A stretch of DNA of 64,000 nt from Accumulibacter sp. (GTDB lineage Bacteria > Pseudomonadota > Gammaproteobacteria > Burkholderiales > Rhodocyclaceae). Position 1 is the stretch's first letter; each line of letters opens with the position of its first letter. Location: positions 1 through 64,000 of the forward strand of contig NZ_JAMTDV010000086.1 of NCBI RefSeq assembly GCF_023806565.1, in the 5' to 3' direction. The notes under the pieces were generated by a model. That model saw only the letters and a program-made list of their open reading frames with translations, was not told where the DNA came from and did no database searches. Shown here piece after piece: positions 1 to 64,000 of this stretch. A program made the position numbers and the translations under genes.

Positions 1-1
1 G

Positions 2-301
2 GAAGCAGTCGCCAGCAAGGCCGTGAAGGACGCGCAGAAGGCACTCGATGCCAAGGCCGCCCAATACGCCAAGCTCACCGAGGCCGAGATCAAGACCTTG
101 GTGGTGGAAGACAAATGGCTGACCGCGCTGGCTACCAGCGTAGAGGGCGAACTGGATCGCGTCAGTCAGGCGCTTACCGGCCGCATCCGGCAATTGGCCG
201 AACGCTACGCCACCCCGCTGCCGCGCTTGGCCGAAGAAGTGGAGACGCTCGCTGCACGTGTCGATGAGCACCTGAAGAAGATGGGGTTCGTATGGCAGTG
301 A
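2..301 (+). CDS. hsdM: Type I restriction-modification methyltransferase subunit HsdM (C-terminal part)
   Basis: Only the last 99 codons are inside the window; the frame is open from base 2 and stops at 299-301. The visible part is charged and helical and reads as the C-terminal helical tail through which HsdM contacts HsdS; the catalytic N6-adenine methylase motifs lie upstream and cannot be checked. Identity rests on this tail and on hsdS starting 52 bases later, with hsdR further on. HsdM would protect host DNA by methylating the site chosen by HsdS and also forms part of the restriction complex. Confidence 0.72.
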   Translation, partial: EAVASKAVKDAQKALDAKAAQYAKLTEAEIKTLVVEDKWLTALATSVEGELDRVSQALTGRIRQLAERYATPLPRLAEEVETLAARVDEHLKKMGFVWQ

Positions 302-353
302 GGCACGTCAACGCCGTACCGCTGGCACGGATTTTCTGGGGGAGTGCGCTGCG

Positions 354-1532
354 ATGAGCGCGATTCCGGCGGGCTTCAAGCAGACCGAGGTTGGGGTAAT
401 ACCGCAGGATTGGGAGGTGAAGCTGTTGCCCGATGTGTGCCGCTTCCGTGGGGGAAAAGCTCATGAGCAGCACATCTCGGATACTGGCAAATATGTTTGT
501 GTGAACTCAAAATTCATTTCGACGGATGGCAAAATCCGCAAGTATTCCAGCGCGAACTTCTGTGGAGCGAAGCGAAACGACGTCCTCATGGTGATGAGCG
601 ACCTTCCAAACGGGCGTGCGCTCGCGAAAGCTTATCTGGTCGAGCAGGACGATCTATATGCCGTTAACCAACGGGTCTGTGCGCTGACTGCGTACCGCGA
701 CTGCCCGCAGTATCTCTTCTACATCCTCAACAGAAACCCCTACTTTCTGGGATTCGATGACGGGGTCAGCCAAACCCATTTGCTAAATCACGTCTTCCAG
801 AAGTGCCAGCTTTCGATGCCGCCCTCGATGGGCGAACAACGCGCCATCGCCGCCGCGCTGTCGGATGTGGATACCCTGCTCGCCAAGCTCGACCAATTCA
901 TCGCCAAGAAGCGCGACCTCACACAGGCCGCCATGCAGCAACTCCTCACCGGCCAAATTCGCCTGCCGGGGTTTAGCGGGGAGTGGGAGGTGAAAAGGCT
1001 GGAAGAGATCGCAGATTGTCTAGACAACCTTCGCGTACCCTTGAATGAGGCGCAGCGAGGCGAAATGCGTGGGGATTATCCCTATTGCGGCGCAAATGGG
1101 GTACTCGACTTCGTCAACGATTACGTGCTTGATGATGACATTATCTTGATTGCGGAGGACGGTGGGTATTTTGATGAATACGCATATCGTCCGATTGCAT
1201 ATCGGATGATAGGCAAGTGCTGGGTTAACAATCACGCTCACATATTGAAAGCCAAGGTTGGACATGACCAAGGTTTCCTTTTCTTTTCCCTCGTTCACAA
1301 AAATGTCCTCAGCTATTTAGCAAGTGGTACAAGGGCGAAACTCAACAAATCAGAAATGTGGAAGATTGAGGTGAACATGCCATTTGAACCCACAGAGCAA
1401 ACCGCCATCGCCACCGTCCTCTCCGACATGGACGCCGAACTTGCCGCCCTCGAAGCTCGCCGCGACAAGACCCGCGCCCTCAAGCAGGGGATGATGCAGG
1501 AGCTGCTCACCGGGAGGATTCGGCTGGTATGA
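354..1532 (+). CDS. hsdS: Type I restriction-modification specificity subunit HsdS
   Basis: A 392-residue DNA-recognition subunit. Two target recognition domains (about residues 10-165 and 212-345) are each followed by a similar helical conserved region: one ends QQLLTGQIRLPGF and the other, at the C-terminus, ends QELLTGRIRLV. This duplicated layout is diagnostic of HsdS. Each target domain would read one half of a bipartite site and the helices set the spacing. The second target domain (about bases 1000-1390) looks AT-richer than its surroundings, as expected for domains exchanged between strains. The stop overlaps the next start (ATGA at 1529-1532), implying translational coupling. Confidence 0.93.
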   Translation: MSAIPAGFKQTEVGVIPQDWEVKLLPDVCRFRGGKAHEQHISDTGKYVCVNSKFISTDGKIRKYSSANFCGAKRNDVLMVMSDLPNGRALAKAYLVEQDDLYAVNQRVCALTAYRDCPQYLFYILNRNPYFLGFDDGVSQTHLLNHVFQKCQLSMPPSMGEQRAIAAALSDVDTLLAKLDQFIAKKRDLTQAAMQQLLTGQIRLPGFSGEWEVKRLEEIADCLDNLRVPLNEAQRGEMRGDYPYCGANGVLDFVNDYVLDDDIILIAEDGGYFDEYAYRPIAYRMIGKCWVNNHAHILKAKVGHDQGFLFFSLVHKNVLSYLASGTRAKLNKSEMWKIEVNMPFEPTEQTAIATVLSDMDAELAALEARRDKTRALKQGMMQELLTGRIRLV

Positions 1533-2284
1533 GCCGCCAGCCACAGGCATCCATGTTCTATGTCGGCTGGGATGTCGGTGGCTGGAACTGCGACAAGAAC
1601 GGCAAGAGCCGCGACGCGCTGGTTATTCTCGATACTGGCCTGAACATCGTCGGCACGCCGTGGCGGGGCAACCTGCGCGCCGCCATCAACGAAGCCACTG
1701 ACAGCGCCGAATGGATCGGGCGCCTGTTCGCGCTATGCAATGCCGCCGCGCCCGGTGACGCTCTCATCACCCTTGCCATCGACACGCCGCTGGGGTTTTC
1801 CGAGGCATTTGTCCGGCTGGTGACGAAGCTGGGCACTGCGTGCGAGATCGGAAACTCGGACACCAATCCCTACCTGTTCCGGCAAACCGAGCACTTTCTC
1901 TTCGAGCATGGCTTGAAGCCGCTGTCGGCCATCAAGGACATGATCGGCAGTCAGGCCACCAAGGGCATGCACGTCCTCGCCAAGTTCGTACCGCATACGC
2001 TGCGTTGCGGGGTCTGGTCGGATGGGATGCGGCTCACCGCCATCGAAGCCTATCCGTCCGCTTGCAAGGACTCTGCGACGATTAGAGGCTTGCAGCAGCC
2101 CTTCGGCAAGCTTGCCCATGACGACCTCGACGATGCGCTGACCTGCGCCTTGCTAGGCTGCCTGTTTGATACGCATCCCGATAAGCTCATCTCGCCGGGG
2201 GCGTCAGTGCCAGCCTCTGAAGGGTGGATTTGGGTGCCGAAGGATGGTTTGCCGCTCAACGAACGAACTACGGAATCAACATGA
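1529..2284 (+). CDS. DUF429 family protein, predicted RNase H-fold nuclease, inside the hsd operon
   Basis: A 251-residue protein that fits the DUF429 family, predicted to have an RNase H/RuvC-like fold. Acidic residues are placed as that fold needs: D15 in GWDVGG, D85 in AIDTPLG, and a C-terminal HDDLDDALTCA stretch (H197 to A203) with D199 and D202 as candidate metal ligands. No family member of clear function is known to me. It starts in an ATGA overlap with hsdS and ends in an ATGA overlap with the next gene, so it is built into the restriction operon. It may be an accessory defence nuclease or a regulator; the family call comes from motif reading only. Confidence 0.66.
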   Translation: MSRQPQASMFYVGWDVGGWNCDKNGKSRDALVILDTGLNIVGTPWRGNLRAAINEATDSAEWIGRLFALCNAAAPGDALITLAIDTPLGFSEAFVRLVTKLGTACEIGNSDTNPYLFRQTEHFLFEHGLKPLSAIKDMIGSQATKGMHVLAKFVPHTLRCGVWSDGMRLTAIEAYPSACKDSATIRGLQQPFGKLAHDDLDDALTCALLGCLFDTHPDKLISPGASVPASEGWIWVPKDGLPLNERTTEST

Positions 2285-3207
2285 AGAACTACTACCGCGT
2301 GATGCTTGGCAAGCAAAGTGTCCATGCTGCGACCTGTTTCGCCAACGGCTACATCGGTATCGACAATGACCTTCAGCGGGACATCGGGCCATACCTGACC
2401 GATGACTGGCGGCATTTCAATGCCAAGATGGTGCCCGAGTACCTCAAGCTCTATCCGGAGAAGTCGAAGATTGCAGCGGGTTTGGCCTGTGGCGTCGCAT
2501 GGACAGTCTGTAAGGGCATCCTGAAAGGCGATATCGTTTTGTGCCCGGATGGCAAAGGCACTTACCGAGTCGGCGAGATCATCGGCGACTATGATTACCT
2601 GCCGGGCGAAGACTTGCCGCTGCGACGAGCGGTTCACTGGTTTGAGGTTTCAATCGAACGGGCGAGCATGAGCGACGCCCTGAAACGGTCGACCGGGTCG
2701 ATTGGCACGGTAGCCAACGTTTCAGGCTATCGCGAAGAACTTGAGGCGTTTATTGGTGGAAAGGTGGCTCCCAAGCTGATTTCTACCGACGAAACGGTCG
2801 AGGACGCTTCGGCCTTCGCCTTGGAAAAACACCTCGAAGATTTTCTTGTGCAGAATTGGGCGCACACCGACCTCGGCAAGGACTACGACATCTACGAGGA
2901 AGAGGGCGAGAAGGTCGGGCAGCAGTACCCGACCGATACGGGGCCGATGGATATTCTGGCGATCAAGAAGGACAAGTCGGAGCTGCTAGTCGTCGAGCTT
3001 AAAAAAGGCCGGGCGAGCGACGTGGTCATCGGCCAGACGCTGCGTTATATGGGCTTTGCCGCGCAGGAGTTGGCCGAGCCGAACCAGAAGGTGCGCGGCG
3101 TGATCATTGCACTGGAAGACGATCAGCGGATTCGACGGGCATTGGCTGTTGCGCCCAATATCGACTTCTTCCGCTACCAAATCAGCTTCAAGCTCGTCAA
3201 GGTGTGA
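2281..3207 (+). CDS. NucS-like (DUF91) endonuclease with N-terminal putative DNA-reading domain
   Basis: A 308-residue protein. The start at 2281 overlaps the previous stop (ATGA); an upstream in-frame ATG at 2224 exists but lies inside the DUF429 gene. Residues 1 to about 150 form a compact domain resembling the N-terminal modules of some modification-dependent restriction enzymes (EVE/PUA-like; inference). Residues about 180-308 carry a PD-(D/E)XK core, D224 followed by E239-L240-K241 in VVELKKG, matching the NucS/DUF91 nuclease domain. One base separates its stop from hsdR. Co-translation with a type I system suggests a second restriction activity, possibly against modified or branched DNA; no substrate can be read from the sequence. 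Confidence 0.7.
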   Translation: MKNYYRVMLGKQSVHAATCFANGYIGIDNDLQRDIGPYLTDDWRHFNAKMVPEYLKLYPEKSKIAAGLACGVAWTVCKGILKGDIVLCPDGKGTYRVGEIIGDYDYLPGEDLPLRRAVHWFEVSIERASMSDALKRSTGSIGTVANVSGYREELEAFIGGKVAPKLISTDETVEDASAFALEKHLEDFLVQNWAHTDLGKDYDIYEEEGEKVGQQYPTDTGPMDILAIKKDKSELLVVELKKGRASDVVIGQTLRYMGFAAQELAEPNQKVRGVIIALEDDQRIRRALAVAPNIDFFRYQISFKLVKV

Positions 3208-3208
3208 C

Positions 3209-6200
3209 ATGACCACCGTCGGCCAGATCGAAAAGCGCACCCAGGCCCGCGTCGTCGCGCTGTTCCGGGAACGGCTCTGCTACGACTACCTCGGCGACAA
3301 GACCGACCTCGACAACCGCAACATCGAGGAAACGCTGCTGCGAAGTTGGCTGACCAGGCAGGGCGTGAGCGACACACTGATCAACCGGGCGCTGCACGAA
3401 CTGAACAAGGTGGCGACCGACACCAGCAAGAGCCTCTACGACCGCAACAAGGAGGTCTACGATCTATTGCGCTACGGCGTGAAGGTGCAGCCCGGCGCCG
3501 GCGAGAACAGGGTCACGGTCTGGCTGATCGACTGGCAGCATCCGGAAAACAACCACTTCGCTGTGGCCGAGGAAGTGACGGTGAAGAGTGCCGATCTGGC
3601 CAATGCCGCCAAGGCCGGCACCAAGCGCCCGGACGTGGTGATCTACATCAACGGCATCGCACTGGGCGTGCTGGAACTGAAGCGCTCCACCGTATCGGTG
3701 GCCGAGGGCATCCGCCAGAATCTGGACAACCAGAAGAAGGAATTCATCCAGCCCTTTTTCTCGACCATGCAGTGGGTGATGGCCGGCAACGACAGCGAGG
3801 GGTTGCGCTACGCGACCATCGAGACGCCGGAGAAGTATTACCTGCGCTGGGTCGAGGACACCGGCCCCTATGCCCGCGAGCCGAACCTGCTCGATCGCCA
3901 CCTGCTACAGGTGTGCCGCAAGGCGCGACTGCTGGAACTGATCCACGACTTCGTCGTCTTCGATGCCGGCACCAAGAAGCTCTGCCGGCAGAACCAGTAT
4001 TTCGGGGTGAAGGCCGCGCAGGGCTTCATCAAGCGCCGAGAGGGCGGCATCATCTGGCACACCCAGGGCAGCGGCAAGTCGCTGACCATGGTCTGGCTGG
4101 CCAGGTGGATACGCGAGAACCGCGAAGGTTCGCGGGTACTGATCATCACCGACCGCACCGAGCTGGACGAGCAGATCGAGAAGGTCTTCAAGGGCGTCCG
4201 TGAGCAGATCTGCCGCACCAGGAGTGGCGCTGACCTGATCGAGAAGCTGAACCGCACCGAGGAATCCCTGCTCTGCTCGCTGGTCCATAAATTCGGCGGC
4301 AAGGGTGGCGAGGAGGGCGACGAAGGTACCAAGGCGTTCATCGACTCTATCCAGAACCTCCCCCCGGATTTCAAGGCCAAGGGCGATCTGCACGTCTTCG
4401 TCGATGAGTGCCACCGCACCCAGAGCGGCGACCTGCACAGAGCGATGAAGGCGATGCTGCCCAATGCGATCTTTATCGGCTTCACCGGCACGCCGCTGCT
4501 GAAGGCGGACAAGGCCAGGAGCATCGAGGTCTTCGGGCGCTATATCCACACCTACAAGTTCGACCAGGCGGTGCGCGAAGGGGTGGTGCTGGACTTGCGC
4601 TACGAGGCGCGGGACATCGACCAGTCCATCACCTCGCAGAAGAAAATCGACGAATGGTTTGACGCCAACACCAAGGGGCTGAACGACGTTGCCAAGGCGC
4701 AACTCAAGCAGAAATGGGGAACGATGCAGACGGTGCTGTCCAGTCAGGACAGGCTGTCGAAAATCGTTGCCGACATCCTCATGGACATGGTTACCAAGCC
4801 GCGGCTGATGGACGGCCACGGCAACGCCATTGTGGTCGCCGGCAGCATCTACGAGGCGTGCAAGTTCCATGAGTTGTTCGCCAAGACGGCACTCAAAGGC
4901 AAGTGCGCCATCGTCACCAGCTATGCCCCCAGTATTGCCGACACCAAGGGCGAGACAACGGGAGCGGGCGATACCGACAATCTGCTGAAGTACGGGATTT
5001 ACGCCCAGATGCTGGCTGACTGGTTCGGTGAACCAGCCGACAAGGCCATCGGCAAGGCCGAGAAGTTCGAGCAGGCGGTGAAGCAGAAATTCATCGACGA
5101 ACCGGGCCAGATGAAGCTGCTGATCGTCGTGGACAAGCTGCTGACCGGATTCGATGCGCCGTCGGCCACCTATCTCTACATCGACAAGGAGATGCGCGAT
5201 CACGGCCTGTTCCAGGCGATCTGCCGGGTGAACCGGCTCGATGGCGAGAGCAAGGACTACGGCTACATCATCGACCACAAGGACTTGTTCAAGAGTCTGG
5301 AAGGTGCGGTTGCCGACTACACCAGCGGGGCGCTGGACGGCTATGACAAGGACGACGTGAAGGGTCTGCTGGAGAACCGGCTGGTCAAGGCGCGGGAGGA
5401 CTTGGAAGACGCCCGCGAAGCGGTCAGGGCGCTTTGCGAGCCTGTTGCAGCGCCAAGGGAGTCGGTGGATTACTTCCACTATTTCTGTGCCATCGAGTCC
5501 GGCAACGCCGGGCAGCTCAAGGACAATGAGCCGAAACGGCTGAAGCTGTACAAGTTTGTCGCCACGCTGATTCGTGCCTATGCCGGCATCGCGAATGAAC
5601 TGGCCGAGGCCGGCTACACGCCAGACGAGATCGAGAAGATCAAGGCCGAGGTGGATCACTACAGCAAGGTGCGCGACGAAGTGCGGATTGGCAGCGAGGA
5701 CTACATCGACCTCAAGGGGTATGAGCCATTCATGCGCCACCTGATCGACACCTACATCCGCGCCGAGGAGAGCGAGAAGATTTCGGGCTTCGATGACATG
5801 AGTTTGATTCAGTTGATCGTCGAGCGCGGGCCGGATGCGGTCAACGCGCTGCCCAAGGGCATCAAGGACAAGCACGAGGCGGTCGCCGAAACCATCGAGA
5901 ACAACGTCCGCAAGCTGATCATCAACGAGTCGCCCGTCGATCCGGCCTACTACGACAAGATGTCGAAACTGCTCGATGCGTTGATCGAACTGCGGCGCAA
6001 GGGTGTGGTGAGCTACAAGGAGTATCTGGAGAAGATCGCCAAGCTGACCAAGGAGGCGACGATGCCGGGCGGCGGACCGGGGGGCTATCCGGCCAGCGTC
6101 GCGACGGCGGCACAGCGGGCGCTCTATAACAACCTGGGCAAGGACGAGCCGCTGGCGCTGGCGGTGGATGCGGCGATTCAGTCGGCTCGCATGGATGGCT

Positions 6201-6382
6201 GGCGGAGCAACACCATGAAAACCCGGCGGGTGCGGATCGCCATCAGGGCAACCTTGGCGAAAGCAGCAGCTCAGCCCATCGCGGTCAATGCCGCCAATCA
6301 GGACACGGCTCAGGGCGATTACCCGGTGGAGGTTCTGGCCGACCGGATTCTGGAACTGGCGAAGCACCAGAATGACTACTGA
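3209..6382 (+). CDS. hsdR: Type I restriction enzyme HsdR, translocase and nuclease subunit
   Basis: A 1057-residue motor and nuclease subunit. The start at 3209 (MTTVGQIEKRTQ) is chosen because it directly follows the previous stop; an open frame continues upstream only as a shadow. The N-terminal nuclease domain has D142 and E156-L157-K158 (LELKRS). The helicase part shows Walker A in HTQGSGKS (residues 284-291), the DECH box at 399-402 and GFTGTPLL shortly after, with a helical C-terminal region that would dock on HsdM. All key motifs are present, so the enzyme looks intact. ATP-driven translocation with distant cleavage is the established role of the family. Confidence 0.95.
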   Translation: MTTVGQIEKRTQARVVALFRERLCYDYLGDKTDLDNRNIEETLLRSWLTRQGVSDTLINRALHELNKVATDTSKSLYDRNKEVYDLLRYGVKVQPGAGENRVTVWLIDWQHPENNHFAVAEEVTVKSADLANAAKAGTKRPDVVIYINGIALGVLELKRSTVSVAEGIRQNLDNQKKEFIQPFFSTMQWVMAGNDSEGLRYATIETPEKYYLRWVEDTGPYAREPNLLDRHLLQVCRKARLLELIHDFVVFDAGTKKLCRQNQYFGVKAAQGFIKRREGGIIWHTQGSGKSLTMVWLARWIRENREGSRVLIITDRTELDEQIEKVFKGVREQICRTRSGADLIEKLNRTEESLLCSLVHKFGGKGGEEGDEGTKAFIDSIQNLPPDFKAKGDLHVFVDECHRTQSGDLHRAMKAMLPNAIFIGFTGTPLLKADKARSIEVFGRYIHTYKFDQAVREGVVLDLRYEARDIDQSITSQKKIDEWFDANTKGLNDVAKAQLKQKWGTMQTVLSSQDRLSKIVADILMDMVTKPRLMDGHGNAIVVAGSIYEACKFHELFAKTALKGKCAIVTSYAPSIADTKGETTGAGDTDNLLKYGIYAQMLADWFGEPADKAIGKAEKFEQAVKQKFIDEPGQMKLLIVVDKLLTGFDAPSATYLYIDKEMRDHGLFQAICRVNRLDGESKDYGYIIDHKDLFKSLEGAVADYTSGALDGYDKDDVKGLLENRLVKAREDLEDAREAVRALCEPVAAPRESVDYFHYFCAIESGNAGQLKDNEPKRLKLYKFVATLIRAYAGIANELAEAGYTPDEIEKIKAEVDHYSKVRDEVRIGSEDYIDLKGYEPFMRHLIDTYIRAEESEKISGFDDMSLIQLIVERGPDAVNALPKGIKDKHEAVAETIENNVRKLIINESPVDPAYYDKMSKLLDALIELRRKGVVSYKEYLEKIAKLTKEATMPGGGPGGYPASVATAAQRALYNNLGKDEPLALAVDAAIQSARMDGWRSNTMKTRRVRIAIRATLAKAAAQPIAVNAANQDTAQGDYPVEVLADRILELAKHQNDY

Positions 6383-7100
6383 GGTTCGCGACCTTACCGT
6401 CAGCGGGATCAAGGTGGAGGTGGTTCGCAAGGACATCAAGAACCTGCATCTCGGTGTGTATCCGCCCCATGGGCGGGTACGCGTAGCGGCACCGTTGGTC
6501 ATCAGCGACGACGCGGTGCGGCTGGCGGTGATCGACAAGCTGGGCTGGATCAGACGGCAGAAAGCCAGCTTCGCCGCGCAGCCACGCCAGTCGCAGCGCG
6601 AGATGGTGAATGGCGAGAGCCACTACTTTCTCGGGCAGCGTTACCGCTTGCGTGTGCATGAGCGGGATGCCCCAGCTCGCGTTGCCGTCCGCGGTATCGC
6701 CAGCCTCGACCTGTTCGTGCGCTCCGGCACCACTGCCGACCAGCGGGAAGCCGTGCTGCTGCGCTGGCATCGCGAGCAACTCAGGGCGTTGATTCCGCCC
6801 TTGCTGGAAAAGTGGCAGCCGATGCTTGGCGTGCAGGTCGCCGACTGGGGCATCAGGAAGATGAAAACCAAGTGGGGAAGCTGCAATCCCGCCTCACGGC
6901 GTGTCTGGTTCAATCTGGAGCTGGCCAAGAAGCCGGTGCAGTGCCTTGAGTACATCGTGGTGCATGAACTGGTGCATCTGTTGGAGCGGCACCACAACGA
7001 CCGCTTCGCTGGGCTGATCGAAGCTCACCTGCCACAGTGGCGGCAGTACCGCGAGATGTTGAAGAAGGCACCGCTGGGACATGAGGAATGGCAATACTGA
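6372..7100 (+). CDS. YgjP/DUF45 family zinc metallopeptidase
   Basis: A 242-residue protein with the zinc motif H198-E-L-V-H202 followed by ERHHNDRF, where H208 is the likely third ligand. This pattern, the KTKWGSCN stretch before it and the overall length fit the YgjP-like (DUF45, SprT/M48-like) family. The start at 6372 lies inside hsdR, an 11-base overlap, so the gene is translationally coupled to the restriction operon. Such genes recur next to hsdR in other genomes, but the role is not established; trimming or turnover of the restriction complex is one guess. A hairpin follows the stop directly. Confidence 0.82.
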   Translation: MTTEVRDLTVSGIKVEVVRKDIKNLHLGVYPPHGRVRVAAPLVISDDAVRLAVIDKLGWIRRQKASFAAQPRQSQREMVNGESHYFLGQRYRLRVHERDAPARVAVRGIASLDLFVRSGTTADQREAVLLRWHREQLRALIPPLLEKWQPMLGVQVADWGIRKMKTKWGSCNPASRRVWFNLELAKKPVQCLEYIVVHELVHLLERHHNDRFAGLIEAHLPQWRQYREMLKKAPLGHEEWQY

Positions 7101-7104
7101 AGAT

Positions 7105-7123
7105 GGCGGCGGTTCAGGCCGCC
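7105..7123 (+). terminator. Hairpin just after the restriction operon
   Basis: A perfect 6-base-pair GC stem (GGCGGC with GCCGCC) around a 7-base loop, four bases after the metallopeptidase stop. It has no T-run, so intrinsic termination is uncertain; it could instead stabilise the 3' end. Confidence 0.35.
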
Positions 7124-7262
7124 CGACGGGTTAGAAGGGACGGCGGTAGGGAGAGATGGCGCCGATGGCGAAGCCTTCGGCATGCTTCGGTCAGTGATAC
7201 GGTAGCGAAGGCGCGGGGCTTGCATCGCGAAAAACATGTTCGACGAAAAGACGGAGACCACG

Positions 7263-7925
7263 ATGACTCAGGACGAAATGAAGAAAGCAGTCGCGCGCGC
7301 GGCGATCACCTACGTTGTCGAAGGAGAACTCGTCGGCGTCGGGACGGGGTCGACGGCCAACTGCTTCATCGACGAACTTGCTCTAATCAGACACCGGGTT
7401 CGCGGTACGGTAGCCAGTTCCGAAGCGTCGAAGCGGCGACTGGAGGGCCACGGGCTGCCCGTCCTGGAGCTCAACGATGTGGAGCGCCTCCCGATCTACG
7501 TGGATGGTGCGGACGAGATCAATGCCGCGATGCAGATGATCAAGGGCGGAGGCGGCGCCTTGACGCGAGAGAAGATCGTCGCCGCCGTAGCCGATATGTT
7601 TGTCTGTATCGCCGATCAGTCGAAGCGGGTAGACGTGCTCGGCCGCTTCCCGCTACCCGTCGAGGTCATCCCCATGGCATTACGGCACGTCCTCCGCCAG
7701 TTGGCCGCAATCGGCGGGACGCCGGTGTTGCGTGAAGGTTTCGTGACCGACAACGGCAACCTGATCGTCGACGTTGCCGGCCTGGAAATCGTCGATGCCG
7801 TCGGCCTGGAAACGCGGATCAATCAGATCGTCGGGGTGGTAACAAACGGCCTGTTTGCCTCCCGCCCGGCGGATGTCTGTCTGCTGGGAACGGCTGCCGG
7901 CGTGCAGACGCTGACCGCCGCGTGA
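7263..7925 (+). CDS. rpiA: Ribose-5-phosphate isomerase A
   Basis: A 220-residue enzyme interconverting ribose 5-phosphate and ribulose 5-phosphate in the pentose phosphate pathway. The hallmark GVGTGSTA phosphate loop, YVDGADEI with catalytic acids, and [12 protein letters not shown] are all present. The start at 7263 ([10 protein letters not shown]) matches the usual N-terminus and has GGAG upstream; an earlier in-frame ATG at 7236 would add nine residues with no better ribosome site. It is separated from the restriction locus by about 160 bases and marks the return to core chromosome. It converges with yggX. Confidence 0.97.
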
Positions 7926-7974
7926 GCGGACAGGCGGTGCCCTCCGCTCGTCGTGCGTGTGCTTTCGCTGCCAG

Positions 7975-8247
7975 TCATGCGCCGGGCGGAACGTAGCCCT
8001 GCACCTTGTCGGCACCACCGCCGAAGAAGTGCCTTTCCATCTGTTCCGCAAGGTACTTGCGATGGGCCGCATCGGCAAGATTGAGACGGTTCTCGTTGAT
8101 GATCATCGTCTGCATGCGCACCCACTGCTGCCAGGCTTCCTTGGATACCCTTTCATAGATGCGCTTGCCCAGTTCCCCCGGATAGGGGGGAAAGTCCAGT
8201 CCTTCGGCTTCGCGACCAAGCTTGATACAGGTGACGGTTCTCGTCAT
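7975..8247 (-). CDS. yggX: YggX family Fe(II)-trafficking / oxidative damage protection protein
   Basis: A 90-residue protein with the family core [20 protein letters not shown] and a YVPPG-like C-terminus. The family helps protect iron-sulfur clusters from oxidants and is linked to iron trafficking. Start chosen at MTRTVTC (8247); an ATG three codons upstream is possible. It is the last gene of a leftward run after rsmE, the PPK2 gene and argA, 83 bases after argA. Confidence 0.94.
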
Positions 8248-8330
8248 ACATTCCACTCCTTGATATTTGTGGTTTCTTGTCGTGCACGCAGTTTCCTGCG
8301 GGCGGCGGCGGGTTTATTGCCGGCAAGTCC

Positions 8331-9650
8331 TCAGAGCTCTTTCATCAACACGATCGAGCGCCGTTGCAGGTTGTAGACCAGACGCTTTTCGGTAGGCAAG
8401 TCGGCGATCTGGCGGACGCTGAAACCGCGCTCCTTGAACCACTGCGAGGTAACCGTGGTGAGCACGAACAGACGCTTGATTCCCGACGCCCGCGCCTGCG
8501 CCTCGATCTGTTTCATCAGCAGGGCGCCGTAACCCCAACGCCGATAGTGGGGGTGTACCGCCAGGCAGGCGAGCTCGGCCTGCTCGTCGCCGTATGGATA
8601 GAGTGCGGCGCAGCCAACAATTATTCCATCGTGTTCGACCACGGAGAAGCGCGAGATTTCGCGTTCGAGCAGTTCGCGCGAGCGGCGAACCAGCGTGCCG
8701 TCGGCTTCGAGTGGTTCGATCAGCGCCACCAGGCCGCCGATGTCGTCGGGGCGTGCCTCATGCAACTGCTCCAGCGACTCGCGAGTGATTACCGTCCCCA
8801 CGCCGTCGTGGGTGAACAGTTCGCGCAGCAGGGTGCCGTCCTCGTCGTAACCGATCAGGTGTACGCGCCCCACTCCGGCGCGGCTTGCGCGAACGGCGCA
8901 GGGCAGATAACGCCTGAGGTCGGTCGACAGCCAGTCACCGAGACTGATCAGGCGCTCGGCAGCTTCGACCGTCAATTCATCGAGCAGAGCGCCGTCGATA
9001 TCGGTGGCCCCCCGGCTGTCGGTCAGGAAAATCAGCTTGTCCGCGAGCAGCGAGGTGGCTACCGCTTCTGCCACTTCCTCCATCGCCAGGTTGAAGATTT
9101 CCCCGGTTGGACTCGATCCGATGCACGACAGCAGAACGATGTTGCCCAGACTCAACTGCGCACGAATGCCCTCGGCGTCGACCTTGCGCACCTGGCCGGA
9201 ATATTGCAGGTCGACCCCGTTGACCACGCCCACCGGTTTGGCAGTGATGAAATTGCCACCAACGACCCGTATTGTGCTGTTGGCCATTGGAGTGTCGGCG
9301 AGGCCCTGTGAAAGCAGGGCCTCGATTTCGACGTAAATGCTGCCGACTGCATCGATCACGCAATGGATGGCCTTCGCATCGGTAACGCGATAGTTTCCGT
9401 GGTAAACCGACTGCAGCCCCCTCTCGCGCAGCAGAGCCTCGATCTGCGGCCGTGCGCCATGCACCAGAACGAGCCGCACGCCGAGCGCGGCCAGCAGGTT
9501 GACGTCGTAGGCCAGGGTCCGCGCCAGAGGCCCGGCGATCGCCTTGCCACCAAACGCGACAAGAAAGGTCTTGCCGCGAAACAGGTTGACATAGGGCGCG
9601 ACCGACCGGAACCAGGCGACGAAAGGGACGGAGATCAGATCGTTGGCCAT
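8331..9650 (-). CDS. argA: N-acetylglutamate synthase
   Basis: A 439-residue enzyme for the first step of arginine biosynthesis, glutamate plus acetyl-CoA. The N-terminal two thirds are an amino-acid-kinase-like domain (GGKAIAG near the start), which in this family holds the arginine-feedback site. The C-terminal third is a GNAT acetyltransferase with the acetyl-CoA loop HYRRWGYGALL. Length matches the classical bacterial ArgA (about 440). The start (MANDLISVPF) is one base after the stop of the polyphosphate kinase gene, so the two are almost certainly co-transcribed; longer upstream extension is shadow of that gene. Confidence 0.95.
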   Translation of the reverse strand: MANDLISVPFVAWFRSVAPYVNLFRGKTFLVAFGGKAIAGPLARTLAYDVNLLAALGVRLVLVHGARPQIEALLRERGLQSVYHGNYRVTDAKAIHCVIDAVGSIYVEIEALLSQGLADTPMANSTIRVVGGNFITAKPVGVVNGVDLQYSGQVRKVDAEGIRAQLSLGNIVLLSCIGSSPTGEIFNLAMEEVAEAVATSLLADKLIFLTDSRGATDIDGALLDELTVEAAERLISLGDWLSTDLRRYLPCAVRASRAGVGRVHLIGYDEDGTLLRELFTHDGVGTVITRESLEQLHEARPDDIGGLVALIEPLEADGTLVRRSRELLEREISRFSVVEHDGIIVGCAALYPYGDEQAELACLAVHPHYRRWGYGALLMKQIEAQARASGIKRLFVLTTVTSQWFKERGFSVRQIADLPTEKRLVYNLQRRSIVLMKEL

Positions 9651-9651
9651 T

Positions 9652-11391
9652 TCATGCCGTTGGCCTGGCTTTCTCGCCGTTCTCCGCAGCCTTGGCTGCC
9701 TTTGCCTCCTTGGCTGCCGTTGCCTTCTCGCGGGCTTCGGAGGCCGCGAGTTCCTTCGCCTGCTTTGCGGCTCGCGCCTTTTCCGCTCGCAGTTCCTTGG
9801 CGCGTTCGGCCTTGGTTTTCGGCGCTTGTTTGGCAGGCGCCGGTTGCCCATCCTTGCCGGCCTCGTCCGTTGCTCCGCGCGTGATCACCATCCTCGGTTC
9901 CTTCGCCAGGTCGATCTTGAGTTCCTTTTCCAGCCGCTCGCAGATCGTTCGCAGCACCTTGACCCGGGCAAAGTACTTGTCATTCGACTCGACGATCGTC
10001 CATGGTGCAGTACCCGTACTGGTGCGGTCGACCATGTCGCATACGGCCTCGTGATAGGCTCCGGCCTTTTCGCGATTGCGCCAGTCCTCTTCGGTAATCT
10101 TGTAGCGCTTGTGCTCGACCTTGGCGCGCTCCTCGAAGCGCCTGAGCTGCTCCTCATCACTGATCTGCAGCCAGAACTTGACGACGATGCCGCCAGCACG
10201 CCAGAGGTCGTGTTCAAAGTCGTTGATCTCCGAATAGGCGCGCAACCAGTCCGCCTGACTGCAGAAACCCTCGACTCGTTCGACGAGCACGCGGCCGTAC
10301 CAGGTACGGTCGAAGATGGTCACCCGCCCGAGGCGGGGCATGTGCCGCCAGAATCGCCACAGGTAGGGGCGTGCGCGCTCCTCTTCATTCGGCGCAGCGA
10401 TCGGGATGATCTGATACTGGCGTGCATCCATCGCCGACATGACGCGTCGGATGGCGCCGCCCTTGCCGGCCGCATCGGAACCTTCGAAGGCAAGGATCAA
10501 GGCGCGCTTCTTGAATTCGGGATGACGCATCATCTCGGACAGACGCCCCTGCCAGGTGGCAAGCTCGGTCTCGTACACCTTCTTCGCGAGGCTTTGCGTC
10601 ATGTCCAGCGCACTCAGCACGTCGAGACGGTCGATCCGCGGCGAGAAGGGCGGCGCCACCGGCGAAGTCTGTTCGCGCTTGTCGGCAAGGCGTTTATGCA
10701 GCGATTCGAGGATGGTCTTGCCGACGGTGAGTGAGCGGTAGCGGTCATCGGTTCCTTCGACGATGATCCACGGGGCCCACGGCGTGTTCGTCGTGCGCAG
10801 CAGATGTCCCGCGACCTCCTGCAGCTTGTCGTAGGTCTTCAGCCGATCCCAGCTCGCCTTGGTCACCCGCCAGCGGGTCAGCGGATTCGCTTCGATCGAC
10901 TGCAGACGTTCGCGTTGTGCGGTCTTGGAGAGGTGTATCCAGAACTTCAGGACCAGTGCGCCCTCATTGACCAGCATCTCCTCGAAGCGGTTGAGCTCGT
11001 CCATGCGCTGGTCAAAATCCGCGCGTGAAAGGTCGCCGGCAATCCGTTCGGCGATCGGCCACGAATACCACGAGCCGGCGGCAATCCCGATTCGCCCCTT
11101 CTTCGGCAGCGCCCGCCAGAAGCGCCACATCGACGGGCGCTCGCGTTCCTCCTGCGTCGGAGCCGAGAAGGTGCGCGTGGACAGGTAACGCGGGTCCATC
11201 CATTCGTATAGCGTGTTGATCGTTTCGCCCTTGCCCGAGCCATCGACGCCGCTGATCAGAACGATTACCGGAAAGCTGCCGTTCTCGCGCAGCTGGTCCT
11301 GTGCTTCGAGCAGCGCTGCGCGCAGCTTGGGCTCTTCCACCTTGTACGTGTCCTTGTCGATCTTGTGTCCCAGTTCTGCCGATTCAAACAT
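9652..11391 (-). CDS. pap: Two-domain PPK2 family polyphosphate:AMP phosphotransferase with Lys/Ala-rich tail
   Basis: A 579-residue protein with two tandem PPK2 domains. Domain 1 (about 35-240) has Walker A GVDGSGKG (K54), but the Walker B position reads AAGSWYS: the usual Asp-Arg is replaced by A105-G106. Domain 2 (about 290-500) is canonical, with Walker A EGSDAAGKGG (K310) and FDRTWYGR (D361, R362). This split between a degenerate and an active half is typical of class II PPK2, which phosphorylates AMP to ADP with polyphosphate. Residues about 510-579 are a Lys/Ala/Glu-rich low-complexity tail. The start at 11391 has AAGGAGG upstream and lies inside the end of rsmE. Confidence 0.9.
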   Translation of the reverse strand: MFESAELGHKIDKDTYKVEEPKLRAALLEAQDQLRENGSFPVIVLISGVDGSGKGETINTLYEWMDPRYLSTRTFSAPTQEERERPSMWRFWRALPKKGRIGIAAGSWYSWPIAERIAGDLSRADFDQRMDELNRFEEMLVNEGALVLKFWIHLSKTAQRERLQSIEANPLTRWRVTKASWDRLKTYDKLQEVAGHLLRTTNTPWAPWIIVEGTDDRYRSLTVGKTILESLHKRLADKREQTSPVAPPFSPRIDRLDVLSALDMTQSLAKKVYETELATWQGRLSEMMRHPEFKKRALILAFEGSDAAGKGGAIRRVMSAMDARQYQIIPIAAPNEEERARPYLWRFWRHMPRLGRVTIFDRTWYGRVLVERVEGFCSQADWLRAYSEINDFEHDLWRAGGIVVKFWLQISDEEQLRRFEERAKVEHKRYKITEEDWRNREKAGAYHEAVCDMVDRTSTGTAPWTIVESNDKYFARVKVLRTICERLEKELKIDLAKEPRMVITRGATDEAGKDGQPAPAKQAPKTKAERAKELRAEKARAAKQAKELAASEAREKATAAKEAKAAKAAENGEKARPTA

Positions 11392-12148
11392 TCGTCGTCT
11401 CCTCCTTGAAGTCACCCCACAAGAGCTGGATCGCTGCGAGCGCAGCCAGGCCAGCAGTTTCGGTCCGCAGGATGCGCGGCCCCAGGCGCACCGGCAAGAA
11501 ACCGGTCAATTCCGCCAACTCCCGTTCCTCGGCCGCCAGACCGCCCTCGGCGCCGATCAACAATTCGACCTCTCTACCGGATGCTGCTCCCGGCAGGGTG
11601 GCAAGGCAGCGTTCGGCGTTCGGCGCCAGCATCAGGCGGACGACCCCCGCTTCCGGAGGCCGCGCCAGCCAGCATTCGAGACTTTCCGGAGCATCGATTT
11701 CCGGCAGCCGATTGCGCCCACACTGTTCGCAGGCGGCAGCGATTACGCCGCGCCAATGTTGCAGCCGTCGCACGGCGCGTTCTCCGTCCAGGCGCAGCAC
11801 GCTACGCCGCGAGAATACTGGAACGATACGACGGACACCCAGTTCGACCGCCTTCTGTATCGTCGAGTCCATTTTCTCACCGGCCTGCAGTGCCTGCACC
11901 AGGGTGACCGCGAGCGGTGATTCACGCTCGCAGTCCTGCCACTGCAGAATTTCGGCGCTGACTCGAGTGCGTTCGATGTCGATGATTCGCGCAGTATATT
12001 CCCCGCCGTCGCCATTGAAGAGTATCAGAGGATCGCCGCTGCGCAGGCGAAGTACCCTGCCTGCATGATGTGCGACGCTTTCCGGCAGATCGACGACCCG
12101 AGCCGCCGCGAGCGACATCGAGCAATGAAAGCGGGGAGTGTTCACCAT
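11384..12148 (-). CDS. rsmE: 16S rRNA (uracil1498-N3)-methyltransferase
   Basis: A 254-residue SPOUT-fold methyltransferase that modifies U1498 of 16S rRNA. The N-terminal PUA-like part holds HHAGRVLRLRSGD; the C-terminal trefoil-knot has IGAEGGLAAEE and LGPRILRTETA, the SAM-binding signature of RsmE. The start at 12148 (MVNTPRF) fits the usual PRF opening. A perfect TATAAT sits four bases upstream and no Shine-Dalgarno is visible, so the mRNA may be leaderless. Its 3' end overlaps the PPK2 start by eight bases. Confidence 0.94.
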   Translation of the reverse strand: MVNTPRFHCSMSLAAARVVDLPESVAHHAGRVLRLRSGDPLILFNGDGGEYTARIIDIERTRVSAEILQWQDCERESPLAVTLVQALQAGEKMDSTIQKAVELGVRRIVPVFSRRSVLRLDGERAVRRLQHWRGVIAAACEQCGRNRLPEIDAPESLECWLARPPEAGVVRLMLAPNAERCLATLPGAASGREVELLIGAEGGLAAEERELAELTGFLPVRLGPRILRTETAGLAALAAIQLLWGDFKEETTNV

Positions 12149-12151
12149 GGT

Positions 12152-12157
12152 ATTATA
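12152..12157 (-). promoter_or_regulatory. Perfect -10 box (TATAAT) directly upstream of rsmE
   Basis: On the minus strand TATAAT ends four bases before the rsmE ATG. Transcription starting about seven bases downstream would begin at or in the start codon. I see no convincing -35 box. The same AT-rich patch could serve the rightward thioredoxin-like gene (TATTAT on the plus strand). Confidence 0.45.
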
Positions 12158-12201
12158 AAGTCTTAACTGTTCGATGGACGTTGTTTGGAGGCGGCTCGGC
12201 G

Positions 12202-12753
12202 ATGGCGCTCAACACCCCGGTTTGTGACTTTGGTCGGCCTGCCGACGACTTCGAACTGCCGGACACCGACGGTGCGCGGCACAGCCTGGCCACGCTGCGT
12301 GGCCCGAATGGGCTTCTGCTGATGTTCATCTGCAACCATTGCCCGTATGTCAAGGCGGTCATCGATCGCATTTGCCGCGACGCACGCGAGCTGCCGACGA
12401 TCGGCATTGGCGTTGCGGCGATCATGAGCAACGATCCCGTCGAGTACCCGGAAGACTCCTTCGCCAATATGCAGCGGGTGGCGAGAGAGCTGGAATTCCC
12501 GTTTCCCTACCTTTATGACGAGACGCAGGCGGTGGCACGCGCCTATGGTGCCGTATGCACACCGGATTTCTTCGGTTTCAACCGGCAATTGCAGTTGCAG
12601 TACCGTGGGCGGCTCGATGCCAGCGGGCGCCAGCCGGCACCGCCTGACGCGCGACGTGAATTGGTCGAAGCAATGCGCATGATTGCCGAGACCGGCCACG
12701 GCCCGAGCGAGCAGGTAGCCAGCATCGGCTGCTCGATCAAGTGGCGCGCCTGA
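12202..12753 (+). CDS. Thioredoxin-fold, peroxiredoxin-like protein
   Basis: A 183-residue AhpC/TSA-superfamily protein with the redox-type motif CNHCPYVKAV near residue 45-55 and a typical VCTPDFFGF stretch later (Cys-Thr-Pro-Asp). Proteins of this kind are annotated as thioredoxin-family or PRX-like; their physiological partner is usually unknown. No signal peptide is seen, so it is probably cytoplasmic. The start at 12202 has GGAGG about ten bases upstream; in-frame codons further upstream lie in the divergent rsmE promoter and gene. Confidence 0.85.
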   Translation: MALNTPVCDFGRPADDFELPDTDGARHSLATLRGPNGLLLMFICNHCPYVKAVIDRICRDARELPTIGIGVAAIMSNDPVEYPEDSFANMQRVARELEFPFPYLYDETQAVARAYGAVCTPDFFGFNRQLQLQYRGRLDASGRQPAPPDARRELVEAMRMIAETGHGPSEQVASIGCSIKWRA

Positions 12754-12759
12754 TTCGGC

Positions 12760-13626
12760 ATGCACCAGGGAGACCGCGCGAGCGAGGCGGCGCTCATCGA
12801 CAGCGACCTCAAACGCATGCTCGACGCCAGCGTCGCGCTGGTGCGCGAGGTGGCGCAGCGCGAAATCATTCCCCGCTTCCTGCGGGTCAGTCATGGTCAG
12901 CGAAAGGATGACGGATCACTGTGCTCGGAGGCCGACCTCGCGGCGCAGCAGTTTCTCCTTGGCCGACTAAGCGAGATCCACGCTTGCCCGATCATTGGCG
13001 AGGAAATGTCGCAGACGGCGCAGCGCGCCCGTTGGCAGGACGCCAGCAGCGACGAACGCGGTCTGTGGTGTATTGACCCGATCGATGGGACGACGAATTT
13101 CATCAATGGCCTGCCGTGCTTTGCCGTTTCGATCGCCTGGATGCGTGGGCGGCGAACTCGCCTGGCGGTTACCTACAATCCGATCACCGACGAAATGTTC
13201 TACGCGCGTGAAGGCAATGGCGCATATGTGAACGGGCGTCGTCTGCCTCTGCGCCAGGTGACCGGCGACATCCGCCGGGCAGTCGGCGGTGTAGACTTCA
13301 AGCGAATTCCGAAGCTGCTCGCCGATCAGATTGCCGTGAATCCGCCGTTTTTCTCGCAGCGCAATTTCGGCAGCTCGACTCTCGACTGGTGCAATCTCGC
13401 CGCTGGCCGCCTCGACCTCTACCTGCACGGCGGTCAAATGCTCTGGGACTACGCTGCCGGCAGTCTGATCCTGGCCGAGGCGGGCGGGCAGATGTGCACC
13501 TTGGCGCACGACGAGTATGCCGCCGACGACGTCTGGCGTCGCCCGGTGATTGCCGCTTTGCACCCGGCAGTCTTCGCCACCTGGCGGGACTGGGTGCGGC
13601 AGCACGGCGGACAAGGGGATTCCTGA
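12760..13626 (+). CDS. Inositol monophosphatase family phosphatase
   Basis: A 288-residue Mg-dependent phosphatase. The metal and catalytic motifs are present in order: EADLAAQ, IIGEEM, the signature WCIDPIDGTTNF, and C-terminal WDYAAGSLILAEAGG. Members act on inositol phosphates, histidinol phosphate (HisN type) or 3'-phosphoadenosine compounds, and the sequence alone does not decide. The stand-alone HisB in this window lacks a phosphatase domain, so a HisN role is conceivable. Starts six bases after the thioredoxin-like gene, so the two are likely co-transcribed. Confidence 0.88.
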   Translation: MHQGDRASEAALIDSDLKRMLDASVALVREVAQREIIPRFLRVSHGQRKDDGSLCSEADLAAQQFLLGRLSEIHACPIIGEEMSQTAQRARWQDASSDERGLWCIDPIDGTTNFINGLPCFAVSIAWMRGRRTRLAVTYNPITDEMFYAREGNGAYVNGRRLPLRQVTGDIRRAVGGVDFKRIPKLLADQIAVNPPFFSQRNFGSSTLDWCNLAAGRLDLYLHGGQMLWDYAAGSLILAEAGGQMCTLAHDEYAADDVWRRPVIAALHPAVFATWRDWVRQHGGQGDS

Positions 13627-13694
13627 GCGCGCTGCCGGATCCTCGAAGGGAACTTTCCTGGCAAGAGGTCGCATGCATCGGCGCCATTCTCGAC

Positions 13695-13700
13695 TATACT
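13695..13700 (+). promoter_or_regulatory. Candidate -10 box for mrp
   Basis: TATACT, 42 bases before the mrp start in a 115-base intergenic stretch; the -35 region 17 bases upstream is a poor match. AGGAG precedes the mrp ATG. Confidence 0.35.
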
Positions 13701-13741
13701 GTACAAAATTACTCGGATATCCATCACAGGAGTGTTGAACA

Positions 13742-14833
13742 ATGGCTGTAAGCACGGAAGCCGTAAGAGCGGCGCTCGCCAATCTGGCCGACCCGAATAC
13801 CGGCAAGGATTACGTATCGACACGTTGCGTGAAGAACATCCGGATCGACGGCTCGGACCTTTCGCTCGACATCGAACTGGGCTATCCGGCGAGAACACAG
13901 TTCGATGAAATCCGCCGTGCGGTGATCGCGCAACTCAGAAGCATTCCCGCCATCGGCAACATCAGCGTCAACGTCATCACGAACATCGTCGCCCACACCG
14001 TGCAACGCGGCCTGAAACCATTGCCAGGCGTCAAGAACATCATCGCTGTCGCGTCCGGCAAAGGGGGCGTCGGCAAGAGCACGACGGCGGTCAATCTCGC
14101 TCTCGCGCTGGCCCAGGAAGGGGCGACGGTGGGTCTGCTCGACGCCGACATCTATGGCCCTTCGCAACCACAGATGCTGGGCCTGCTCGGGCAGAAGCCG
14201 GAATCGTCCGACGGCGTGTCGATGGATCCCCTGCACGCCCATGGTCTGCAGGCGATGTCGATCGGTTTCATGATCGACATCGATTCGCCGATGGTCTGGC
14301 GCGGACCAATGGTGACGCAGGCGCTAGAACAACTGCTCAAGCAGACCAACTGGCAGGACGTCGATTATCTGGTGGTCGACATGCCTCCGGGAACCGGCGA
14401 CACGCAACTGACGCTGGCACAGAAGGTGCCGGTGACGGGTGCGGTGATCGTCACCACGCCGCAGGACATCGCCCTGATCGACGCGCGCAAGGGTCTCAAG
14501 ATGTTCGAGAAGGTCGGCATTCCGATTCTCGGTCTGGTCGAGAACATGAGCATCCATATCTGCCCGCAGTGCGGGCACGAGGAACACCTGTTCGGCCGCG
14601 GCGGTGGCGAGCAGATGTGTCGCGACTACGGTACCGACTTGCTTGGCGCCCTGCCTTTGGAAATGTCGATTCGCGAACTGACCGACGCCGGTCAACCGAC
14701 CGTGGTCGGCGCTCCCCAGTCGCGCGCTGCCGGCATATATCGGGCGATCGCCCGTCGGCTGGCGGTGAAGATTGCCGAGCGGGCCCGCGACATGAGTGCC
14801 AAATTCCCCAGCATCGTCGTCCAGAACACCTGA
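13742..14833 (+). CDS. mrp: Mrp/ApbC iron-sulfur cluster carrier ATPase
   Basis: A 363-residue P-loop ATPase that transfers [4Fe-4S] clusters to apoproteins. An N-terminal MIP18/DUF59-like domain (about 1-90) precedes the deviant Walker A SGKGGVGKSTT (G106 to S113). A CxxC pair, C274-P-Q-C277, provides cluster ligands at the dimer interface. Length and motif order match the bacterial Mrp/NBP35 family. AGGAG is suitably placed before the ATG. Followed by dcd after 109 bases, a common betaproteobacterial arrangement. Confidence 0.96.
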   Translation: MAVSTEAVRAALANLADPNTGKDYVSTRCVKNIRIDGSDLSLDIELGYPARTQFDEIRRAVIAQLRSIPAIGNISVNVITNIVAHTVQRGLKPLPGVKNIIAVASGKGGVGKSTTAVNLALALAQEGATVGLLDADIYGPSQPQMLGLLGQKPESSDGVSMDPLHAHGLQAMSIGFMIDIDSPMVWRGPMVTQALEQLLKQTNWQDVDYLVVDMPPGTGDTQLTLAQKVPVTGAVIVTTPQDIALIDARKGLKMFEKVGIPILGLVENMSIHICPQCGHEEHLFGRGGGEQMCRDYGTDLLGALPLEMSIRELTDAGQPTVVGAPQSRAAGIYRAIARRLAVKIAERARDMSAKFPSIVVQNT

Positions 14834-14896
14834 ACTGCCGAGCTGGAGCGGTGCCTGCCAGCGCACGGGGCAGTTTCTTCCGTCGCCCGGACACCG

Positions 14897-14902
14897 TAGA
14901 AT
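14897..14902 (+). promoter_or_regulatory. Candidate -10 box for dcd
   Basis: TAGAAT, about 40 bases before the dcd ATG. The same hexamer appears before hisG and lpxC in this window. No strong -35 box was seen. Confidence 0.35.
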
Positions 14903-14942
14903 GGGCACATTTCCCGCATCAACGGTGTTCGCGTGACCAGCA

Positions 14943-15509
14943 ATGTCAATCAAGTCGGATAGGTGGATCCGCCGCATGGTGGCGGAGTACGGCATGATCG
15001 ATCCCTTCGAGCCGAACCAGGTGCGCGAGATCGATGGCCGGCGCATCGTTTCGTACGGAACTTCCAGTTACGGCTACGATATTCGCTGCTCGAACGAATT
15101 CAAGCTGTTCACCAACCTCAACTCGACGATCGTCGATCCGAAGAACTTCGACCCGAACTCCTTCGTCGAGGTCAAGAGCGATTTCTGCATCATTCCGCCG
15201 AATTCCTTCGCGCTGGCGCGCACCGTCGAATATTTCCGCATTCCGCGCAGCGTGCTGACGGTCTGCCTGGGCAAGAGTACCTATGCGCGTTGCGGCATCA
15301 TCGTCAACGTGACGCCCTTCGAGCCGGAATGGGAAGGCCATGTGACGCTGGAGTTCTCGAACACGACGCCATTGCCCGCCAAGATTTACGCGAACGAAGG
15401 CATCGCGCAGGTTCTCTTCTTCGAATCCGACGAGGAATGCGAAACTTCGTACAAGGATCGCGGCGGGAAATACCAGGGCCAGCGGGGCGTGACCTTGCCG
15501 AAGATCTGA
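14943..15509 (+). CDS. dcd: dCTP deaminase
   Basis: A 188-residue enzyme converting dCTP to dUTP, feeding dTMP synthesis; thyA lies far downstream in the same window. Hallmarks are SSYGYDIRC near the N-terminus, [10 protein letters not shown], and the active-site stretch [18 protein letters not shown]. Length equals the usual monofunctional bacterial form. No additional dUTPase domain is visible. Confidence 0.97.
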
Positions 15510-15579
15510 CCTGCACGCCGGGCGACCGACGACAGCCGCGCCGCCGTCCTTCCATTCCTGATTCGGTACTGGATTCGCC

Positions 15580-17817
15580 ATGCATTTCAACTTCCCGGTA
15601 ATCGTCATCGACAAGGACTACCGCTCGGAAAACACGGGCGGTCACGGCATCCGGGCGCTGGCCAAGGCAATCGAGAAGAAGGGCTTCGAGGTCTTCGGGG
15701 TAACCAGCTACGGTGACCTCACTTCGTTCGCCCAGCAGCAGAGCCGCGCCTCGGCGTTCATTCTCTCGATCGACGACGAAGATTTCCGGCACGGCAGGGC
15801 GGACCAGACCGTCGCCAGCCTGCGCGCTTTCGTCAAAGAGATCCGCTGTCGCAACGAGGATATTCCAATCTTCCTGTACGGCGAGACGCGCACCTCCCGC
15901 CACATTCCGAACGACGTGCTGCGCGAGTTGCACGGTTTCATCCACATGTTCGAGGATACGGCCGAGTTCATCGGCCGTTACGTGATACGTGAGGCCAAGG
16001 CCTACCTGGAAAGCCTGGCACCACCGTTCTTCCGCGCGCTGACTCATTACGCGGAAGATGGATCCTACTCGTGGCACTGTCCGGGTCACTCGGGCGGCGT
16101 CGCCTTTCTGAAGAGTCCAGTGGGCCGCATGTTCCACCAGTTCTTCGGCGAAAACATGCTGCGTGCTGACGTCTGCAATGCGGTCGAGGAACTCGGTCAA
16201 CTGCTCGATCATACCGGTCCAGTCGTCGCTTCCGAGCGCAATGCGGCCCGCATCTTCAACGCCGATCATCTCTTCTTCGTCACCAACGGCACTTCGACCT
16301 CGAACAAGATCGTCTGGCATTCGACCGTCGCACCGGGTGATGTCGTCGTCGTCGATCGCAACTGCCACAAGTCGGTGTTGCACTCGATCATCATGACCGG
16401 TGCCATTCCCGTCTTCCTGATGCCGACCCGTAACCATTACGGGATCATCGGACCCATTCCGAAGGAAGAATTCCTCTGGGAAAACATCCGGCAGAAAATC
16501 GCGGCGCATCCCTTTGCGCGCACGGTCGCAGCCAAGCCGCGCGTGTTGACGATCACCCAGAGCACCTACGACGGCATCCTCTACAACGTCGAGGAAATCA
16601 AGGCAATGCTCGATGGCGTCATCGACACCCTGCACTTCGACGAGGCCTGGCTGCCACACGCGGCCTTCCACGACTTCTACGGGGATTACCATGCGATCGG
16701 TGCCGACCGTGCGCGCTGCAAGGACGCGATGATTTTTTCGACGCAATCGACGCACAAGCTGCTGGCCGGACTCTCGCAGGCGTCGCAGATTCTCGTGCAG
16801 GATTCCGAAGGACGCAAACTCGATCGGGACGTTTTCAACGAGGCCTACCTGATGCATACCTCGACCTCGCCGCAGTACGCGATCATTGCGTCGTGCGATG
16901 TCGCCGCAGCGATGATGGAAGCACCGGGGGGAAGCGCGCTGGTCGAGGAGTCGATCGCGGAAGCGCTCAACTTCCGCAGCACGATGCGCAAGGTCGAAGA
17001 AGAGTGGGGCTCCGACTGGTGGTTCAAGGTCTGGGGGCCCGACGATCGTCCGCGCGAGGGGCTCGCCGATCGCTCGGCGTGGATCCTGCGGCCCGGCGAG
17101 CGCTGGCACGGATTCGGCATGCTCGCTGAAGGTTTCAACATGCTCGACCCGATCAAGGCCACGATCATCACGCCTGGGCTGGATGTCGACGGAGATTTTG
17201 CCGAATCGGGGATTCCTGCCGCGATCGTCACCAAGTACCTTGCCGAACATGGAATCATCGTCGAGAAATGCGGCCTGTATTCCTTCTTCATCATGTTCAC
17301 CATCGGCATCACCAAGGGTCGCTGGAACACGCTGGTGACCGAACTGCAGCAATTCAAGGACGGCTATGACCAGAACATGCCGTTGTGGAAGGTGATGCCG
17401 GAATTTCTCGCCAAGAATCCGCGCTACGATAAGCACGGCCTGAAGGATCTCTGTCACCAGATCCACGGGATATACGCGGCCAACGACGTCGCCCATCTGA
17501 CTACCCGCATGTATCTTTCGAACATGGAGCCGGCGATGAAGCCGACCGATGCGTTTGCCCGAATGGCGCACCGCGAGATCGATCGCGTCCCGATCGACGA
17601 CCTCGAAGGGCGGATCACCAGCACGCTGCTCACTCCCTACCCGCCGGGAATTCCGCTGCTGATCCCGGGTGAGCGCTTCAATGCCACGATCGTTCGCTAC
17701 CTGCAGTTCGCGCGCGATTTCAACGAGCGCTTTCCCGGTTTCGAAACCGACGTACACGGCCTGGTCAAGGCGATCGTAGACGGCAAGCCGGTGTATTCGG
17801 TCGACTGCGTTCGCTGA
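15580..17817 (+). CDS. PLP-dependent arginine/lysine/ornithine decarboxylase
   Basis: A 745-residue fold type I decarboxylase. Residues about 1-130 form the N-terminal wing (response-regulator-like) domain, followed by the large PLP domain with the Schiff-base lysine K393 in QSTHKLLAGLSQAS and a C-terminal domain. The length and layout match the inducible/biodegradative Arg, Lys or Orn decarboxylases rather than the alanine-racemase-like biosynthetic type. Substrate cannot be decided by eye. It would make a polyamine or cadaverine/agmatine and consume a proton. It converges with the next gene across only 14 bases. Confidence 0.9.
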   Translation: MHFNFPVIVIDKDYRSENTGGHGIRALAKAIEKKGFEVFGVTSYGDLTSFAQQQSRASAFILSIDDEDFRHGRADQTVASLRAFVKEIRCRNEDIPIFLYGETRTSRHIPNDVLRELHGFIHMFEDTAEFIGRYVIREAKAYLESLAPPFFRALTHYAEDGSYSWHCPGHSGGVAFLKSPVGRMFHQFFGENMLRADVCNAVEELGQLLDHTGPVVASERNAARIFNADHLFFVTNGTSTSNKIVWHSTVAPGDVVVVDRNCHKSVLHSIIMTGAIPVFLMPTRNHYGIIGPIPKEEFLWENIRQKIAAHPFARTVAAKPRVLTITQSTYDGILYNVEEIKAMLDGVIDTLHFDEAWLPHAAFHDFYGDYHAIGADRARCKDAMIFSTQSTHKLLAGLSQASQILVQDSEGRKLDRDVFNEAYLMHTSTSPQYAIIASCDVAAAMMEAPGGSALVEESIAEALNFRSTMRKVEEEWGSDWWFKVWGPDDRPREGLADRSAWILRPGERWHGFGMLAEGFNMLDPIKATIITPGLDVDGDFAESGIPAAIVTKYLAEHGIIVEKCGLYSFFIMFTIGITKGRWNTLVTELQQFKDGYDQNMPLWKVMPEFLAKNPRYDKHGLKDLCHQIHGIYAANDVAHLTTRMYLSNMEPAMKPTDAFARMAHREIDRVPIDDLEGRITSTLLTPYPPGIPLLIPGERFNATIVRYLQFARDFNERFPGFETDVHGLVKAIVDGKPVYSVDCVR

Positions 17818-17831
17818 GGTGCGGCGACAGG

Positions 17832-19262
17832 CTAGTCTTTTGGCTCGCTGGGCGCGTTGTCGGCGGCTGATGAGTCTTCGACCAGGCGAGTGACGCCATC
17901 GGCTCCGACTGCCGTGTCTTCGAACTTCAGCAACGTGATCCGGTGGTTGTCCATTTCCAGCACCGTCAGTCGTCCGCCATCGAGATCGACGGTATCGCCG
18001 ACGTGCGGTACGCTGCCGAGCTTCTTGTAGACCAGTCCGGCGAGTGTCACATAGTCGTCGTCGGTCGGGAAAGGGAAATCGAGCAAAGCGTCGAGATCCG
18101 AAACCCGCATCGACGCGTCGATTTCGTACTGACTGCCGACCAGTTTCCTGACTCGCCTCGCCTGCCGTGTGAATTCGTCCTCGTAGTCGCCGACGATTTC
18201 CTCGAGGATGTCTTCGAGCGTGATGATTCCTTCGGTGCCGCCGTATTCGTCGATCACCACGGCCAATTGCTGGTGCGTGCGCTTGAAGTCCTTGAGCAGG
18301 TCGCTCAGCAGCTTGCTGTTGGGAACGATGTACGGCGCCTGCGCGAACTCGCTGACGGGCATCTTGCTCACCTCGGCGAGCGCATCGCCGGTACTTTCGG
18401 CCATCACCGTCAGCAGCTCCTTGATCGCGACCACGCCGGTAATCCGGTCAAGGCTCTTGTCGTATACCGGAAAGCGCGCATGCGGAACATCGCGGAAAAC
18501 GTGCAGCGCGTCGGCGAGCGTATCTTCCTGAGCCAGTGCCCGGATGCGGGTGCGCGGAACCATTGCTTCGCGCACCGTGTGCTCGTCGAGCTTGAAGACG
18601 CCACGAATCATTTCCGTTTCTTCCGGCGCCAGTGTCCCCTCCTTTTCGCTCGCCGAAAGAATCATCCTGATTTCCTCGACCGACATGGTGAAGTGACTAT
18701 GACCGTCGCCCTCGACGTTCCGCTGTCCGAACAGCCGCAGGAGCCCGTCCGAAGCCATTTTCATGATGTAGATCAGTGGCTTGAGGATCAGGTAGAGAAA
18801 ATTGATGACGCCCCCGACAGCCATGCTCATCTGTTCTGCCTTGTGGAAGGCAAGCACCTTGGGCGCGAGTTCGCCAGCCACCACGTGCAGGAACGAAATG
18901 ACAATGAAGGCGAAGACATACGACACCGTATGCGCCGCCTTGTTCACCGCTTCGCTATTGCCAAAAATGGTGAACAGCGCAACAAAGGTTGAATCGGTCA
19001 GCGTGCTGATCGTCTCCATGCCGACCGCGCCGAGGCCGAGGGAGACCAGCGTGATTCCCACCTGGGTTACCGAGTAAAAGCGCTCGGGCTCGTTATGCAG
19101 CATTTCGACTCTTGTTGCGCGCCTGTCTCCCTCCTCGGACAATTGCCTGATCCGGCTGCGACGGGCAGAAGAGATCGCGATCTCCGAACCGACGAAAAAG
19201 GCGTTGCCGGCGACAAAGACCAGAATCAAGACGAGATTTACGTAAAGATGCATTTGCTCCAT
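17832..19262 (-). CDS. CNNM/HlyC-CorC family membrane protein with CBS domains
   Basis: A 476-residue protein. The N-terminal DUF21/CNNM part (about 1-190) has three or four membrane segments, followed by a CBS-domain pair (about 210-335; AMVPRTRIRALA is the typical opening) and a C-terminal CorC_HlyC domain (about 360-440). The family is annotated as hemolysin-like but members are linked to Mg2+/Co2+ transport or tolerance. Start chosen at 19262 because GGGGGAG precedes it; an upstream in-frame start at 19352 would add 30 residues unlike a membrane N-terminus. Confidence 0.9.
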   Translation of the reverse strand: MEQMHLYVNLVLILVFVAGNAFFVGSEIAISSARRSRIRQLSEEGDRRATRVEMLHNEPERFYSVTQVGITLVSLGLGAVGMETISTLTDSTFVALFTIFGNSEAVNKAAHTVSYVFAFIVISFLHVVAGELAPKVLAFHKAEQMSMAVGGVINFLYLILKPLIYIMKMASDGLLRLFGQRNVEGDGHSHFTMSVEEIRMILSASEKEGTLAPEETEMIRGVFKLDEHTVREAMVPRTRIRALAQEDTLADALHVFRDVPHARFPVYDKSLDRITGVVAIKELLTVMAESTGDALAEVSKMPVSEFAQAPYIVPNSKLLSDLLKDFKRTHQQLAVVIDEYGGTEGIITLEDILEEIVGDYEDEFTRQARRVRKLVGSQYEIDASMRVSDLDALLDFPFPTDDDYVTLAGLVYKKLGSVPHVGDTVDLDGGRLTVLEMDNHRITLLKFEDTAVGADGVTRLVEDSSAADNAPSEPKD

Positions 19263-19551
19263 GTGCCTGTCTCCCCCAATGTGTGGCCGCGTCCGCACGC
19301 CCGGACCGCGCCCGCATGCCCCGCTCGATGCCCGGTTCTGCGCCGGTGCCACGGTGCCTGCGCATATGGCATAACCCTTGCAATTGTGCGTGAACTGAGG
19401 ACGCTTACGCCGCGGAGCCCGAATAATACGCGATTTATGCCTGAGTTCCAGTCATTGCCACGCCGCCGGCGGTGACCGCGGGCCAAGGTGTGGCCGACAG
19501 CGGGCGCCGTGCCTACTTTCGGGATGGGCGGCGCGGCCTCGGCGGCTACGG

Positions 19552-19557
19552 TAGAAT
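19552..19557 (+). promoter_or_regulatory. Candidate -10 box for the his cluster (hisG)
   Basis: TAGAAT, 27 bases before the hisG GTG, in the 322-base divergent region 19263-19584. The rest of that region holds a CCGCCGGCGG palindrome (19463-19472) and no recognisable gene. A -35 match is weak. Confidence 0.4.
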
Positions 19558-19584
19558 AGGCCCTTTGGCGTGCAGGAACAGACA

Positions 19585-20229
19585 GTGAACGGGATCACCA
19601 TCGCCCTCTCGAAGGGCCGGATTTTCGACGAGACACTGCCGCTCCTGGCGGCTGCCGGGATCGAACCGCTGGAAAATCCCGAAAGCTCTCGCCGCCTGAT
19701 CATCCCCAGCAGTCGGGCCGAGGTGAGGGTCGTCGTCGTGCGCGCCACCGATACCCCGACCTACGTGCAGTACGGTGCGGCCGACCTCGGTGTCGCTGGC
19801 AAGGACGTTCTTCTTGAGCATGGCAGCGAGGGACTCTACCAGCCGATCGATCTGAAGATCGCCAAGTGCCGGATGATGGTCGCCGCCCCGGCAGGTTTCG
19901 ACTATGCGCATGCCGTGCGACAGGGAGCGCGTCTCAAGGTGGCGACGAAGTACGTCAACATCGCGCGCGAGCACTTTGCGGCCAAGGGTGTACATGTCGA
20001 CCTGATCAAGCTGTATGGCTCGATGGAACTGGCGCCATTGGCGGGTCTCGCCGATGCGATCGTCGATCTCGTGTCTACCGGCAGCACGCTGAAAGCCAAC
20101 AACCTGCTCGCGGTGGAGCACATCATGGATATTTCGTCACGGCTGATCGTCAATCAGGCGGCGCTCAAGCTCAAGCGCGAACTGCTGACCCCGATTCTCG
20201 ACGCCATTTCTGCGGCGGTCGAGCAATGA
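19585..20229 (+). CDS. hisG: ATP phosphoribosyltransferase, short form
   Basis: A 214-residue enzyme for the first step of histidine synthesis, ATP plus [12 protein letters not shown] opens the protein and the PRPP loop is [14 protein letters not shown]. At this length it lacks the C-terminal regulatory domain of long HisG, so it should need the HisZ partner, which is not in the window. The GTG at 19585 is preferred over a GTG at 19570 because AGGA lies seven bases upstream and the protein then starts at the usual [11 protein letters not shown]. The stop overlaps the hisD start. Confidence 0.95.
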
Positions 20230-21539
20230 TCGGGATCAAACGCCTGGCAAGCACCGATGCCGACTTCGAGGAACGGCTAAGGGCGCTGCTGGCCTTTGAA
20301 GCAACCCAGGACGACGCGGTGGAGCGGACCGTGGCCGCCATTCTGGCCGACGTCAAGGCGCGCGGCGACACCGCCGTAATCGACTATACGCAGCGCTTCG
20401 ATCGCCTCGACGCCGCCACGATGGCCGATCTGGAAATCCCGCAAGAGGAACTGCGGCGAGCCCTCGCCGATCTGCCGATGGCGCAGCGGCAGGCGCTCGA
20501 AGCGGCGGCCGGGCGCATCCGCCGCTATCACCAGAGACAGTTGCTGCAGAGCTGGCGCTATGACGATGAGAGCGAAGAGGGATTCGGCACGATGCTCGGC
20601 CAGCAGATCACGCCGCTCGACCGGGTTGGCCTCTACGTTCCCGGCGGCAAGGCCTCGTACCCGTCGTCGGTACTGATGAACGCGATTCCGGCACGCGTCG
20701 CCGGCGTTGGCGAACTGATCATGGTCGTGCCGACACCGGCTGGCGAGCAGAACCCGCTGGTGCTCGCGGCGGCGGCGCTGGCCGGGGTCGATCGCGTGTT
20801 CACCATCGGTGGTGCGCAGGCGGTCGCCGCCCTGGCCTACGGTACGGAAACCGTGCCCCAGGTCGACAAGATCGTCGGCCCTGGCAATGCTTACGTCGCC
20901 GCCGCCAAGCGCCGCGTCTTCGGCGTCGTCGGCATCGACATGGTCGCCGGCCCGTCGGAGATCCTGGTCATTTGCGATGGCCGGACCGACGCCGAGTGGG
21001 TGGCCATGGATCTTTTCTCGCAAGCCGAACACGACGAACTGGCGCAGTCGATCCTGCTCTGTCCGGATGCCGCCTACATCGAGCGCGTTGCCGCCGCTCT
21101 CGACGAACTGCTGCCGACCATGCCGCGGCAGGCGGTGATTCGTGCGGCACTGGAAAATCGTGGTGCGCTGATCCAAGTACGCGACCTCGACGAGGCCTGT
21201 CGCATCGCCAACCGCGTTGCTCCGGAGCACCTCGAACTGTCGCTGGCTGACGCCGACGAGTGGGTCGGCAGGATTCGTCACGCCGGCGCGATCTTCATCG
21301 GCCGCTACACCTCGGAGTCACTCGGTGACTATTGTGCCGGTCCCAACCATGTCCTGCCCACCTCCGGCAGCGCCCGCTTCTCGTCGCCATTGGGAGTGTA
21401 CGACTTCCAGAAGCGCAGCAGCCTGATCCGGGTTTCGCAGGCGGGAGCGAGAGCGCTCGGTCGCATCGCCGCAACGCTCGCCGAGGGCGAAGGCTTGCCG
21501 GCGCACGCAAGATCGGCGGAGTATCGCGTCGACAGTTGA
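20226..21539 (+). CDS. hisD: Histidinol dehydrogenase
   Basis: A 437-residue zinc enzyme for the last two oxidations, histidinol to histidine. It shows [19 protein letters not shown], the signature IVGPGNAYV and MVAGPSEI, and a C-terminal half with SQAEHDE and PNHVLPT carrying metal and catalytic His/Glu residues. Start and stop overlap with hisG by the four bases ATGA (20226-20229). It is followed not by hisC but by an unrelated exported protein, so the operon may end here. Confidence 0.97.
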
Positions 21540-21687
21540 CGTCCAAATCGTGTCCGGTGCCACCTCGTGGCGCGAAGACGCGATTGACGTCAGCGTCGAC
21601 AGCCAAGATACTGGGATGGGCAAGGGGCAGGGGCGCTCCCTGCGCAGTTTGTCACCATTTTTTCGATCTCGACCGAGGAGGGAACGG

Positions 21688-22743
21688 ATGCGCACTATCA
21701 ATATGTGGAACGCGTTGCTGGCCGGACTGCTGATTGTTGGTTCTGGCGGGGCGGTTGCGGCGCATAAGGGCACGGCGGACCAGCAAAGGGAGATCCCCGT
21801 ATGTGGCAAGGACACCAAGGTTGCCAAGCCGAACGACGACATGATCTACACTCTAAAGGAAAAGAAGCGGCGGGGATGCGTCATCGACATCAAGGCGTTG
21901 CATCCGACCCAGTCAGCGGTCGGCATGCTGGCCGCGGCGTGCAAATCGGCCAAGGTTTCGGCCCGTGCTGCTGCCGGGGAACTGAACGACTACCTGCTGG
22001 CCGACAACCGCTGGGTTCCCGTCGTGCGGGGTCCAGGCGGCGTGTTCTATCTCACCGATCACCATCACCTGACCGTCGCCGTCTGGAATGCCGCGATCGA
22101 CGACAAGGACAAGAAGGTCTATGCCTATCTGCTCGACGACTGGTCACGTCTGCCGGAGAACGCATTCTGGGAGCGGATGGAAAGAATGCACCGTACCTGG
22201 CTGAAGGATCCGGCCGGCAAGCCGATAGTGCCCAGCCAGTTGCCGAGCGAGATTGGTAAGCTGCAGGACGATCCACTGCGTACCTTGTCGGCCTGGGTGC
22301 GGGAAAACTGCGGCTACGTCAAGTGCGATCCTCCCGGCACGGCCAAGGGCGACGACGAGCAGAGCTGCGCCGATCGCACCTGCGAGGAGAAGTTCGGCAG
22401 CAAGAAGGTACCTTGCGCGAATGCCTATTTCATCGAATTTGCGTGGGGCGCTTATCAGGGCGAAGTGCCGGAGGTCAAGGCAGCTCTCGGTGACGACGCC
22501 GCGTGTTCGCAACAGAGTCCGATGAATCAGACCTGTCTCGACCGGCAGTACGACCGGTTGCTCAAGGCACTGCCTGCGGCGATGAAGGCGACCGCCACGA
22601 TCGAGGCGAAGACGGCGGTCGAGAAGCTGGCCCGGGGCAAGGACACTGGCGGGGAAGCCGGCAAGAACGTCAGCGTCGGACACAATCCGGAAGTCCAGAC
22701 ACCTCTGCTACCGCCCAGGTGTGTGCTCGGCGACGGTCGGTAG
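21688..22743 (+). CDS. Exported Cys-rich protein with ParB-like (ParBc_2) domain
   Basis: A 351-residue protein. A signal peptide is clear: basic start, hydrophobic core about residues 8-24, and a likely cleavage after AVAA. The next about 130 residues (SAVGMLAAACK, DNRWVPVVRG, YLTDHHHL) fit the putative ParB-like nuclease family PF08857 found in secreted proteins. The remainder has several Cys pairs such as CGYVKC and CADRTC, suggesting disulfides in the periplasm. AGGAGGG precedes the ATG. Function unknown; it interrupts the histidine cluster and has no evident link to that pathway. Confidence 0.72.
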   Translation: MRTINMWNALLAGLLIVGSGGAVAAHKGTADQQREIPVCGKDTKVAKPNDDMIYTLKEKKRRGCVIDIKALHPTQSAVGMLAAACKSAKVSARAAAGELNDYLLADNRWVPVVRGPGGVFYLTDHHHLTVAVWNAAIDDKDKKVYAYLLDDWSRLPENAFWERMERMHRTWLKDPAGKPIVPSQLPSEIGKLQDDPLRTLSAWVRENCGYVKCDPPGTAKGDDEQSCADRTCEEKFGSKKVPCANAYFIEFAWGAYQGEVPEVKAALGDDAACSQQSPMNQTCLDRQYDRLLKALPAAMKATATIEAKTAVEKLARGKDTGGEAGKNVSVGHNPEVQTPLLPPRCVLGDGR

Positions 22744-22759
22744 CCGCGTTCCGACGCCA

Positions 22760-22800
22760 GCGGACTCGCTCTTCCTCGATGCAGGGGGAGGCGAGCCCGC
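22760..22800. terminator. Imperfect hairpin between convergent genes
   Basis: Arms 22760-22769 and 22791-22800 pair at nine of ten positions, with further partial pairing inside. It lies between the stops of the ParB-like gene and hisC and could end transcription from both sides. No T-run is present. Confidence 0.3.
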
Positions 22801-22831
22801 AGGCCCCCGCGAATGGAACTTTGCCTGGCGA

Positions 22832-23908
22832 TCAGTCGAGAATCTCGCGGAGGGCGGCAAGTAGCGCCTCGCATTGTGCGCTGTTGCCGACCGTGATGCG
22901 CAGGTGCTGGTCGACTCTCGGCAATTTGAAATGGCGAACAATGATGCCGCGCTGGCGCAGCGCCGCCGCAAGCTCTGCCGCATCGCGCTGCGGGTGACGG
23001 GCGAAGAGGAAATTGGCGGCCGACGGCAGTACGGCAAAACCCAAGGTCTGCAGCGAGCCGCTCAGCTCGTCTCGACTGCGGATGACCGCTTGTCGCGTAC
23101 GCTCGAAGTGCTCCCGGTCGTCGATCGCGGCGACCGCGCCAGCGATCGCCAGGCGGTCGAGCGGGTAGGAATTGAAGCTGTTCTTGACTCTTTCGAGCGC
23201 CTCGATCAAATGTTTCTGGCCGACCGCGTAGCCAACTCGCAAGCCAGCGAGCGAACGTGACTTGGACAGGGTGTGCACTACCAGCAGATTCGCATGACGA
23301 CCGACCAGGGCAATCGCCGATTCGCCGCCGAAGTCGATGTAGGCTTCGTCGACGACCAGCACCGACTGTCGATGGAGCTGTAACAGGCGCTCGATCGCGA
23401 CCAGCGACAACAGGCAGCCGGTCGGCGCATTGGGGTTGGGGAAGATGATGCCGCCATTGGCCGCTGCGTAGTCTTCGATGCGGATTGCAAAATTCGCATC
23501 GAGCGGCACGGTGACGTGGTCAATTTCGTACAGACCGCAATATACGGGGTAGAAGCTATAGGTGATGTCCGGGAAGAGGATCGGCAGATCATGCTTGAGG
23601 AGTGCCAGGAAAACGTGCGCCAGCACTTCGTCGGAACCGTTGCCGACGAAAACCTGTTGCGGTTCGATGCGATGAACGGCGTGAAAGCGGGCAACCGCCT
23701 CCTTGACGCGATCTGCGTTGGGGTCCGGATAAAGGCGCAAGGACTCGCCGCCCGCGCGTAGTTCTGCGGCGATTGCCGCGGCTACGCGCGGCGATGGCGG
23801 ATAGGGGTTTTCGTTGGTGTTCAGCTTGACCAGGTTCGCCAGCCGCGGCTGTTCGCCCGGAACGTAGGGCGTAAGGCGGTGGACGAGGGAACTCCAGTAG
23901 CGGCTCAT
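22832..23908 (-). CDS. hisC: Histidinol-phosphate aminotransferase
   Basis: A 358-residue fold type I aminotransferase. Visible motifs are [13 protein letters not shown] near the start, [21 protein letters not shown], and [16 protein letters not shown], where the Lys holds PLP. It catalyses the transamination between HisB and HisD. The start at 23908 (MSRYWSSLV) is chosen by family alignment; longer upstream sequence is a shadow of hisB. It is the only his gene here on the minus strand, convergent with the ParB-like gene and divergent from hisB, so it cannot share their transcript. Confidence 0.95.
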
Positions 23909-23943
23909 GAAAGGCTGCTTTCGGATGCATGACAAGCGTGAAA

Positions 23944-23952
23944 TGGTATCAT
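23944..23952 (+). promoter_or_regulatory. Candidate extended -10 promoter for hisB
   Basis: TGGTATCAT, an extended -10 element (TGn plus TATCAT), in the hisC-hisB divergent region. A start here would give a hisB leader of over 100 bases. hisB needs its own promoter because hisC is inverted. Confidence 0.4.
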
Positions 23953-24005
23953 GCGCGTCTGCTGCCCGACGCCGGCGATGGCCGGCAGCGCCTGGCAGCA
24001 GCAGA

Positions 24006-24040
24006 TCGAATCTTTGTCGAACCCTTTCTCGAACCTTTTC
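24006..24040 (+). repeat. Three short tandem repeats in the hisB leader
   Basis: Three adjoining copies of an 11-12 base unit beginning TCGAA: 24006-24016 (degenerate), 24017-24028 and 24029-24040; the last two differ at one position. They lie 35 bases before the chosen hisB start. Confidence 0.5.
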
Positions 24041-24074
24041 CGGACGCGAAATGCCGCTTGGCAATGGTATCCCG

Positions 24075-24662
24075 ATGCGCCAGACCGAAGTTTCCAGGAA
24101 TACGCTCGAAACCCGGATTACCGTCCGCCTGAACCTCGACGGCAGTGGTCAGGGCAATATTGCCAGCGGCGTGCCGTTTCTCGACCACATGCTCGAACAG
24201 ATTGCGCGGCACGGGCTGATCGATCTGGAAGTGCAGGCCACGGGCGACCTGCACATCGATGCGCATCACACGGTCGAGGACGTTGGCATTACGGTCGGCC
24301 AGGCGCTGGCCCGGGCACTTGGCGACAAGACAGGGCTGCGCCGCTATGGATACGCGTATGTACCGCTCGACGAGGCGCTGTCACGGGTGGTGATCGACCT
24401 TTCCGGACGGCCCGGCCTCGAGTTTCACGTCGAATTTCGGCGGGCAGTGATCGGTGCCTTCGACGTCGATCTGATCCACGAGTTCTTCCAGGGACTGGTC
24501 AATCATGCTCTCGTGACCCTGCATATCGACAACCTGCGCGGTGACAATGCCCACCATCAGGCGGAAACGGTGTTCAAGGCATTCGGTCGCGCGCTGCGTA
24601 TGGCGGTCGAACAAGATCCGCGTGCCGGCGGCAGCATCCCCTCGACCAAAGGATCGCTGTGA
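24075..24662 (+). CDS. hisB: Imidazoleglycerol-phosphate dehydratase
   Basis: A 195-residue monofunctional HisB that removes water from imidazole glycerol phosphate. Paired metal-binding motifs [11 protein letters not shown] and DNAHHQAET flank the core, and [11 protein letters not shown] is typical. No N-terminal histidinol-phosphatase domain is present, unlike the enterobacterial fusion. [10 protein letters not shown] at 24075 matches the usual N-terminus and length; an in-frame ATG at 24051 would add eight residues. Its stop overlaps the hisH start (TGATG). Confidence 0.96.
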
Positions 24663-25318
24663 TGGCGGACAAGGCGCCGCGCGGAGCGATCGTCGTAGTT
24701 GATTACGGCATGGGCAATCTGCGGTCAGTGTGGCAGGCCCTGGTGCGCGTTGCGCCAGGTCGTGAAGTGGTCGTTTCGGCGGATCCGGCAGTAGTGGCCG
24801 CAGCCGAGCGGGTGGTCTTCCCGGGCCAGGGCGCGATGCCCGACTGCATGCGCGAGATCGACGCGCGCGGCCTGCGCGCCGCGGTGCTCGATGCTGCCAG
24901 AAACAAACCCTTTCTCGGCATCTGCATCGGTCAGCAGATGCTCTTCGAGCACAGCGAGGAAGGGGATGTTGCAGGACTCGGCGTCATCGCGGGCAGAGTC
25001 CGCCGATTTCCGGCCGAGCGGATGCTGGACGGTACCGGCAGCCGACTGAAGGTGCCGCACATGGGCTGGAACGAAGTGCGGCAGGCACGAGAGCACGGCT
25101 TGTGGAGGGGAATCGCCGACGGCACGCGTTTCTACTTCGTCCATAGCTACTTCGTTGCCCCATCGGACCCGGACTGTGTCGTCGGCACCACTGATTACGG
25201 TGTCCTCTTTACCAGCGCGGTGGCACAGGATAATATTTTCGCGATACAGTGCCATCCAGAGAAAAGCGCAACGGCGGGGCTTGCCATGCTGGCCAATTTC
25301 GTCGCCTGGAAGCCCTGA
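24662..25318 (+). CDS. hisH: Imidazole glycerol phosphate synthase, glutaminase subunit
   Basis: A 218-residue class I glutamine amidotransferase that supplies ammonia to HisF. The triad is visible: C88 in [11 protein letters not shown], and His and Glu in QCHPEKS near the C-terminus. [10 protein letters not shown] opens the domain. The ATG at 24662 shares its first base with the hisB stop; a GTG one codon earlier is possible. Confidence 0.97.
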
Positions 25319-25383
25319 CCGACGGCTGCAGATTCGATCCTCCTGCCGCCGTTCGTCATAACACTTCTTTTTCTGTTTGCAAT

Positions 25384-26127
25384 ATGCTGATCATTCCTGC
25401 AATTGACCTGAAACAGGGACAGTGCGTCCGCCTCAAGCAGGGCCTGATGGACCAGGTGACCGTATTCTCCAACTCACCCGGCGAGCAGGCTCGCCACTGG
25501 TTGGCGCAGGGGGCCAGACGGCTGCACGTGGTCGACCTGGACGGGGCTTTTGCCGGCAAGCCGAAGAACGAGAAGGCGATTAAGGAAATCGTCGAGGCGG
25601 TAGGAGACGACATCCCGATACAACTGGGTGGCGGCATCCGCGACCTCGACACCATCGAGCGCTGCCTAGACGACGGCGTCAGCTACGTGATCATCGGTAC
25701 CGCGGCTGTGAAGAATCCGGGTTTCCTGCATGACGCCTGTGGCGCATTTCCCGGCCACATCATCGTTGGCCTGGACGCGAGGGATGGCAAGGTCGCCGTC
25801 GATGGCTGGTCGAAGATGACTGGCCACGATGTCATCGACCTGGCGAGGAAATACGAGGATTACGGCGTCGAAGCGATCATCTACACCGACATCGGTCGTG
25901 ACGGCATGCTCTCCGGCATCAACATCGAGGCGACGGTGAAGCTCGCGCAGGCGCTGCTGATCCCGGTGATCGCCAGCGGCGGCCTCTCCAGCATCGATGA
26001 CATCCATGAGCTTTGTGCGGTCGAACAGGAAGGAATCAGTGCGGCGATCGCCGGCCGCGCCATCTACGATGGCTCGCTCGACTTTGCCGTGGCGCAGGCT
26101 GCGGCAGACCGCGCTGGGACGCAATGA
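25384..26127 (+). CDS. hisA: ProFAR isomerase (HisA)
   Basis: A 247-residue TIM barrel catalysing the ProFAR to PRFAR isomerisation. The catalytic Asp pair is D8 in [10 protein letters not shown] and the Asp of [20 protein letters not shown] and IASGGLSS form the phosphate sites. The start at 25384 is set by the conserved MLIIPAIDL; a longer frame upstream overlaps hisH and is not used. A 65-base gap separates it from hisH. Confidence 0.97.
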
Positions 26128-26164
26128 TCATCGTCTGCCGTCAAGCTGCGGGCGGTAGCTGACC

Positions 26165-26926
26165 TTGGGCCTGGCCAAGCGCATCATTCCCTGCCTCGAC
26201 GTGACTGCCGGTCGCGTGGTGAAGGGAACCAACTTCGTAGACCTGCGCGATGCAGGCGATCCGGTCGAGATTGCACGCCGTTACGACGAGCAGGGTGCCG
26301 ACGAAGTCGCTTTCCTGGACATCACTGCGTCCTCGGATCAGCGTGAAATCATTTTGCATGTCGTCGAATCCTGTGCGGCGCAGGTATTCATCCCATTGAC
26401 GGTCGGCGGTGGCGTGCGTTCGATATCCGACGTCCGTCGCCTGCTTAATGCCGGCGCCGACAAGGTGAGCATCAACACCGCCGCCGTCGAGAACCCGGAA
26501 CTGGTCGCCGAGGCGGCAGCCAAGGTGGGGAATCAGTGCATCGTCGTCGCCATCGACGCGAAGCAGTCGGCACCTGGCGCCTGGCAGGTATACACGCATG
26601 GTGGCCGGAGGAACACCGGAATCGATGCGCTTGCCTGGGCGCGCCGCGTTCAGGAACTCGGTGCGGGCGAAATCCTGCTCACCAGCATGGACCGAGACGG
26701 CACTCGCAACGGCTTTGACCTGGCGCTGACCCGTGCCGTTTCCGACGCAGTCGAGGTGCCGGTGATTGCCAGTGGCGGCGTCGGAAACCTGCAACATCTT
26801 GCCGATGGCGTTACGGAAGGGCGTGCCGATGCCGTCCTAGCCGCGAGCATCTTTCACTTTGGCGAATACACCGTTCGTCAGGCCAAGGAATACCTGCGCG
26901 AGCGAGGGATCGAGGTGCGCCTGTGA
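26165..26926 (+). CDS. hisF: Imidazole glycerol phosphate synthase, cyclase subunit
   Basis: A 253-residue TIM barrel paired with HisH, forming imidazole glycerol phosphate and AICAR. Catalytic D12 lies in [15 protein letters not shown] and the second Asp in [11 protein letters not shown]. The start is a TTG at 26165, giving the usual [10 protein letters not shown]; no ATG or GTG is available nearby and the ribosome site is weak. The stop overlaps the hisI GTG. Confidence 0.96.
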
Positions 26927-27327
26927 GCGATCTCGATCCCGGCCGGCAATGGCTGGATGCCCTCCAGTGGGACGAGCAGGGTATGATTCCGGCCATCGCA
27001 CAGGATGCGGACAGCGGTCGCGTGCTGATGTTCGCCTTCATGAACCGGCAGTCACTGCAGGAGACGGTTGACACCGGTAGCGCGGTATACTGGTCGCGTT
27101 CGCGTCGGCGCCTGTGGCGCAAGGGCGAGGAATCCGGCCATACACAGCGAGTACGGGCGATCCGCACGGACTGCGACGGTGATGTGCTCCTGCTGTCGAT
27201 CGACCAAGAGGGCGGTATTGCGTGCCATACCGGCCGCGAAAGCTGCTTTTATTTTCAATTGCAGGGGGATTCCTGGGTTGCGGTCGACCCCGTGCTCAAG
27301 GACCCCGGGAAAATCTACGGCAAATGA
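26923..27327 (+). CDS. hisI: Phosphoribosyl-AMP cyclohydrolase
   Basis: A 134-residue stand-alone HisI opening the purine ring of PR-AMP. Zinc and metal sites are visible in RTDCDGD and CHTGRESCF. It starts with GTG in a four-base overlap with hisF and its stop overlaps the ATG of hisE, so the three are translated in sequence. HisE is a separate protein here, not fused as in enterobacteria. Confidence 0.97.
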
Positions 27328-27644
27328 ACATGGACATGCTGCACCGGATCTCGGAAACGCTGCTCGCGCGCCGCAAGGCAGATCCCGAAACTTCCTACAC
27401 GGCGCAGTTGCTGGCCAAGGGGCCGGACGCGATTCTCAAGAAGATCGGCGAGGAAACCGCCGAGCTGATCATGGCAGGCAAGGAGGGCAACCGGCTGCAC
27501 GTGGTCTGGGAATCGGCCGACGTGCTGTATCACACCATGGTGCTGCTCGCTTTTTACGGTCTGACGATCGAAGACGTGTTGCAGGAAATGCGGCGGCGCG
27601 AAGGCATCTCGGGAATCGACGAGAAGAAGTCACGGAAGAGCTGA
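27324..27644 (+). CDS. hisE: Phosphoribosyl-ATP pyrophosphatase
   Basis: A 106-residue MazG-like all-helical enzyme converting PR-ATP to PR-AMP. The signature [15 protein letters not shown] and the [14 protein letters not shown] helix hold the metal-binding Glu and Asp residues. ATG 27324 overlaps the hisI stop; another ATG two codons later is possible. Confidence 0.96.
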
Positions 27645-27647
27645 ACA

Positions 27648-27998
27648 ATGGAAAATTGCCTGTTCTGCAAGATCGCGAGAGGTCATCTTCCGTCGCGGAA
27701 GGTCTTCGAAGACGACGAGATTTTCGCTTTTCACGACATCAATCCGGCGCGTCCCGTACATCTGCTGGTCATTCCCAAACGACACATCACTTCGCTGGCG
27801 ACCGTCACCGACGCTGACGCACCGGTGCTCGGCAAAATGCTGGCGATCGCCGGCCGTCTGGCAAGCGAACAGGGCAGCCCGGACGGTTTTCGCCTGATCA
27901 TCAATTCCGGACGTATCGGTCACCAGGAAGTACAGCACCTGCACGCGCACATCGTGGGTGGGCCGGATCCGGTCGGACCGATGCTCAAGCGAGTCTGA
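27648..27998 (+). CDS. hinT: HIT family purine nucleoside phosphoramidase (HinT-like)
   Basis: A 116-residue histidine-triad protein. The triad motif HLHAHIVGG is close to the C-terminus and CLFCKIARG at the start is the typical Hint opening with a CxxC. Known members hydrolyse nucleoside phosphoramidates and acyl-adenylates. It begins three bases after hisE and precedes tatA, a conserved betaproteobacterial order. Confidence 0.94.
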
Positions 27999-28060
27999 GC
28001 GCGCTTCGCCGGAAGCGGACGCAGTGCGACGCGCAAGTGCAGCAATATTGGAGGTCTGAC

Positions 28061-28309
28061 ATGGGTTCTTTCAGCATCTGGCATTGGTTGATCGTGCTGA
28101 TCATTGTCCTGTTGATTTTCGGGACCAAGAAGTTGCGCAACCTTGGCGCCGATCTCGGTGGCGCAGTCAAGGGCTTCAAGGACGGAATCAAGGATGCGAC
28201 CGCCGACGACAAAGTCGCTGAAACACCACCGCCCGCCGCAGCAGCACCGCCGCAGGTGACTTCTGGCCAGACGATCGAAGGCGAGATCCGCGACAAGACC
28301 AGGAGCTGA
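28061..28309 (+). CDS. tatA: Sec-independent translocase component TatA
   Basis: An 82-residue protein: a single N-terminal membrane helix (about residues 4-20), the [10 protein letters not shown] hinge, an amphipathic helix ([14 protein letters not shown]) and a Pro/Ala-rich tail. TatA oligomers form the passage for folded, twin-arginine proteins. GGAGG lies upstream of the ATG at 28061; an in-frame ATG at 28037 is less likely. Confidence 0.95.
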
Positions 28310-28330
28310 GCCAGGTGATGGTAGCCTGGC
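28310..28330 (+). terminator. Hairpin between tatA and tatB
   Basis: GCCAGG and CCTGGC form a perfect 6-base-pair stem with a 9-base loop directly after the tatA stop. Without a T-run it may attenuate rather than end transcription, or protect tatA mRNA, which would fit the need for excess TatA. Confidence 0.35.
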
Positions 28331-28426
28331 AGCAAGCGGTCAAGCGGGAACCGGCGCCGGGCGCTGGCGTGCCTTGTCGCCATGATCGGAGCTCATCGCC
28401 TGTTTCCCGCGAACGGAATACCGCTC

Positions 28427-28846
28427 ATGTTTGACGTCGGCTTCTCCGAGATGATCGTCATTGCCATCGTCGCCCTGGTCGTCATCGGTCCTGAGCGACT
28501 GCCAAAGGTCGCGCGCACCGCCGGCCACCTGCTGGGTCGTCTGCAACGTTACGTGAGCAACGTGAAGGCGGACATCCACCGCGAAATGCAGTTGGAAGAA
28601 CTGCGGAAATTGCAAAGCGAGATCCAGGAATCCGCGCGCAGCGTCGAGCAGAGTCTGACGACGGAAATCGAGGCCGCGAGGCAGGCGGTGCAGCAGACCG
28701 CGCAGGCGGTCGGTGATGGGCTGCCGCCGGACCTGGCGCAAGAATGGCCGAACGCGCCGCAACTGCCGGTGACTCCGGCCGCGGCTCCGGCGGCGGCTGC
28801 AGCAGATGAAGCGACTGTCGTCGACCAGCCAACTCGGCCGACTTGA
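28427..28846 (+). CDS. tatB: Sec-independent translocase component TatB
   Basis: A 139-residue protein with the TatB opening MFDVGFSEMIVIAIVALVV, the GPERLPKVAR hinge, a long charged helical segment and an Ala/Pro-rich C-terminus. It forms the substrate receptor with TatC. The start at 28427 is fixed by the conserved N-terminus; 15 extra codons upstream are possible but atypical. Confidence 0.95.
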   Translation: MFDVGFSEMIVIAIVALVVIGPERLPKVARTAGHLLGRLQRYVSNVKADIHREMQLEELRKLQSEIQESARSVEQSLTTEIEAARQAVQQTAQAVGDGLPPDLAQEWPNAPQLPVTPAAAPAAAAADEATVVDQPTRPT

Positions 28847-28853
28847 GCGGGCG

Positions 28854-29717
28854 ATGAATCCACCCGAAGACTCCTTTCTTTCGCACTTGGTCGAGTTGCG
28901 CGATCGCCTGATTCGTGCGTTGGTGGCCATCGGCATCGTTTTCGTCTGCCTTTTCCCGTGGGCGAAGGAACTCTACGCGCTCCTGGCGCAGCCCTTGCTG
29001 GCAACGCTGCCGCAAGGTGGCCAGATGATCGCCACCGACGTGATCGGTGTCTTCCTGGTGCCGATGAAAGTGGCGCTGATGGTGGCTTTCCTGATCGCGC
29101 TGCCATACGTGCTCTATCAGATTTGGGCTTTCGTCGCGCCTGGCCTTTACGCGCACGAAAAACGCCTGGCACTGCCCCTGGTCGCGGCGAGCGTGCTGTT
29201 GTTCTTCGTCGGCATGGCCTTCGCCTATTTCCTGGTTTTTCCCACCGTTTTTGGATTCATGTCGAAGGTGGCTCCGGAGGGAGTCGCCTGGATGACCGAC
29301 ATCGAGAAATACCTCTCCTTCGTGCTGACCACCTTCATCGCCTTTGGCGTCACCTTCGAGGTACCAGTGCTGGTAGTCGTCACGGTTTACGCTGGATTCG
29401 TCGATGTCGACAAGCTGAGGGAATGGCGCCCGTATGTCATCGTCGGCGCTTTCGTCGTGGGCGCCGTGTTCACTCCGCCAGACGTGATTTCGCAATTGAT
29501 GATGGCCATTCCGCTGTGCCTGCTTTTTGAGCTGGGCCTCTTTCTCGCCCGCTTCGCCAGCCGCCGGCGTGCGGCACAAATGACGGCTGGCGAGCCAGCG
29601 GCGCCACCGCCGGGCCCTCCGGCAGCCACGTGGGCGCCGTTGTCCACCGAGGAAATCGATACAGCCGTCAAGGAATTCGGCCACCCCACGGAGATCGATC
29701 GCAAACCCGATGCCTGA
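28854..29717 (+). CDS. tatC: Sec-independent translocase component TatC
   Basis: A 287-residue six-helix membrane protein that binds twin-arginine signals. SFLSHLVELRDRLIRAL and the conserved Glu/Phe/Pro residues of the periplasmic loops are present (LVFPTVFGF, FTPPDVISQ). The C-terminus extends as a Pro/Ala-rich cytoplasmic tail of about 45 residues. Start at 28854, eight bases after the tatB stop. Confidence 0.96.
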   Translation: MNPPEDSFLSHLVELRDRLIRALVAIGIVFVCLFPWAKELYALLAQPLLATLPQGGQMIATDVIGVFLVPMKVALMVAFLIALPYVLYQIWAFVAPGLYAHEKRLALPLVAASVLLFFVGMAFAYFLVFPTVFGFMSKVAPEGVAWMTDIEKYLSFVLTTFIAFGVTFEVPVLVVVTVYAGFVDVDKLREWRPYVIVGAFVVGAVFTPPDVISQLMMAIPLCLLFELGLFLARFASRRRAAQMTAGEPAAPPPGPPAATWAPLSTEEIDTAVKEFGHPTEIDRKPDA

Positions 29718-29783
29718 TTGCAGGCGACGATCATTTCGTCCGTGGCATCACCGGTGATCCGACGCTGTTCCGTGCGCCGAGCC

Positions 29784-30590
29784 TCAGGCAGGCACCTTTT
29801 CCGGCCCGGCGACGGTGAGCCGATGCTCGACTGGTGCTCCGTCCTCGAACAGCCAGAGGCTGCCGTTCGGCATGGTGGTCCATTGCTCGTTGTCGGTCAA
29901 CGGCACGGTGGCGATCACCGCGACGCGATCGCTCGGCGTTGTGACATCGCTGAAATCTACGGTCAGGTCCTGATCGCGCAGGTGTGCAATGGTAAAGGGC
30001 GCTTGCCGGATGATGTAGCTGAGCTGGGTCGAGCAGTGGGCGAACAGGCAGTCGCCGTTCGACAGCAGGTAGTTGAATGCGCCACTTCGCCCGAGATCAA
30101 TGGTCAATGGGTGCAGCGCGTCGAACAGACTGCCTCGCTCCGGCCGCCGATCGCCGAAGCGCTGGCGCAGACTCTGCAATATCCAGCAGAAAGCGCGTTC
30201 GCTGTCGGTATCTCCGACGGGAGTGAAGCTGCCGTCGAGTTCCGGCGAGAAATCCGGAAGATTGCCATTATGGGCAAAAATCCAGTAACGTCCCCACAGT
30301 TCCCGCAGGAAAGGATGCGTATTTTCGAGCGCGACGCTTCCCTGGGTCGCCTTGCGGATGTGCGCGATCACATTCTTCGAATGGATCGGATAGCTGCGCA
30401 CCAGTTCGGCGACCGGCGAAACGCACGAAGGTTGCGGATCGAGAAACATCCGTGTACCGCGACCCTCGAAAAAAGCGATTCCCCAGCCATCGGTATGGAC
30501 GTCGGTGGCGCCGCCACGTGCCTGGAATCCGGCAAAGGAAAAGCAGATGTCGGTCGGCACGTTGCAGTTCATCGCCAGCAACTGACACAT
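29784..30590 (-). CDS. Class II glutamine amidotransferase (YafJ-like)
   Basis: A 268-residue stand-alone Ntn-type glutaminase. Cys2 right after the initiator Met (MCQLLAMNCN) is the expected nucleophile, and HTDGWGIAFFEG and IAHIRKATQG are family hallmarks. The acceptor of the ammonia is unknown. The start at 30590 exposes Cys2; longer starts would bury it. It follows the serine protease gene by seven bases on the same strand. Confidence 0.9.
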   Translation of the reverse strand: MCQLLAMNCNVPTDICFSFAGFQARGGATDVHTDGWGIAFFEGRGTRMFLDPQPSCVSPVAELVRSYPIHSKNVIAHIRKATQGSVALENTHPFLRELWGRYWIFAHNGNLPDFSPELDGSFTPVGDTDSERAFCWILQSLRQRFGDRRPERGSLFDALHPLTIDLGRSGAFNYLLSNGDCLFAHCSTQLSYIIRQAPFTIAHLRDQDLTVDFSDVTTPSDRVAVIATVPLTDNEQWTTMPNGSLWLFEDGAPVEHRLTVAGPEKVPA

Positions 30591-30597
30591 CGGTCGC

Positions 30598-31773
30598 TTA
30601 CTCGCGTTCGCGGCGTTGCGGCGCCCGCCGGCCGACCCGGATCGTTGTATCGAGCATGGCGTCATGCCGGCGCAACCTGAACGCGACGCTTTCGCCGGGC
30701 TTCTGACTGGCGATCAGGTCGAGCATGCCCTGCGGATCCTTGACCGGCCGGCCGGCGACGGCAAGCAGAATGTCGCCAGGTTTGATCCCTCCGGCATCCG
30801 CCGGGCTGCCGCGCAAGACTCCGGCAATCAGGGCGCCGTTGGTATCGGGCAGACCAAAGGATTCCGCCAGGTCGACAGTGATTTCCTGCGCCTCGACGCC
30901 AATCCAGCCACGAGTCACGCTGCCGGTCTGGATGATCTGTTCCATGACGTTCCTGGCAAGCGAGATCGGGATGGCGAAACCGATTCCCAGCGAACCGCCA
31001 GAGCGCGAGTAGATGGCCGTGTTGATGCCGATCAGGTTGCCTTGGCTATCCACCAACGCCCCGCCCGAGTTGCCCGGGTTGATCGCCGCGTCGGTCTGGA
31101 TGAAGTTCTCGAACGTATTGATTCCCAGGTGCGAGCGGCCCAGCGCAGAGACGATCCCCATGGTCACCGTCTGGCCGACGCCAAAGGGGTTGCCGATAGC
31201 CAGTGCGACGTCGCCAATCATGACGTTCTCCATCTGGCCCAGTGTGATGGCCGGCAGATTCAGCTCCTTCCCGCTCGCTGGACTGATCTGCAGCACTGCG
31301 AGGTCCGACTCGGGGTCACTGCCGACGATGCGGGCGTCCAGAGTACGGCCGTCACTGAGCGCGATCTCGATCTGGTCGGCCGCTTCGACGACGTGAAAGT
31401 TCGTGAGAACATAGCCCTTTGGGCTGACAATCACTCCGGAACCGAGACCCGAGGGTTTCGGCGCGTTACCCTCGGGGTTGTCCCCGAAAAAGTGGCGGAA
31501 AACCGGATCGTCGAACAGGGGATTGCGGCGCTGTTTGATCTTCTGGGAAGTGAAGATATGTACGACCGATGGCAGTGCCTTCTTGGCCGCATCCCGAAAC
31601 GAAGTGGTGGGAATCGCCGGCGCTGTGGCCAAGGGCGATTCCTGCAGCGAAACGACGCTGGTGCTGGCGCCCCCCTGTTTGCCCAGCCATTCCGGCTTGA
31701 GCGTGCTGACCACGAAAAGAACGGCGACACCAAGCGTCACCGTTTGTGCAAAAATCAGCCAGAGCCTGCGCAT
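30598..31773 (-). CDS. Trypsin-like periplasmic serine protease with one PDZ domain (DegS/HtrA type)
   Basis: A 391-residue HtrA-family protease. One N-terminal membrane segment (about 5-23) anchors it, the catalytic triad is H127 (TNFHVVEA), D157 (ESDLAVLQ) and S236 (INPGNSGGAL), and a single PDZ domain spans about 285-375. One PDZ plus an anchor is the DegS/AlgW layout, involved in envelope-stress sensing, rather than the two-PDZ DegP layout. It is divergent from the NIF3-like gene with only 15 bases between the start codons. Confidence 0.92.
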   Translation of the reverse strand: MRRLWLIFAQTVTLGVAVLFVVSTLKPEWLGKQGGASTSVVSLQESPLATAPAIPTTSFRDAAKKALPSVVHIFTSQKIKQRRNPLFDDPVFRHFFGDNPEGNAPKPSGLGSGVIVSPKGYVLTNFHVVEAADQIEIALSDGRTLDARIVGSDPESDLAVLQISPASGKELNLPAITLGQMENVMIGDVALAIGNPFGVGQTVTMGIVSALGRSHLGINTFENFIQTDAAINPGNSGGALVDSQGNLIGINTAIYSRSGGSLGIGFAIPISLARNVMEQIIQTGSVTRGWIGVEAQEITVDLAESFGLPDTNGALIAGVLRGSPADAGGIKPGDILLAVAGRPVKDPQGMLDLIASQKPGESVAFRLRRHDAMLDTTIRVGRRAPQRRERE

Positions 31774-31788
31774 GAAAGGAGCCGGTGA

Positions 31789-32535
31789 ATGAAACGCGAA
31801 GAATTGACGCGCTACCTGGACAAGGTGCTAGAAACAGGGCGCTTTCGCGATTATTGCCCAAACGGCCTGCAAGTGGAAGGACGCCCGGAAGTGGAGCGTG
31901 TGGTTGCCGGAGTGACGGCGACGCAGGCGCTGCTCGATGCCGCCGTGGCACGCCGTGCCGATGCCATCCTGGTCCATCACGGCTGGTTCTGGCGCGGCGA
32001 AGATGGCCGTGTCACCGGATTGCGAAAAGCACGCCTGCAGAAGCTCCTGGCAAACGACCTTAACCTGATCGCCTACCATTTGCCGCTAGACAGCCATGCC
32101 GAGTTGGGCAACAACGCACAGTTGGCGAAGCGCTTCGGCTGGATTGCCGAAGACCGTTTCGGCGAGCAGGATGTCGGCTGGTTGGGCTGCTGCGAACAGC
32201 CGGACCCGGTGGCGGCGATCGCCGAGCGTGTCGGCCACGCACTGCAGCGGAGGCCGCTGCTGATCGGCGACGGCAACCGCCTGGTGCGACGCGTCGGCTG
32301 GTGTTCCGGCGCTGCGCAGGACCTGTTCGAGGAGGCCATAGCGCGCGGCGTCGATCTTTACCTGAGCGGCGAGATTTGCGAACAGACAGTGCATCTGGCG
32401 CGCGAGTCGGGCGTTGCCTACCTGGCCGCCGGGCACCATGCCAGCGAGCGCTATGGCGTGCAGGCGCTGGCTGCACATCTCGCCGAGCGCTTCGGCCTGA
32501 GTTGTGAATTCGTCGATATCGATAACCCCGTCTGA
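31789..32535 (+). CDS. NIF3/YbgI-like dinuclear metal-binding protein
   Basis: A 248-residue NIF3-superfamily protein (GTP cyclohydrolase I type 2-like). VHHGWFWRG and YHLPLDSH contain the metal-binding His and Asp residues and AAGHHASERYGVQAL is the typical C-terminal motif. Members form hexameric toroids; cellular function is unsettled. Its promoter must overlap the start of the divergent protease gene. Confidence 0.93.
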   Translation: MKREELTRYLDKVLETGRFRDYCPNGLQVEGRPEVERVVAGVTATQALLDAAVARRADAILVHHGWFWRGEDGRVTGLRKARLQKLLANDLNLIAYHLPLDSHAELGNNAQLAKRFGWIAEDRFGEQDVGWLGCCEQPDPVAAIAERVGHALQRRPLLIGDGNRLVRRVGWCSGAAQDLFEEAIARGVDLYLSGEICEQTVHLARESGVAYLAAGHHASERYGVQALAAHLAERFGLSCEFVDIDNPV

Positions 32536-32552
32536 AATACCTGGGAGCGAGC

Positions 32553-33236
32553 ATGAACTATGTATTTCCACCGCCGGTGCAGGTCGCCATTCCCATCGCT
32601 GGTAGCCAAAGGCTTTTCCCCGTTCGCCGCGTCTATTGTGTTGGCCGCAATTACGCCGATCACGCCGCGGAAATGGGGGCGGATACCCGCGAGCCGCCTT
32701 TCTTCTTCAGCAAGCCAGCCGACGCGCTGGTGCCTGGCGGCGGTGATGTGGCCTATCCTGCCGCCACCGACAATCTTCAGCACGAGGTCGAAATGGTCGT
32801 TGCATTGGCGAGTGGCGGTGCCGACATTCAGCCCGAGCAGGCACTCGACTGCGTCTATGGCTACTCCGTGGGCATCGATCTGACCCGGCGCGATCTGCAG
32901 CAGCGGGCCAAGGAGAAAGGGCATCCCTGGGACATGGGCAAGGGTTTCGACCAGAGTGCGCCGATCGCCGACATTCAGCCGCTGGCTGCCGTCGGTCATC
33001 CGGCGCATGGCTCGATCTGGCTGAAAGTCAACGGCCAATTGCGGCAGAACGGCGATCTCGAGCAGATGTCGTGGAAAGTCGCCGAAATCATTGCCAAACT
33101 GTCCGCGTATGTCGCCCTCGCACCCGGCGATCTGGTCTTTACCGGCACGCCCGCGGGAGTGTCTACGGTGCGTCGTGGTGACCTGCTCGAAGCCGGCATC
33201 GCCGGTGTCGGCGAGCTGAAGGTTCGGATCGTGTGA
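32553..33236 (+). CDS. Fumarylacetoacetate hydrolase family protein
   Basis: A 227-residue FAH-fold enzyme. GRNYADHAAEMG, FFFSKPADAL, the metal-binding HEVEMVVAL with its Glu residues, and FTGTPAGV are present. Members act on C-C bonds of fumarylpyruvate or decarboxylate oxaloacetate; the substrate cannot be read here. Starts 17 bases after the NIF3-like gene. Confidence 0.9.
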   Translation: MNYVFPPPVQVAIPIAGSQRLFPVRRVYCVGRNYADHAAEMGADTREPPFFFSKPADALVPGGGDVAYPAATDNLQHEVEMVVALASGGADIQPEQALDCVYGYSVGIDLTRRDLQQRAKEKGHPWDMGKGFDQSAPIADIQPLAAVGHPAHGSIWLKVNGQLRQNGDLEQMSWKVAEIIAKLSAYVALAPGDLVFTGTPAGVSTVRRGDLLEAGIAGVGELKVRIV

Positions 33237-33337
33237 ACATGGCGAAGCTTGCCGTCAGCTACTTCCCGGCTGTACGCCGGACGACGGCGAGGACTGGCCA
33301 TTCAGTAGAACGGACCCTTACCGCAACGGAGATTGCC

Positions 33338-33856
33338 ATGAGCGCCATTCGCATCGATTCAAGCTTTCCGCTGACGGCTGCCGCTCGCCTGCTGGCCGTC
33401 ATGCTGGCGACTGCTGTACCGGCGACCGCGATCGCCGAGGGAAATCAGCCAGCGTCGAGGGGACAGACTGTTTACGTCCCAATCTACTCCGAGGTTCGCC
33501 ACGGCAATGTCGGTTCATCGGGCCGGACCGACAATACTTTGCTGTCGGTCCTGGTGAGCGTTCGCAATACCGATCCCAGCACGCCGATCCGCGTCGTCGC
33601 TGCGCCCTACTACAACGGCGACGGCGTGCTGATTCGCAACTCGGTACCGACGCCGAAGGTCGTCCCACCGTTCGGCACCCTCGAACTGTTCGTCGAACAT
33701 CGAGAGAACACCGGCGGATCCGGGGCCAACTATGCAATCAGATGGGAAGCGGCTGCCCCGGTTTCGCCGCCGATCATCGAGGCACTGCACAGCAAGTTCC
33801 AGGCCGGGTATTCGGTCGCATTCATTTCGCGCGGCAGAGCGATTTCCGAGCCTTGA
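33338..33856 (+). CDS. Exported DUF3124 protein
   Basis: A 172-residue protein with a signal peptide (hydrophobic stretch about residues 10-28, likely cleaved after AIAEG) and a domain starting QTVYVPIYSEV that fits DUF3124. No catalytic motif is evident. CGGAG lies before ATG 33338; longer upstream frame lacks signal-peptide character. Function unknown, periplasmic or lipid-associated location inferred. Confidence 0.7.
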   Translation: MSAIRIDSSFPLTAAARLLAVMLATAVPATAIAEGNQPASRGQTVYVPIYSEVRHGNVGSSGRTDNTLLSVLVSVRNTDPSTPIRVVAAPYYNGDGVLIRNSVPTPKVVPPFGTLELFVEHRENTGGSGANYAIRWEAAAPVSPPIIEALHSKFQAGYSVAFISRGRAISEP

Positions 33857-33890
33857 GATAGCCCGACGGCCGCCCTTGCCCGAGCAGGAA

Positions 33891-34439
33891 ATGCCCGATT
33901 CACCGCGGCTGATCCGGCTGGCGACGACGCCCGAGGACCACCGAATCGCGCAACTCGCGGCAGCGGCGATCGGCCTGTCGCTGATCGACGCCGCGATTCC
34001 GCTGCCGCTGCCGGGCATCAAGCCGGGCCTGGCCAACATCGTCACCCTGATCGTCCTGGCGCGCCATGGCTGGGCTGCTGCGGCCTGGGTCAGCGGACTG
34101 AGAGTTGTTGCCGGTAGCCTGCTGCTCGGTTACTTTCTCTCACCGGGCTTCTTCATGAGCCTGAGCGGCGCGCTATTCAGTCTGCTGACACTGGCCGGTG
34201 CGGTGCGCCTGCCGCGGCGCTTCTTCGGACCGGTGAGCTGGAGCATCCTGGCGGCCTTTGCACATATTGTCGGTCAGCTGCTGCTTGCCCGGCTCTGGCT
34301 CATACCGCACAATGGCCTGTTTCTGCTCGTCCCTTTCTTTGCCGTCGCCGCGCTGACCTTCGGCATCATCAACGGCCTGATTGCCGCGCGCCTGCTGGTC
34401 GACTTGTCGACGCGTGATTCCGAGGTGGAAGATGCCTGA
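33891..34439 (+). CDS. Hpre_diP_synt_I family (Gx transporter) membrane protein
   Basis: A 182-residue protein with five or so membrane segments and the motif LPLPGIKPGLANIVTL, fitting the family named for heptaprenyl diphosphate synthase component I. Despite the name, its ECF-like membrane layout suggests a small-molecule (perhaps flavin or isoprenoid-related) transport role. The 3' end overlaps ubiX by eight bases, consistent with prenyl/flavin chemistry, which is inference. Confidence 0.8.
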   Translation: MPDSPRLIRLATTPEDHRIAQLAAAAIGLSLIDAAIPLPLPGIKPGLANIVTLIVLARHGWAAAAWVSGLRVVAGSLLLGYFLSPGFFMSLSGALFSLLTLAGAVRLPRRFFGPVSWSILAAFAHIVGQLLLARLWLIPHNGLFLLVPFFAVAALTFGIINGLIAARLLVDLSTRDSEVEDA

Positions 34440-35046
34440 AACGATCTGTCTGGCTTTCACCGGTGCTTCCGGCATCGTGTACGGCGTACGCCTGCTCGAA
34501 TGCCTGTTGGTTGCCGGCTGCCGGGTTCAGCTCCTGTATTCGCAGGTGGCCCAGATCGTCGCCAAGCAGGAAATGGACCTCGAATTGCCGGCGCGCGCCG
34601 GCGACGCGCTCGCCAGTCTTCGTCAGCGTCACAGCGGTCTGCCCGGGCGACTCGAAGTGTACGGGCGCGAAGAGTGGTTTGCGCCCGTCGCCAGCGGTTC
34701 GAACCCGCCGGATGCGATGGTCGTCTGTCCGTGCTCGATGGGGACCTTGGCGGCGATTGCACAGGGTTTGGCAAGCAAACTGATCGAACGGGCGGCCGAC
34801 GTGGTGCTCAAGGAAGGTCGCAAGCTGATTCTGGTGCCTCGGGAGACACCGCTTTCGGTCATCCACCTGGAAAACATGCTGCGCCTGGCACAGGCGGGGG
34901 CCGTGATCCTGCCCGCCAACCCGGGTTTCTATCATCGTCCGCCGCGAGTCGAACAACTGGTCGATTTTGTCGTCGCGCGCATTCTCGACCAACTGCGCGT
35001 GCCACACGAACTGATCGGGCGCTGGGGAGAAGTGACCGGCAGATGA
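34432..35046 (+). CDS. ubiX: Flavin prenyltransferase UbiX
   Basis: A 204-residue UbiX/Pad1 flavoprotein making prenylated FMN for UbiD decarboxylases in ubiquinone synthesis. The FMN/dimethylallyl-phosphate motifs FTGASGIVYG, VVCPCSMGTLAAIAQG and LVPRETPLS are intact. GAGGTGGA precedes the start at 34432, which lies inside the previous gene. Confidence 0.96.
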   Translation: MPETICLAFTGASGIVYGVRLLECLLVAGCRVQLLYSQVAQIVAKQEMDLELPARAGDALASLRQRHSGLPGRLEVYGREEWFAPVASGSNPPDAMVVCPCSMGTLAAIAQGLASKLIERAADVVLKEGRKLILVPRETPLSVIHLENMLRLAQAGAVILPANPGFYHRPPRVEQLVDFVVARILDQLRVPHELIGRWGEVTGR

Positions 35047-35077
35047 GCGCCTCCGCCTTTGGCGAAGCGAGCGGCTG

Positions 35078-36289
35078 ATGGCCGGCACTCGCTCGTCGGT
35101 GACCATGGTGCTCACCTTCTGTCTCGCCGAGATCTTGTCGATGGCCGGCTTCGCACTGGTGGCGTCGCTGCTGCCGCACTTCACGCGACTCTGGTCGCTG
35201 TCCGCGACCGCAGGTGGCTGGCTCGGCGGCATCTTTTTTCTCGGCTACATTCTGGCGGTGCCGGTACTGGTCAGCCTGACCGATCGCATCGACGCGCGGC
35301 GGATCTATCTGGCCGGCGCCAGCCTGAGCGGACTGGCGCTGGCCGGCTTTGCCGGCTGTGCCGATGGTCTGGCCGCGGGCCTAGTCTGGTGGTGGCTGGC
35401 AGGACTCGGTCTGGCTGGCACCTACATGCCGGGTCTGAAAGCGATGACCGACCGCTTGCCGGTTGCCACACAATCGCGCGGCACAGCCTTCTACACGGCG
35501 ACCTTTGGAGTTGGCGCCGGCTTGTCGTATCTCTGGATCGAACTTTCGCAGGGACTGCTGTCATGGCGTCTGCAGTTCGCCGTCGCCGCCCTGTGTGCCC
35601 TACTCTCGGTGCTGCTCGTCTGGCGCGTGGTTCCCGCGGGAGGACCCTTGCGGCAGCGCAAGGGCAGCCGTGGCCATTGGCGCAGCGTGCTGCGCGACCG
35701 TCGCATTCTTGCCTTCTGTGGCGGCTACTTCGGTCACAACTGGGAGCTGTTCGGTTTCCGCGCCTGGCTGGTTGCCTACCTGAGCTGGACGCACGCGCGG
35801 TCGCCCGACGCGTGGACCGCGATGCCGGGGCTGATTGCCGCGCTGGCGACCTTTCTCGCAGTGCCTGCCAGCATCCTCGGCAACGAGGGCGCCCATCGCT
35901 GGGGCCGCCAGCGCTGGCTGCGAGGCGTGATGCCCTTGTCGTGTGTCCTGGCGCTTGTCGTCGGTCTTGCCGGCGGCGTGTCGAGTCGCCTGCTGGTCCC
36001 CCTTCTGCTGGTGTACGCGGCGAGCATGAATCTCGATTCGGCCGCCCTGACTGCCGGTCTGCTCACCGAAACGGTGAGCGAGATGCGCGGTACGGCGCTG
36101 GCTCTCTATTCTTCGATCGGCTTCGCCGGGGGATTCATCGGGCCGGTGGCGTTTGGCGTGGCGCTCGACGCTCTTGGTCGCAACAATCCTTCGGGCTGGT
36201 CGGCCGGCTTTGTGGCGCTGGCTTGCGGTGTCGGCATTGGGCGTTGGGCGATTGGCTGGACGGGCAGCGTGTCCACGACGGCGTCGTGA
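35078..36289 (+). CDS. Major facilitator superfamily transporter
   Basis: A 403-residue protein with about 12 membrane segments. The loop 2-3 motif is present in modified form (SLTDRIDARRIYLAG), as is a second half with a similar pattern. Substrate unknown; the fold suggests an exporter or organic anion/drug type. It follows ubiX by 31 bases and converges with mutY. Confidence 0.86.
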   Translation: MAGTRSSVTMVLTFCLAEILSMAGFALVASLLPHFTRLWSLSATAGGWLGGIFFLGYILAVPVLVSLTDRIDARRIYLAGASLSGLALAGFAGCADGLAAGLVWWWLAGLGLAGTYMPGLKAMTDRLPVATQSRGTAFYTATFGVGAGLSYLWIELSQGLLSWRLQFAVAALCALLSVLLVWRVVPAGGPLRQRKGSRGHWRSVLRDRRILAFCGGYFGHNWELFGFRAWLVAYLSWTHARSPDAWTAMPGLIAALATFLAVPASILGNEGAHRWGRQRWLRGVMPLSCVLALVVGLAGGVSSRLLVPLLLVYAASMNLDSAALTAGLLTETVSEMRGTALALYSSIGFAGGFIGPVAFGVALDALGRNNPSGWSAGFVALACGVGIGRWAIGWTGSVSTTAS

Positions 36290-36302
36290 GGAAAAAGGCA
36301 AC

Positions 36303-37364
36303 TCAGCGCAAGCGCTGAGCCGAGAGCAGCAACCTGCGGATTGGCGTCGGCAAGGCGGCGCTGGCGATGCGTTCCCGAGGCAACCATTCGCAGCCGCTCT
36401 CGCCGAGTTGACCACTGCTGCCGGCGACGTCGCAACGCAGCGCGTGGATGGTCAGACGGAAATGGGTGAATGCATGGCGGACCGGCGGCAGGGCCTGTGT
36501 GCCGAACACGCGACAGCCGTGGCGCTGAGCAAAGCGTTCGGGTGATTCGCCGATCGCCTCGGGCAAAGTCAGCAAGCCACCCCAGAGGCCGCTCGGCGGA
36601 CGGCGTTCGAGCAGCACGCGCCGACCGTCGTCGAGCAGCAACACGTTGCTCGAACGTTCCGGCAGAGGCTTTCTTGCCGCGCCGCGAGGCAGTTCCGTTT
36701 GCCGGCCCTCGCGCCGGGCGACGCAAACTACATTCAGCGGACAGAGAGCACAGGCCGGCTGATGGCGATGGCAGACCGTCGCACCGAGGTCCATCAAACC
36801 CTGCGTGTAGGCTTCGAGGTGGCTCTCCGGGAGCAATGCCGTGGCGATTGTCCACAGCAAACGTTCGTCCTGCGCTGGCGAAATGCCGCCGTCGACCCCG
36901 AAGCAGCGCGCCAGCACGCGCTTTACGTTGCCATCGAGAATCGTCGCACGCCGCCCGAAAGCGAATACCTTGATCGCTGCAGCGGTGGAGCGTCCGATTC
37001 CTGGGAGGCGCACGTGATCATCGGCATCGATCGGAAACTTCCCGGCATGCTCGGCGACGACGACCTGCGCGCAACGATGAAGATTGCGCGCCCGAGCGTA
37101 GTAACCGAGGCCCGACCACGACTCGAGGACGCTGTCTAGACTTGCCGCAGCGAGCGCCTCGATTGTCGGAAAGCGATCGAGGAAGCGATGATAGTAGGGA
37201 ATCACGGTCGCTACCCGAGTTTGCTGCAGCATGATCTCGGATAACCAGATGCGGTAGGCGTCACGTGTTTGCTGCCATGGGAGAGTGTGGCGGCCGTGGG
37301 CCTGTTGCCAGGCAATCACTCTCTGCGCAAAGTTGCTGGCGGCGGTTTGCTCGATCTCTGTCAT
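36303..37364 (-). CDS. mutY: Adenine DNA glycosylase MutY
   Basis: A 353-residue repair enzyme removing A mispaired with 8-oxoG. Catalytic E43 (SEIMLQQTRV), the helix-hairpin-helix LPGIGRSTAAAI and D144 (ILDGNVKRVL) are in place. C198, C205, C208 and C214 form the C-x6-C-x2-C-x5-C [4Fe-4S] site. A C-terminal NUDIX-like domain (about 230-353) recognises 8-oxoG. Confidence 0.97.
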   Translation of the reverse strand: MTEIEQTAASNFAQRVIAWQQAHGRHTLPWQQTRDAYRIWLSEIMLQQTRVATVIPYYHRFLDRFPTIEALAAASLDSVLESWSGLGYYARARNLHRCAQVVVAEHAGKFPIDADDHVRLPGIGRSTAAAIKVFAFGRRATILDGNVKRVLARCFGVDGGISPAQDERLLWTIATALLPESHLEAYTQGLMDLGATVCHRHQPACALCPLNVVCVARREGRQTELPRGAARKPLPERSSNVLLLDDGRRVLLERRPPSGLWGGLLTLPEAIGESPERFAQRHGCRVFGTQALPPVRHAFTHFRLTIHALRCDVAGSSGQLGESGCEWLPRERIASAALPTPIRRLLLSAQRLR

Positions 37365-37814
37365 ACGCCAGCCGATCAGTGCCGACGATCGGCGGATGCT
37401 GCCGATTCTCGTCGGTGGGCGCGGCGCGGATTTGCGGGAGTGCGGCGAGCGGGCAGAATCGTCTCGACAGGCGACAGCGACGCGGTGATAATGGCGTCCC
37501 GGCTTCGCGTGCCGACGCCTGATTCATGGCGTCGAACGGCAACGCGGCCGGACGGCGCGCGAGACCTCGCGAAGGGTTTCTTGCCGGCGCCGAGGGTTCC
37601 GCTGGCATCGCGAAATGAGAAAGCTCTTTCCAAGATTATTTCACCGAATTTGGAGTGTAGCACGCTTGCCCGGCGACCTTCGGCCGTCTGACGGGTATGA
37701 CGGTTCCCAGACACCTGCAAGGAAGACAGTCATGCCCGTTTCTCTTACTATCGGCCGATCTCACGCTTGCGCAGGAGGCTTGTATCGCGCGTCGCTTTCG
37801 CGGCCCTCACGTTG
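37365..37814. other. 450-base region with no gene I can support
   Basis: The stretch between the divergent mutY and flavin reductase genes holds several short overlapping frames on both strands, none with a recognisable domain or a good ribosome site, and an AGGAGG at 37773-37778 not followed by a convincing gene. It should contain the promoters of both neighbours. Confidence 0.4.
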
Positions 37815-38396
37815 ATGCAACTACCTCTCCCACCTTCCTGTTGTGTGGAGACGGCCGTCGCCACCGCGCATGCTCCCGGCCTTGACGAAAGCACACTGCC
37901 CGCGAGCGATCTGGTGAGTCGCGACTTTCGCGACGCGCTGGGAAGTTTTGCTACCGGTGTCACCGTACTTACTGCGCTAGCTCCAGACGGCGAACTGATT
38001 GGCTTGACCATCAGTTCGTTCAACTCGGTTTCACTGAATCCCCCGCTGATACTCTGGAGTCTTTCCCGCGATTCACCACGGTTGAAAGCGTTCCGTGGTG
38101 CCAGCCACTACGCGGTCAACGTGCTTGCGGCCGACCAGCAGGTCATATCCGACGCTTTCGCCAGTCGTGACGAGGATCGTTTTGGCAATGTGCGCGTTCG
38201 CCGTGGACTGGCCGATATACCACTGATCGAAGGCTGTGCGGCCTGGTTTGAATGCGCCAACGAGACGCAATACCCGGGCGGTGACCATCTGATATTCATT
38301 GGTCGCGTCGAGCGCTTCCAATGCGGCGCAACAGGAGATCCGCTGATTTTCCATGCCGGCCGTTATCGGCAATTGCGTGCTGATGCCGACGGCTAG
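37815..38396 (+). CDS. Flavin reductase-like FMN-binding protein
   Basis: A protein of up to 193 residues. From SRDFRDALGSFATGVTVLTA onward it is a flavin-reductase domain, with LTISSFNSVSLNPPL and the FMN-contacting SHYAVNVL. Such proteins supply reduced FMN to a monooxygenase or act as stand-alone reductases. The start is uncertain: the ATG at 37815 is used, but a GTG at 37914 would start near the conserved domain and neither has a clear ribosome site. Confidence 0.84.
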   Translation: MQLPLPPSCCVETAVATAHAPGLDESTLPASDLVSRDFRDALGSFATGVTVLTALAPDGELIGLTISSFNSVSLNPPLILWSLSRDSPRLKAFRGASHYAVNVLAADQQVISDAFASRDEDRFGNVRVRRGLADIPLIEGCAAWFECANETQYPGGDHLIFIGRVERFQCGATGDPLIFHAGRYRQLRADADG

Positions 38397-38606
38397 GATC
38401 GAGCGGTTTTCGTGACCGTCAGCGCGCCGGTCGGCGCATTGGCGTTTTCTGCAGGCGATTCGAGCGGGACCTGCTGAATGCGTCGATCAGTCCTGGTCAA
38501 TGCCCGAGACATTCCCGAAATCGCATTGTCGTAGATATCCGATGGAGTATTTGCCTCCTGCCGGCTACGGCTCTGCGCGAGAAGCGGGAATATCCGGTCA
38601 ATCGAC

Positions 38607-38635
38607 TTGACAAATGGCCGGGAGCCTGTTGGAAT
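38607..38635 (+). promoter_or_regulatory. Near-consensus sigma-70 promoter of the H-NS-like gene
   Basis: TTGACA at 38607-38612, a 17-base spacer, then TGGAAT at 38630-38635 (four of six). The start codon at 38681 is about 40 bases downstream of the expected transcription start. This is the best -35/-10 pair I found in the window. Confidence 0.6.
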
Positions 38636-38680
38636 CAATAATTGTCCGTATGGGAAGCAATTTTCTCCAAGGAGGATTCT

Positions 38681-38998
38681 ATGGCAAGTTATAAAGAGCT
38701 GCTCGCGCAGCGGGCGGTGCTGGAAAAAGAGATAGAAGAAGCTCGGCAGGCAGAACTGGCGGATGCGATCCGGCAGGCGAAGCAACTGATTGCCGAACAC
38801 GGTCTGACCGCGGCGGACCTCGGATTCAAGCTGACCGGCGGATTAACTGGAGCAACTTCCGCAAAAATCCGGACACCGGTTGCCGTGAAATACCGTGGTC
38901 CGCACGGTGAAACCTGGTCGGGTCGCGGCAAAGCGCCCAACTGGCTCACCAGCCTGGAAGCACAGGGACGGCAACGCGTCGATTTCCTCGTTTCCTGA
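38681..38998 (+). CDS. H-NS family nucleoid-associated protein
   Basis: A 105-residue protein: an N-terminal coiled coil (about 1-45, ELLAQRAVLEKEIEEA) for oligomerisation and a C-terminal DNA-binding motif YRGPHGETWSGRGKAPNWL, the AT-hook-like core of HvrA/BpH3-type H-NS proteins. AAGGAGG lies five bases before the ATG, an ideal ribosome site, which fixes this start over an upstream in-frame one. It would silence AT-rich or foreign DNA. Confidence 0.93.
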   Translation: MASYKELLAQRAVLEKEIEEARQAELADAIRQAKQLIAEHGLTAADLGFKLTGGLTGATSAKIRTPVAVKYRGPHGETWSGRGKAPNWLTSLEAQGRQRVDFLVS

Positions 38999-39165
38999 CC
39001 GACAGCGATAGGTCGCGGCGCTGCGCCGTTTGTGATATTCCGCGGGCAGCTCCGAGACGGGTCGCGAGCCTGCTTCCGGCTGCCGCGTAACGTTCCCAGC
39101 GCGGCGATGCCTGCTGGCTGCCGGCAGGCAACCGAAATCATTCGCTTCATCCTGGAAACCACAGA

Positions 39166-40167
39166 ATGCAGATCCTGGTCACCGGAGGTACCGGCTATAT
39201 TGGTTCTCACGCTTGCGTAGCCCTGCTCGCGGCCGGCCACGACGTCACCGTAATTGACGACCTCTCGAACAGCCAGGTGGAAGTACTCGATCGTGTGGCG
39301 CGGATTGCTGGGCGACGACCAGTCTTTTTCAAAGGCGACGTCCGTGATCGTGATCTGCTCCGGAGTATCTTCGCGGCGACGCCGATCGGTGCGGTAATCC
39401 ATTTTGCCGGCTTGAAAGCGGTGGGAGAGTCGGTTGCCCAGCCGCTGCGCTACTACGACTGCAATGTCGGTGGTGCGATTGCCCTGTGCCAGGAGATGGA
39501 CGCGGCGGCAGTAAGGACGCTGATTTTCAGTTCCTCGGCGACTGTTTATGGGGATCCGGCGGCGGTGCCGATCCGGGAGGATTTTCCACGCTCGGCGACC
39601 AATCCCTATGGCGCCAGCAAACTGATCATCGAAGATATTCTGGCCGATCTCGCGCGTGCCGATTCCGGTTGGCGGATTGCCTGTCTGCGCTATTTCAATC
39701 CCGTTGGCGCCCACGAAAGTGGCCTGATCGGTGAGGCGCCGAATGGGGTTCCCAATAATCTGCTGCCCTACGTGGCGCAGGTCGCCGCCGGTCTGCGCCC
39801 ACGGCTGAGTGTTTTTGGCAACGATTATCCGACGCCCGACGGCACCGGCGTTCGTGATTACATTCACGTAATGGATCTGGTCGAAGGTCACCTTGCGGCC
39901 TTGCATTATCTGCTGGACAAGGGTGGGTCGTTGACCGTCAACCTTGGTACTGGTTGCGGGTATTCAGTGCTGGACATGGTGCGAGCCTTTTCCGCCGCCA
40001 GTGGACGGCAGATCCCCTACGCAGTGGTGCCACGCCGACCGGGTGATGTCGCCGAATGCTACGCCGATCCGCAGCTGGCCGCCGATCTTCTCGGCTGGAG
40101 GGCCCAGCGCGGAATCGAGCAGATGTGTCGCGATGCCTGGCGCTGGCAGCAGGGATCGGCCTCGTAG
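39166..40167 (+). CDS. galE: UDP-glucose 4-epimerase
   Basis: A 333-residue short-chain dehydrogenase fold enzyme. The NAD site is VTGGTGYIGSHA, the catalytic Ser/Thr sits in FSSSATVYG and the YxxxK pair in NPYGASKLI. NPVGAHESG and the typical GTGVRDYIHV follow. It supplies UDP-galactose for envelope or exopolysaccharide sugars. The 167 bases upstream show no clear element. Confidence 0.95.
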   Translation: MQILVTGGTGYIGSHACVALLAAGHDVTVIDDLSNSQVEVLDRVARIAGRRPVFFKGDVRDRDLLRSIFAATPIGAVIHFAGLKAVGESVAQPLRYYDCNVGGAIALCQEMDAAAVRTLIFSSSATVYGDPAAVPIREDFPRSATNPYGASKLIIEDILADLARADSGWRIACLRYFNPVGAHESGLIGEAPNGVPNNLLPYVAQVAAGLRPRLSVFGNDYPTPDGTGVRDYIHVMDLVEGHLAALHYLLDKGGSLTVNLGTGCGYSVLDMVRAFSAASGRQIPYAVVPRRPGDVAECYADPQLAADLLGWRAQRGIEQMCRDAWRWQQGSAS

Positions 40168-40173
40168 TCGACG

Positions 40174-40992
40174 ATGGCCACCTACGCGATCGGCGACATT
40201 CAGGGCTGCTTCGATTCGTTTCGGCGACTTCTCGAAAAATGCCGCTTCGACCCGGCATACGATCGGCTGTGGCTGGTCGGCGACCTGGTCAACCGTGGGC
40301 CGCGTTCGCTCGATACCCTGCGTTTCGTGCGCGAACTGGGCCCGGCTGCGGTCATCGTTCTCGGCAACCACGAGCTCTATCTGCTGATGGCTGCTGCCGG
40401 ATTTGGCCGGCGGAGCAAGGGCGACACGCTCGACCAGATCTTCACCGCGCCGGACTGCGACATACTCCTCGACTGGCTTCGCCGGCAGCCGCTGTGCTAC
40501 AGCGAAGGCGAATTCTGCCTGGTGCACGCGGGATTGCTGCCGCAGTGGACGGTTCCGAAGGCGCGCGCACTGGCTGCGGAAGTGGAAAGCGTGCTCGCCG
40601 GCCACGCGTACGGCGACTTTCTCGCCAACATGTGGGGCAGCGAGCCGGCAGCGTGGAGTGACGATCTCGAGGGTTGGCCTCGTTTGCGGGTAATCGTCAA
40701 CGCGATGACCCGGATGCGCTTCTGCTCGCCCACCGGTGTCATGGAGTTCCGGACCAAGGGCGAAGCCTCCGCAGCTCCGCCCGGTCACTTGCCGTGGTTC
40801 GAAGTCCCGGGCCGCTTGAGCGCCGATCACGTGCTGGTCATCGGTCACTGGTCGGCACTCGGCCTGAGGATCGAAGCCGGACTGCTGGCGCTCGATTCGG
40901 GCTGCTATTGGGGGCGTCATCTCACGGCAGTTCGCCTGGAGGACCGCGCCGTGTTTCAGATCGACTGCGCGACGGGCTACGCACGCGCCTGA
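40174..40992 (+). CDS. apaH: Diadenosine tetraphosphatase (symmetrical)
   Basis: A 272-residue metallophosphatase cleaving Ap4A to two ADP. Motifs are [22 protein letters not shown] and LGNHELYLL, with later His residues in [10 protein letters not shown]. Length fits ApaH. Starts six bases after galE, so probably in the same transcript. Confidence 0.96.
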
Positions 40993-41139
40993 GATTTCCC
41001 TGGCATCGCGCCACGCTGCCGCGTTCCCGTCGCTCGTCGTCAACGCGCGCGTCCCGGCTCCCGCGTCGACGATCGACATCGACGTTTTTGTTGCGCCGGC
41101 GCTTTGTTGAGGCAGTCCGATGGCCGCTGGCGCAGAAGA

Positions 41140-42021
41140 TCAAATCCCCAGCGGGCCAAGGTCGAGTTGCCGGTGGCGCATTGCCGGGCACCAGAAATAC
41201 GCACCCGACTCGGGGCGGGTGAACCGGAACAGGCCATCGACGATACTGTCGTCGATTCCGAGCATTCGCCGCAACTGCGCTTCGAATGGATCGAGCGAGG
41301 CGGCGAAGGCGACGAACATCAGACCGCCGCGCCCGCCTTCGGTCCACGGCATGGAGCGGCGCAGGAGGAAGGCCGCCGGCGTGAAGCTCTCCTGCGCCGT
41401 GCGTTTGACGTGCGCCGAAGCCGGGGCATCGTCGATCTCGACGTTATCGACGCGGCGGCGTCCGATGCTGAGATCTTGTTCCGCGGCGGGCATGCTATCG
41501 AAACGATCGAAATCATGCTGCCAGCGTTGCACGGCGACGAAGCTGGAGCCGGCGAGAACGCGCGAATCGTTGCCGACCAGCGCGGTGCGCACTGCATCGT
41601 CGTCAGTCGGATTCTCGGTTCCGTCCTCGTAACCGGTGAGATCGCGGCCGCCATCGTGCAGGAAGGCGTCACGCCTGTCGTCCAAACGAAACGCAGGCAA
41701 CAGCGCGCCTTCGATCCGCCTAGCACGATGCATGATTTCCCCACGCTCGTTGCCGCGCAGCCAGACCCACACCGCTGCCGGTGTCGCCGGCAGTTCCAGT
41801 CCGGCTCCGGCGAACGTTGGAAAACCGCGCAGCCCCGGGATATCGGCGCCCAGCGCCGAAACCAGAACGCGCCCGAAGCCGACCACCGTTCGTTCGCCGT
41901 CGGCGAGCTCGGCAAGCGCGCGCAGGCAGTCCTTCGGGTGCGTGGCGGGTTTGAGAGAGAAAGTCAGATAACGCGCGACCGGCGGTATCGGGAGAAGGAT
42001 TCCGGCTTGTGGTGTGTTCAT
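41140..42021 (-). CDS. DyP-type heme peroxidase
   Basis: A 293-residue dye-decolorizing peroxidase. The distal GYEDGTENP motif contains the catalytic Asp, and the His of SAHVKRTAQ is the likely heme ligand. No Tat signal is visible, so this is a cytoplasmic (or encapsulated) form; no encapsulin gene is in the window. Start chosen at 42021 (MNTPQAG, AAGGA upstream); an ATG at 42060 is possible. Confidence 0.92.
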   Translation of the reverse strand: MNTPQAGILLPIPPVARYLTFSLKPATHPKDCLRALAELADGERTVVGFGRVLVSALGADIPGLRGFPTFAGAGLELPATPAAVWVWLRGNERGEIMHRARRIEGALLPAFRLDDRRDAFLHDGGRDLTGYEDGTENPTDDDAVRTALVGNDSRVLAGSSFVAVQRWQHDFDRFDSMPAAEQDLSIGRRRVDNVEIDDAPASAHVKRTAQESFTPAAFLLRRSMPWTEGGRGGLMFVAFAASLDPFEAQLRRMLGIDDSIVDGLFRFTRPESGAYFWCPAMRHRQLDLGPLGI

Positions 42022-42096
42022 GTTCGGGACAATTCCTTGGTCAAGAATGGGCGGTGTCATGCCGGCCTGTCTGCCGGCTGTCCACACCGCAGGTTT

Positions 42097-42390
42097 TCAG
42101 CAAGTGGCAACTTGGCGGAAACCGGCGCTGCTTCCGATTTCCGCGGCGTTGCCCTCGCTGCACAGGATGCTGTCGACCCGCGCCATCGAAGGTCCGCGAC
42201 GTGCCCAGAGGAGCAGCGCTTCAACTGCCTCCGGCGGACCCGACACCAGCGCTTCGACGCTGCCGTCGTGGCGGTTGCGCACCCAGCCGGACAGGGCGAG
42301 GCGCTGCGCTTCGGCGCAGAACGACCAGCGATAGCCGACGCCCTGGACGCGGCCCCGGATGCGCAGGGTGCGGCATACTGCTTGCTTCAT
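42097..42390 (-). CDS. Acylphosphatase
   Basis: A 97-residue enzyme hydrolysing acyl phosphates. The phosphate loop [10 protein letters not shown] with its Arg and the catalytic Asn in [14 protein letters not shown] are present. The start at 42390 gives the usual size; longer frame upstream lies in the intergenic region. It is upstream of the DyP gene on the same strand. Confidence 0.93.
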
Positions 42391-42444
42391 TTTCGTCTCC
42401 CGAGTCGGGAATCCTGGACGGGATGCTGCGCCCGCCACCAATGC

Positions 42445-42453
42445 TGGCATAAT
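42445..42453 (+). promoter_or_regulatory. Candidate extended -10 promoter for the dab operon
   Basis: TGGCATAAT, a TGn-extended -10 element, about 190 bases before the first antiporter-like gene in the 252-base divergent region 42391-42642. No matching -35 was seen, as is common for extended -10 promoters. Confidence 0.35.
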
Positions 42454-42642
42454 CCCGGAAACCGCAGCTGGCCGCCACTCCTTCGCGGGCAAGACCGCGC
42501 GTGTCGCGCCGTGCGGTTTTGCCGTGCGCGAGAAGATGGCTCTGCCGGCTGGCGTTCGGTTACGGTTTCCAGGTTAATCGTCGTCGATGAGCAAGAGAAT
42601 TTCAAGAGGATCCCCTCCGCTGCCTGCGCTTGCCGCACTGCA

Positions 42643-44115
42643 ATGCTGAAGACATTGCTGCTGCTGCCGCTGCTTGGCGCCGCCCTGTTGGCGCTGTTAC
42701 CGAGCCGCAGGTTCGATCTGCTGCGCCACGTGGCGAGCGTCGTCGCGGCGGCCACGCTGCTTTGTGCGGTGCTGTTGCTGGCCGATTTCGATGCGGCGAG
42801 CGCCGAGATACAGTTTTTTGAGACACGGCCGTGGAATCCACGCGTCGGATCGAGTTTCGCACTCGGCGTTGACGGCGTTTCGATGCCGATGCTGCTGCTG
42901 GCGACGGTCCTCAGCTTTGTCGCGGTTTTCTCCTCGCGGGGAATCCGCAGTGGCGCCAAACTTTATTTTTCCTTGCTGCTGGTTCTCGAGGCGTCATTGC
43001 TGATCGTGTTCACCGCCCGGGACTGGTCGCTCTTCTACGTCTGTTGGGAACTGACGCTGATCCCCCTGTTCTTCCTGATCGACCGCCTAGGAGGAGTCAA
43101 CAGACACCGCGCTGCGCTCAATTTCGTCCTCTACACGCTGGGTGGTTCGGTCTTCTTGCTGATTGCACTGTTGTTGCTCTACGACGTCGCTCCGGGACAC
43201 AGTTTCGCGATGGCCGACATGGCTGCCGGTGGCAGACAGTTGCCGGTTCGTACGCAAGTTCTCGTCTTTTTCGGCCTGTTGCTGGGTTTTGGCGTCAAGA
43301 TGCCGATCGTGCCGCTGCATGGCTGGCTACCGCTGGCGCATGTCGAGGCGCCGAGTCCAATCTCGATCCTGCTCTCGGGAATCCTGCTGAAGATGGGCGC
43401 CTACGGCTTGATCCGTGCGGCCGCGACACTGCCGGCTGCGGCTCTCGCCCTGCAGGACTGGCTGGCGCTGCTCGCGCTGGCCAGTCTGGTCTATGGCGCC
43501 GTGCTGGCCTGGCGACAGACCGATCTGAAAGCGATGGTCGCGTATTCGTCGATTTCGCACATGGGCGTCGTCCTGCTCGGTGTCGCCGCGCTCAATCAGG
43601 CCGGTCTCAGCGGTGCGCTGACGCAAATGGTCGCGCACGGATTGACGGCCGGACTGCTGTTCCTGTTGATCGGGCTGCTCTACGAGCGCACGCATCGTCG
43701 CGACCTGGCGGCTTACGGTTCGCTCAATCGCATCGCGCCGCGTTTCGCCGTGTTCGTCGTGTTCGCTCTGCTCGCCTCGGTCGGTTTGCCGGGTAGCGCC
43801 GGTTTCGTCGCCGAGCTGCAGGTGCTGCTCGCTGCCTACGGTCGTTGGGGCAGCTGGCTGGTCCTTCTGTCGATCGGCGTTCTCATCTCTGCGGCCTACG
43901 CGTTGCGCGCCATCCGCTGCCTGTCGACCGGAGCGGAGCGCGGCATCCTGGCGCCGGGGGCGGGCGTGATGGCTCTTGCCGATCTGACGCGCAGCGAATG
44001 TGCGGCGGCCTGGCTATTGAGTATCGCGACGGTCGGAATCGGTTGCTATCCGTCGCCGCTGCTGCACGTAATGGCCGCCTCGCTGGTCAAGCTGACGAGA
44101 CAGTTTGGAGTCTGA
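42643..44115 (+). CDS. NuoM/MrpD-like antiporter subunit of the dab operon (first)
   Basis: A 490-residue membrane protein with about 14 helices of the proton_antipo_M family. The key charged residues are kept: E136 in VCWELTLIPLFFL, K219 in GFGVKMPIVPLHGW, a second Lys in ILLKMGAYGLIR and the SSISHMG His. It should move protons like NuoM. No good ribosome site precedes the ATG at 42643; a 20-codon upstream frame (42587-42649) overlaps it by seven bases and may couple translation. It ends directly before dabA, with no gap. Confidence 0.88.
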   Translation: MLKTLLLLPLLGAALLALLPSRRFDLLRHVASVVAAATLLCAVLLLADFDAASAEIQFFETRPWNPRVGSSFALGVDGVSMPMLLLATVLSFVAVFSSRGIRSGAKLYFSLLLVLEASLLIVFTARDWSLFYVCWELTLIPLFFLIDRLGGVNRHRAALNFVLYTLGGSVFLLIALLLLYDVAPGHSFAMADMAAGGRQLPVRTQVLVFFGLLLGFGVKMPIVPLHGWLPLAHVEAPSPISILLSGILLKMGAYGLIRAAATLPAAALALQDWLALLALASLVYGAVLAWRQTDLKAMVAYSSISHMGVVLLGVAALNQAGLSGALTQMVAHGLTAGLLFLLIGLLYERTHRRDLAAYGSLNRIAPRFAVFVVFALLASVGLPGSAGFVAELQVLLAAYGRWGSWLVLLSIGVLISAAYALRAIRCLSTGAERGILAPGAGVMALADLTRSECAAAWLLSIATVGIGCYPSPLLHVMAASLVKLTRQFGV

Positions 44116-47100
44116 GTGATCGCACCGACGCACACGGCAGGAGCAGCAGTGGAGTCGCTCGATCGCCTGCAGCTCGTCCGCGTATGCGTCCAGCAGCTTG
44201 CCCATTATCTCCCGGCGCAAGCGCCGTTGCGCGACTTCATCCATCACAATACGCTGCACGCCTTCCAGCATCTACCTTTTGCCGCTGCCCTCGGCGAAGC
44301 GGCGCGCCTGACAGGCGCGCGCCCCTGGCTGCACGAAGACCGTTGCCGTGAGCTGTTCCGGCAGGGGCGGATCGATACTGACGATCTCGTGGCCGCCTTG
44401 CGGCAACTGCCGGATTGCCGCATCGATCAGGTCCTCGTTGCCGGTGCAGGCGGCGAGGTGCGCCGCGGTGAGGTACTGCTGGCAGCGCTGTTGTACCCGC
44501 CTGCCGCCGTGTCAGCAGTTCGCCTGCGCTGGCTAAGCGACGAGAGCGCCGCTTGCACGGGAGTGCCGAGCGATCTCGACCCGGCCATACGGCGGCGTTT
44601 GCTCGCGACTTCCGCGAGCACGAGCGAGGTGAAAGTGGTCGGCGACCTCTGGGCAGCCGCGCGTGAGTTGCAGGGATCGGTCGCGGCGCCCGCCACCGGT
44701 CTTGCCGGGCCGACAGCGGCGAAGGCGGCTGGCCAGTGGCAGGAAATGCTTTACCGTCTGGGTCGGGACTGCACCTTCGCCGAATTGCTGGCGCAACTGA
44801 CCGGCGAAGATTTTCGACAGCCGCTGCAAGCGACCTTGATTCGTCACCTCTCGGCGCAGCTCGACCAGGGTCTGGCCGCCTGGCGGAATCCAGCGGCGGC
44901 GCAGGGATTTTATGCCGCCTGGCGATGCAGTGCCGCCGGCGATTGGGCTTGGGAGCTCGATGAATTCGCTGGCGCACGACACGACATCGGCGAGCTTCCA
45001 GACGACCCCCTGCAGTTGATCGCCGACGAGCTGAGTTCCCTCGGCGTCGATGAGTCGCACTTTTCCGCGTACCTGCGGCGCTTGCTGATGGAGCTGCCCG
45101 GCTGGGCCGGAATGGTGCACTGGCGGGAGTCGCGCGTCAGCGGCGAGGCTTTTCCGGTCAGCCTGATCGATTTCCTGGCGGTGCGCCTCGTGCTCGAACG
45201 TCTGTACGCCGAGCAGCTGGTGCGTCGCGTTTGGGACCTTCCCTTGCGGGAACTGGGCAATCATTTCGCGAATCACCCGGCCGAACTGTCGGTCAGGTAT
45301 GCCGTCGGCAGTCGACCATGGCCAGATGAAGTCCTGGACCTGGTGCGACCGCACCTGTTGACCGCGCAGACAGAGAGCACCTGGCAGTCGCTCGCCGACC
45401 GCCTCGCCGATTCGGCGGCGAGCGATTCGCACGTCGCCGGCGAGGCGGCTGCCTGGCCGCTGTACATGCTGGCGCTGAGGTTGGGTCTGAGCGCTTCCGA
45501 CCTGCGGGCAATGGGCGCAAGTGGCGCCGAGTCACTGCTCTCCTGCGCCGCTTCGCTGACCGATGACGAGCGTGGCCTGGTCTGGCTGCTGGCCTACGAA
45601 CGTCACTATCGACAGCAGATTCTCGCCGCGCTGCGCGCCAACCATGGCCGTGCGACAACCCTCGCCGATCGGGCCACGGCGCAGCTCGTGTTCTGCATGG
45701 ACGATCGTGAGGAGGGAACACGCCGTCATCTCGAAGAGGTCAATCCGGCGCTCGAAACGTTCGGTGCTGCCGGCTTCTTCGGCATGCCGATGCTCTGGCA
45801 AGGCCTCGACGATGAATCGCCAACCGCTCTCTGCCCGGTCGTCGTGCGCCCCGTGAATTTCTTGCGCGAGGAGGTGCCAGACGCGCTCGCCACCGTCTAC
45901 CGCCAGCATCGGCGCCGTCGCGGCTGGCGTCTGGCGTGGCGCGAAAGACTGCATCAGGGCAGTCGGCGCGGCGGGCTGCAGGCCACACTGCTGATCGCTG
46001 CGACGGCACCGATGGCCTTGCTCGCACTGCTGCTGCGAACACTCGCCCCGGGGCCTCTAGGAAAACTGCTTGGCCGCTGCCGGGAGTCCATCGACAAGTC
46101 GGTCGTTGGCAGCTTAGAGGTCACCGCCAGGAGCGACGAAGCGAGTCGTGCTGCTGACGCCGATGCGCCACGCCGCGGTTTCAGCGAGGACGAACAGGTG
46201 GCGCGTGTTGACGGTTTCCTGCGCAGCATCGGTTTGACGAGCAACTTCGCACCCTTGGTGCTGATCGTCGGTCACGGTTCCGACAGCCGCAACAACCCCC
46301 ACCTCGCTGCCTACGACTGTGGCGCCTGTTCCGGGCGGCACGGTGGCCCGAATGCGCGGGTGTTCGCGACGATTGCCAACCGGCCGGCGGTGCGCGAGCG
46401 ACTCGCGGGCCAGGGAATCGTCATTCCCGATACGACGCTCTTCGTCAGCGCCGAGCACAATACCTGCGACGAGAGCTTCGTCTGGTACGATGATGCCCAA
46501 GTGCCGGCCAGCCACCGCGAGGCCCTTGCCGCGCTGCGTCGCGATTGCGCGACAGCTGCGCGCCGGCATGCCGTCGAGCGCTGCCGTCGCTTCGCCTCGG
46601 CGCCTCGCCACCCGTCGCCGCGGGAGGCGCAGCGGCATCTGCTGGACCGTCGCCACGACATCGCGCAGGCGCGCCCCGAACTCGGGCATGCGACGGTCGC
46701 TGCCGCTTTTGTCGGTCGCCGCGCGATGAGTCGCGGCGCCTTCTTCGATCGACGGGTTTTCCTGATTTCCTATGATCCGCTGCCCGATTGCGAAGGGCGA
46801 GTGCTCGAAGCGACGCTGCTGGCGGCGGCGCCGGTCGGCGCCGGAATCAGCCTCGAGTACTACTTTTCGACGGTCGATAATGACGGGTTTGGTTGTGGCA
46901 GCAAGATCATGCACAACCTGACCGGACTGTTCTCGGTGATGCAGGGAGCCGGATCCGACCTGCGCACCGGTCTGCCGCTGCAAATGGTCGAGATCCATGA
47001 GGCGATGCGCTTGCTGGTGGTCGTCGAACAGACCGTCGATGTGGTCACCGCCATCTATCAGCGGCAGCCACCACTGCAGGAACTGATCGGCAACGGCTGG

Positions 47101-47301
47101 ATCGTCCTTGCTGCCCAACATCCGGAAACCGGCGAGATCGACCTATTCGATCCGGCTGAAGGCTGGCAGCCCTGGCAGGACGACCCGGTGAACAAAGGGG
47201 AATCGGCCTTGCCGATCGTCGAGTGTTCGTTCGACTGGTTTGCCGGGCGACGAGAACCCTTGCCGCCGGCCCTGCTGCGGCGCCCGGTAGCTGTCCCATG
47301 A
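44116..47301 (+). CDS. dabA: DabA-like DUF2309 protein, carbonic anhydrase-like subunit of an inorganic carbon transporter
   Basis: A 1061-residue protein of the DUF2309/UPF0753 family. Residues matching the zinc site of characterised DabA are visible: C527 and D529 with R531 in VFCMDDRE, H720 in IVGHGSDS, and C735 in AYDCGACSGRHGG; the 15-residue H-to-C spacing agrees with that family. DabA with a NuoL-like DabB is thought to hydrate CO2 vectorially and trap bicarbonate. The start is a GTG immediately after the previous stop. It ends in an ATGA overlap with the next gene. The protein is longer than the roughly 800-900 residue forms I know. Confidence 0.9.
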   Translation: MIAPTHTAGAAVESLDRLQLVRVCVQQLAHYLPAQAPLRDFIHHNTLHAFQHLPFAAALGEAARLTGARPWLHEDRCRELFRQGRIDTDDLVAALRQLPDCRIDQVLVAGAGGEVRRGEVLLAALLYPPAAVSAVRLRWLSDESAACTGVPSDLDPAIRRRLLATSASTSEVKVVGDLWAAARELQGSVAAPATGLAGPTAAKAAGQWQEMLYRLGRDCTFAELLAQLTGEDFRQPLQATLIRHLSAQLDQGLAAWRNPAAAQGFYAAWRCSAAGDWAWELDEFAGARHDIGELPDDPLQLIADELSSLGVDESHFSAYLRRLLMELPGWAGMVHWRESRVSGEAFPVSLIDFLAVRLVLERLYAEQLVRRVWDLPLRELGNHFANHPAELSVRYAVGSRPWPDEVLDLVRPHLLTAQTESTWQSLADRLADSAASDSHVAGEAAAWPLYMLALRLGLSASDLRAMGASGAESLLSCAASLTDDERGLVWLLAYERHYRQQILAALRANHGRATTLADRATAQLVFCMDDREEGTRRHLEEVNPALETFGAAGFFGMPMLWQGLDDESPTALCPVVVRPVNFLREEVPDALATVYRQHRRRRGWRLAWRERLHQGSRRGGLQATLLIAATAPMALLALLLRTLAPGPLGKLLGRCRESIDKSVVGSLEVTARSDEASRAADADAPRRGFSEDEQVARVDGFLRSIGLTSNFAPLVLIVGHGSDSRNNPHLAAYDCGACSGRHGGPNARVFATIANRPAVRERLAGQGIVIPDTTLFVSAEHNTCDESFVWYDDAQVPASHREALAALRRDCATAARRHAVERCRRFASAPRHPSPREAQRHLLDRRHDIAQARPELGHATVAAAFVGRRAMSRGAFFDRRVFLISYDPLPDCEGRVLEATLLAAAPVGAGISLEYYFSTVDNDGFGCGSKIMHNLTGLFSVMQGAGSDLRTGLPLQMVEIHEAMRLLVVVEQTVDVVTAIYQRQPPLQELIGNGWIVLAAQHPETGEIDLFDPAEGWQPWQDDPVNKGESALPIVECSFDWFAGRREPLPPALLRRPVAVP

Positions 47302-48842
47302 GCGCGCCGGAGGCCCTGCTGGCCGTGATGCCGGCCGCCAGCCACGCGCTCTGGCTGGTGCCGCTGCTGCCCCTGCTGGCGGCCGCGCTGATTGCCATTC
47401 GCCTGCTCCTGCGTCCTGGCGGGGACGCGGCCGAGCCGTTGACCGCCGGGATCGCGACTGCTTCGCTGCTTGCGGCACTGCTGCTGCTGTTCACCCTGGA
47501 CCTGTTGGCAATCGGCAGTGCGCTGCCGGTACGACAGGAGTTTGGCGACTGGCTGCGAATCGGCGCCGTTCCGGTTCGCCTGTCCTTCGTTGCCGACGCG
47601 TACAGCTTGCCGATGGCGACGCTGGTAACCTTGATCGGCTGGATTGCGCTGCGTTTTTCCGCGACGTATCTGCACCGCGAAATCGGATTCCACCGCTTTT
47701 TCTTCGGCATGACCTTGTTTCTTGGCGGCATGCTGCTGATCGTTCTTTCCCGCAACGCCGTACTGGCCTTTGTCGGCTGGGAACTGGCCGGCGTCAGTTC
47801 CTGGCTGCTCATCGCGTACGCCTGGGAGCGCCCCCTCGCGACGGGCAACGCACTGTTCGTTTTCTTGACCAACCGGGTGGGCGACGCCGGTTTCATGCTC
47901 GGCATCGGCCTCGCCGTGTGGTCGGTCGGGACCGTCGAGTGGTCCGGGTTGGGCGGTGACGGCGGCCTTGCCAGGGTCACTGCGCGCCTGTTGTCGATCG
48001 GCTTTGTGCTGGCCGCGCTGGTCAAGTCGGCGCAGCTTCCGTTCACCCCGTGGATCGGACGAGCGCTGGAGGGACCGACGCCGTCGTCGGCGATCTTTTA
48101 CGGATCGCTGATGGTGCATGCCGGCATCTATCTGCTCTGTCGCCTGCAGGGTCTGCTGGCACAGGTGCCGGATCTGATGCTGCTGCTCGCGGTTGTCGGT
48201 CTGTTGACCGCTGCGTACGGCAGCCTCTGCGCCTTGGTACAGAGCGACGTCAAGTCGGCGCTGATTTTTTCGACCGTGACCCAGGTCGGTCTGATGTTTT
48301 TCTGCTGCGGCCTTGGACTGTTCTGGCTCGCGGCCTGCCATGCCGGCCTGCATGCCGCCTGGCGCGCCTATCAGTTTCTGTTGGCTCCGGCGTATATGCA
48401 CCTGGTACGTCGGCCGGCAGCGCCAGCACCACGCTGGCTGAGCGCGCGACGCTGGTGGTACACTGCCGCGCTGCAGCGCTTCTGGATCGAGGCACTGGGC
48501 AACACCCTGCTGGCGCGCCCGACGCTGGCTCTCGGCCGGGACGTGCGCGCGCTCGACGAGCGCTTCATCGATCCGCTGGTCGGAGAACCGCTCGTCGAGC
48601 GTTCTGCAGAGGGCGACACGGCCGACGAGTTGATCCGTGGTCACGGCCTCGCCGGTCGCGCGCTCTTCCGCTTCGCGGATCGAATGCAGCGACTCGAGAG
48701 CTCTCTCCTGCTCAGCGGCGACGGCTCGATGAAGACTACGGTGGAGCGCGCCGCGCACTACGCCGATGCGGTGGAGTCGCTGCTCGAACAACCGCGCTAT
48801 CTGATGCTGATGGTGATGGCAACCTTGGTGGTGATCCTGTGA
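47298..48842 (+). CDS. dabB: DabB-like NuoL/MrpA-family membrane subunit
   Basis: A 514-residue protein. About 12 membrane helices carry E162 (FVGWELAGVSSW) and K243 (LVKSAQLPFTPWIG), and the STVTQVGLM His-free helix typical of DabB-like proteins; the last about 130 residues are soluble-looking before a final hydrophobic stretch. This is the established partner of DabA, coupling cation flow to CO2 hydration. Start overlaps dabA (ATGA at 47298-47301) and the stop overlaps the next GTG. Confidence 0.88.
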   Translation: MSAPEALLAVMPAASHALWLVPLLPLLAAALIAIRLLLRPGGDAAEPLTAGIATASLLAALLLLFTLDLLAIGSALPVRQEFGDWLRIGAVPVRLSFVADAYSLPMATLVTLIGWIALRFSATYLHREIGFHRFFFGMTLFLGGMLLIVLSRNAVLAFVGWELAGVSSWLLIAYAWERPLATGNALFVFLTNRVGDAGFMLGIGLAVWSVGTVEWSGLGGDGGLARVTARLLSIGFVLAALVKSAQLPFTPWIGRALEGPTPSSAIFYGSLMVHAGIYLLCRLQGLLAQVPDLMLLLAVVGLLTAAYGSLCALVQSDVKSALIFSTVTQVGLMFFCCGLGLFWLAACHAGLHAAWRAYQFLLAPAYMHLVRRPAAPAPRWLSARRWWYTAALQRFWIEALGNTLLARPTLALGRDVRALDERFIDPLVGEPLVERSAEGDTADELIRGHGLAGRALFRFADRMQRLESSLLLSGDGSMKTTVERAAHYADAVESLLEQPRYLMLMVMATLVVIL

Positions 48843-50338
48843 GCGAAATCTCTTGGGCGACGCAGGCCGGCTACCCCTTGCTGGCGACCTTGCAGTGTCT
48901 GCCGCTCGCAGCCACGATGTTGCTGCTGATCATGCGCCAGCACGAGCAGGCGCTACGTCTCGGACGCCTGTTCGCCATCGCCGAACTGGCCGTGGCAATC
49001 GATCTCTACGGGCGCATCGATGTGGCGAACGGCAACCTGCAGTTCGCGGAGCGTCTTGACCTGTTTGCCTATCACGCGGCGGCCGACGGGATCAGCGTGC
49101 TTTTCATTCTGCTCACGGCGCTGCTCGGCGTGCTGCTGTCGTTCTATGGCATGGCGCGTCAGCAGATATCACCGGTACACCTGCTCGGCGTGCTGTTGGT
49201 CATCGAATCGTCGCAGATGACGATGCTCACGACGATGAACCTGCTGTGGTTTGCCGCTGCTTCCGCGCTGCAGCTCACGCTCGTCGGCTACCTGCTCTGG
49301 CGCTGGGCGTCGGCGCGTGAAGAGAATCTCGCTTTGTCGCGCTTCCTGCAGTATCAGCTTTTCGGCTGGTGCCTGTTTCTTGCCGGGGCGGTCGTCATCG
49401 TCTGGAGTCATGCCGATGTCGTCGGCGGGCGCTGGAGTTTCGACCTCCTCGATCTGCTGCACACGCCGCAGATCGACAAGTACCAGTCGGCGGCGTTCTA
49501 TCTGCTCTTTTATGGCCTGGCGATTCGCACGCCACTTTTTCCGCTGCACGGTTGGTTACCCAACTCCGCCGGCTACGGCCTGATCGCCGTCGGTCCGGTG
49601 CTCCTGCTCGGCGTCAAGGTCGGTGTTTATGGCATGGCGCGCTTTCTCTTGCCGCTGACGGCGGAAGCGGTGCTGATCTGGCAGTCCTATGTGGTGGCTT
49701 TCGCCATGATTGGCGTCTTTTTCGCCGCCAGCATGGCTTTTCGCCAGGCCAATCTTCGCCGGCTGATGGCTTTCGCCGTGGTCAGTCATACGAGCCTGAT
49801 CGTCATCGGCCTGTTCACGTTGCATCCGGCTGGTCTGCAAGGGGCGCTGCTGTTGGCGGTCAATTTCGGTCTGGCAATCACGGTGATGTTGCTGATGGTT
49901 GGCTATGTGTACCGCCGCACCGGAACCACGGCGCTCGACCGACTCGGCGGTCTTTTCGACCGCGTTCCGTTCATCGCTCTCGCTTTTCTGATCGGCGGCC
50001 TGGCGCTGCTCGGAATGCCGGGAACGCCGGGATTCGACGCCGTTCACCTGGTCCTCGAAGCGTCGATCGATACCTTCGGCGCGCTGCCGACGATCGCCAC
50101 TGCGCTTGGCAACGTCGCCGCCGCCGGTTTCCTGCTGTGGGCCTTTCAGCGCGCTTTCCTGGCACCACGACCGCGCGATCTGCCGGCGGCAAGGATCGCC
50201 CGCACGGGCGCGATGGAATATTTCGTCGGCGGCGCGACGCTGATCGTCCTGCTGGCTGCCGGTTTCTACCCGGAGCCGTGGCTGCAACTGACCGACAGCG
50301 CGACGCAGGCTCTTGCCGCCTATTTCCAGCATGACTGA
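48839..50338 (+). CDS. NuoM/NuoN-like subunit with altered key residues (second)
   Basis: A 499-residue membrane protein, clearly related to the other antiporter-like subunits in fold and in FPLHGWLP. It differs at functional sites: an ungapped alignment puts A143 where the others have the helix-5 Glu, and R230 where they have the helix-7 Lys (GLAIRTPLFPLHGW). The helix-8 Lys K260 (LGVKVGVYGM) and the VVSHTSL His remain. It may be a structural subunit or work with a changed proton path. GTG start in overlap with dabB; its end overlaps the next gene by eight bases. Confidence 0.84.
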   Translation: MSEISWATQAGYPLLATLQCLPLAATMLLLIMRQHEQALRLGRLFAIAELAVAIDLYGRIDVANGNLQFAERLDLFAYHAAADGISVLFILLTALLGVLLSFYGMARQQISPVHLLGVLLVIESSQMTMLTTMNLLWFAAASALQLTLVGYLLWRWASAREENLALSRFLQYQLFGWCLFLAGAVVIVWSHADVVGGRWSFDLLDLLHTPQIDKYQSAAFYLLFYGLAIRTPLFPLHGWLPNSAGYGLIAVGPVLLLGVKVGVYGMARFLLPLTAEAVLIWQSYVVAFAMIGVFFAASMAFRQANLRRLMAFAVVSHTSLIVIGLFTLHPAGLQGALLLAVNFGLAITVMLLMVGYVYRRTGTTALDRLGGLFDRVPFIALAFLIGGLALLGMPGTPGFDAVHLVLEASIDTFGALPTIATALGNVAAAGFLLWAFQRAFLAPRPRDLPAARIARTGAMEYFVGGATLIVLLAAGFYPEPWLQLTDSATQALAAYFQHD

Positions 50339-51821
50339 ACTGGCCGCTTATCCGCTGCTCAGTACTCTGCTCGCGTTGCCCTTGCTCGGCGCGCTGTTGA
50401 CGGCATGGGCCCGGCGTGCCGCATGGGTTCAGTGGATCGCGCTTGGCGCCACGGGTCTGACCTTGCTCTGCTCGATGCTGGTGGTCGCTGCATTCGATCG
50501 GGGCGACACCGGTTTCCAGTTACTGGATGCGGCCCCCTGGATAGCCGGAGTGAGTGTCCGGTATCTGGTCGGGGTCGATGGGATATCCCTGCTCTTCCTG
50601 CCGGCGACCAGCCTGCTCTTCTGCGCAACGGTCGTTGCCAGTTGGCGGATCAGGGCGGACGCGGCGCCGCGTGGGGTGTATTTCGCGCTGCTGCTTCTTT
50701 TCGAAGCAGCTACCCTTGGTGTCTTCTGTGCGCTGGACACGATTCTGTTCTTCGCCTGCTGGGAGTTCACGCTGCTGCCGTTGTACTTCCTGGTCAGCCT
50801 GTGGGGTGTCGGTGCCGGGCGACAGGCGGCAGCCGTCCATTACTTCCTGGTGATGCTGACCGCCGGCGTGCCGCTGCTGTTCGGCCTGTTGGCACTTGCC
50901 TTCGGGCATGGGGATGGGGCTACGCCGGTTTTTGACCTGCCAACACTGCTGGCGACGCCGCTGCCCGAGCGAAAGCAGTATCTGGTATTCCTGCTCCTGC
51001 TTGCCGGTTTCGGTGTGAAGGTACCGCTGGTGCCCGTGCACACCTGGCTTCCGTCGCTGGCGATGGCGGCGCCGGCGGCGGTCACTTCGCTACTGGTCGG
51101 GCTGAAGATCGGCGCCTATGGGCTGATCCGCGTCGCCATCCCTTTGGCGCCACTCGCCGCGCGCGAGTTGCACTGGCTGCTCGCCGGCTTCGGTACCGTC
51201 GCCATCCTCTATGGTGGCGTCGCCGCCCTGGTGCACGGCAATTTGCGTGGCGTACTGGCCTACTCCAGCCTGTCGCACGTCGGGCTGGTGCTTCTCGGCC
51301 TCGCTTCCTTCTCGGTCTCTGCTTTGCAGGGTGCGCTGTTGCAACTGCTGAACTTCAGCGTCGCTGCTGGCGGCGGCTTCTTGCTGCTGTCTTTCCTGCA
51401 GCGGCGCACGGCGTCCACCGACATCGCCCGGCTTGGCGGCGTGATGCATCGCATGCCGCTGCTCGCGGGTTTCTTCCTGCTGTTCGGTCTGGCGGGTATC
51501 GGCCTGCCCGGAACCAGTGGCTTTCCTGGTGAATTGCTGATCGTCGTCGCCACGCTGCATAGCCATACCGGTGCGGGTCTCGCGGCGTTGTTCGGCACGG
51601 TGCTCGCGGCGGCGAGTTTTCTGGGCCCATTCCGGCAGGCTTTTCTCGGGCCGCTGCGGAATCCGGACGTCTCTGCGGCCGACGATCTGCTCGCGCGTGA
51701 GCTAGTCTGCCTGTCGTTGCCGGCATTGCTGATCGTCGTCCTCGGCGTCTATCCGCTCCCGTTGCTCGAATTTCTGCGACCGACCGCCGAGGCGTGGGTG
51801 GCAGCGCTCGCCGGGTTGTAG
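50331..51821 (+). CDS. NuoM/MrpD-like antiporter subunit of the dab operon (third)
   Basis: A 496-residue, about 14-helix protein with the full set of key residues: E145 (ACWEFTLLPLYFL), K230 (GFGVKVPLVPVHTW), a further Lys in LVGLKIGAYGLIR and the SSLSHVG His. It begins inside the end of the second NuoM-like gene. It closes a five-gene block, M-like, DabA, L-like, M-like, M-like, with no complex I peripheral or MrpC/E/F/G-type small subunits, so this is not complex I or a classical Mrp antiporter. Confidence 0.88.
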   Translation: MTELAAYPLLSTLLALPLLGALLTAWARRAAWVQWIALGATGLTLLCSMLVVAAFDRGDTGFQLLDAAPWIAGVSVRYLVGVDGISLLFLPATSLLFCATVVASWRIRADAAPRGVYFALLLLFEAATLGVFCALDTILFFACWEFTLLPLYFLVSLWGVGAGRQAAAVHYFLVMLTAGVPLLFGLLALAFGHGDGATPVFDLPTLLATPLPERKQYLVFLLLLAGFGVKVPLVPVHTWLPSLAMAAPAAVTSLLVGLKIGAYGLIRVAIPLAPLAARELHWLLAGFGTVAILYGGVAALVHGNLRGVLAYSSLSHVGLVLLGLASFSVSALQGALLQLLNFSVAAGGGFLLLSFLQRRTASTDIARLGGVMHRMPLLAGFFLLFGLAGIGLPGTSGFPGELLIVVATLHSHTGAGLAALFGTVLAAASFLGPFRQAFLGPLRNPDVSAADDLLARELVCLSLPALLIVVLGVYPLPLLEFLRPTAEAWVAALAGL

Positions 51822-52093
51822 CCGATGACGCGGGCGCAGGCAGCGCTGGGATGCGCCCAAGGAAACCCGATAGGGAATCGGCGAAAGCCGCGACAAAATT
51901 CCTTGCCAGTCCCGCCCAAAAGTAATATTTTTCTTTAATTCATGTAGTTCTGGAAGTTTTGAGGCCGCATGCGGGGACCGTTGTGCGCCGCCGGGTGGCC
52001 GCGGCGCCAGTTCGCGGCGGCGGCCGGCGGCGTTTGGCCACGACTCGATCTGGCCTCGCGCTTCGAGAGCCTCTGTCAGAGAAGAGGGCGACC
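51822..52093 (+). promoter_or_regulatory. Spacer after the dab operon with an AT-rich patch
   Basis: A 272-base stretch without a supported gene. It contains TTGCCA (51903-51908) and TAATAT (51923-51928) only 14 bases apart, in an AT-rich patch up to about 51950 that stands out from the GC-rich surroundings. It probably carries the acyltransferase promoter. Confidence 0.3.
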
Positions 52094-53191
52094 ATGGATG
52101 GGACCGTCGCAAGTCGGTGTGTCGCGGAAAGATTCAGGGACAGCGCATTGGATGCTGGTCGTGGCATCCTGATGTTGTTGGGCGTCGTTCTGCATACGTC
52201 GAACATCTATGCGGAGAATGACGAATGGCTGCTCAGCGACGACGCCAGTTCGCCTTTCTTTGATCTGTTGGTCAGTGCCATTCACTCTTTCCGAATGCCG
52301 GCTTTTTTCCTGATTGCTGGTTACTTTTGTGCGTTGGCACTGGCCAAACGGCCGTTTCGGGGTTTCCGGTCTTATCTCGCGGATCGCCTGCTGCGTCTCG
52401 GAGTACCGCTGCTCGTCGTCTGGCTGCTGCTTAGTCCCGTCCAGTACTGGGTACTCCATGACTCCTGGTGGCCGCTCGACGGACGGAGCGTACTGCCCCT
52501 TTATCACCTCTGGTTTCTGGTCGATCTGCTCGTCCTCAGCCCGTTTGTCCCCGCTTTCCAGTCTCTGGTGCGCGCGGCAATGGTCAGGCTCGAGGCGATC
52601 GAGTCGCTCGCATGGTGGGAAAGCGTCCTGCTGCTTGCACTGGGAACGATGGCCGTTTCGCTGCTCGTTCGTGCCACCCACGTCGCGTATGTTCCTGTTT
52701 TCGGTCTGACGTCGTTGTATCGACTGAGCATGGCGGCGCCGTTCTTCGTCTTCGGCATGCTCGTCTTCGAGGTGCCGAGGCTGAAAGAGGCCTTTCTTGC
52801 CACCCCATTCTGGACGGCTGTGCCGGCACTGGCGGTGAGCCTGACACTGACCGGCGTACCGTGGAAGGCCTCTTTCGCGTCCGAACTGTTGCTGGTGAGC
52901 TCGTGGCTGGCGACGGCGGCCTTGACGGCCGTAGTGATCCGCGCCTGCTACTGGCTGTTCCCCCGCCGGAGTTCCTTCACGCAGGTCGTTGCCGAATCGA
53001 GTTACTCGGTGTACCTGTTCCATCACGTCCTGGTGATCCTGTTTGGTGTGGCGATCCTGGACGAGGCAGTGTGGATTGGTGTCAAGTTCTTGTTCGTCGC
53101 CACGGCGACTTCGATCACCGGCATCGCGTTGCACTACTTGCTGATTTCGAGGTTTCGCCTGACCCGGATGTTGCTCAACGGCAAGGCGTAA
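52094..53191 (+). CDS. Acyltransferase 3 family membrane protein
   Basis: A 365-residue protein with about ten membrane segments. The motif DAGRGILMLLGVVLHTSNIY, with the conserved Arg and His, is the catalytic opening of acyltransferase family 3 and resembles OpgC/MdoC-like members. FLIAGYFCAL and YSVYLFHHVLVI are further hallmarks. It likely adds an acyl group to a glycan or other envelope molecule. Start at 52094 (MDGTVASRC); an upstream in-frame ATG at 51959 would add a basic non-conserved stretch. The 248 bases after it, to metG, show no gene. Confidence 0.85.
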   Translation: MDGTVASRCVAERFRDSALDAGRGILMLLGVVLHTSNIYAENDEWLLSDDASSPFFDLLVSAIHSFRMPAFFLIAGYFCALALAKRPFRGFRSYLADRLLRLGVPLLVVWLLLSPVQYWVLHDSWWPLDGRSVLPLYHLWFLVDLLVLSPFVPAFQSLVRAAMVRLEAIESLAWWESVLLLALGTMAVSLLVRATHVAYVPVFGLTSLYRLSMAAPFFVFGMLVFEVPRLKEAFLATPFWTAVPALAVSLTLTGVPWKASFASELLLVSSWLATAALTAVVIRACYWLFPRRSSFTQVVAESSYSVYLFHHVLVILFGVAILDEAVWIGVKFLFVATATSITGIALHYLLISRFRLTRMLLNGKA

Positions 53192-53439
53192 GAGCTTCTG
53201 ATGAAATCCTTGTGCGTCGGTCGAGGTGCTGGGCGGCGCGGAAAGGAGGCTGGCGGTTCCTCTTGGTCCTGCAGCCGACGGCGCGACATTTCGTTTCGAT
53301 ACGCGAGGGCGTAGGCGGAGTATCGCCGAGCCAGCTTCTGGCCGCCGCAGCCGTCCGGTGGTCCAATGCCTGCCTTGCGCTGCGAGTGCCGTGATACCGA
53401 GGCAGCGACGTGTCTGCCGTCGCCACCGGATTTCCACCC

Positions 53440-55524
53440 CTACTTGACGCGCATGCCTGGCTCCGCGCCGGCGTCGGCCGAGAGCAGGAAGATGCCCCCT
53501 GCCGGACCGTCGAGACCGGAGGCGGCCAGCACCATTCCCTCGGAAATGCCATATTTCATCTTGCGCGGGGCGAGGTTGGCAACCATTACCGTCAGCCTGC
53601 CGACGAGAGCTTCCGGAACGTAGGCTGCCTTGATTCCAGCAAATACCTGGCGCGCACCGAGTGGGCCGAGGTCGAGCACCAGGCGGAGCAGCTTGTCGGC
53701 GCCTTCGACAGGCGTAGCCTCGCTGATGCGAGCAACTCTCAGGTCGACGGTCATGAATTCGTCGATACTGATCTGCCGCGCCGGCGCCGCGAGCGCGATG
53801 CCCGCCACTGGCTCCTGCGCTCGCAACCCGGCCGCTGCCGCTGGCGGCGTGGCGCTCAGCGACTCGCGATTGGCGTCGAGCAAGGCGTCGACCTGCCGCT
53901 TGTCCACGCGCGTCAGCAGATGCTGGTAAGCGTTGATCGCGTGCCCGGGCGCGAGGACCGTGCGGCTGTCGTTCCAGACCAGAGGGGCGATGTTCAGGAA
54001 AGCCTCCGCCTTGACGCTGAGTGCCGGCAGCACCGGTTTCAGCAGGATCGAAAACAGGCGGAAAAGGTTCAGCGAATTGCTGCAGGCTGCGTGCAGTTCG
54101 CTTGCGCGAACGGGCTGGCGGGCCAGTTCCCACGGCTTGACGCTGTCGACGTATTGATTGGCGAGATCGACGAGCCCCATGATTTCGCGGATTGCCTTGC
54201 CGAATTCGCGCGTTTCGTAATGATCCGCGATCACCGTCTGCCGTTCGCGAATCGCCTGGAAAACCGGTAGCGATTCGTCGCAGGGGCACAACTGACCGGC
54301 GAATTGCCTGACGATGAAGCCGGCGCTTCGACTGGCGATGTTCACGAACTTGCCGACCAGGTCGGAATTGACCCGGGCGATGAAATCATCGAGATTGAGG
54401 TCGATATCTTCCATCGAACCCGAAAGTTTGGTGGCATAGTAATAACGCAGCCATTCGGGGTCGAGTCCTTGCGCCAGATAACTCTGGGCGGTGATGAAGG
54501 TGCCACGCGACTTGGACATCTTGGCTCCATCGACGGTCAGGAAGCCGTGTGCGAAGACCTTGCTGGGCGTTCGATAACCGGCGTGCGCCAGTTCCGCCGG
54601 CCAGAACAGCGCATGAAAGTAGAGGATGTCCTTGCCGATGAAGTGATAGAGCTCGGTACTCGAATGCGCGTGCCAGTACTCGTCGAAATCGATGCCTTCA
54701 CGCGCGCAAAGATTGCGAAAAGCTCCCATGTAGCCGATCGGTGCGTCCAGCCAGACGTAGAAGTACTTGCCGGGTGCATTCGGGATCTCGAAGCCGAAAT
54801 AGGGCGAATCGCGCGAGATGTCCCAGTCGGTGAGACGGCTTTCTCCGTCTTCTCCCAGCCACTCCTGCAGCTTGTTGGCCGCTTCGTTCTGCAGGCGCCC
54901 TTCGCTCTGCGTCCAGCGGCGCAGGAAGGCCTGGCAGCGCGGATCCGAGAGCCGGAAAAAGAAGTGCTCGGACTGGCGCAGCTCCGGGGTGGCGCCGGAA
55001 ACCGCGGAATACGGATTCTTCAGCTCGTTGGCCGTATACGCCGAGCCGCAACTCTCGCAGTTGTCACCGTATTGGTCGTGCGCACCGCACTTCGGGCATT
55101 CGCCCTTGATAAAACGGTCGGGCAGGAACATCTGCTTGAGCGGATCGTAATACTGCTCGATGGTTCGCGCGTCGATCAAACCGGCCGCACACAGGCGAGC
55201 ATAGATCTCGTTCGCGCAGGCACGTGTTTCTTCGGAATGGGTAGTGTAGTAATTGTCGAAACCAACATGAAAACCCGCAAAGTCTCGGGTGTGCTCGTCA
55301 TGGACGCGGGCGATCAACTCCTCCGGTGTGATCCCCTCCTTTTCGGCGCGCAACATGACCGGCGTGCCATGCGTGTCGTCGGCGCAGACGTACCAGCACT
55401 GATGCCCTCGCATCTTCTGGAAACGCACCCAGATGTCAGTCTGGATGTATTCGACCAAATGGCCGAGGTGGATTGCGCCGTTGGCGTAGGGAAGGGCTGA
55501 GGTTACGAGAATCTTGCGGGTCAT
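53440..55524 (-). CDS. metG: Methionyl-tRNA synthetase
   Basis: A 694-residue class I synthetase. The HIGH-type motif is HLGH (residues 19-22), KMSKSRGTF follows in the catalytic core, the CPKC and CESC pairs bind zinc, and the C-terminal about 110 residues are the tRNA-binding/dimerisation domain ([13 protein letters not shown]). The start at 55524 gives [13 protein letters not shown], the usual opening; an ATG six codons upstream is possible. Confidence 0.97.
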
Positions 55525-55603
55525 TGGCGTTGGCGCAGACAAATGCGCATTCTAGCAAAGCGACGGCGCGCTGCGCGGGTGCCTCCGTCAGCTGCGGCTT
55601 GTC

Positions 55604-57133
55604 TCAACTGACCAGCTGATCATGAAAGCGAGCGATGTCATAGTCGCAGCCACTCTCCTCGAATTCGGCAGGGGTCAGCAGGTATGCGCGGCCATCGAGG
55701 CTGAAATCCAGCGTCTCCCGGACATTGAAGCTGCCAAGCGGCAGCACGATACGTACGGTGCCGGACTCGCCAGCATCGCGCAACCAGATGCCGGGAAGAG
55801 CGACAGCCGCAGCGAAGCCGCTGCGGCGCGGGCGTAGCTCGATGCTCTGCGCCTGTTTCGAGATGAGCTGCACGCCCAGATTGGCCTGCACTCCGCCCAG
55901 CCGGTTGAAGCGCCGTGCGGTACCGAGCAGCCAGTTTTCGCCACCCTCCGGCTGCATGCAGAGCAGGGTTCCGAGCTTGATGCCGTTGCCCGCTGGATCG
56001 TCGAAACAGACACGAAAGCCGCCGAGACTGACGTTTTCGACTACCCAGCTGCGTGTTGCGGCCACGGATCCGTGTCTGCCCAGCGCTCCGGAAAAAACCT
56101 GGTAGGCGTGGTCAAAACCCGCAAGAACGGCCATTCGTGTCCTCACGGCATGGCGTTGGTGGCGCCGCTGCAGCGGCCGTACCGCCCAATAGGCGCGGAG
56201 ATGACGAAGCACCGACAGCAATGCCTTCTGCGAATATTCGCCGCCAAGATTGAGCCGGGCAGGAATTTCGTCACGTTCGACCATGTGGATCAGTTCGTCG
56301 AGTCCCGACAACGCGGGTACGGGCGAGACGAAGCGCAGGCTCGGCGTGCTTGCCCCGGGATGGATCGCCAGACGTGCCGGTGGCGAGGCAGCCGCCGCAT
56401 CGACCCAGTACACGCTGTCCGAATGACGTTCGGATGACCAGCTGACAATCGACAGAAAGTGCGCGATGACTCGATCGGCGAGCTCGATCTCCTGCGGACT
56501 CAAGCCATCCATCGACGAGGCGGAAAACAGAAGCGAATGCAAGTATTGTTGCGCAACGCTCGTTACGCCCATCCGGCCCGGGTAAAGCTGCACCAGTTTC
56601 TGTGCATGGCCGGCAGCTTCGGCCGCGAGGTAGCTTTGCCCCAGCTCCCGCCAGAGATCGCTGCCCGCTGGTTCGTAGCAATACGCCAGCCACTTGATGC
56701 AGCGGCGACGCGCCGCCTGCAGGCGCGTGTCCGCCAGGGGAAGCGAAGCGCGGAAGGCGTCGCTTCCCCTGCCCTTGGCCTCCAGTTTGGCGCGCTCGAT
56801 GCACGATGCATAGGCGGCCGTGGCTGTGTTCCAATAACTGTAACTCCGCTCCCAGAGGCGTTTTCGCTCCAGCGGCGAGAGCTGTGGCGAAGTCAGGTAT
56901 TCGCGTGCGAGACGACGCAGATGCTGCTGCCCGGCGTCGTCAAGCTGACGCAGCAGGTCGAAATAGTGATCCAGCCGGAAGTTGCGCGCGTGCTTGAGGG
57001 ACTCGAACCAGCCGGTCAGTTCATCGACGGCGTTCACCGGCTTGTCGACACGCAGTTCGGCGAGAATCCGCTTGAACTCCTTGGCGTCGGCAAGCGGATG
57101 ATCGGGACGGCTTGGAAACAGGTTGAGGATCAT
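55604..57133 (-). CDS. Uncharacterised protein with C-terminal PilZ-like domain
   Basis: A 509-residue soluble protein. Residues 1 to about 300 are mostly helical with no domain I recognise. Residues about 320-440 look PilZ-like: RTRMAVLAG, VVENVSLGGFRVCF (the N/D-x-S-x-x-G part), and LGVQLISKQ, followed by a short C-terminal domain. If real, it may bind cyclic di-GMP, but the Arg-rich RxxxR part is weak. Divergent from thyA. Function unknown. Confidence 0.62.
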   Translation of the reverse strand: MILNLFPSRPDHPLADAKEFKRILAELRVDKPVNAVDELTGWFESLKHARNFRLDHYFDLLRQLDDAGQQHLRRLAREYLTSPQLSPLERKRLWERSYSYWNTATAAYASCIERAKLEAKGRGSDAFRASLPLADTRLQAARRRCIKWLAYCYEPAGSDLWRELGQSYLAAEAAGHAQKLVQLYPGRMGVTSVAQQYLHSLLFSASSMDGLSPQEIELADRVIAHFLSIVSWSSERHSDSVYWVDAAAASPPARLAIHPGASTPSLRFVSPVPALSGLDELIHMVERDEIPARLNLGGEYSQKALLSVLRHLRAYWAVRPLQRRHQRHAVRTRMAVLAGFDHAYQVFSGALGRHGSVAATRSWVVENVSLGGFRVCFDDPAGNGIKLGTLLCMQPEGGENWLLGTARRFNRLGGVQANLGVQLISKQAQSIELRPRRSGFAAAVALPGIWLRDAGESGTVRIVLPLGSFNVRETLDFSLDGRAYLLTPAEFEESGCDYDIARFHDQLVS

Positions 57134-57280
57134 CTGAAGTCCCCCTTATCACGGGCCCGCGCAGGCCGGGGCGAGACGAGAGATTGTAAACCACGTGCGG
57201 CCGACGGTGCCTCCTGATCAAGTGCCGAAATTGTGCGATATGGACAGATGCGCGATTCCGGTGCGCTGCTCCCTTTCCCG

Positions 57281-57286
57281 TACAAT
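57281..57286 (+). promoter_or_regulatory. Candidate -10 box for thyA
   Basis: TACAAT, 30 bases before the thyA ATG, in the 182-base divergent region after the PilZ-like gene. GGAGA lies properly before the ATG. The -35 region is not a good match. Confidence 0.35.
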
Positions 57287-57315
57287 GTCACCTGACCGAT
57301 CCACGGAGACAAGGC

Positions 57316-58137
57316 ATGCAGCAGTATCTGGACCTGATGCGCCATGTCCTCGAGCATGGCAACCAGAAGGCGGACCGCACCGGCACCGGCACCCGCTCGG
57401 TGTTCGGCTGGCAGATGCGCTTCGATCTGGGTGCCGGTTTTCCCCTGTTGACTACCAAGAAGCTGCATCTGCGCTCGATCATCCACGAGTTGTTGTGGTT
57501 CTTGCGGGGCGACACCAACGTTCGGTATCTGCAGGAGAATGGCGTCCGCATCTGGGACGATTGGGCTGACGACAGCGGGGAACTCGGTCCGATCTACGGC
57601 CACCAGTGGCGCCACTGGCGATCGCCTGACGGATGCGAAATCGATCAGATGGCGCAACTCGTCGATGCCCTCCGCAACAATCCCGACTCGCGCCGGCATT
57701 TGGTGAGCGCCTGGAATCCAGCCGACGTCGAGCGCATGGCGCTGCCCCCATGCCATGCGCTGTTCCAGCTGTACGTCGCCGCAGCCGCGCCAACCGATTC
57801 CGACCGTCGCGCGAAACTGTCCTGCCAGCTCTACCAGCGCAGCGCCGACATCTTTCTCGGCGTTCCTTTCAACATCGCCTCGTACGCCTTGCTGACTCTG
57901 ATGCTGGCGCAAGTTTGCGGCTATCGGCCCGGTGACTTTGTGCATACCTTCGGCGACGCACACCTTTACAGCAATCACTTCGACCAGGCACGTAAGCAAT
58001 TGACACGCACGCCGCGCGCCTTGCCAACGATGCACCTGAACCCGGAGGTGCGCGATCTGTTCGGCTTCCGTTTCGAGGATTTTGCGCTGACCGGCTACGA
58101 TCCATACCCGCATATCGCCGCGGCGGTCGCGGTCTGA
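57316..58137 (+). CDS. thyA: Thymidylate synthase
   Basis: A 273-residue enzyme methylating dUMP to dTMP with methylene-tetrahydrofolate. The nucleophile is C146 in LPPCHALFQ, and the phosphate-binding [16 protein letters not shown] motif and C-terminal AAAVAV end are intact. folA follows after four bases, the usual pair for dTMP synthesis and dihydrofolate recycling. Confidence 0.98.
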
Positions 58138-58141
58138 ACGA

Positions 58142-58684
58142 ATGCGCAGCGAACTGCTGTCGGCGGGAGGAGGGACGATTTCCTTGATCGCTGTCGTGGC
58201 AAGAAACCGTGCGATTGGCCGAGATCAGCAATTGCTCTGGCACTTGCCGGAAGACATGCGACATTTTCGCGAGACGACCCGTGGCAGGACGGTGATCATG
58301 GGAAGAAAGACCTGGGAGTCGCTACCGCCCGCTTTTCGCCCGCTGCCGAATCGCCACAACATCGTCGTCAGTCGAAATCCTGCCTACCGCCCCAGTGGGG
58401 CAACGGCAGCGACATCGATCGAGGAGGCAATTCGCCTCGCCGGCGATGCCGGCGAGATCTTCGTGATCGGTGGCGAGGAACTCTACCGGCAGGCTTTGCC
58501 ATTGGCCCGGCGCCTGTACCTGACGGAAGTCGCCGAAGATGCCACCGGGGACCGATTTTTCCCCGAAATTCGACCGGCCGAGTGGCGGGAAGTCGGGCGT
58601 CGTATTGGCAATCGGCGATCAGCTGCCGGCGATGAGGGGCGCGCCGTTCCGGAGTTCAGTTTCGTGGTATACGAACGATGTTAG
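58142..58684 (+). CDS. folA: Dihydrofolate reductase
   Basis: A 180-residue NADPH-dependent reductase. SLIAVVARNRAIGRDQQLLW, LPEDMRHFRETT with the active-site acid, VIMGRKTWESL and VIGGEELYRQ are present. The N-terminus has about a dozen extra residues before the conserved start region (an internal start is possible). In the thyA operon. Confidence 0.96.
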   Translation: MRSELLSAGGGTISLIAVVARNRAIGRDQQLLWHLPEDMRHFRETTRGRTVIMGRKTWESLPPAFRPLPNRHNIVVSRNPAYRPSGATAATSIEEAIRLAGDAGEIFVIGGEELYRQALPLARRLYLTEVAEDATGDRFFPEIRPAEWREVGRRIGNRRSAAGDEGRAVPEFSFVVYERC

Positions 58685-58712
58685 CGCTGCGTGCTTGCAT
58701 TCGGAATTCGTG

Positions 58713-59147
58713 ATGGCAGATTCGCTCGACCACTTTCTCGCAGGACCTAGCGGCGCCGGCAGCGTGCTGGCGCATGCGCGGCTGCTGCTGGCGCTGGCTA
58801 CGCGCTACCAGGAGATCGTGCCAGCGCACCTGGGACAGGCAAGCCGGATGGCCAATTACAAGTCGGGTGTTGCGGTGATCCATGCCGACAGTGCTGCCAT
58901 CGCGGCCAAACTCGGCCAGATGGCGCCGACGATGGTCCGCGAATTGAAGAAAAGGGGAATCGATTGTAGTGCCGTGCGGATCAAGGTCTGCGCGCGGCAG
59001 GAGCGGAAAGTCACAGGAAGGGGCACGCAAAAACCGCTGAGTGCCGGGGCCAGCCACGATTTGATGGCGCTGAGCGAGTCTTTGCCGGCATCGCCCTTGC
59101 GTGCGGCGCTGGAAAAGCTGCTGGCGTGTTCGCCTAGGCGGGAATGA
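58713..59147 (+). CDS. DUF721/DciA family protein
   Basis: A 144-residue protein fitting DUF721, named DciA for its role in loading the replicative DnaB helicase in bacteria lacking DnaC. The central VAVIHADSAAIAAKLGQMAP stretch and the RIKVCARQ strand match the KH-like core. GTG/ATG around 58713; the ATG is used. Its last 14 bases overlap, in opposite direction, the end of a small membrane protein gene. Confidence 0.78.
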   Translation: MADSLDHFLAGPSGAGSVLAHARLLLALATRYQEIVPAHLGQASRMANYKSGVAVIHADSAAIAAKLGQMAPTMVRELKKRGIDCSAVRIKVCARQERKVTGRGTQKPLSAGASHDLMALSESLPASPLRAALEKLLACSPRRE

Positions 59148-59322
59148 CTGCCACCCGTTCGAGGATCAGCAGGGCGAAGACCAGAAGGGCGACAATCAGC
59201 GCATAGCGGAAAAGACGCCACGCGAACCGCAGATAGCGCGCGTCCCTGGTGAATACAAAGGCGAGCACGCCGCCGGCGACGGCGATCACCGTCAGCACAG
59301 CCAGCAGGCGCAGCAACCACAT
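59134..59322 (-). CDS. Small conserved membrane protein
   Basis: A 62-residue protein with two hydrophobic helices (about 3-22 and 38-56) separated by a basic loop, TRDARYLRFAWRLFRY. A protein of this form is found next to lpxC in related bacteria, which supports it as a gene. It starts four bases after the lpxC stop, so it is likely co-transcribed. Function unknown. Confidence 0.72.
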   Translation of the reverse strand: MWLLRLLAVLTVIAVAGGVLAFVFTRDARYLRFAWRLFRYALIVALLVFALLILERVAVIPA

Positions 59323-59326
59323 CGGG

Positions 59327-60256
59327 TCAGAAAGCCGGCAGGGTCAACCAGCGGGAAACAGTCTGTGGTGCCAGCGTGCGGTCCTGAAAGCTGACGTATT
59401 CCCAGGCCTCGCGCCTGGCGAGGAGGGCGCGCGCGAGCGCGTTGTTCAGCGCATGCCCCGATTTGTGGGCAGAGAAGGAAGCGAGCAGAGGATGGCCCAG
59501 CAGGTACAGGTCACCGATCGCGTCGAGCACCTTGTGTTTCACGAACTCGTCGCCATAGCGCAGGCCATCGGCGTTGAGCACGCGGTATTCGTCGAGAACG
59601 ACGGCGTTTTCGAGACCACCGCCCTGCGCGAGACCGTTTTCGTGCAGCCACTCGACTTCCTGCATGAAACCGAAGGTGCGCGCGCGCGCCACCTCGCGGA
59701 CATACGAATGTTCCGCGAAGTCGATCGTCACCCGCTGCCCGGTGCGATCGATCGCCGGGTGGTTGAAGCCGATCGAAAACGACAGGCGAAAGCCGTCGTA
59801 GGGTTCCAGTCGCGCCCACTTTTCGCCGGCGGGTTCGCTCTCACGCACTTCGATCGGCTGCGTGACGCGGATGAAGCGCTTCGCGACCGATTGCTCTTCG
59901 ATTCCGGCCGACTGGACCAGAAAGACGAACGGCGATGCGGATCCGTCGAGGATTGGCACTTCGGCGGCGTCGAGGTCGACGAAGGCGTTGTCTATTCCCA
60001 GTCCGGCGAACGCCGACATCAGGTGCTCGATGGTGCCGACTCTCACCCCGTCGCGCTCGAGGCACGAGCACATGCGGGTATCGCCGACGAGCAGGGCAGA
60101 CGCCGGCAGGTCGACCACCGGGTCGAGATCGATCCGCCGAAAGACGATGCCGGTTCCGGGCGCGGCGGGGCGCAGGCTCATCCGTACCTTGACACCGGAA
60201 TGCAGGCCGACGCCCGCGGCGCGGACCACCGACTTGAGGCTTCGCTGCTTCAACAT
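59327..60256 (-). CDS. lpxC: UDP-3-O-acyl-N-acetylglucosamine deacetylase
   Basis: A 309-residue zinc deacetylase for the committed step of lipid A synthesis, so the organism is Gram-negative. Zinc ligands H78 (TIEHLMSA), H241 and D245 ([10 protein letters not shown]) and active-site H268 (KSGHALNN) are all visible. The start at 60256 gives [10 protein letters not shown]; the upstream extension is not conserved. It has its own candidate promoter, although it follows ftsZ by 94 bases. Confidence 0.97.
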
Positions 60257-60284
60257 CTGTCTGAAATAGCTGTGGAATCGGCGA

Positions 60285-60290
60285 ATTCTA
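60285..60290 (-). promoter_or_regulatory. Candidate -10 box for lpxC
   Basis: TAGAAT on the minus strand, about 29 bases before the lpxC ATG; the -35 position reads TTCCGG, a weak match. A hairpin lies between the two positions. Confidence 0.4.
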
Positions 60291-60292
60291 GC

Positions 60293-60306
60293 ACAGCCGA
60301 AGCTGT
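60293..60306 (-). terminator. UUCG tetraloop hairpin between ftsZ and lpxC
   Basis: On the minus strand ACAGC-TTCG-GCTGT, a perfect five-base-pair stem closed by the very stable C(UUCG)G tetraloop, 45 bases after the ftsZ stop and just before the lpxC -10. No T-run follows. Confidence 0.4.
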
Positions 60307-60350
60307 CCCGGAAGCCGCCGATTCCTGCAGAGGAGGGTTGTCGGCCGGGC

Positions 60351-61520
60351 TCAGTCGGCCTGTTTGCGCAGGAATGCCGGAATGTCGTAGCGATCGACAC
60401 CGCTGTTGGCCAGCGCCTCGACGGTTGCGCTGCGTCCCTTGCGGACGATCGCGGGTACTTGGTCGAGCGATGAGTAGTCGATGCTCGGTCCGCTGGCGAA
60501 GCGGCCGTCGGTACCCGTTGCCTGGTGGTGCGCGTTGTTGATGACCTCGAAGTTCTGACGCTTCGCCTGCGGCTGACCGAGACCAGTGGCCACCACCGTC
60601 ACCCGGATCTCCTCGCCCATGTTTTCGTCGTAGACCGCGCCAAAGATGATGTGTGCGTCGTCGGCGGCAAAGGCGCGAACGGTGTTCATCACTTCGTTGA
60701 CTTCCTTCATCTTGAGCGAGCGGGTGGCGGTAATGTTGACCAGAACGCCCTTGGCGCCCGAAAGATTGACACCTTCCAGGAGGGGCGAGGAAACGGCGCG
60801 CTCGGCGGCAATGCGCGCCCGGTCCACACCCGCAGCGTTGGCGGAACCCATCATCGCCATTCCCATCTCGCCCATCACGGTGCGCACGTCCTCGAAGTCG
60901 ACGTTGACCAGTCCCGGGAAGTTGATGATCTCGGCGATCCCGCCAACGGCATTGCGCAGGACATTGTCGGCGGCCTTGAAAGCGTCGTCCATCGAGACAT
61001 CGTCGCCGAGCACGTCCATCAGCTTGTCGTTGAGGATGACGATCAGCGAGTCGACGTGCTTTTGCAGCTCGGCGATGCCGACATCCGCCACCTTCAGACG
61101 TTTGCCCTCGAAACCGAAGGGCTTGGTCACCACCGCGACGGTCAGAACGCCCAGCTCGCGTGCCACCTCGGCAACGATCGGCGCGGCGCCGGTGCCGGTG
61201 CCACCACCCATACCGGCGGTAATGAAAACCATGTGTGCGCCGCGCAGCGACTCGACGATCGCGTCGCGTTCCTCGATCGCCGCGCTGCGCCCGGCTTCGG
61301 GTTTCGCGCCGGCGCCGAGCCCGGTCTTGCCAAGCTGCAGCTTCTGGATTGCGATACTGCGGCCGAGTGCCTGCGAATCGGTATTGGCGGTGATGAAATC
61401 CACGCCATTCACCCCCTCCCGGATCATGTGATCGACCGCGTTGCCACCGGCACCGCCGATGCCGATCACCTTGATCACCGTATCCCTGTCGCTTTCTTCC
61501 TTGTCGATGATTTCAAACAT
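60351..61520 (-). CDS. ftsZ: Cell division protein FtsZ
   Basis: A 389-residue tubulin-like GTPase forming the division ring. The GTP-binding signature GGGTGTG is at 105-111, the T7 loop and Asp residues follow ([12 protein letters not shown]), and the C-terminal peptide [12 protein letters not shown], which binds FtsA and ZipA, is intact after a short linker. AGAGGAGG precedes the start at 61520; longer upstream frame is shadow. Confidence 0.98.
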
Positions 61521-61535
61521 TGTCGCCTCCTCTGC

Positions 61536-61562
61536 AAAAAATCCGAATGTTGCCAAAAAAAA
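61536..61562 (-). other. Two T-runs in the ftsA-ftsZ spacer
   Basis: On the minus strand the 59-base spacer has a run of eight Ts (61562-61555) and one of six (61541-61536) upstream of the ftsZ ribosome site. The sequence before the longer run pairs only weakly (about 3-4 base pairs), so it is a poor terminator, but the tract may affect pausing or ribosome access. Confidence 0.3.
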
Positions 61563-61579
61563 CGCCGTTCCCGAGCGGT

Positions 61580-62809
61580 TTAGAAATTCTTTTCGAACCA
61601 GGATTTCATCCGGCCGAAAACCTGTTTCACGTCGCGCGTCTCGCGCACCTTCAAGCCGCGCTTCCTTTGCGTCTGTGCTTCCAGCAGCAATCCGCAAGCG
61701 GTCGCGAAGCGCGGACTCTGCACCACGTCAGCCAGTGCCCCCTGATACTTTGGCACACCCAGACGGACCGGCATATGGAAAATCTCTTCGCCGAGCTCGA
61801 TCATTCCGGGCATCACCGAAGCGCCGCCAGTGAGCACAATGCCCGACGAGAGAACGTCCTCGAAACCGGAGCGGCGGAGCTCCGCCTGGATCAGCTCGTA
61901 GAGCTCCTCGACGCGCGGCTGGATGACGTCCGCCAGCGCGCGCCGTGACAGTTTGCGTGACGGCCGGTCGTCTACGCCGGCGACGTCAAGCACGTCTTCC
62001 GGATCGGCCAGATGCGCCAGCGCGCAGCCATACTTGCGCTTGATGTCTTCGGCCTCGCGCGTCGGTGTGCGCAAGGCCATGGCAATGTCGTTGGTGATCT
62101 GATCGCCAGCGATCGGGATGACCGAAGTGTGACGGATGGCGCCCTGGGTCCATACCGCAAGATCGGTGGTGCCGCCGCCGATGTCGATCAGGCAGATGCC
62201 CAGATCCTTTTCGTCCTCGGAGAGGACTGCACAGCTCGAGGCCAGCGGCTGCAGCACCAGATCGTTCACTTCGAGGCCGCAGCGGCGCACGCACTTGACA
62301 ATGTTCTGGGCCGCGGACACCGCACCGGTGACGATATGCACCTTCACCTCGAGGCGGAAGCCGCTCATGCCGATCGGCTCGCGAATCCCGTCCTGGTCGT
62401 CGATGATGAATTCCTGCGTCAGGATGTGCAGGATCTCCTGGTCCGCGGGGATCGGCATGGCGCGGGCCGTCTCGATCACCCTTTCGACGTCCATCGTGGT
62501 GACTTCCTTGTCCTTTATGGCAACCATTCCATTCGAATTGAAGCTGCGGATGTGGCTGCCGGCAATCCCCGTATAGACGTCACGAACCTTGCAGTCGGCC
62601 ATCAGTTCAACTTCCTGCAGGACGCGCGAAATGGTGGCGACAGTCTCCTCGATATTGACGACGACGCCCTTCTTGAGCCCCTTCGACTCCTGCGAGCCCA
62701 TGCCGATGACGTTTACTCTCCCCTCCGGAGTAAGTTCGGCGACCAGAGCGACGATCTTCGAGGTGCCAATGTCGAGTCCAACGATCAGATCCTTGCTGTC
62801 CCTGCTCAT
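61580..62809 (-). CDS. ftsA: Cell division protein FtsA
   Basis: A 409-residue actin-like ATPase tethering FtsZ to the membrane. VGLDIGTSKIVALVAE, LIDIGGGTTDLAVW and IVLTGGASVMPG are the phosphate and adenosine motifs, and the C-terminal amphipathic end GRMKSWFEKNF is the membrane anchor. Its start overlaps the ftsQ end by four bases. Confidence 0.97.
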   Translation of the reverse strand: MSRDSKDLIVGLDIGTSKIVALVAELTPEGRVNVIGMGSQESKGLKKGVVVNIEETVATISRVLQEVELMADCKVRDVYTGIAGSHIRSFNSNGMVAIKDKEVTTMDVERVIETARAMPIPADQEILHILTQEFIIDDQDGIREPIGMSGFRLEVKVHIVTGAVSAAQNIVKCVRRCGLEVNDLVLQPLASSCAVLSEDEKDLGICLIDIGGGTTDLAVWTQGAIRHTSVIPIAGDQITNDIAMALRTPTREAEDIKRKYGCALAHLADPEDVLDVAGVDDRPSRKLSRRALADVIQPRVEELYELIQAELRRSGFEDVLSSGIVLTGGASVMPGMIELGEEIFHMPVRLGVPKYQGALADVVQSPRFATACGLLLEAQTQRKRGLKVRETRDVKQVFGRMKSWFEKNF

Positions 62810-63558
62810 TTCTTTCCCTTGACTTCTTGACCCCCCGCGGCCGGAAAGCGCAATGCGAAGCCGTTCGGATAGCGCATATCCACCGCAATCGGTCGCCCAC
62901 GGCGACCTTCCGACAGGGTCGGGTAATAGTCTACGAAACGCTGCAGGCGCATGCGGATTGGCGCTTTAGCCTGTTCGCGACCCAGTTCGATCAACATTCC
63001 ATCATCCAGCTTCAGCAGCCAGGCCAGGCGCTGTGACAATGACACCTGCGCCGGCGCACGACCGCTCGGTCGCAAGACGTGCGCGAACTCTGCATATCGC
63101 CGCAGAACGTCGCCGGAGGAGCCGGCCGGACCGTTCAGACGCGGCAGCGACTGCTCCCTGGTCAGTGAGGCCGCGAAGATCTCGCCGTAGGTGTTGACCA
63201 GTTGTCCGGACTCGTCGCCCCAATGGGCCGCTGCCTGATGCTCCTCGATCCGCAACTCGATGCGTCCCGGCCATTTCCGCCAGACCTCGGCGCGCCGAAC
63301 CCACGGCAACTGCTGCAGCGCCTGGCGCAACGCTTCGATGTCGACGGTCATGAAGTTGCCGCGCAAGAGCTCCGCCAACGATTGTTCGAGCTCGCTGCGC
63401 TGTATCTCCCGCAACTCGTTCACCACGCGCACTTCGTTCAGCGGAAACAGGCGCAGGCGCGGCGTCCCCCAGACGATCGCCGCCACCAGCAGGGCGGCAG
63501 CGCCGGCCAGAAAAAGCAGGTCGGAGATCGCCGTCAACAAGTGCGGTTTGTGCCACAT
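62806..63558 (-). CDS. ftsQ: Cell division protein FtsQ
   Basis: A 250-residue bitopic protein: short cytoplasmic start, one membrane helix (about 12-30), a POTRA domain (FPLNEVRVVNELREI onward) and a periplasmic beta domain. It links FtsB/FtsL to the divisome. The start at 63558 follows the ddl stop by one base; an ATG 16 codons upstream would fall inside ddl. Confidence 0.94.
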   Translation of the reverse strand: MWHKPHLLTAISDLLFLAGAAALLVAAIVWGTPRLRLFPLNEVRVVNELREIQRSELEQSLAELLRGNFMTVDIEALRQALQQLPWVRRAEVWRKWPGRIELRIEEHQAAAHWGDESGQLVNTYGEIFAASLTREQSLPRLNGPAGSSGDVLRRYAEFAHVLRPSGRAPAQVSLSQRLAWLLKLDDGMLIELGREQAKAPIRMRLQRFVDYYPTLSEGRRGRPIAVDMRYPNGFALRFPAAGGQEVKGKK

Positions 63559-63559
63559 T

Positions 63560-64000
63560 TCAGCCCAGGGTCGCAAGCGCGAGCACGCGCAGCACCAGTT
63601 CGTCATAGCCGATGCCAGCGGCGCGCGCCGCCATCGGTACCAGCGAGTGGTCGGTCATTCCGGGCGAAGTGTTCACCTCCAGGAAGTAGGCACGACCTCG
63701 GTCCGGTGGTACGGCTTCGTCGATCAGGAAATCGACCCGCCCCCAACCGCGACCGCCGAGGACGCGAAACGCCTCGACTGCCTGCGCGCGAAGTTCATTT
63801 TCACGATTCTCCGGGAGGTCGCAAGGGCAGTGGTAGCTGGTGTCGTCGCGCAGGTACTTCGCCTCGTAGTCGTAAAAATCGTTGCCCGGCTCGATCTTGA
63901 TGATCGGTAGCGCCTGCTCGCCGAGAATGGCGACGGTGTATTCGCCCCCGAGGATCGCGCGCTCGGCGATCACCAGGGAATCGTATCTGGCTGCCGTCGC
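63560..64000 (-). CDS. ddl: D-alanine--D-alanine ligase (C-terminal part)
   Basis: The gene runs off the right edge of the window; 146 codons are visible. They form the ATP-grasp C-terminal domain, with GRVDFLIDE and the metal-binding [17 protein letters not shown] motif. The enzyme makes the D-Ala-D-Ala end of peptidoglycan precursors. Position directly upstream of ftsQ is the standard dcw order. Confidence 0.93.

What the first reader, a model, noticed from the sequence alone, without database searches (positions are those of the whole stretch)
42643..51821. Enlarged DAB-type carbon-uptake operon: DabA with four antiporter-like subunits
Seen: five genes with zero gaps or 4-8 base overlaps, ordered NuoM-like, DabA (1061 residues), NuoL-like, NuoM-like, NuoM-like. 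Known: characterised DAB systems need only DabA and one NuoL-like DabB. Inference: this is a larger membrane machine, perhaps with several proton paths driving CO2 hydration or another DabA-dependent reaction, closer in architecture to complex I arms or Mrp. The zinc-site residues C527, D529, H720 and C735 are intact, so activity is plausible. In a host that may not be a dedicated autotroph its purpose is open.
Basis: partly seen in the sequence, partly recalled or inferred. Interest (0 to 1): 0.82.

Follow-up and report, generated by a model that had tools for sequence, protein, structure and literature searches.

The report
Carbon-uptake enzyme on four-part proton arm
Five neighbouring genes encode a carbonic-anhydrase-like enzyme together with four membrane proteins related to those of respiratory complex I; the set is conserved in many bacteria and lacks key parts of the one relative whose structure is solved, so it probably uses the cell's proton gradient in a different way to capture CO2.

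Summary
In detail: NuoM-like (M1), DabA, NuoL-like (L), NuoM-like (M2) and NuoM-like (M3) genes are tightly packed at 42643-51821, and DabA's zinc site is intact. The same order occurs in 58 distinct loci, from the window's genus out to Magnetococcales. In four further genomes where it is rearranged, the missing antiporter genes lie elsewhere or are fused; one locus (L128) is an unresolved exception. Against solved DAB2 (9rd0) this is a distinct type. L has TM1-11 but lacks TM12-15 and ends in a region weakly resembling complex I's lateral helix. The DabA finger has lost the essential Glu444 (Glu in 0 of 58; 48 of 48 in classical DABs). The position fixed as Leu658 in DAB2 is His in 57 of 58. 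L keeps the TM5 Glu (58 of 58 against 0 of 48). M1 and M3 keep the pumping set; M2 is rewired. Best reading: an arm of up to four modules couples protonmotive force to DabA's CO2 hydration over a distance. Biochemistry is untested. COGNAT (2017) already noted NuoM and SulP genes beside a DabA clade; I found no description of the five-gene machine in my searches. The host genome encodes RuBisCO.

The parts
42643..44115 (+). M1, NuoM-like antiporter-type subunit, 490 aa
   Evidence: PF00361 E 1.2e-67; TM5 Glu136, TM7 Lys220, TM8 Lys251, TM12 Glu392; groups with the host NuoM, support 85
44116..47301 (+). DabA, beta-carbonic-anhydrase-like zinc subunit, 1061 aa
   Evidence: PF10070 E 5.8e-237; DabA2 9rd0_A E 2.1e-65; C527, D529, R531, H720, C735; finger 444-equivalent is Ala628; 658-equivalent is His858; AlphaFold pLDDT 80.9
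47298..48842 (+). L, truncated NuoL-like subunit, 514 aa: TM1-11, lateral-helix-like tail, one C-terminal TM
   Evidence: tail in the model is of low confidence in places
48839..50338 (+). M2, rewired NuoM-like subunit, 499 aa: Ala at the TM5 Glu site, TM7 Arg231, TM8 Lys261, TM12 Asp-x-x-His
   Evidence: naturally fused to L in L114
50331..51821 (+). M3, NuoM-like antiporter-type subunit, 496 aa
   Evidence: PF00361 E 5.3e-52; TM5 Glu145, TM7 Lys231, TM8 Lys260, TM12 Glu402
42394..42642 (+). 249-bp gap between a divergent acylphosphatase gene and M1; presumably holds the promoter (inference)
   Evidence: acylphosphatase 42097-42393 minus strand; no sigma-70-like match here

Best explanation
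The five genes encode one membrane complex. DabA is a cytoplasmic beta-carbonic-anhydrase-type zinc enzyme whose hydrophobic hairpin enters the membrane beside L. L supplies TM1-11, an interface carrying the TM5 Glu and its partner charges, and a lateral helix that braces its neighbours; it has lost the part (TM12-15) that in DAB2 is completed by DabA's Glu444. M2 sits next to L and relays charge with a changed set (TM7 Arg, TM8 Lys, TM12 Asp/His). M1 and M3 are proton-conducting modules. Protons flowing in through the arm drive CO2 hydration in DabA one way, so bicarbonate accumulates for carboxylases. Shown: genes, conservation, residue sets, missing TM12-15, one natural L-M2 fusion. Inferred: a single complex, adjacency, proton flow, direction and stoichiometry.
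For: Five-gene order in 58 distinct loci (21 of the genus including the window, 9 family, 6 order, 6 class, 15 from other classes of the phylum, 1 named Magnetococcales contig). In four further genomes (G967, G971, G538, G532) the antiporter genes missing beside dabA lie elsewhere: M1-M3-L-M2 in two (M1 cut by the contig start in G971), M1-L-M2-M3 in one, and in one L::M2 fused beside dabA with lone M1 and M3 elsewhere. Zn ligands and Asp 58 of 58, Arg 57 of 58. L: TM5 Glu 58 of 58 against 0 of 48 in classical DabBs; 0-2 predicted TMs after TM11 in 58 of 58 against 3-4 in 48 of 48. The two best PDB matches of the L tail profile are one region of NdhF. M1 and M3 keep E144, K234, K265 and E407 in 55-57 of 57 each. 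RuBisCO in 30 of 47 five-gene genomes tested, own included; relatives of a SulP gene beside 14 of 38, and of a CsoSCA-like gene beside 7 of 38, loci outside the same-genus relatives.
Against: No biochemical or expression data. Glu444, needed in DAB2, is absent, so proton coupling cannot simply be carried over from DAB2. His at the 658 position could mean an ordinary reversible carbonic anhydrase. L has Tyr and Arg where Nqo12 and classical DabBs have His and Lys (57 and 58 of 58). M2 has Glu two residues after the lost TM5 Glu in 18 of 58, so the loss may be a shift there. The lateral-helix match is weak (E 0.02 and 0.21). L128 has M1-DabA but no L, M2 or M3 in the 6 kb to the contig end. All 15 genomes tested from other classes lack RuBisCO. 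A separate beta-CA match is present in 36 of 47 five-gene genomes (one below the cut-off), own included. The window's own operon has no SulP neighbour; the genome's seven PF00916 matches are on other contigs.
Confidence: 0.52

Rival explanations
1. DabA and L alone form a two-subunit DAB; M1-M3 make a separate Mrp-like antiporter that happens to be co-transcribed.
For: DAB2 consists of DabA2 and DabB2 only (PMC13144422); in G967, G971 and G538 dabA is apart from the antiporter genes.
Against: In those three genomes L stays in the antiporter cluster when dabA is apart, and in L114 it is fused to M2. L alone lacks TM12-15 and the finger lacks Glu444, so by the DAB2 model the pair would have an incomplete path.
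Confidence: 0.12
2. A sodium- or proton-coupled bicarbonate transporter, as proposed for MpsAB, with DabA as a binding or gating subunit.
For: MpsAB is proposed as a Na+/HCO3- symporter (as told in PMC13144422); Mrp subunits are among the homologues.
Against: Zn site and Asp-Arg dyad are kept and a canonical beta-CA His is present, which a plain transporter would not need (inference).
Confidence: 0.15
3. The reverse direction: DabA chemistry releases energy and the arm exports ions, as COGNAT suggested for the family before its function was known.
For: COGNAT 2017 proposes exergonic chemistry driving ion export; full TM5/7/8/12 sets in M1 and M3 as in a pump.
Against: CO2/bicarbonate conversion offers little free energy (general knowledge); DAB2 is held to run on PMF (PMC13144422).
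Confidence: 0.08
4. A largely unregulated carbonic anhydrase tethered to a membrane arm, used for pH or CO2 homeostasis rather than accumulation.
For: His at the 658 position (57 of 58); Gln or His there is canonical for beta-CAs; 17 of 47 five-gene genomes tested lack RuBisCO.
Against: L658Q in DAB2 gave no in vitro activity; 36 of 47 hosts tested have a beta-CA match as well.
Confidence: 0.13
5. A stress-tolerance complex: a Leptospirillum NuoL-DUF2309 operon was reported to lower reactive oxygen and raise chromate tolerance.
For: PMC9080137, passages read: expression in E. coli, thiol/disulfide role suggested from a CXXC motif; the two Cys (C735, C738 here) are conserved in 58 of 58.
Against: One of those two Cys is a zinc ligand in DAB2 (C539); that operon is of the two-subunit kind.
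Confidence: 0.04

Closest known systems
DAB2 of Halothiobacillus neapolitanus (DabA2-DabB2, PDB 9rd0)
   Same: DabA family, zinc ligands, Asp-Arg dyad, membrane hairpin, NuoL-like partner
   Different: dabA lies upstream of L here; finger Glu444 absent; Leu658 is His; Ser356 is Glu; L lacks TM12-15 and keeps the TM5 Glu; three more NuoM-like subunits
COGNAT clade C of COG3002/YbcC operons (2017)
   Same: ybcC upstream of nuoL with NuoM and SulP genes as frequent neighbours; probably the same lineage (inference)
Respiratory complex I membrane arm and photosynthetic NDH-1
   Same: several antiporter-like modules, TM5/7/8/12 charges, lateral-helix-like tail on L; some cyanobacterial NDH-1 forms also drive CO2 hydration
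   Different: no redox arm or other complex I subunit among the five genes; that DabA is unrelated to CupA/CupB is recalled
DAB1-type operons (L upstream of a long DabA; label by recall of the DAB1/DAB2 naming)
   Same: long DabA near 1040 aa
   Different: extra length lies partly elsewhere in DabA; keeps Glu444 and Leu658; its L has TM12-15 and no TM5 Glu

Membership tests
DabA (PF10070) | family profile over full length | tested here: met
   E 5.8e-237, profile 1-747 of 747
DabA (PF10070) | Zn ligands Cys-His-Cys with Asp-Arg dyad | tested here: met
   C527, H720, C735, D529, R531
DAB2-type vectorial carbonic anhydrase | finger Glu (E444 in DabA2) completing the proton path | tested here: not met
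   Ala628; Glu in 0 of 58 five-gene DabAs, Asp in 2 of 58, Glu in 48 of 48 classical ones
DAB2-type vectorial carbonic anhydrase | DabB with TM12-15 beside the finger | tested here: not met
   hydropathy, AlphaFold model of L
DAB2-type vectorial carbonic anhydrase | Leu at position 658 (strictly conserved in the paper's 150 homologues, though not essential) | tested here: not met
   His858
DAB2-type vectorial carbonic anhydrase | PMF-dependent CO2 hydration | not testable with these tools
   needs biochemistry
Complex I membrane arm | full-length NuoL (15 TM helices by the count in PMC13144422) with lateral helix | tested here: not met
   L has TM1-11, a lateral-helix-like tail (E 0.02 and 0.21 to NdhF) and one TM
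Complex I membrane arm | TM5 Glu, TM7 Lys, TM8 Lys, TM12 Glu in M1 and M3 | tested here: met
Complex I membrane arm | TM5 Glu, TM7 Lys, TM8 Lys, TM12 Glu in M2 | tested here: not met
   only the TM8 Lys
Complex I membrane arm | part of the host's NADH dehydrogenase | tested here: not met
   a separate run of NuoL-, NuoM- and NuoN-like genes lies on contig C102 (labels mine, from order and similarity)
Mrp antiporter | MrpA-MrpD with the small Mrp subunits | tested here: not met
   the best NCBIfam matches of the four antiporter-like proteins are NuoL or NuoM, not Mrp, and no small subunits lie among the five genes; Mrp-like genes lie on C139 (label mine)

The most novel reading that the evidence does not exclude
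This is a separate class of DabA machine in which a membrane arm of up to four modules, with an L subunit cut down to a relay and a rewired M2, drives a non-redox enzyme over a distance. Long-range coupling of complex I type would then be a general device that can be plugged into carbonic anhydrase chemistry, by a route that dispenses with the DAB2 finger glutamate.
Probability: 0.42. Interest if true: 0.82.

Novelty: new variant of a known kind. Interest (0 to 1): 0.64.

Why it matters
Complex I's long-range coupling is hard to dissect because the redox arm is so large. A natural arm of antiporter-like modules bolted to a single zinc enzyme would isolate the membrane half of the problem. It would also show that CO2 capture by DabA proteins has at least two coupling designs, with consequences for carbon-fixing bacteria and for engineering CO2 uptake.

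Tried and rejected
Full NuoL reading of L: rejected by hydropathy (the same scan finds 15 segments in the host's own NuoL-like protein) and the AlphaFold model. Simple decay of M2: rejected, because its changed residues are nearly invariant themselves (TM7 Arg 58 of 58, TM8 Lys 58 of 58, TM12 Asp 57 and His 58 of 58). A two-gene DAB with unrelated M genes: disfavoured. One odd assembly: rejected.

Led nowhere: Foldseek of the DabA model gave no match below E 0.045; none of the 50 listed was DabA2, and a beta-carbonic anhydrase stood at rank 37 (E 2.9). I take it that DabA2 is not in that library, but did not check. Pfam on the L tail gave nothing consistent. Promoter-like sites 2 against 0.9 expected and terminator-like sites 15 against 10.7 say little. 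Host name: not established. The trees are quick ones with SH-aLRT support only and warnings of long branches. The distance correlations have no control with unlinked genes; shared descent alone can give high values.

Selection: of the PF10070 hits I fetched 120 regions, leaning towards long DabAs. With nine named loci and the window, 130 rows entered: 62 five-gene, 43 classical, 25 other. Among the 58, M1 of L047 and M3 of L058 are cut by an end and M3 of L131 is broken. The 25 others include rows cut by contig ends (such as L039, L053, L062, L077, L093), broken ones (L002, L041) and the odd ones told in the report. Structure alignments held 41 of 54 non-redundant DabAs and 45 of 51 L proteins. 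The antiporter tree held 23 of the 58 loci. The RuBisCO and beta-CA searches covered 47 of the 57 five-gene genomes that have handles, and 33 classical ones.

Full report
What is there. The window carries five genes on the + strand, 42643-51821, with a zero gap and then overlaps of 4, 4 and 8 bases: M1 (NuoM-like), DabA, L (NuoL-like), M2 and M3 (NuoM-like). Pfam and NCBIfam agree. The genome shows one PF10070 match and eleven PF00361 matches: the four here, a run of NuoL-, NuoM- and NuoN-like genes on contig C102, a Mrp-like pair on C139 and another pair further along the window's own contig (these labels are mine, from order, length and similarity). So the operon is not the host's complex I.

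How common it is. PF10070 is found in 26 of 28 same-genus genomes (own included), 25 of 150 in the family, 65 of 300 in the order, 83 of 369 in the class and 69 of 398 in the phylum. I mapped gene order in 130 rows. The string M1-DabA-L-M2-M3 occurs in 62 rows, 58 distinct loci after four duplicates were dropped: 21 in the genus (window included), 9 family, 6 order, 6 class, 15 from other classes of the phylum, and L008, a named Magnetococcales contig. In three of the 58 an end gene is cut or broken (L047, L058, L131). Classical operons, with L upstream of DabA, make up 43 loci with 48 DabAs.

The four antiporter genes belong together. In G967 and G971 dabA stands alone and the cluster M1-M3-L-M2 lies on another contig (M1 cut by the contig start in G971). 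In G538 dabA stands alone and M1-L-M2-M3 lies elsewhere. In G532, L and M2 are fused into one 1045-residue protein next to dabA, and M1 and M3 lie singly elsewhere. L and M2 are neighbours in each of these and in the 58. The exception is L128 (G791): M1-DabA with no L, M2 or M3 in the 6 kb up to the contig end; I had no genome search left to look further. Pairwise distances of the five proteins correlate at 0.887-0.940 over 56 loci, highest for L-M2 (0.940), L-M3 (0.937) and A-L (0.934); without unlinked genes as a control this is only consistent with joint descent.

DabA. Against DabA2 (9rd0, E 2.1e-65), the zinc ligands and Asp353 are kept in 58 of 58 and Arg355 in 57 of 58. Three positions separate this class from the classical one: Ser356 is Glu (58 of 58 against 0 of 48); Leu658 is His (57 of 58, Tyr in one, against 0 of 48); and the finger's Glu444 is lost (Glu 0 of 58, Asp 2 of 58, against Glu 48 of 48). 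The DAB2 paper (PMC13144422; I read the abstract, the first of nine parts of the text, sections 8, 9, 11 and 12, and passages) reports that E444A and E444Q abolish DAB2 activity in vivo, that Leu658 was strictly conserved among 150 homologues, and that beta-CAs carry Gln or His there. It also reports that L658Q gave no in vitro activity and that several changes of Leu658 were harmless in vivo, so the His alone proves little. The hairpin itself stays hydrophobic (residues 625-643; helices 589-618 and 621-643 in the model). Much of the extra length of this DabA lies before the first zinc Cys (526 residues here against a median of 372 in short classical DabAs).

L. The protein matches NuoL and NdhF over about residues 18-378, and the model aligns with E. 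coli NuoL over about 360 columns at TM 0.64. After TM11, 133-165 residues remain; a hydropathy scan finds 1 TM there in 49, none in 7 and 2 in 2 of 58, against 4 in 44 and 3 in 4 of 48 classical DabBs. A profile of the tail from 45 of the loci, searched against the PDB sequences, has as its two best hits the same part of cyanobacterial and chloroplast NdhF, E 0.02 and 0.21, ahead of three unrelated proteins at E 1.3-3.8; that this part is the lateral helix is recalled. Alone this is weak; with a NuoL-type body in front it is persuasive to me. L keeps the TM5 Glu in 58 of 58, where 0 of 48 classical DabBs have it. The DAB2 paper suggests that the Ile in its place in DabB2 favours an 'open' state; putting Glu back halved growth yield. 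That the Glu is kept here because L faces another module is my inference. L also has Tyr and Arg where Nqo12 has His241 and Lys329 (57 and 58 of 58).

M subunits. M1 and M3 keep the TM5 Glu, TM7 Lys, TM8 Lys and TM12 Glu (M1 56, 56, 57 and 56 of 57; M3 57, 57, 57 and 55 of 57). In M2 the aligned TM5 site holds an uncharged residue in the 56 of 58 listed (with Gln 37, Glu 18, His 2, Asp 1 two residues later), TM7 Lys is Arg (58 of 58), TM8 Lys is kept (58 of 58), and TM12 reads Phe-Asp-Ala-x-His (Asp 57, His 58 of 58) in place of the Glu. In a tree of 23 of the loci each of M1, M2, M3 and L forms one group (support 100, 100, 96, 100); M1 groups with the host NuoM (85), M2 with M3 (97); L, DabB and NuoL form an unresolved set.

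DabA tree. The 58 five-gene DabAs and eight odd loci split from the classical ones with support 100; the five-gene rows are not strictly one clade, since L114, L138 and L144 lie among them. The eight odd loci (L006, L007, L092, L114, L136, L137, L138, L144) and two loci not in the tree (L077, L128) share Glu356 and His658, and none has Glu444 (L114 has Asp). The Cytophagaceae contig L006 has DabA-L with 14 predicted TMs in L and a SulP gene upstream. L092 and L136 have DabA, a short L and one distant M. The five-gene form thus sits inside a wider clade, probably COGNAT's clade C, whose paper (PMC5700660, passages read) notes NuoM and SulP genes as frequent neighbours.

Physiology. RuBisCO is found in 30 of 47 five-gene genomes tested: 11 of 11 genus (own included), 7 of 9 family, 6 of 6 order, 6 of 6 class, 0 of 15 from other classes; and in 28 of 33 classical ones, one of them a weak match. 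The 15 are Magnetococcia-like as far as known; Magnetococcus is held to fix CO2 by the reductive TCA cycle (recalled). Within 150 family genomes, strong RuBisCO matches (E under 1e-70) occur in 13 of 17 with a five-gene-type DabA (four of these partial at contig ends and one, G171, placed by length and genus only) against 51 of 133 others, Fisher p 0.004; counting all matches, 13 of 17 against 59 of 133, p 0.019 (counted by hand; test). Relatedness inflates this, and I take the two draws of 150 to be the same genomes. By BLAST clustering, relatives of a SulP-Usp protein flank 14 of 38 loci outside the same-genus relatives and relatives of a CsoSCA-like protein 7 of 38; one member of each cluster was tested by Pfam. 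The window has neither beside the operon; its genome has seven PF00916 matches on other contigs. A beta-CA match exists in 36 of 47 five-gene genomes, one below the family cut-off, so the operon is unlikely to serve as the cell's plain carbonic anhydrase.

Mechanism. The DAB2 model needs Glu444 to complete DabB's outer half-channel. Here neither that Glu nor the helices around it exist, while the interface Glu that DAB2 lacks is kept and three more modules are added. I therefore propose coupling along an arm: proton movement in M1 and M3 shifts charges through M2 into L, and L's contact with the DabA hairpin opens the active site. Up to three or four protons per CO2 would allow accumulation at low CO2 or low PMF. 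Steps from proton flow onward are inference.

What is in print. My searches of the held library were: DabA with DabB and NuoM, DUF2309, DabA with DabB (40 of 271 listed, mostly unrelated), DIC and DAB terms, Accumulibacter with DabA, YbcC, NuoL, NuoM (15 of 139 listed), MpsAB terms (15 of 17 listed), family identifiers (10 papers) and Accumulibacter with RuBisCO. Beyond the COGNAT remark I saw no description of a five-gene DabA machine in the listings or in what I read: PMC13144422 in part, and passages of PMC5700660, PMC9080137 and PMC10880623. I did not open the other listed papers.

Noticed in passing
L171 (contig C86:94000-108000 of the window's genome): Another pair of antiporter-like genes (484 and 676 aa) lies about 47 kb downstream of the operon on the same contig.
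   Followed up: partly
L045, L049, L056, L061: Four same-genus loci have an extra weakly similar antiporter-like ORF upstream of M1.
   Followed up: no
L114:10799-13936: Natural fusion of L and M2 into one 1045-aa protein with 24 predicted TMs.
   Followed up: yes
L092, L136: Smaller variant: DabA, a short L without TM12-15, and one distant M-like gene.
   Followed up: partly
L078, L079, L080, L081, L098: Tandem operons with two classical DabAs, each with its own upstream L.
   Followed up: no
L090:1013-3730: SulP transporter fused to STAS and Usp domains near the five-gene operon; relatives near 14 of 38 loci outside the same-genus relatives.
   Followed up: partly
L128 (G791): M1-DabA pair without L, M2 or M3 in the 6 kb up to the contig end.
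   Followed up: partly
L047 and L037 (G011): A second, short DabA-like ORF (99 aa) with a 90-aa L-like ORF near the intact operon.
   Followed up: no
window 41140-42087 (-) and 42097-42393 (-): DyP-type peroxidase and acylphosphatase genes run divergently from the operon.
   Followed up: no
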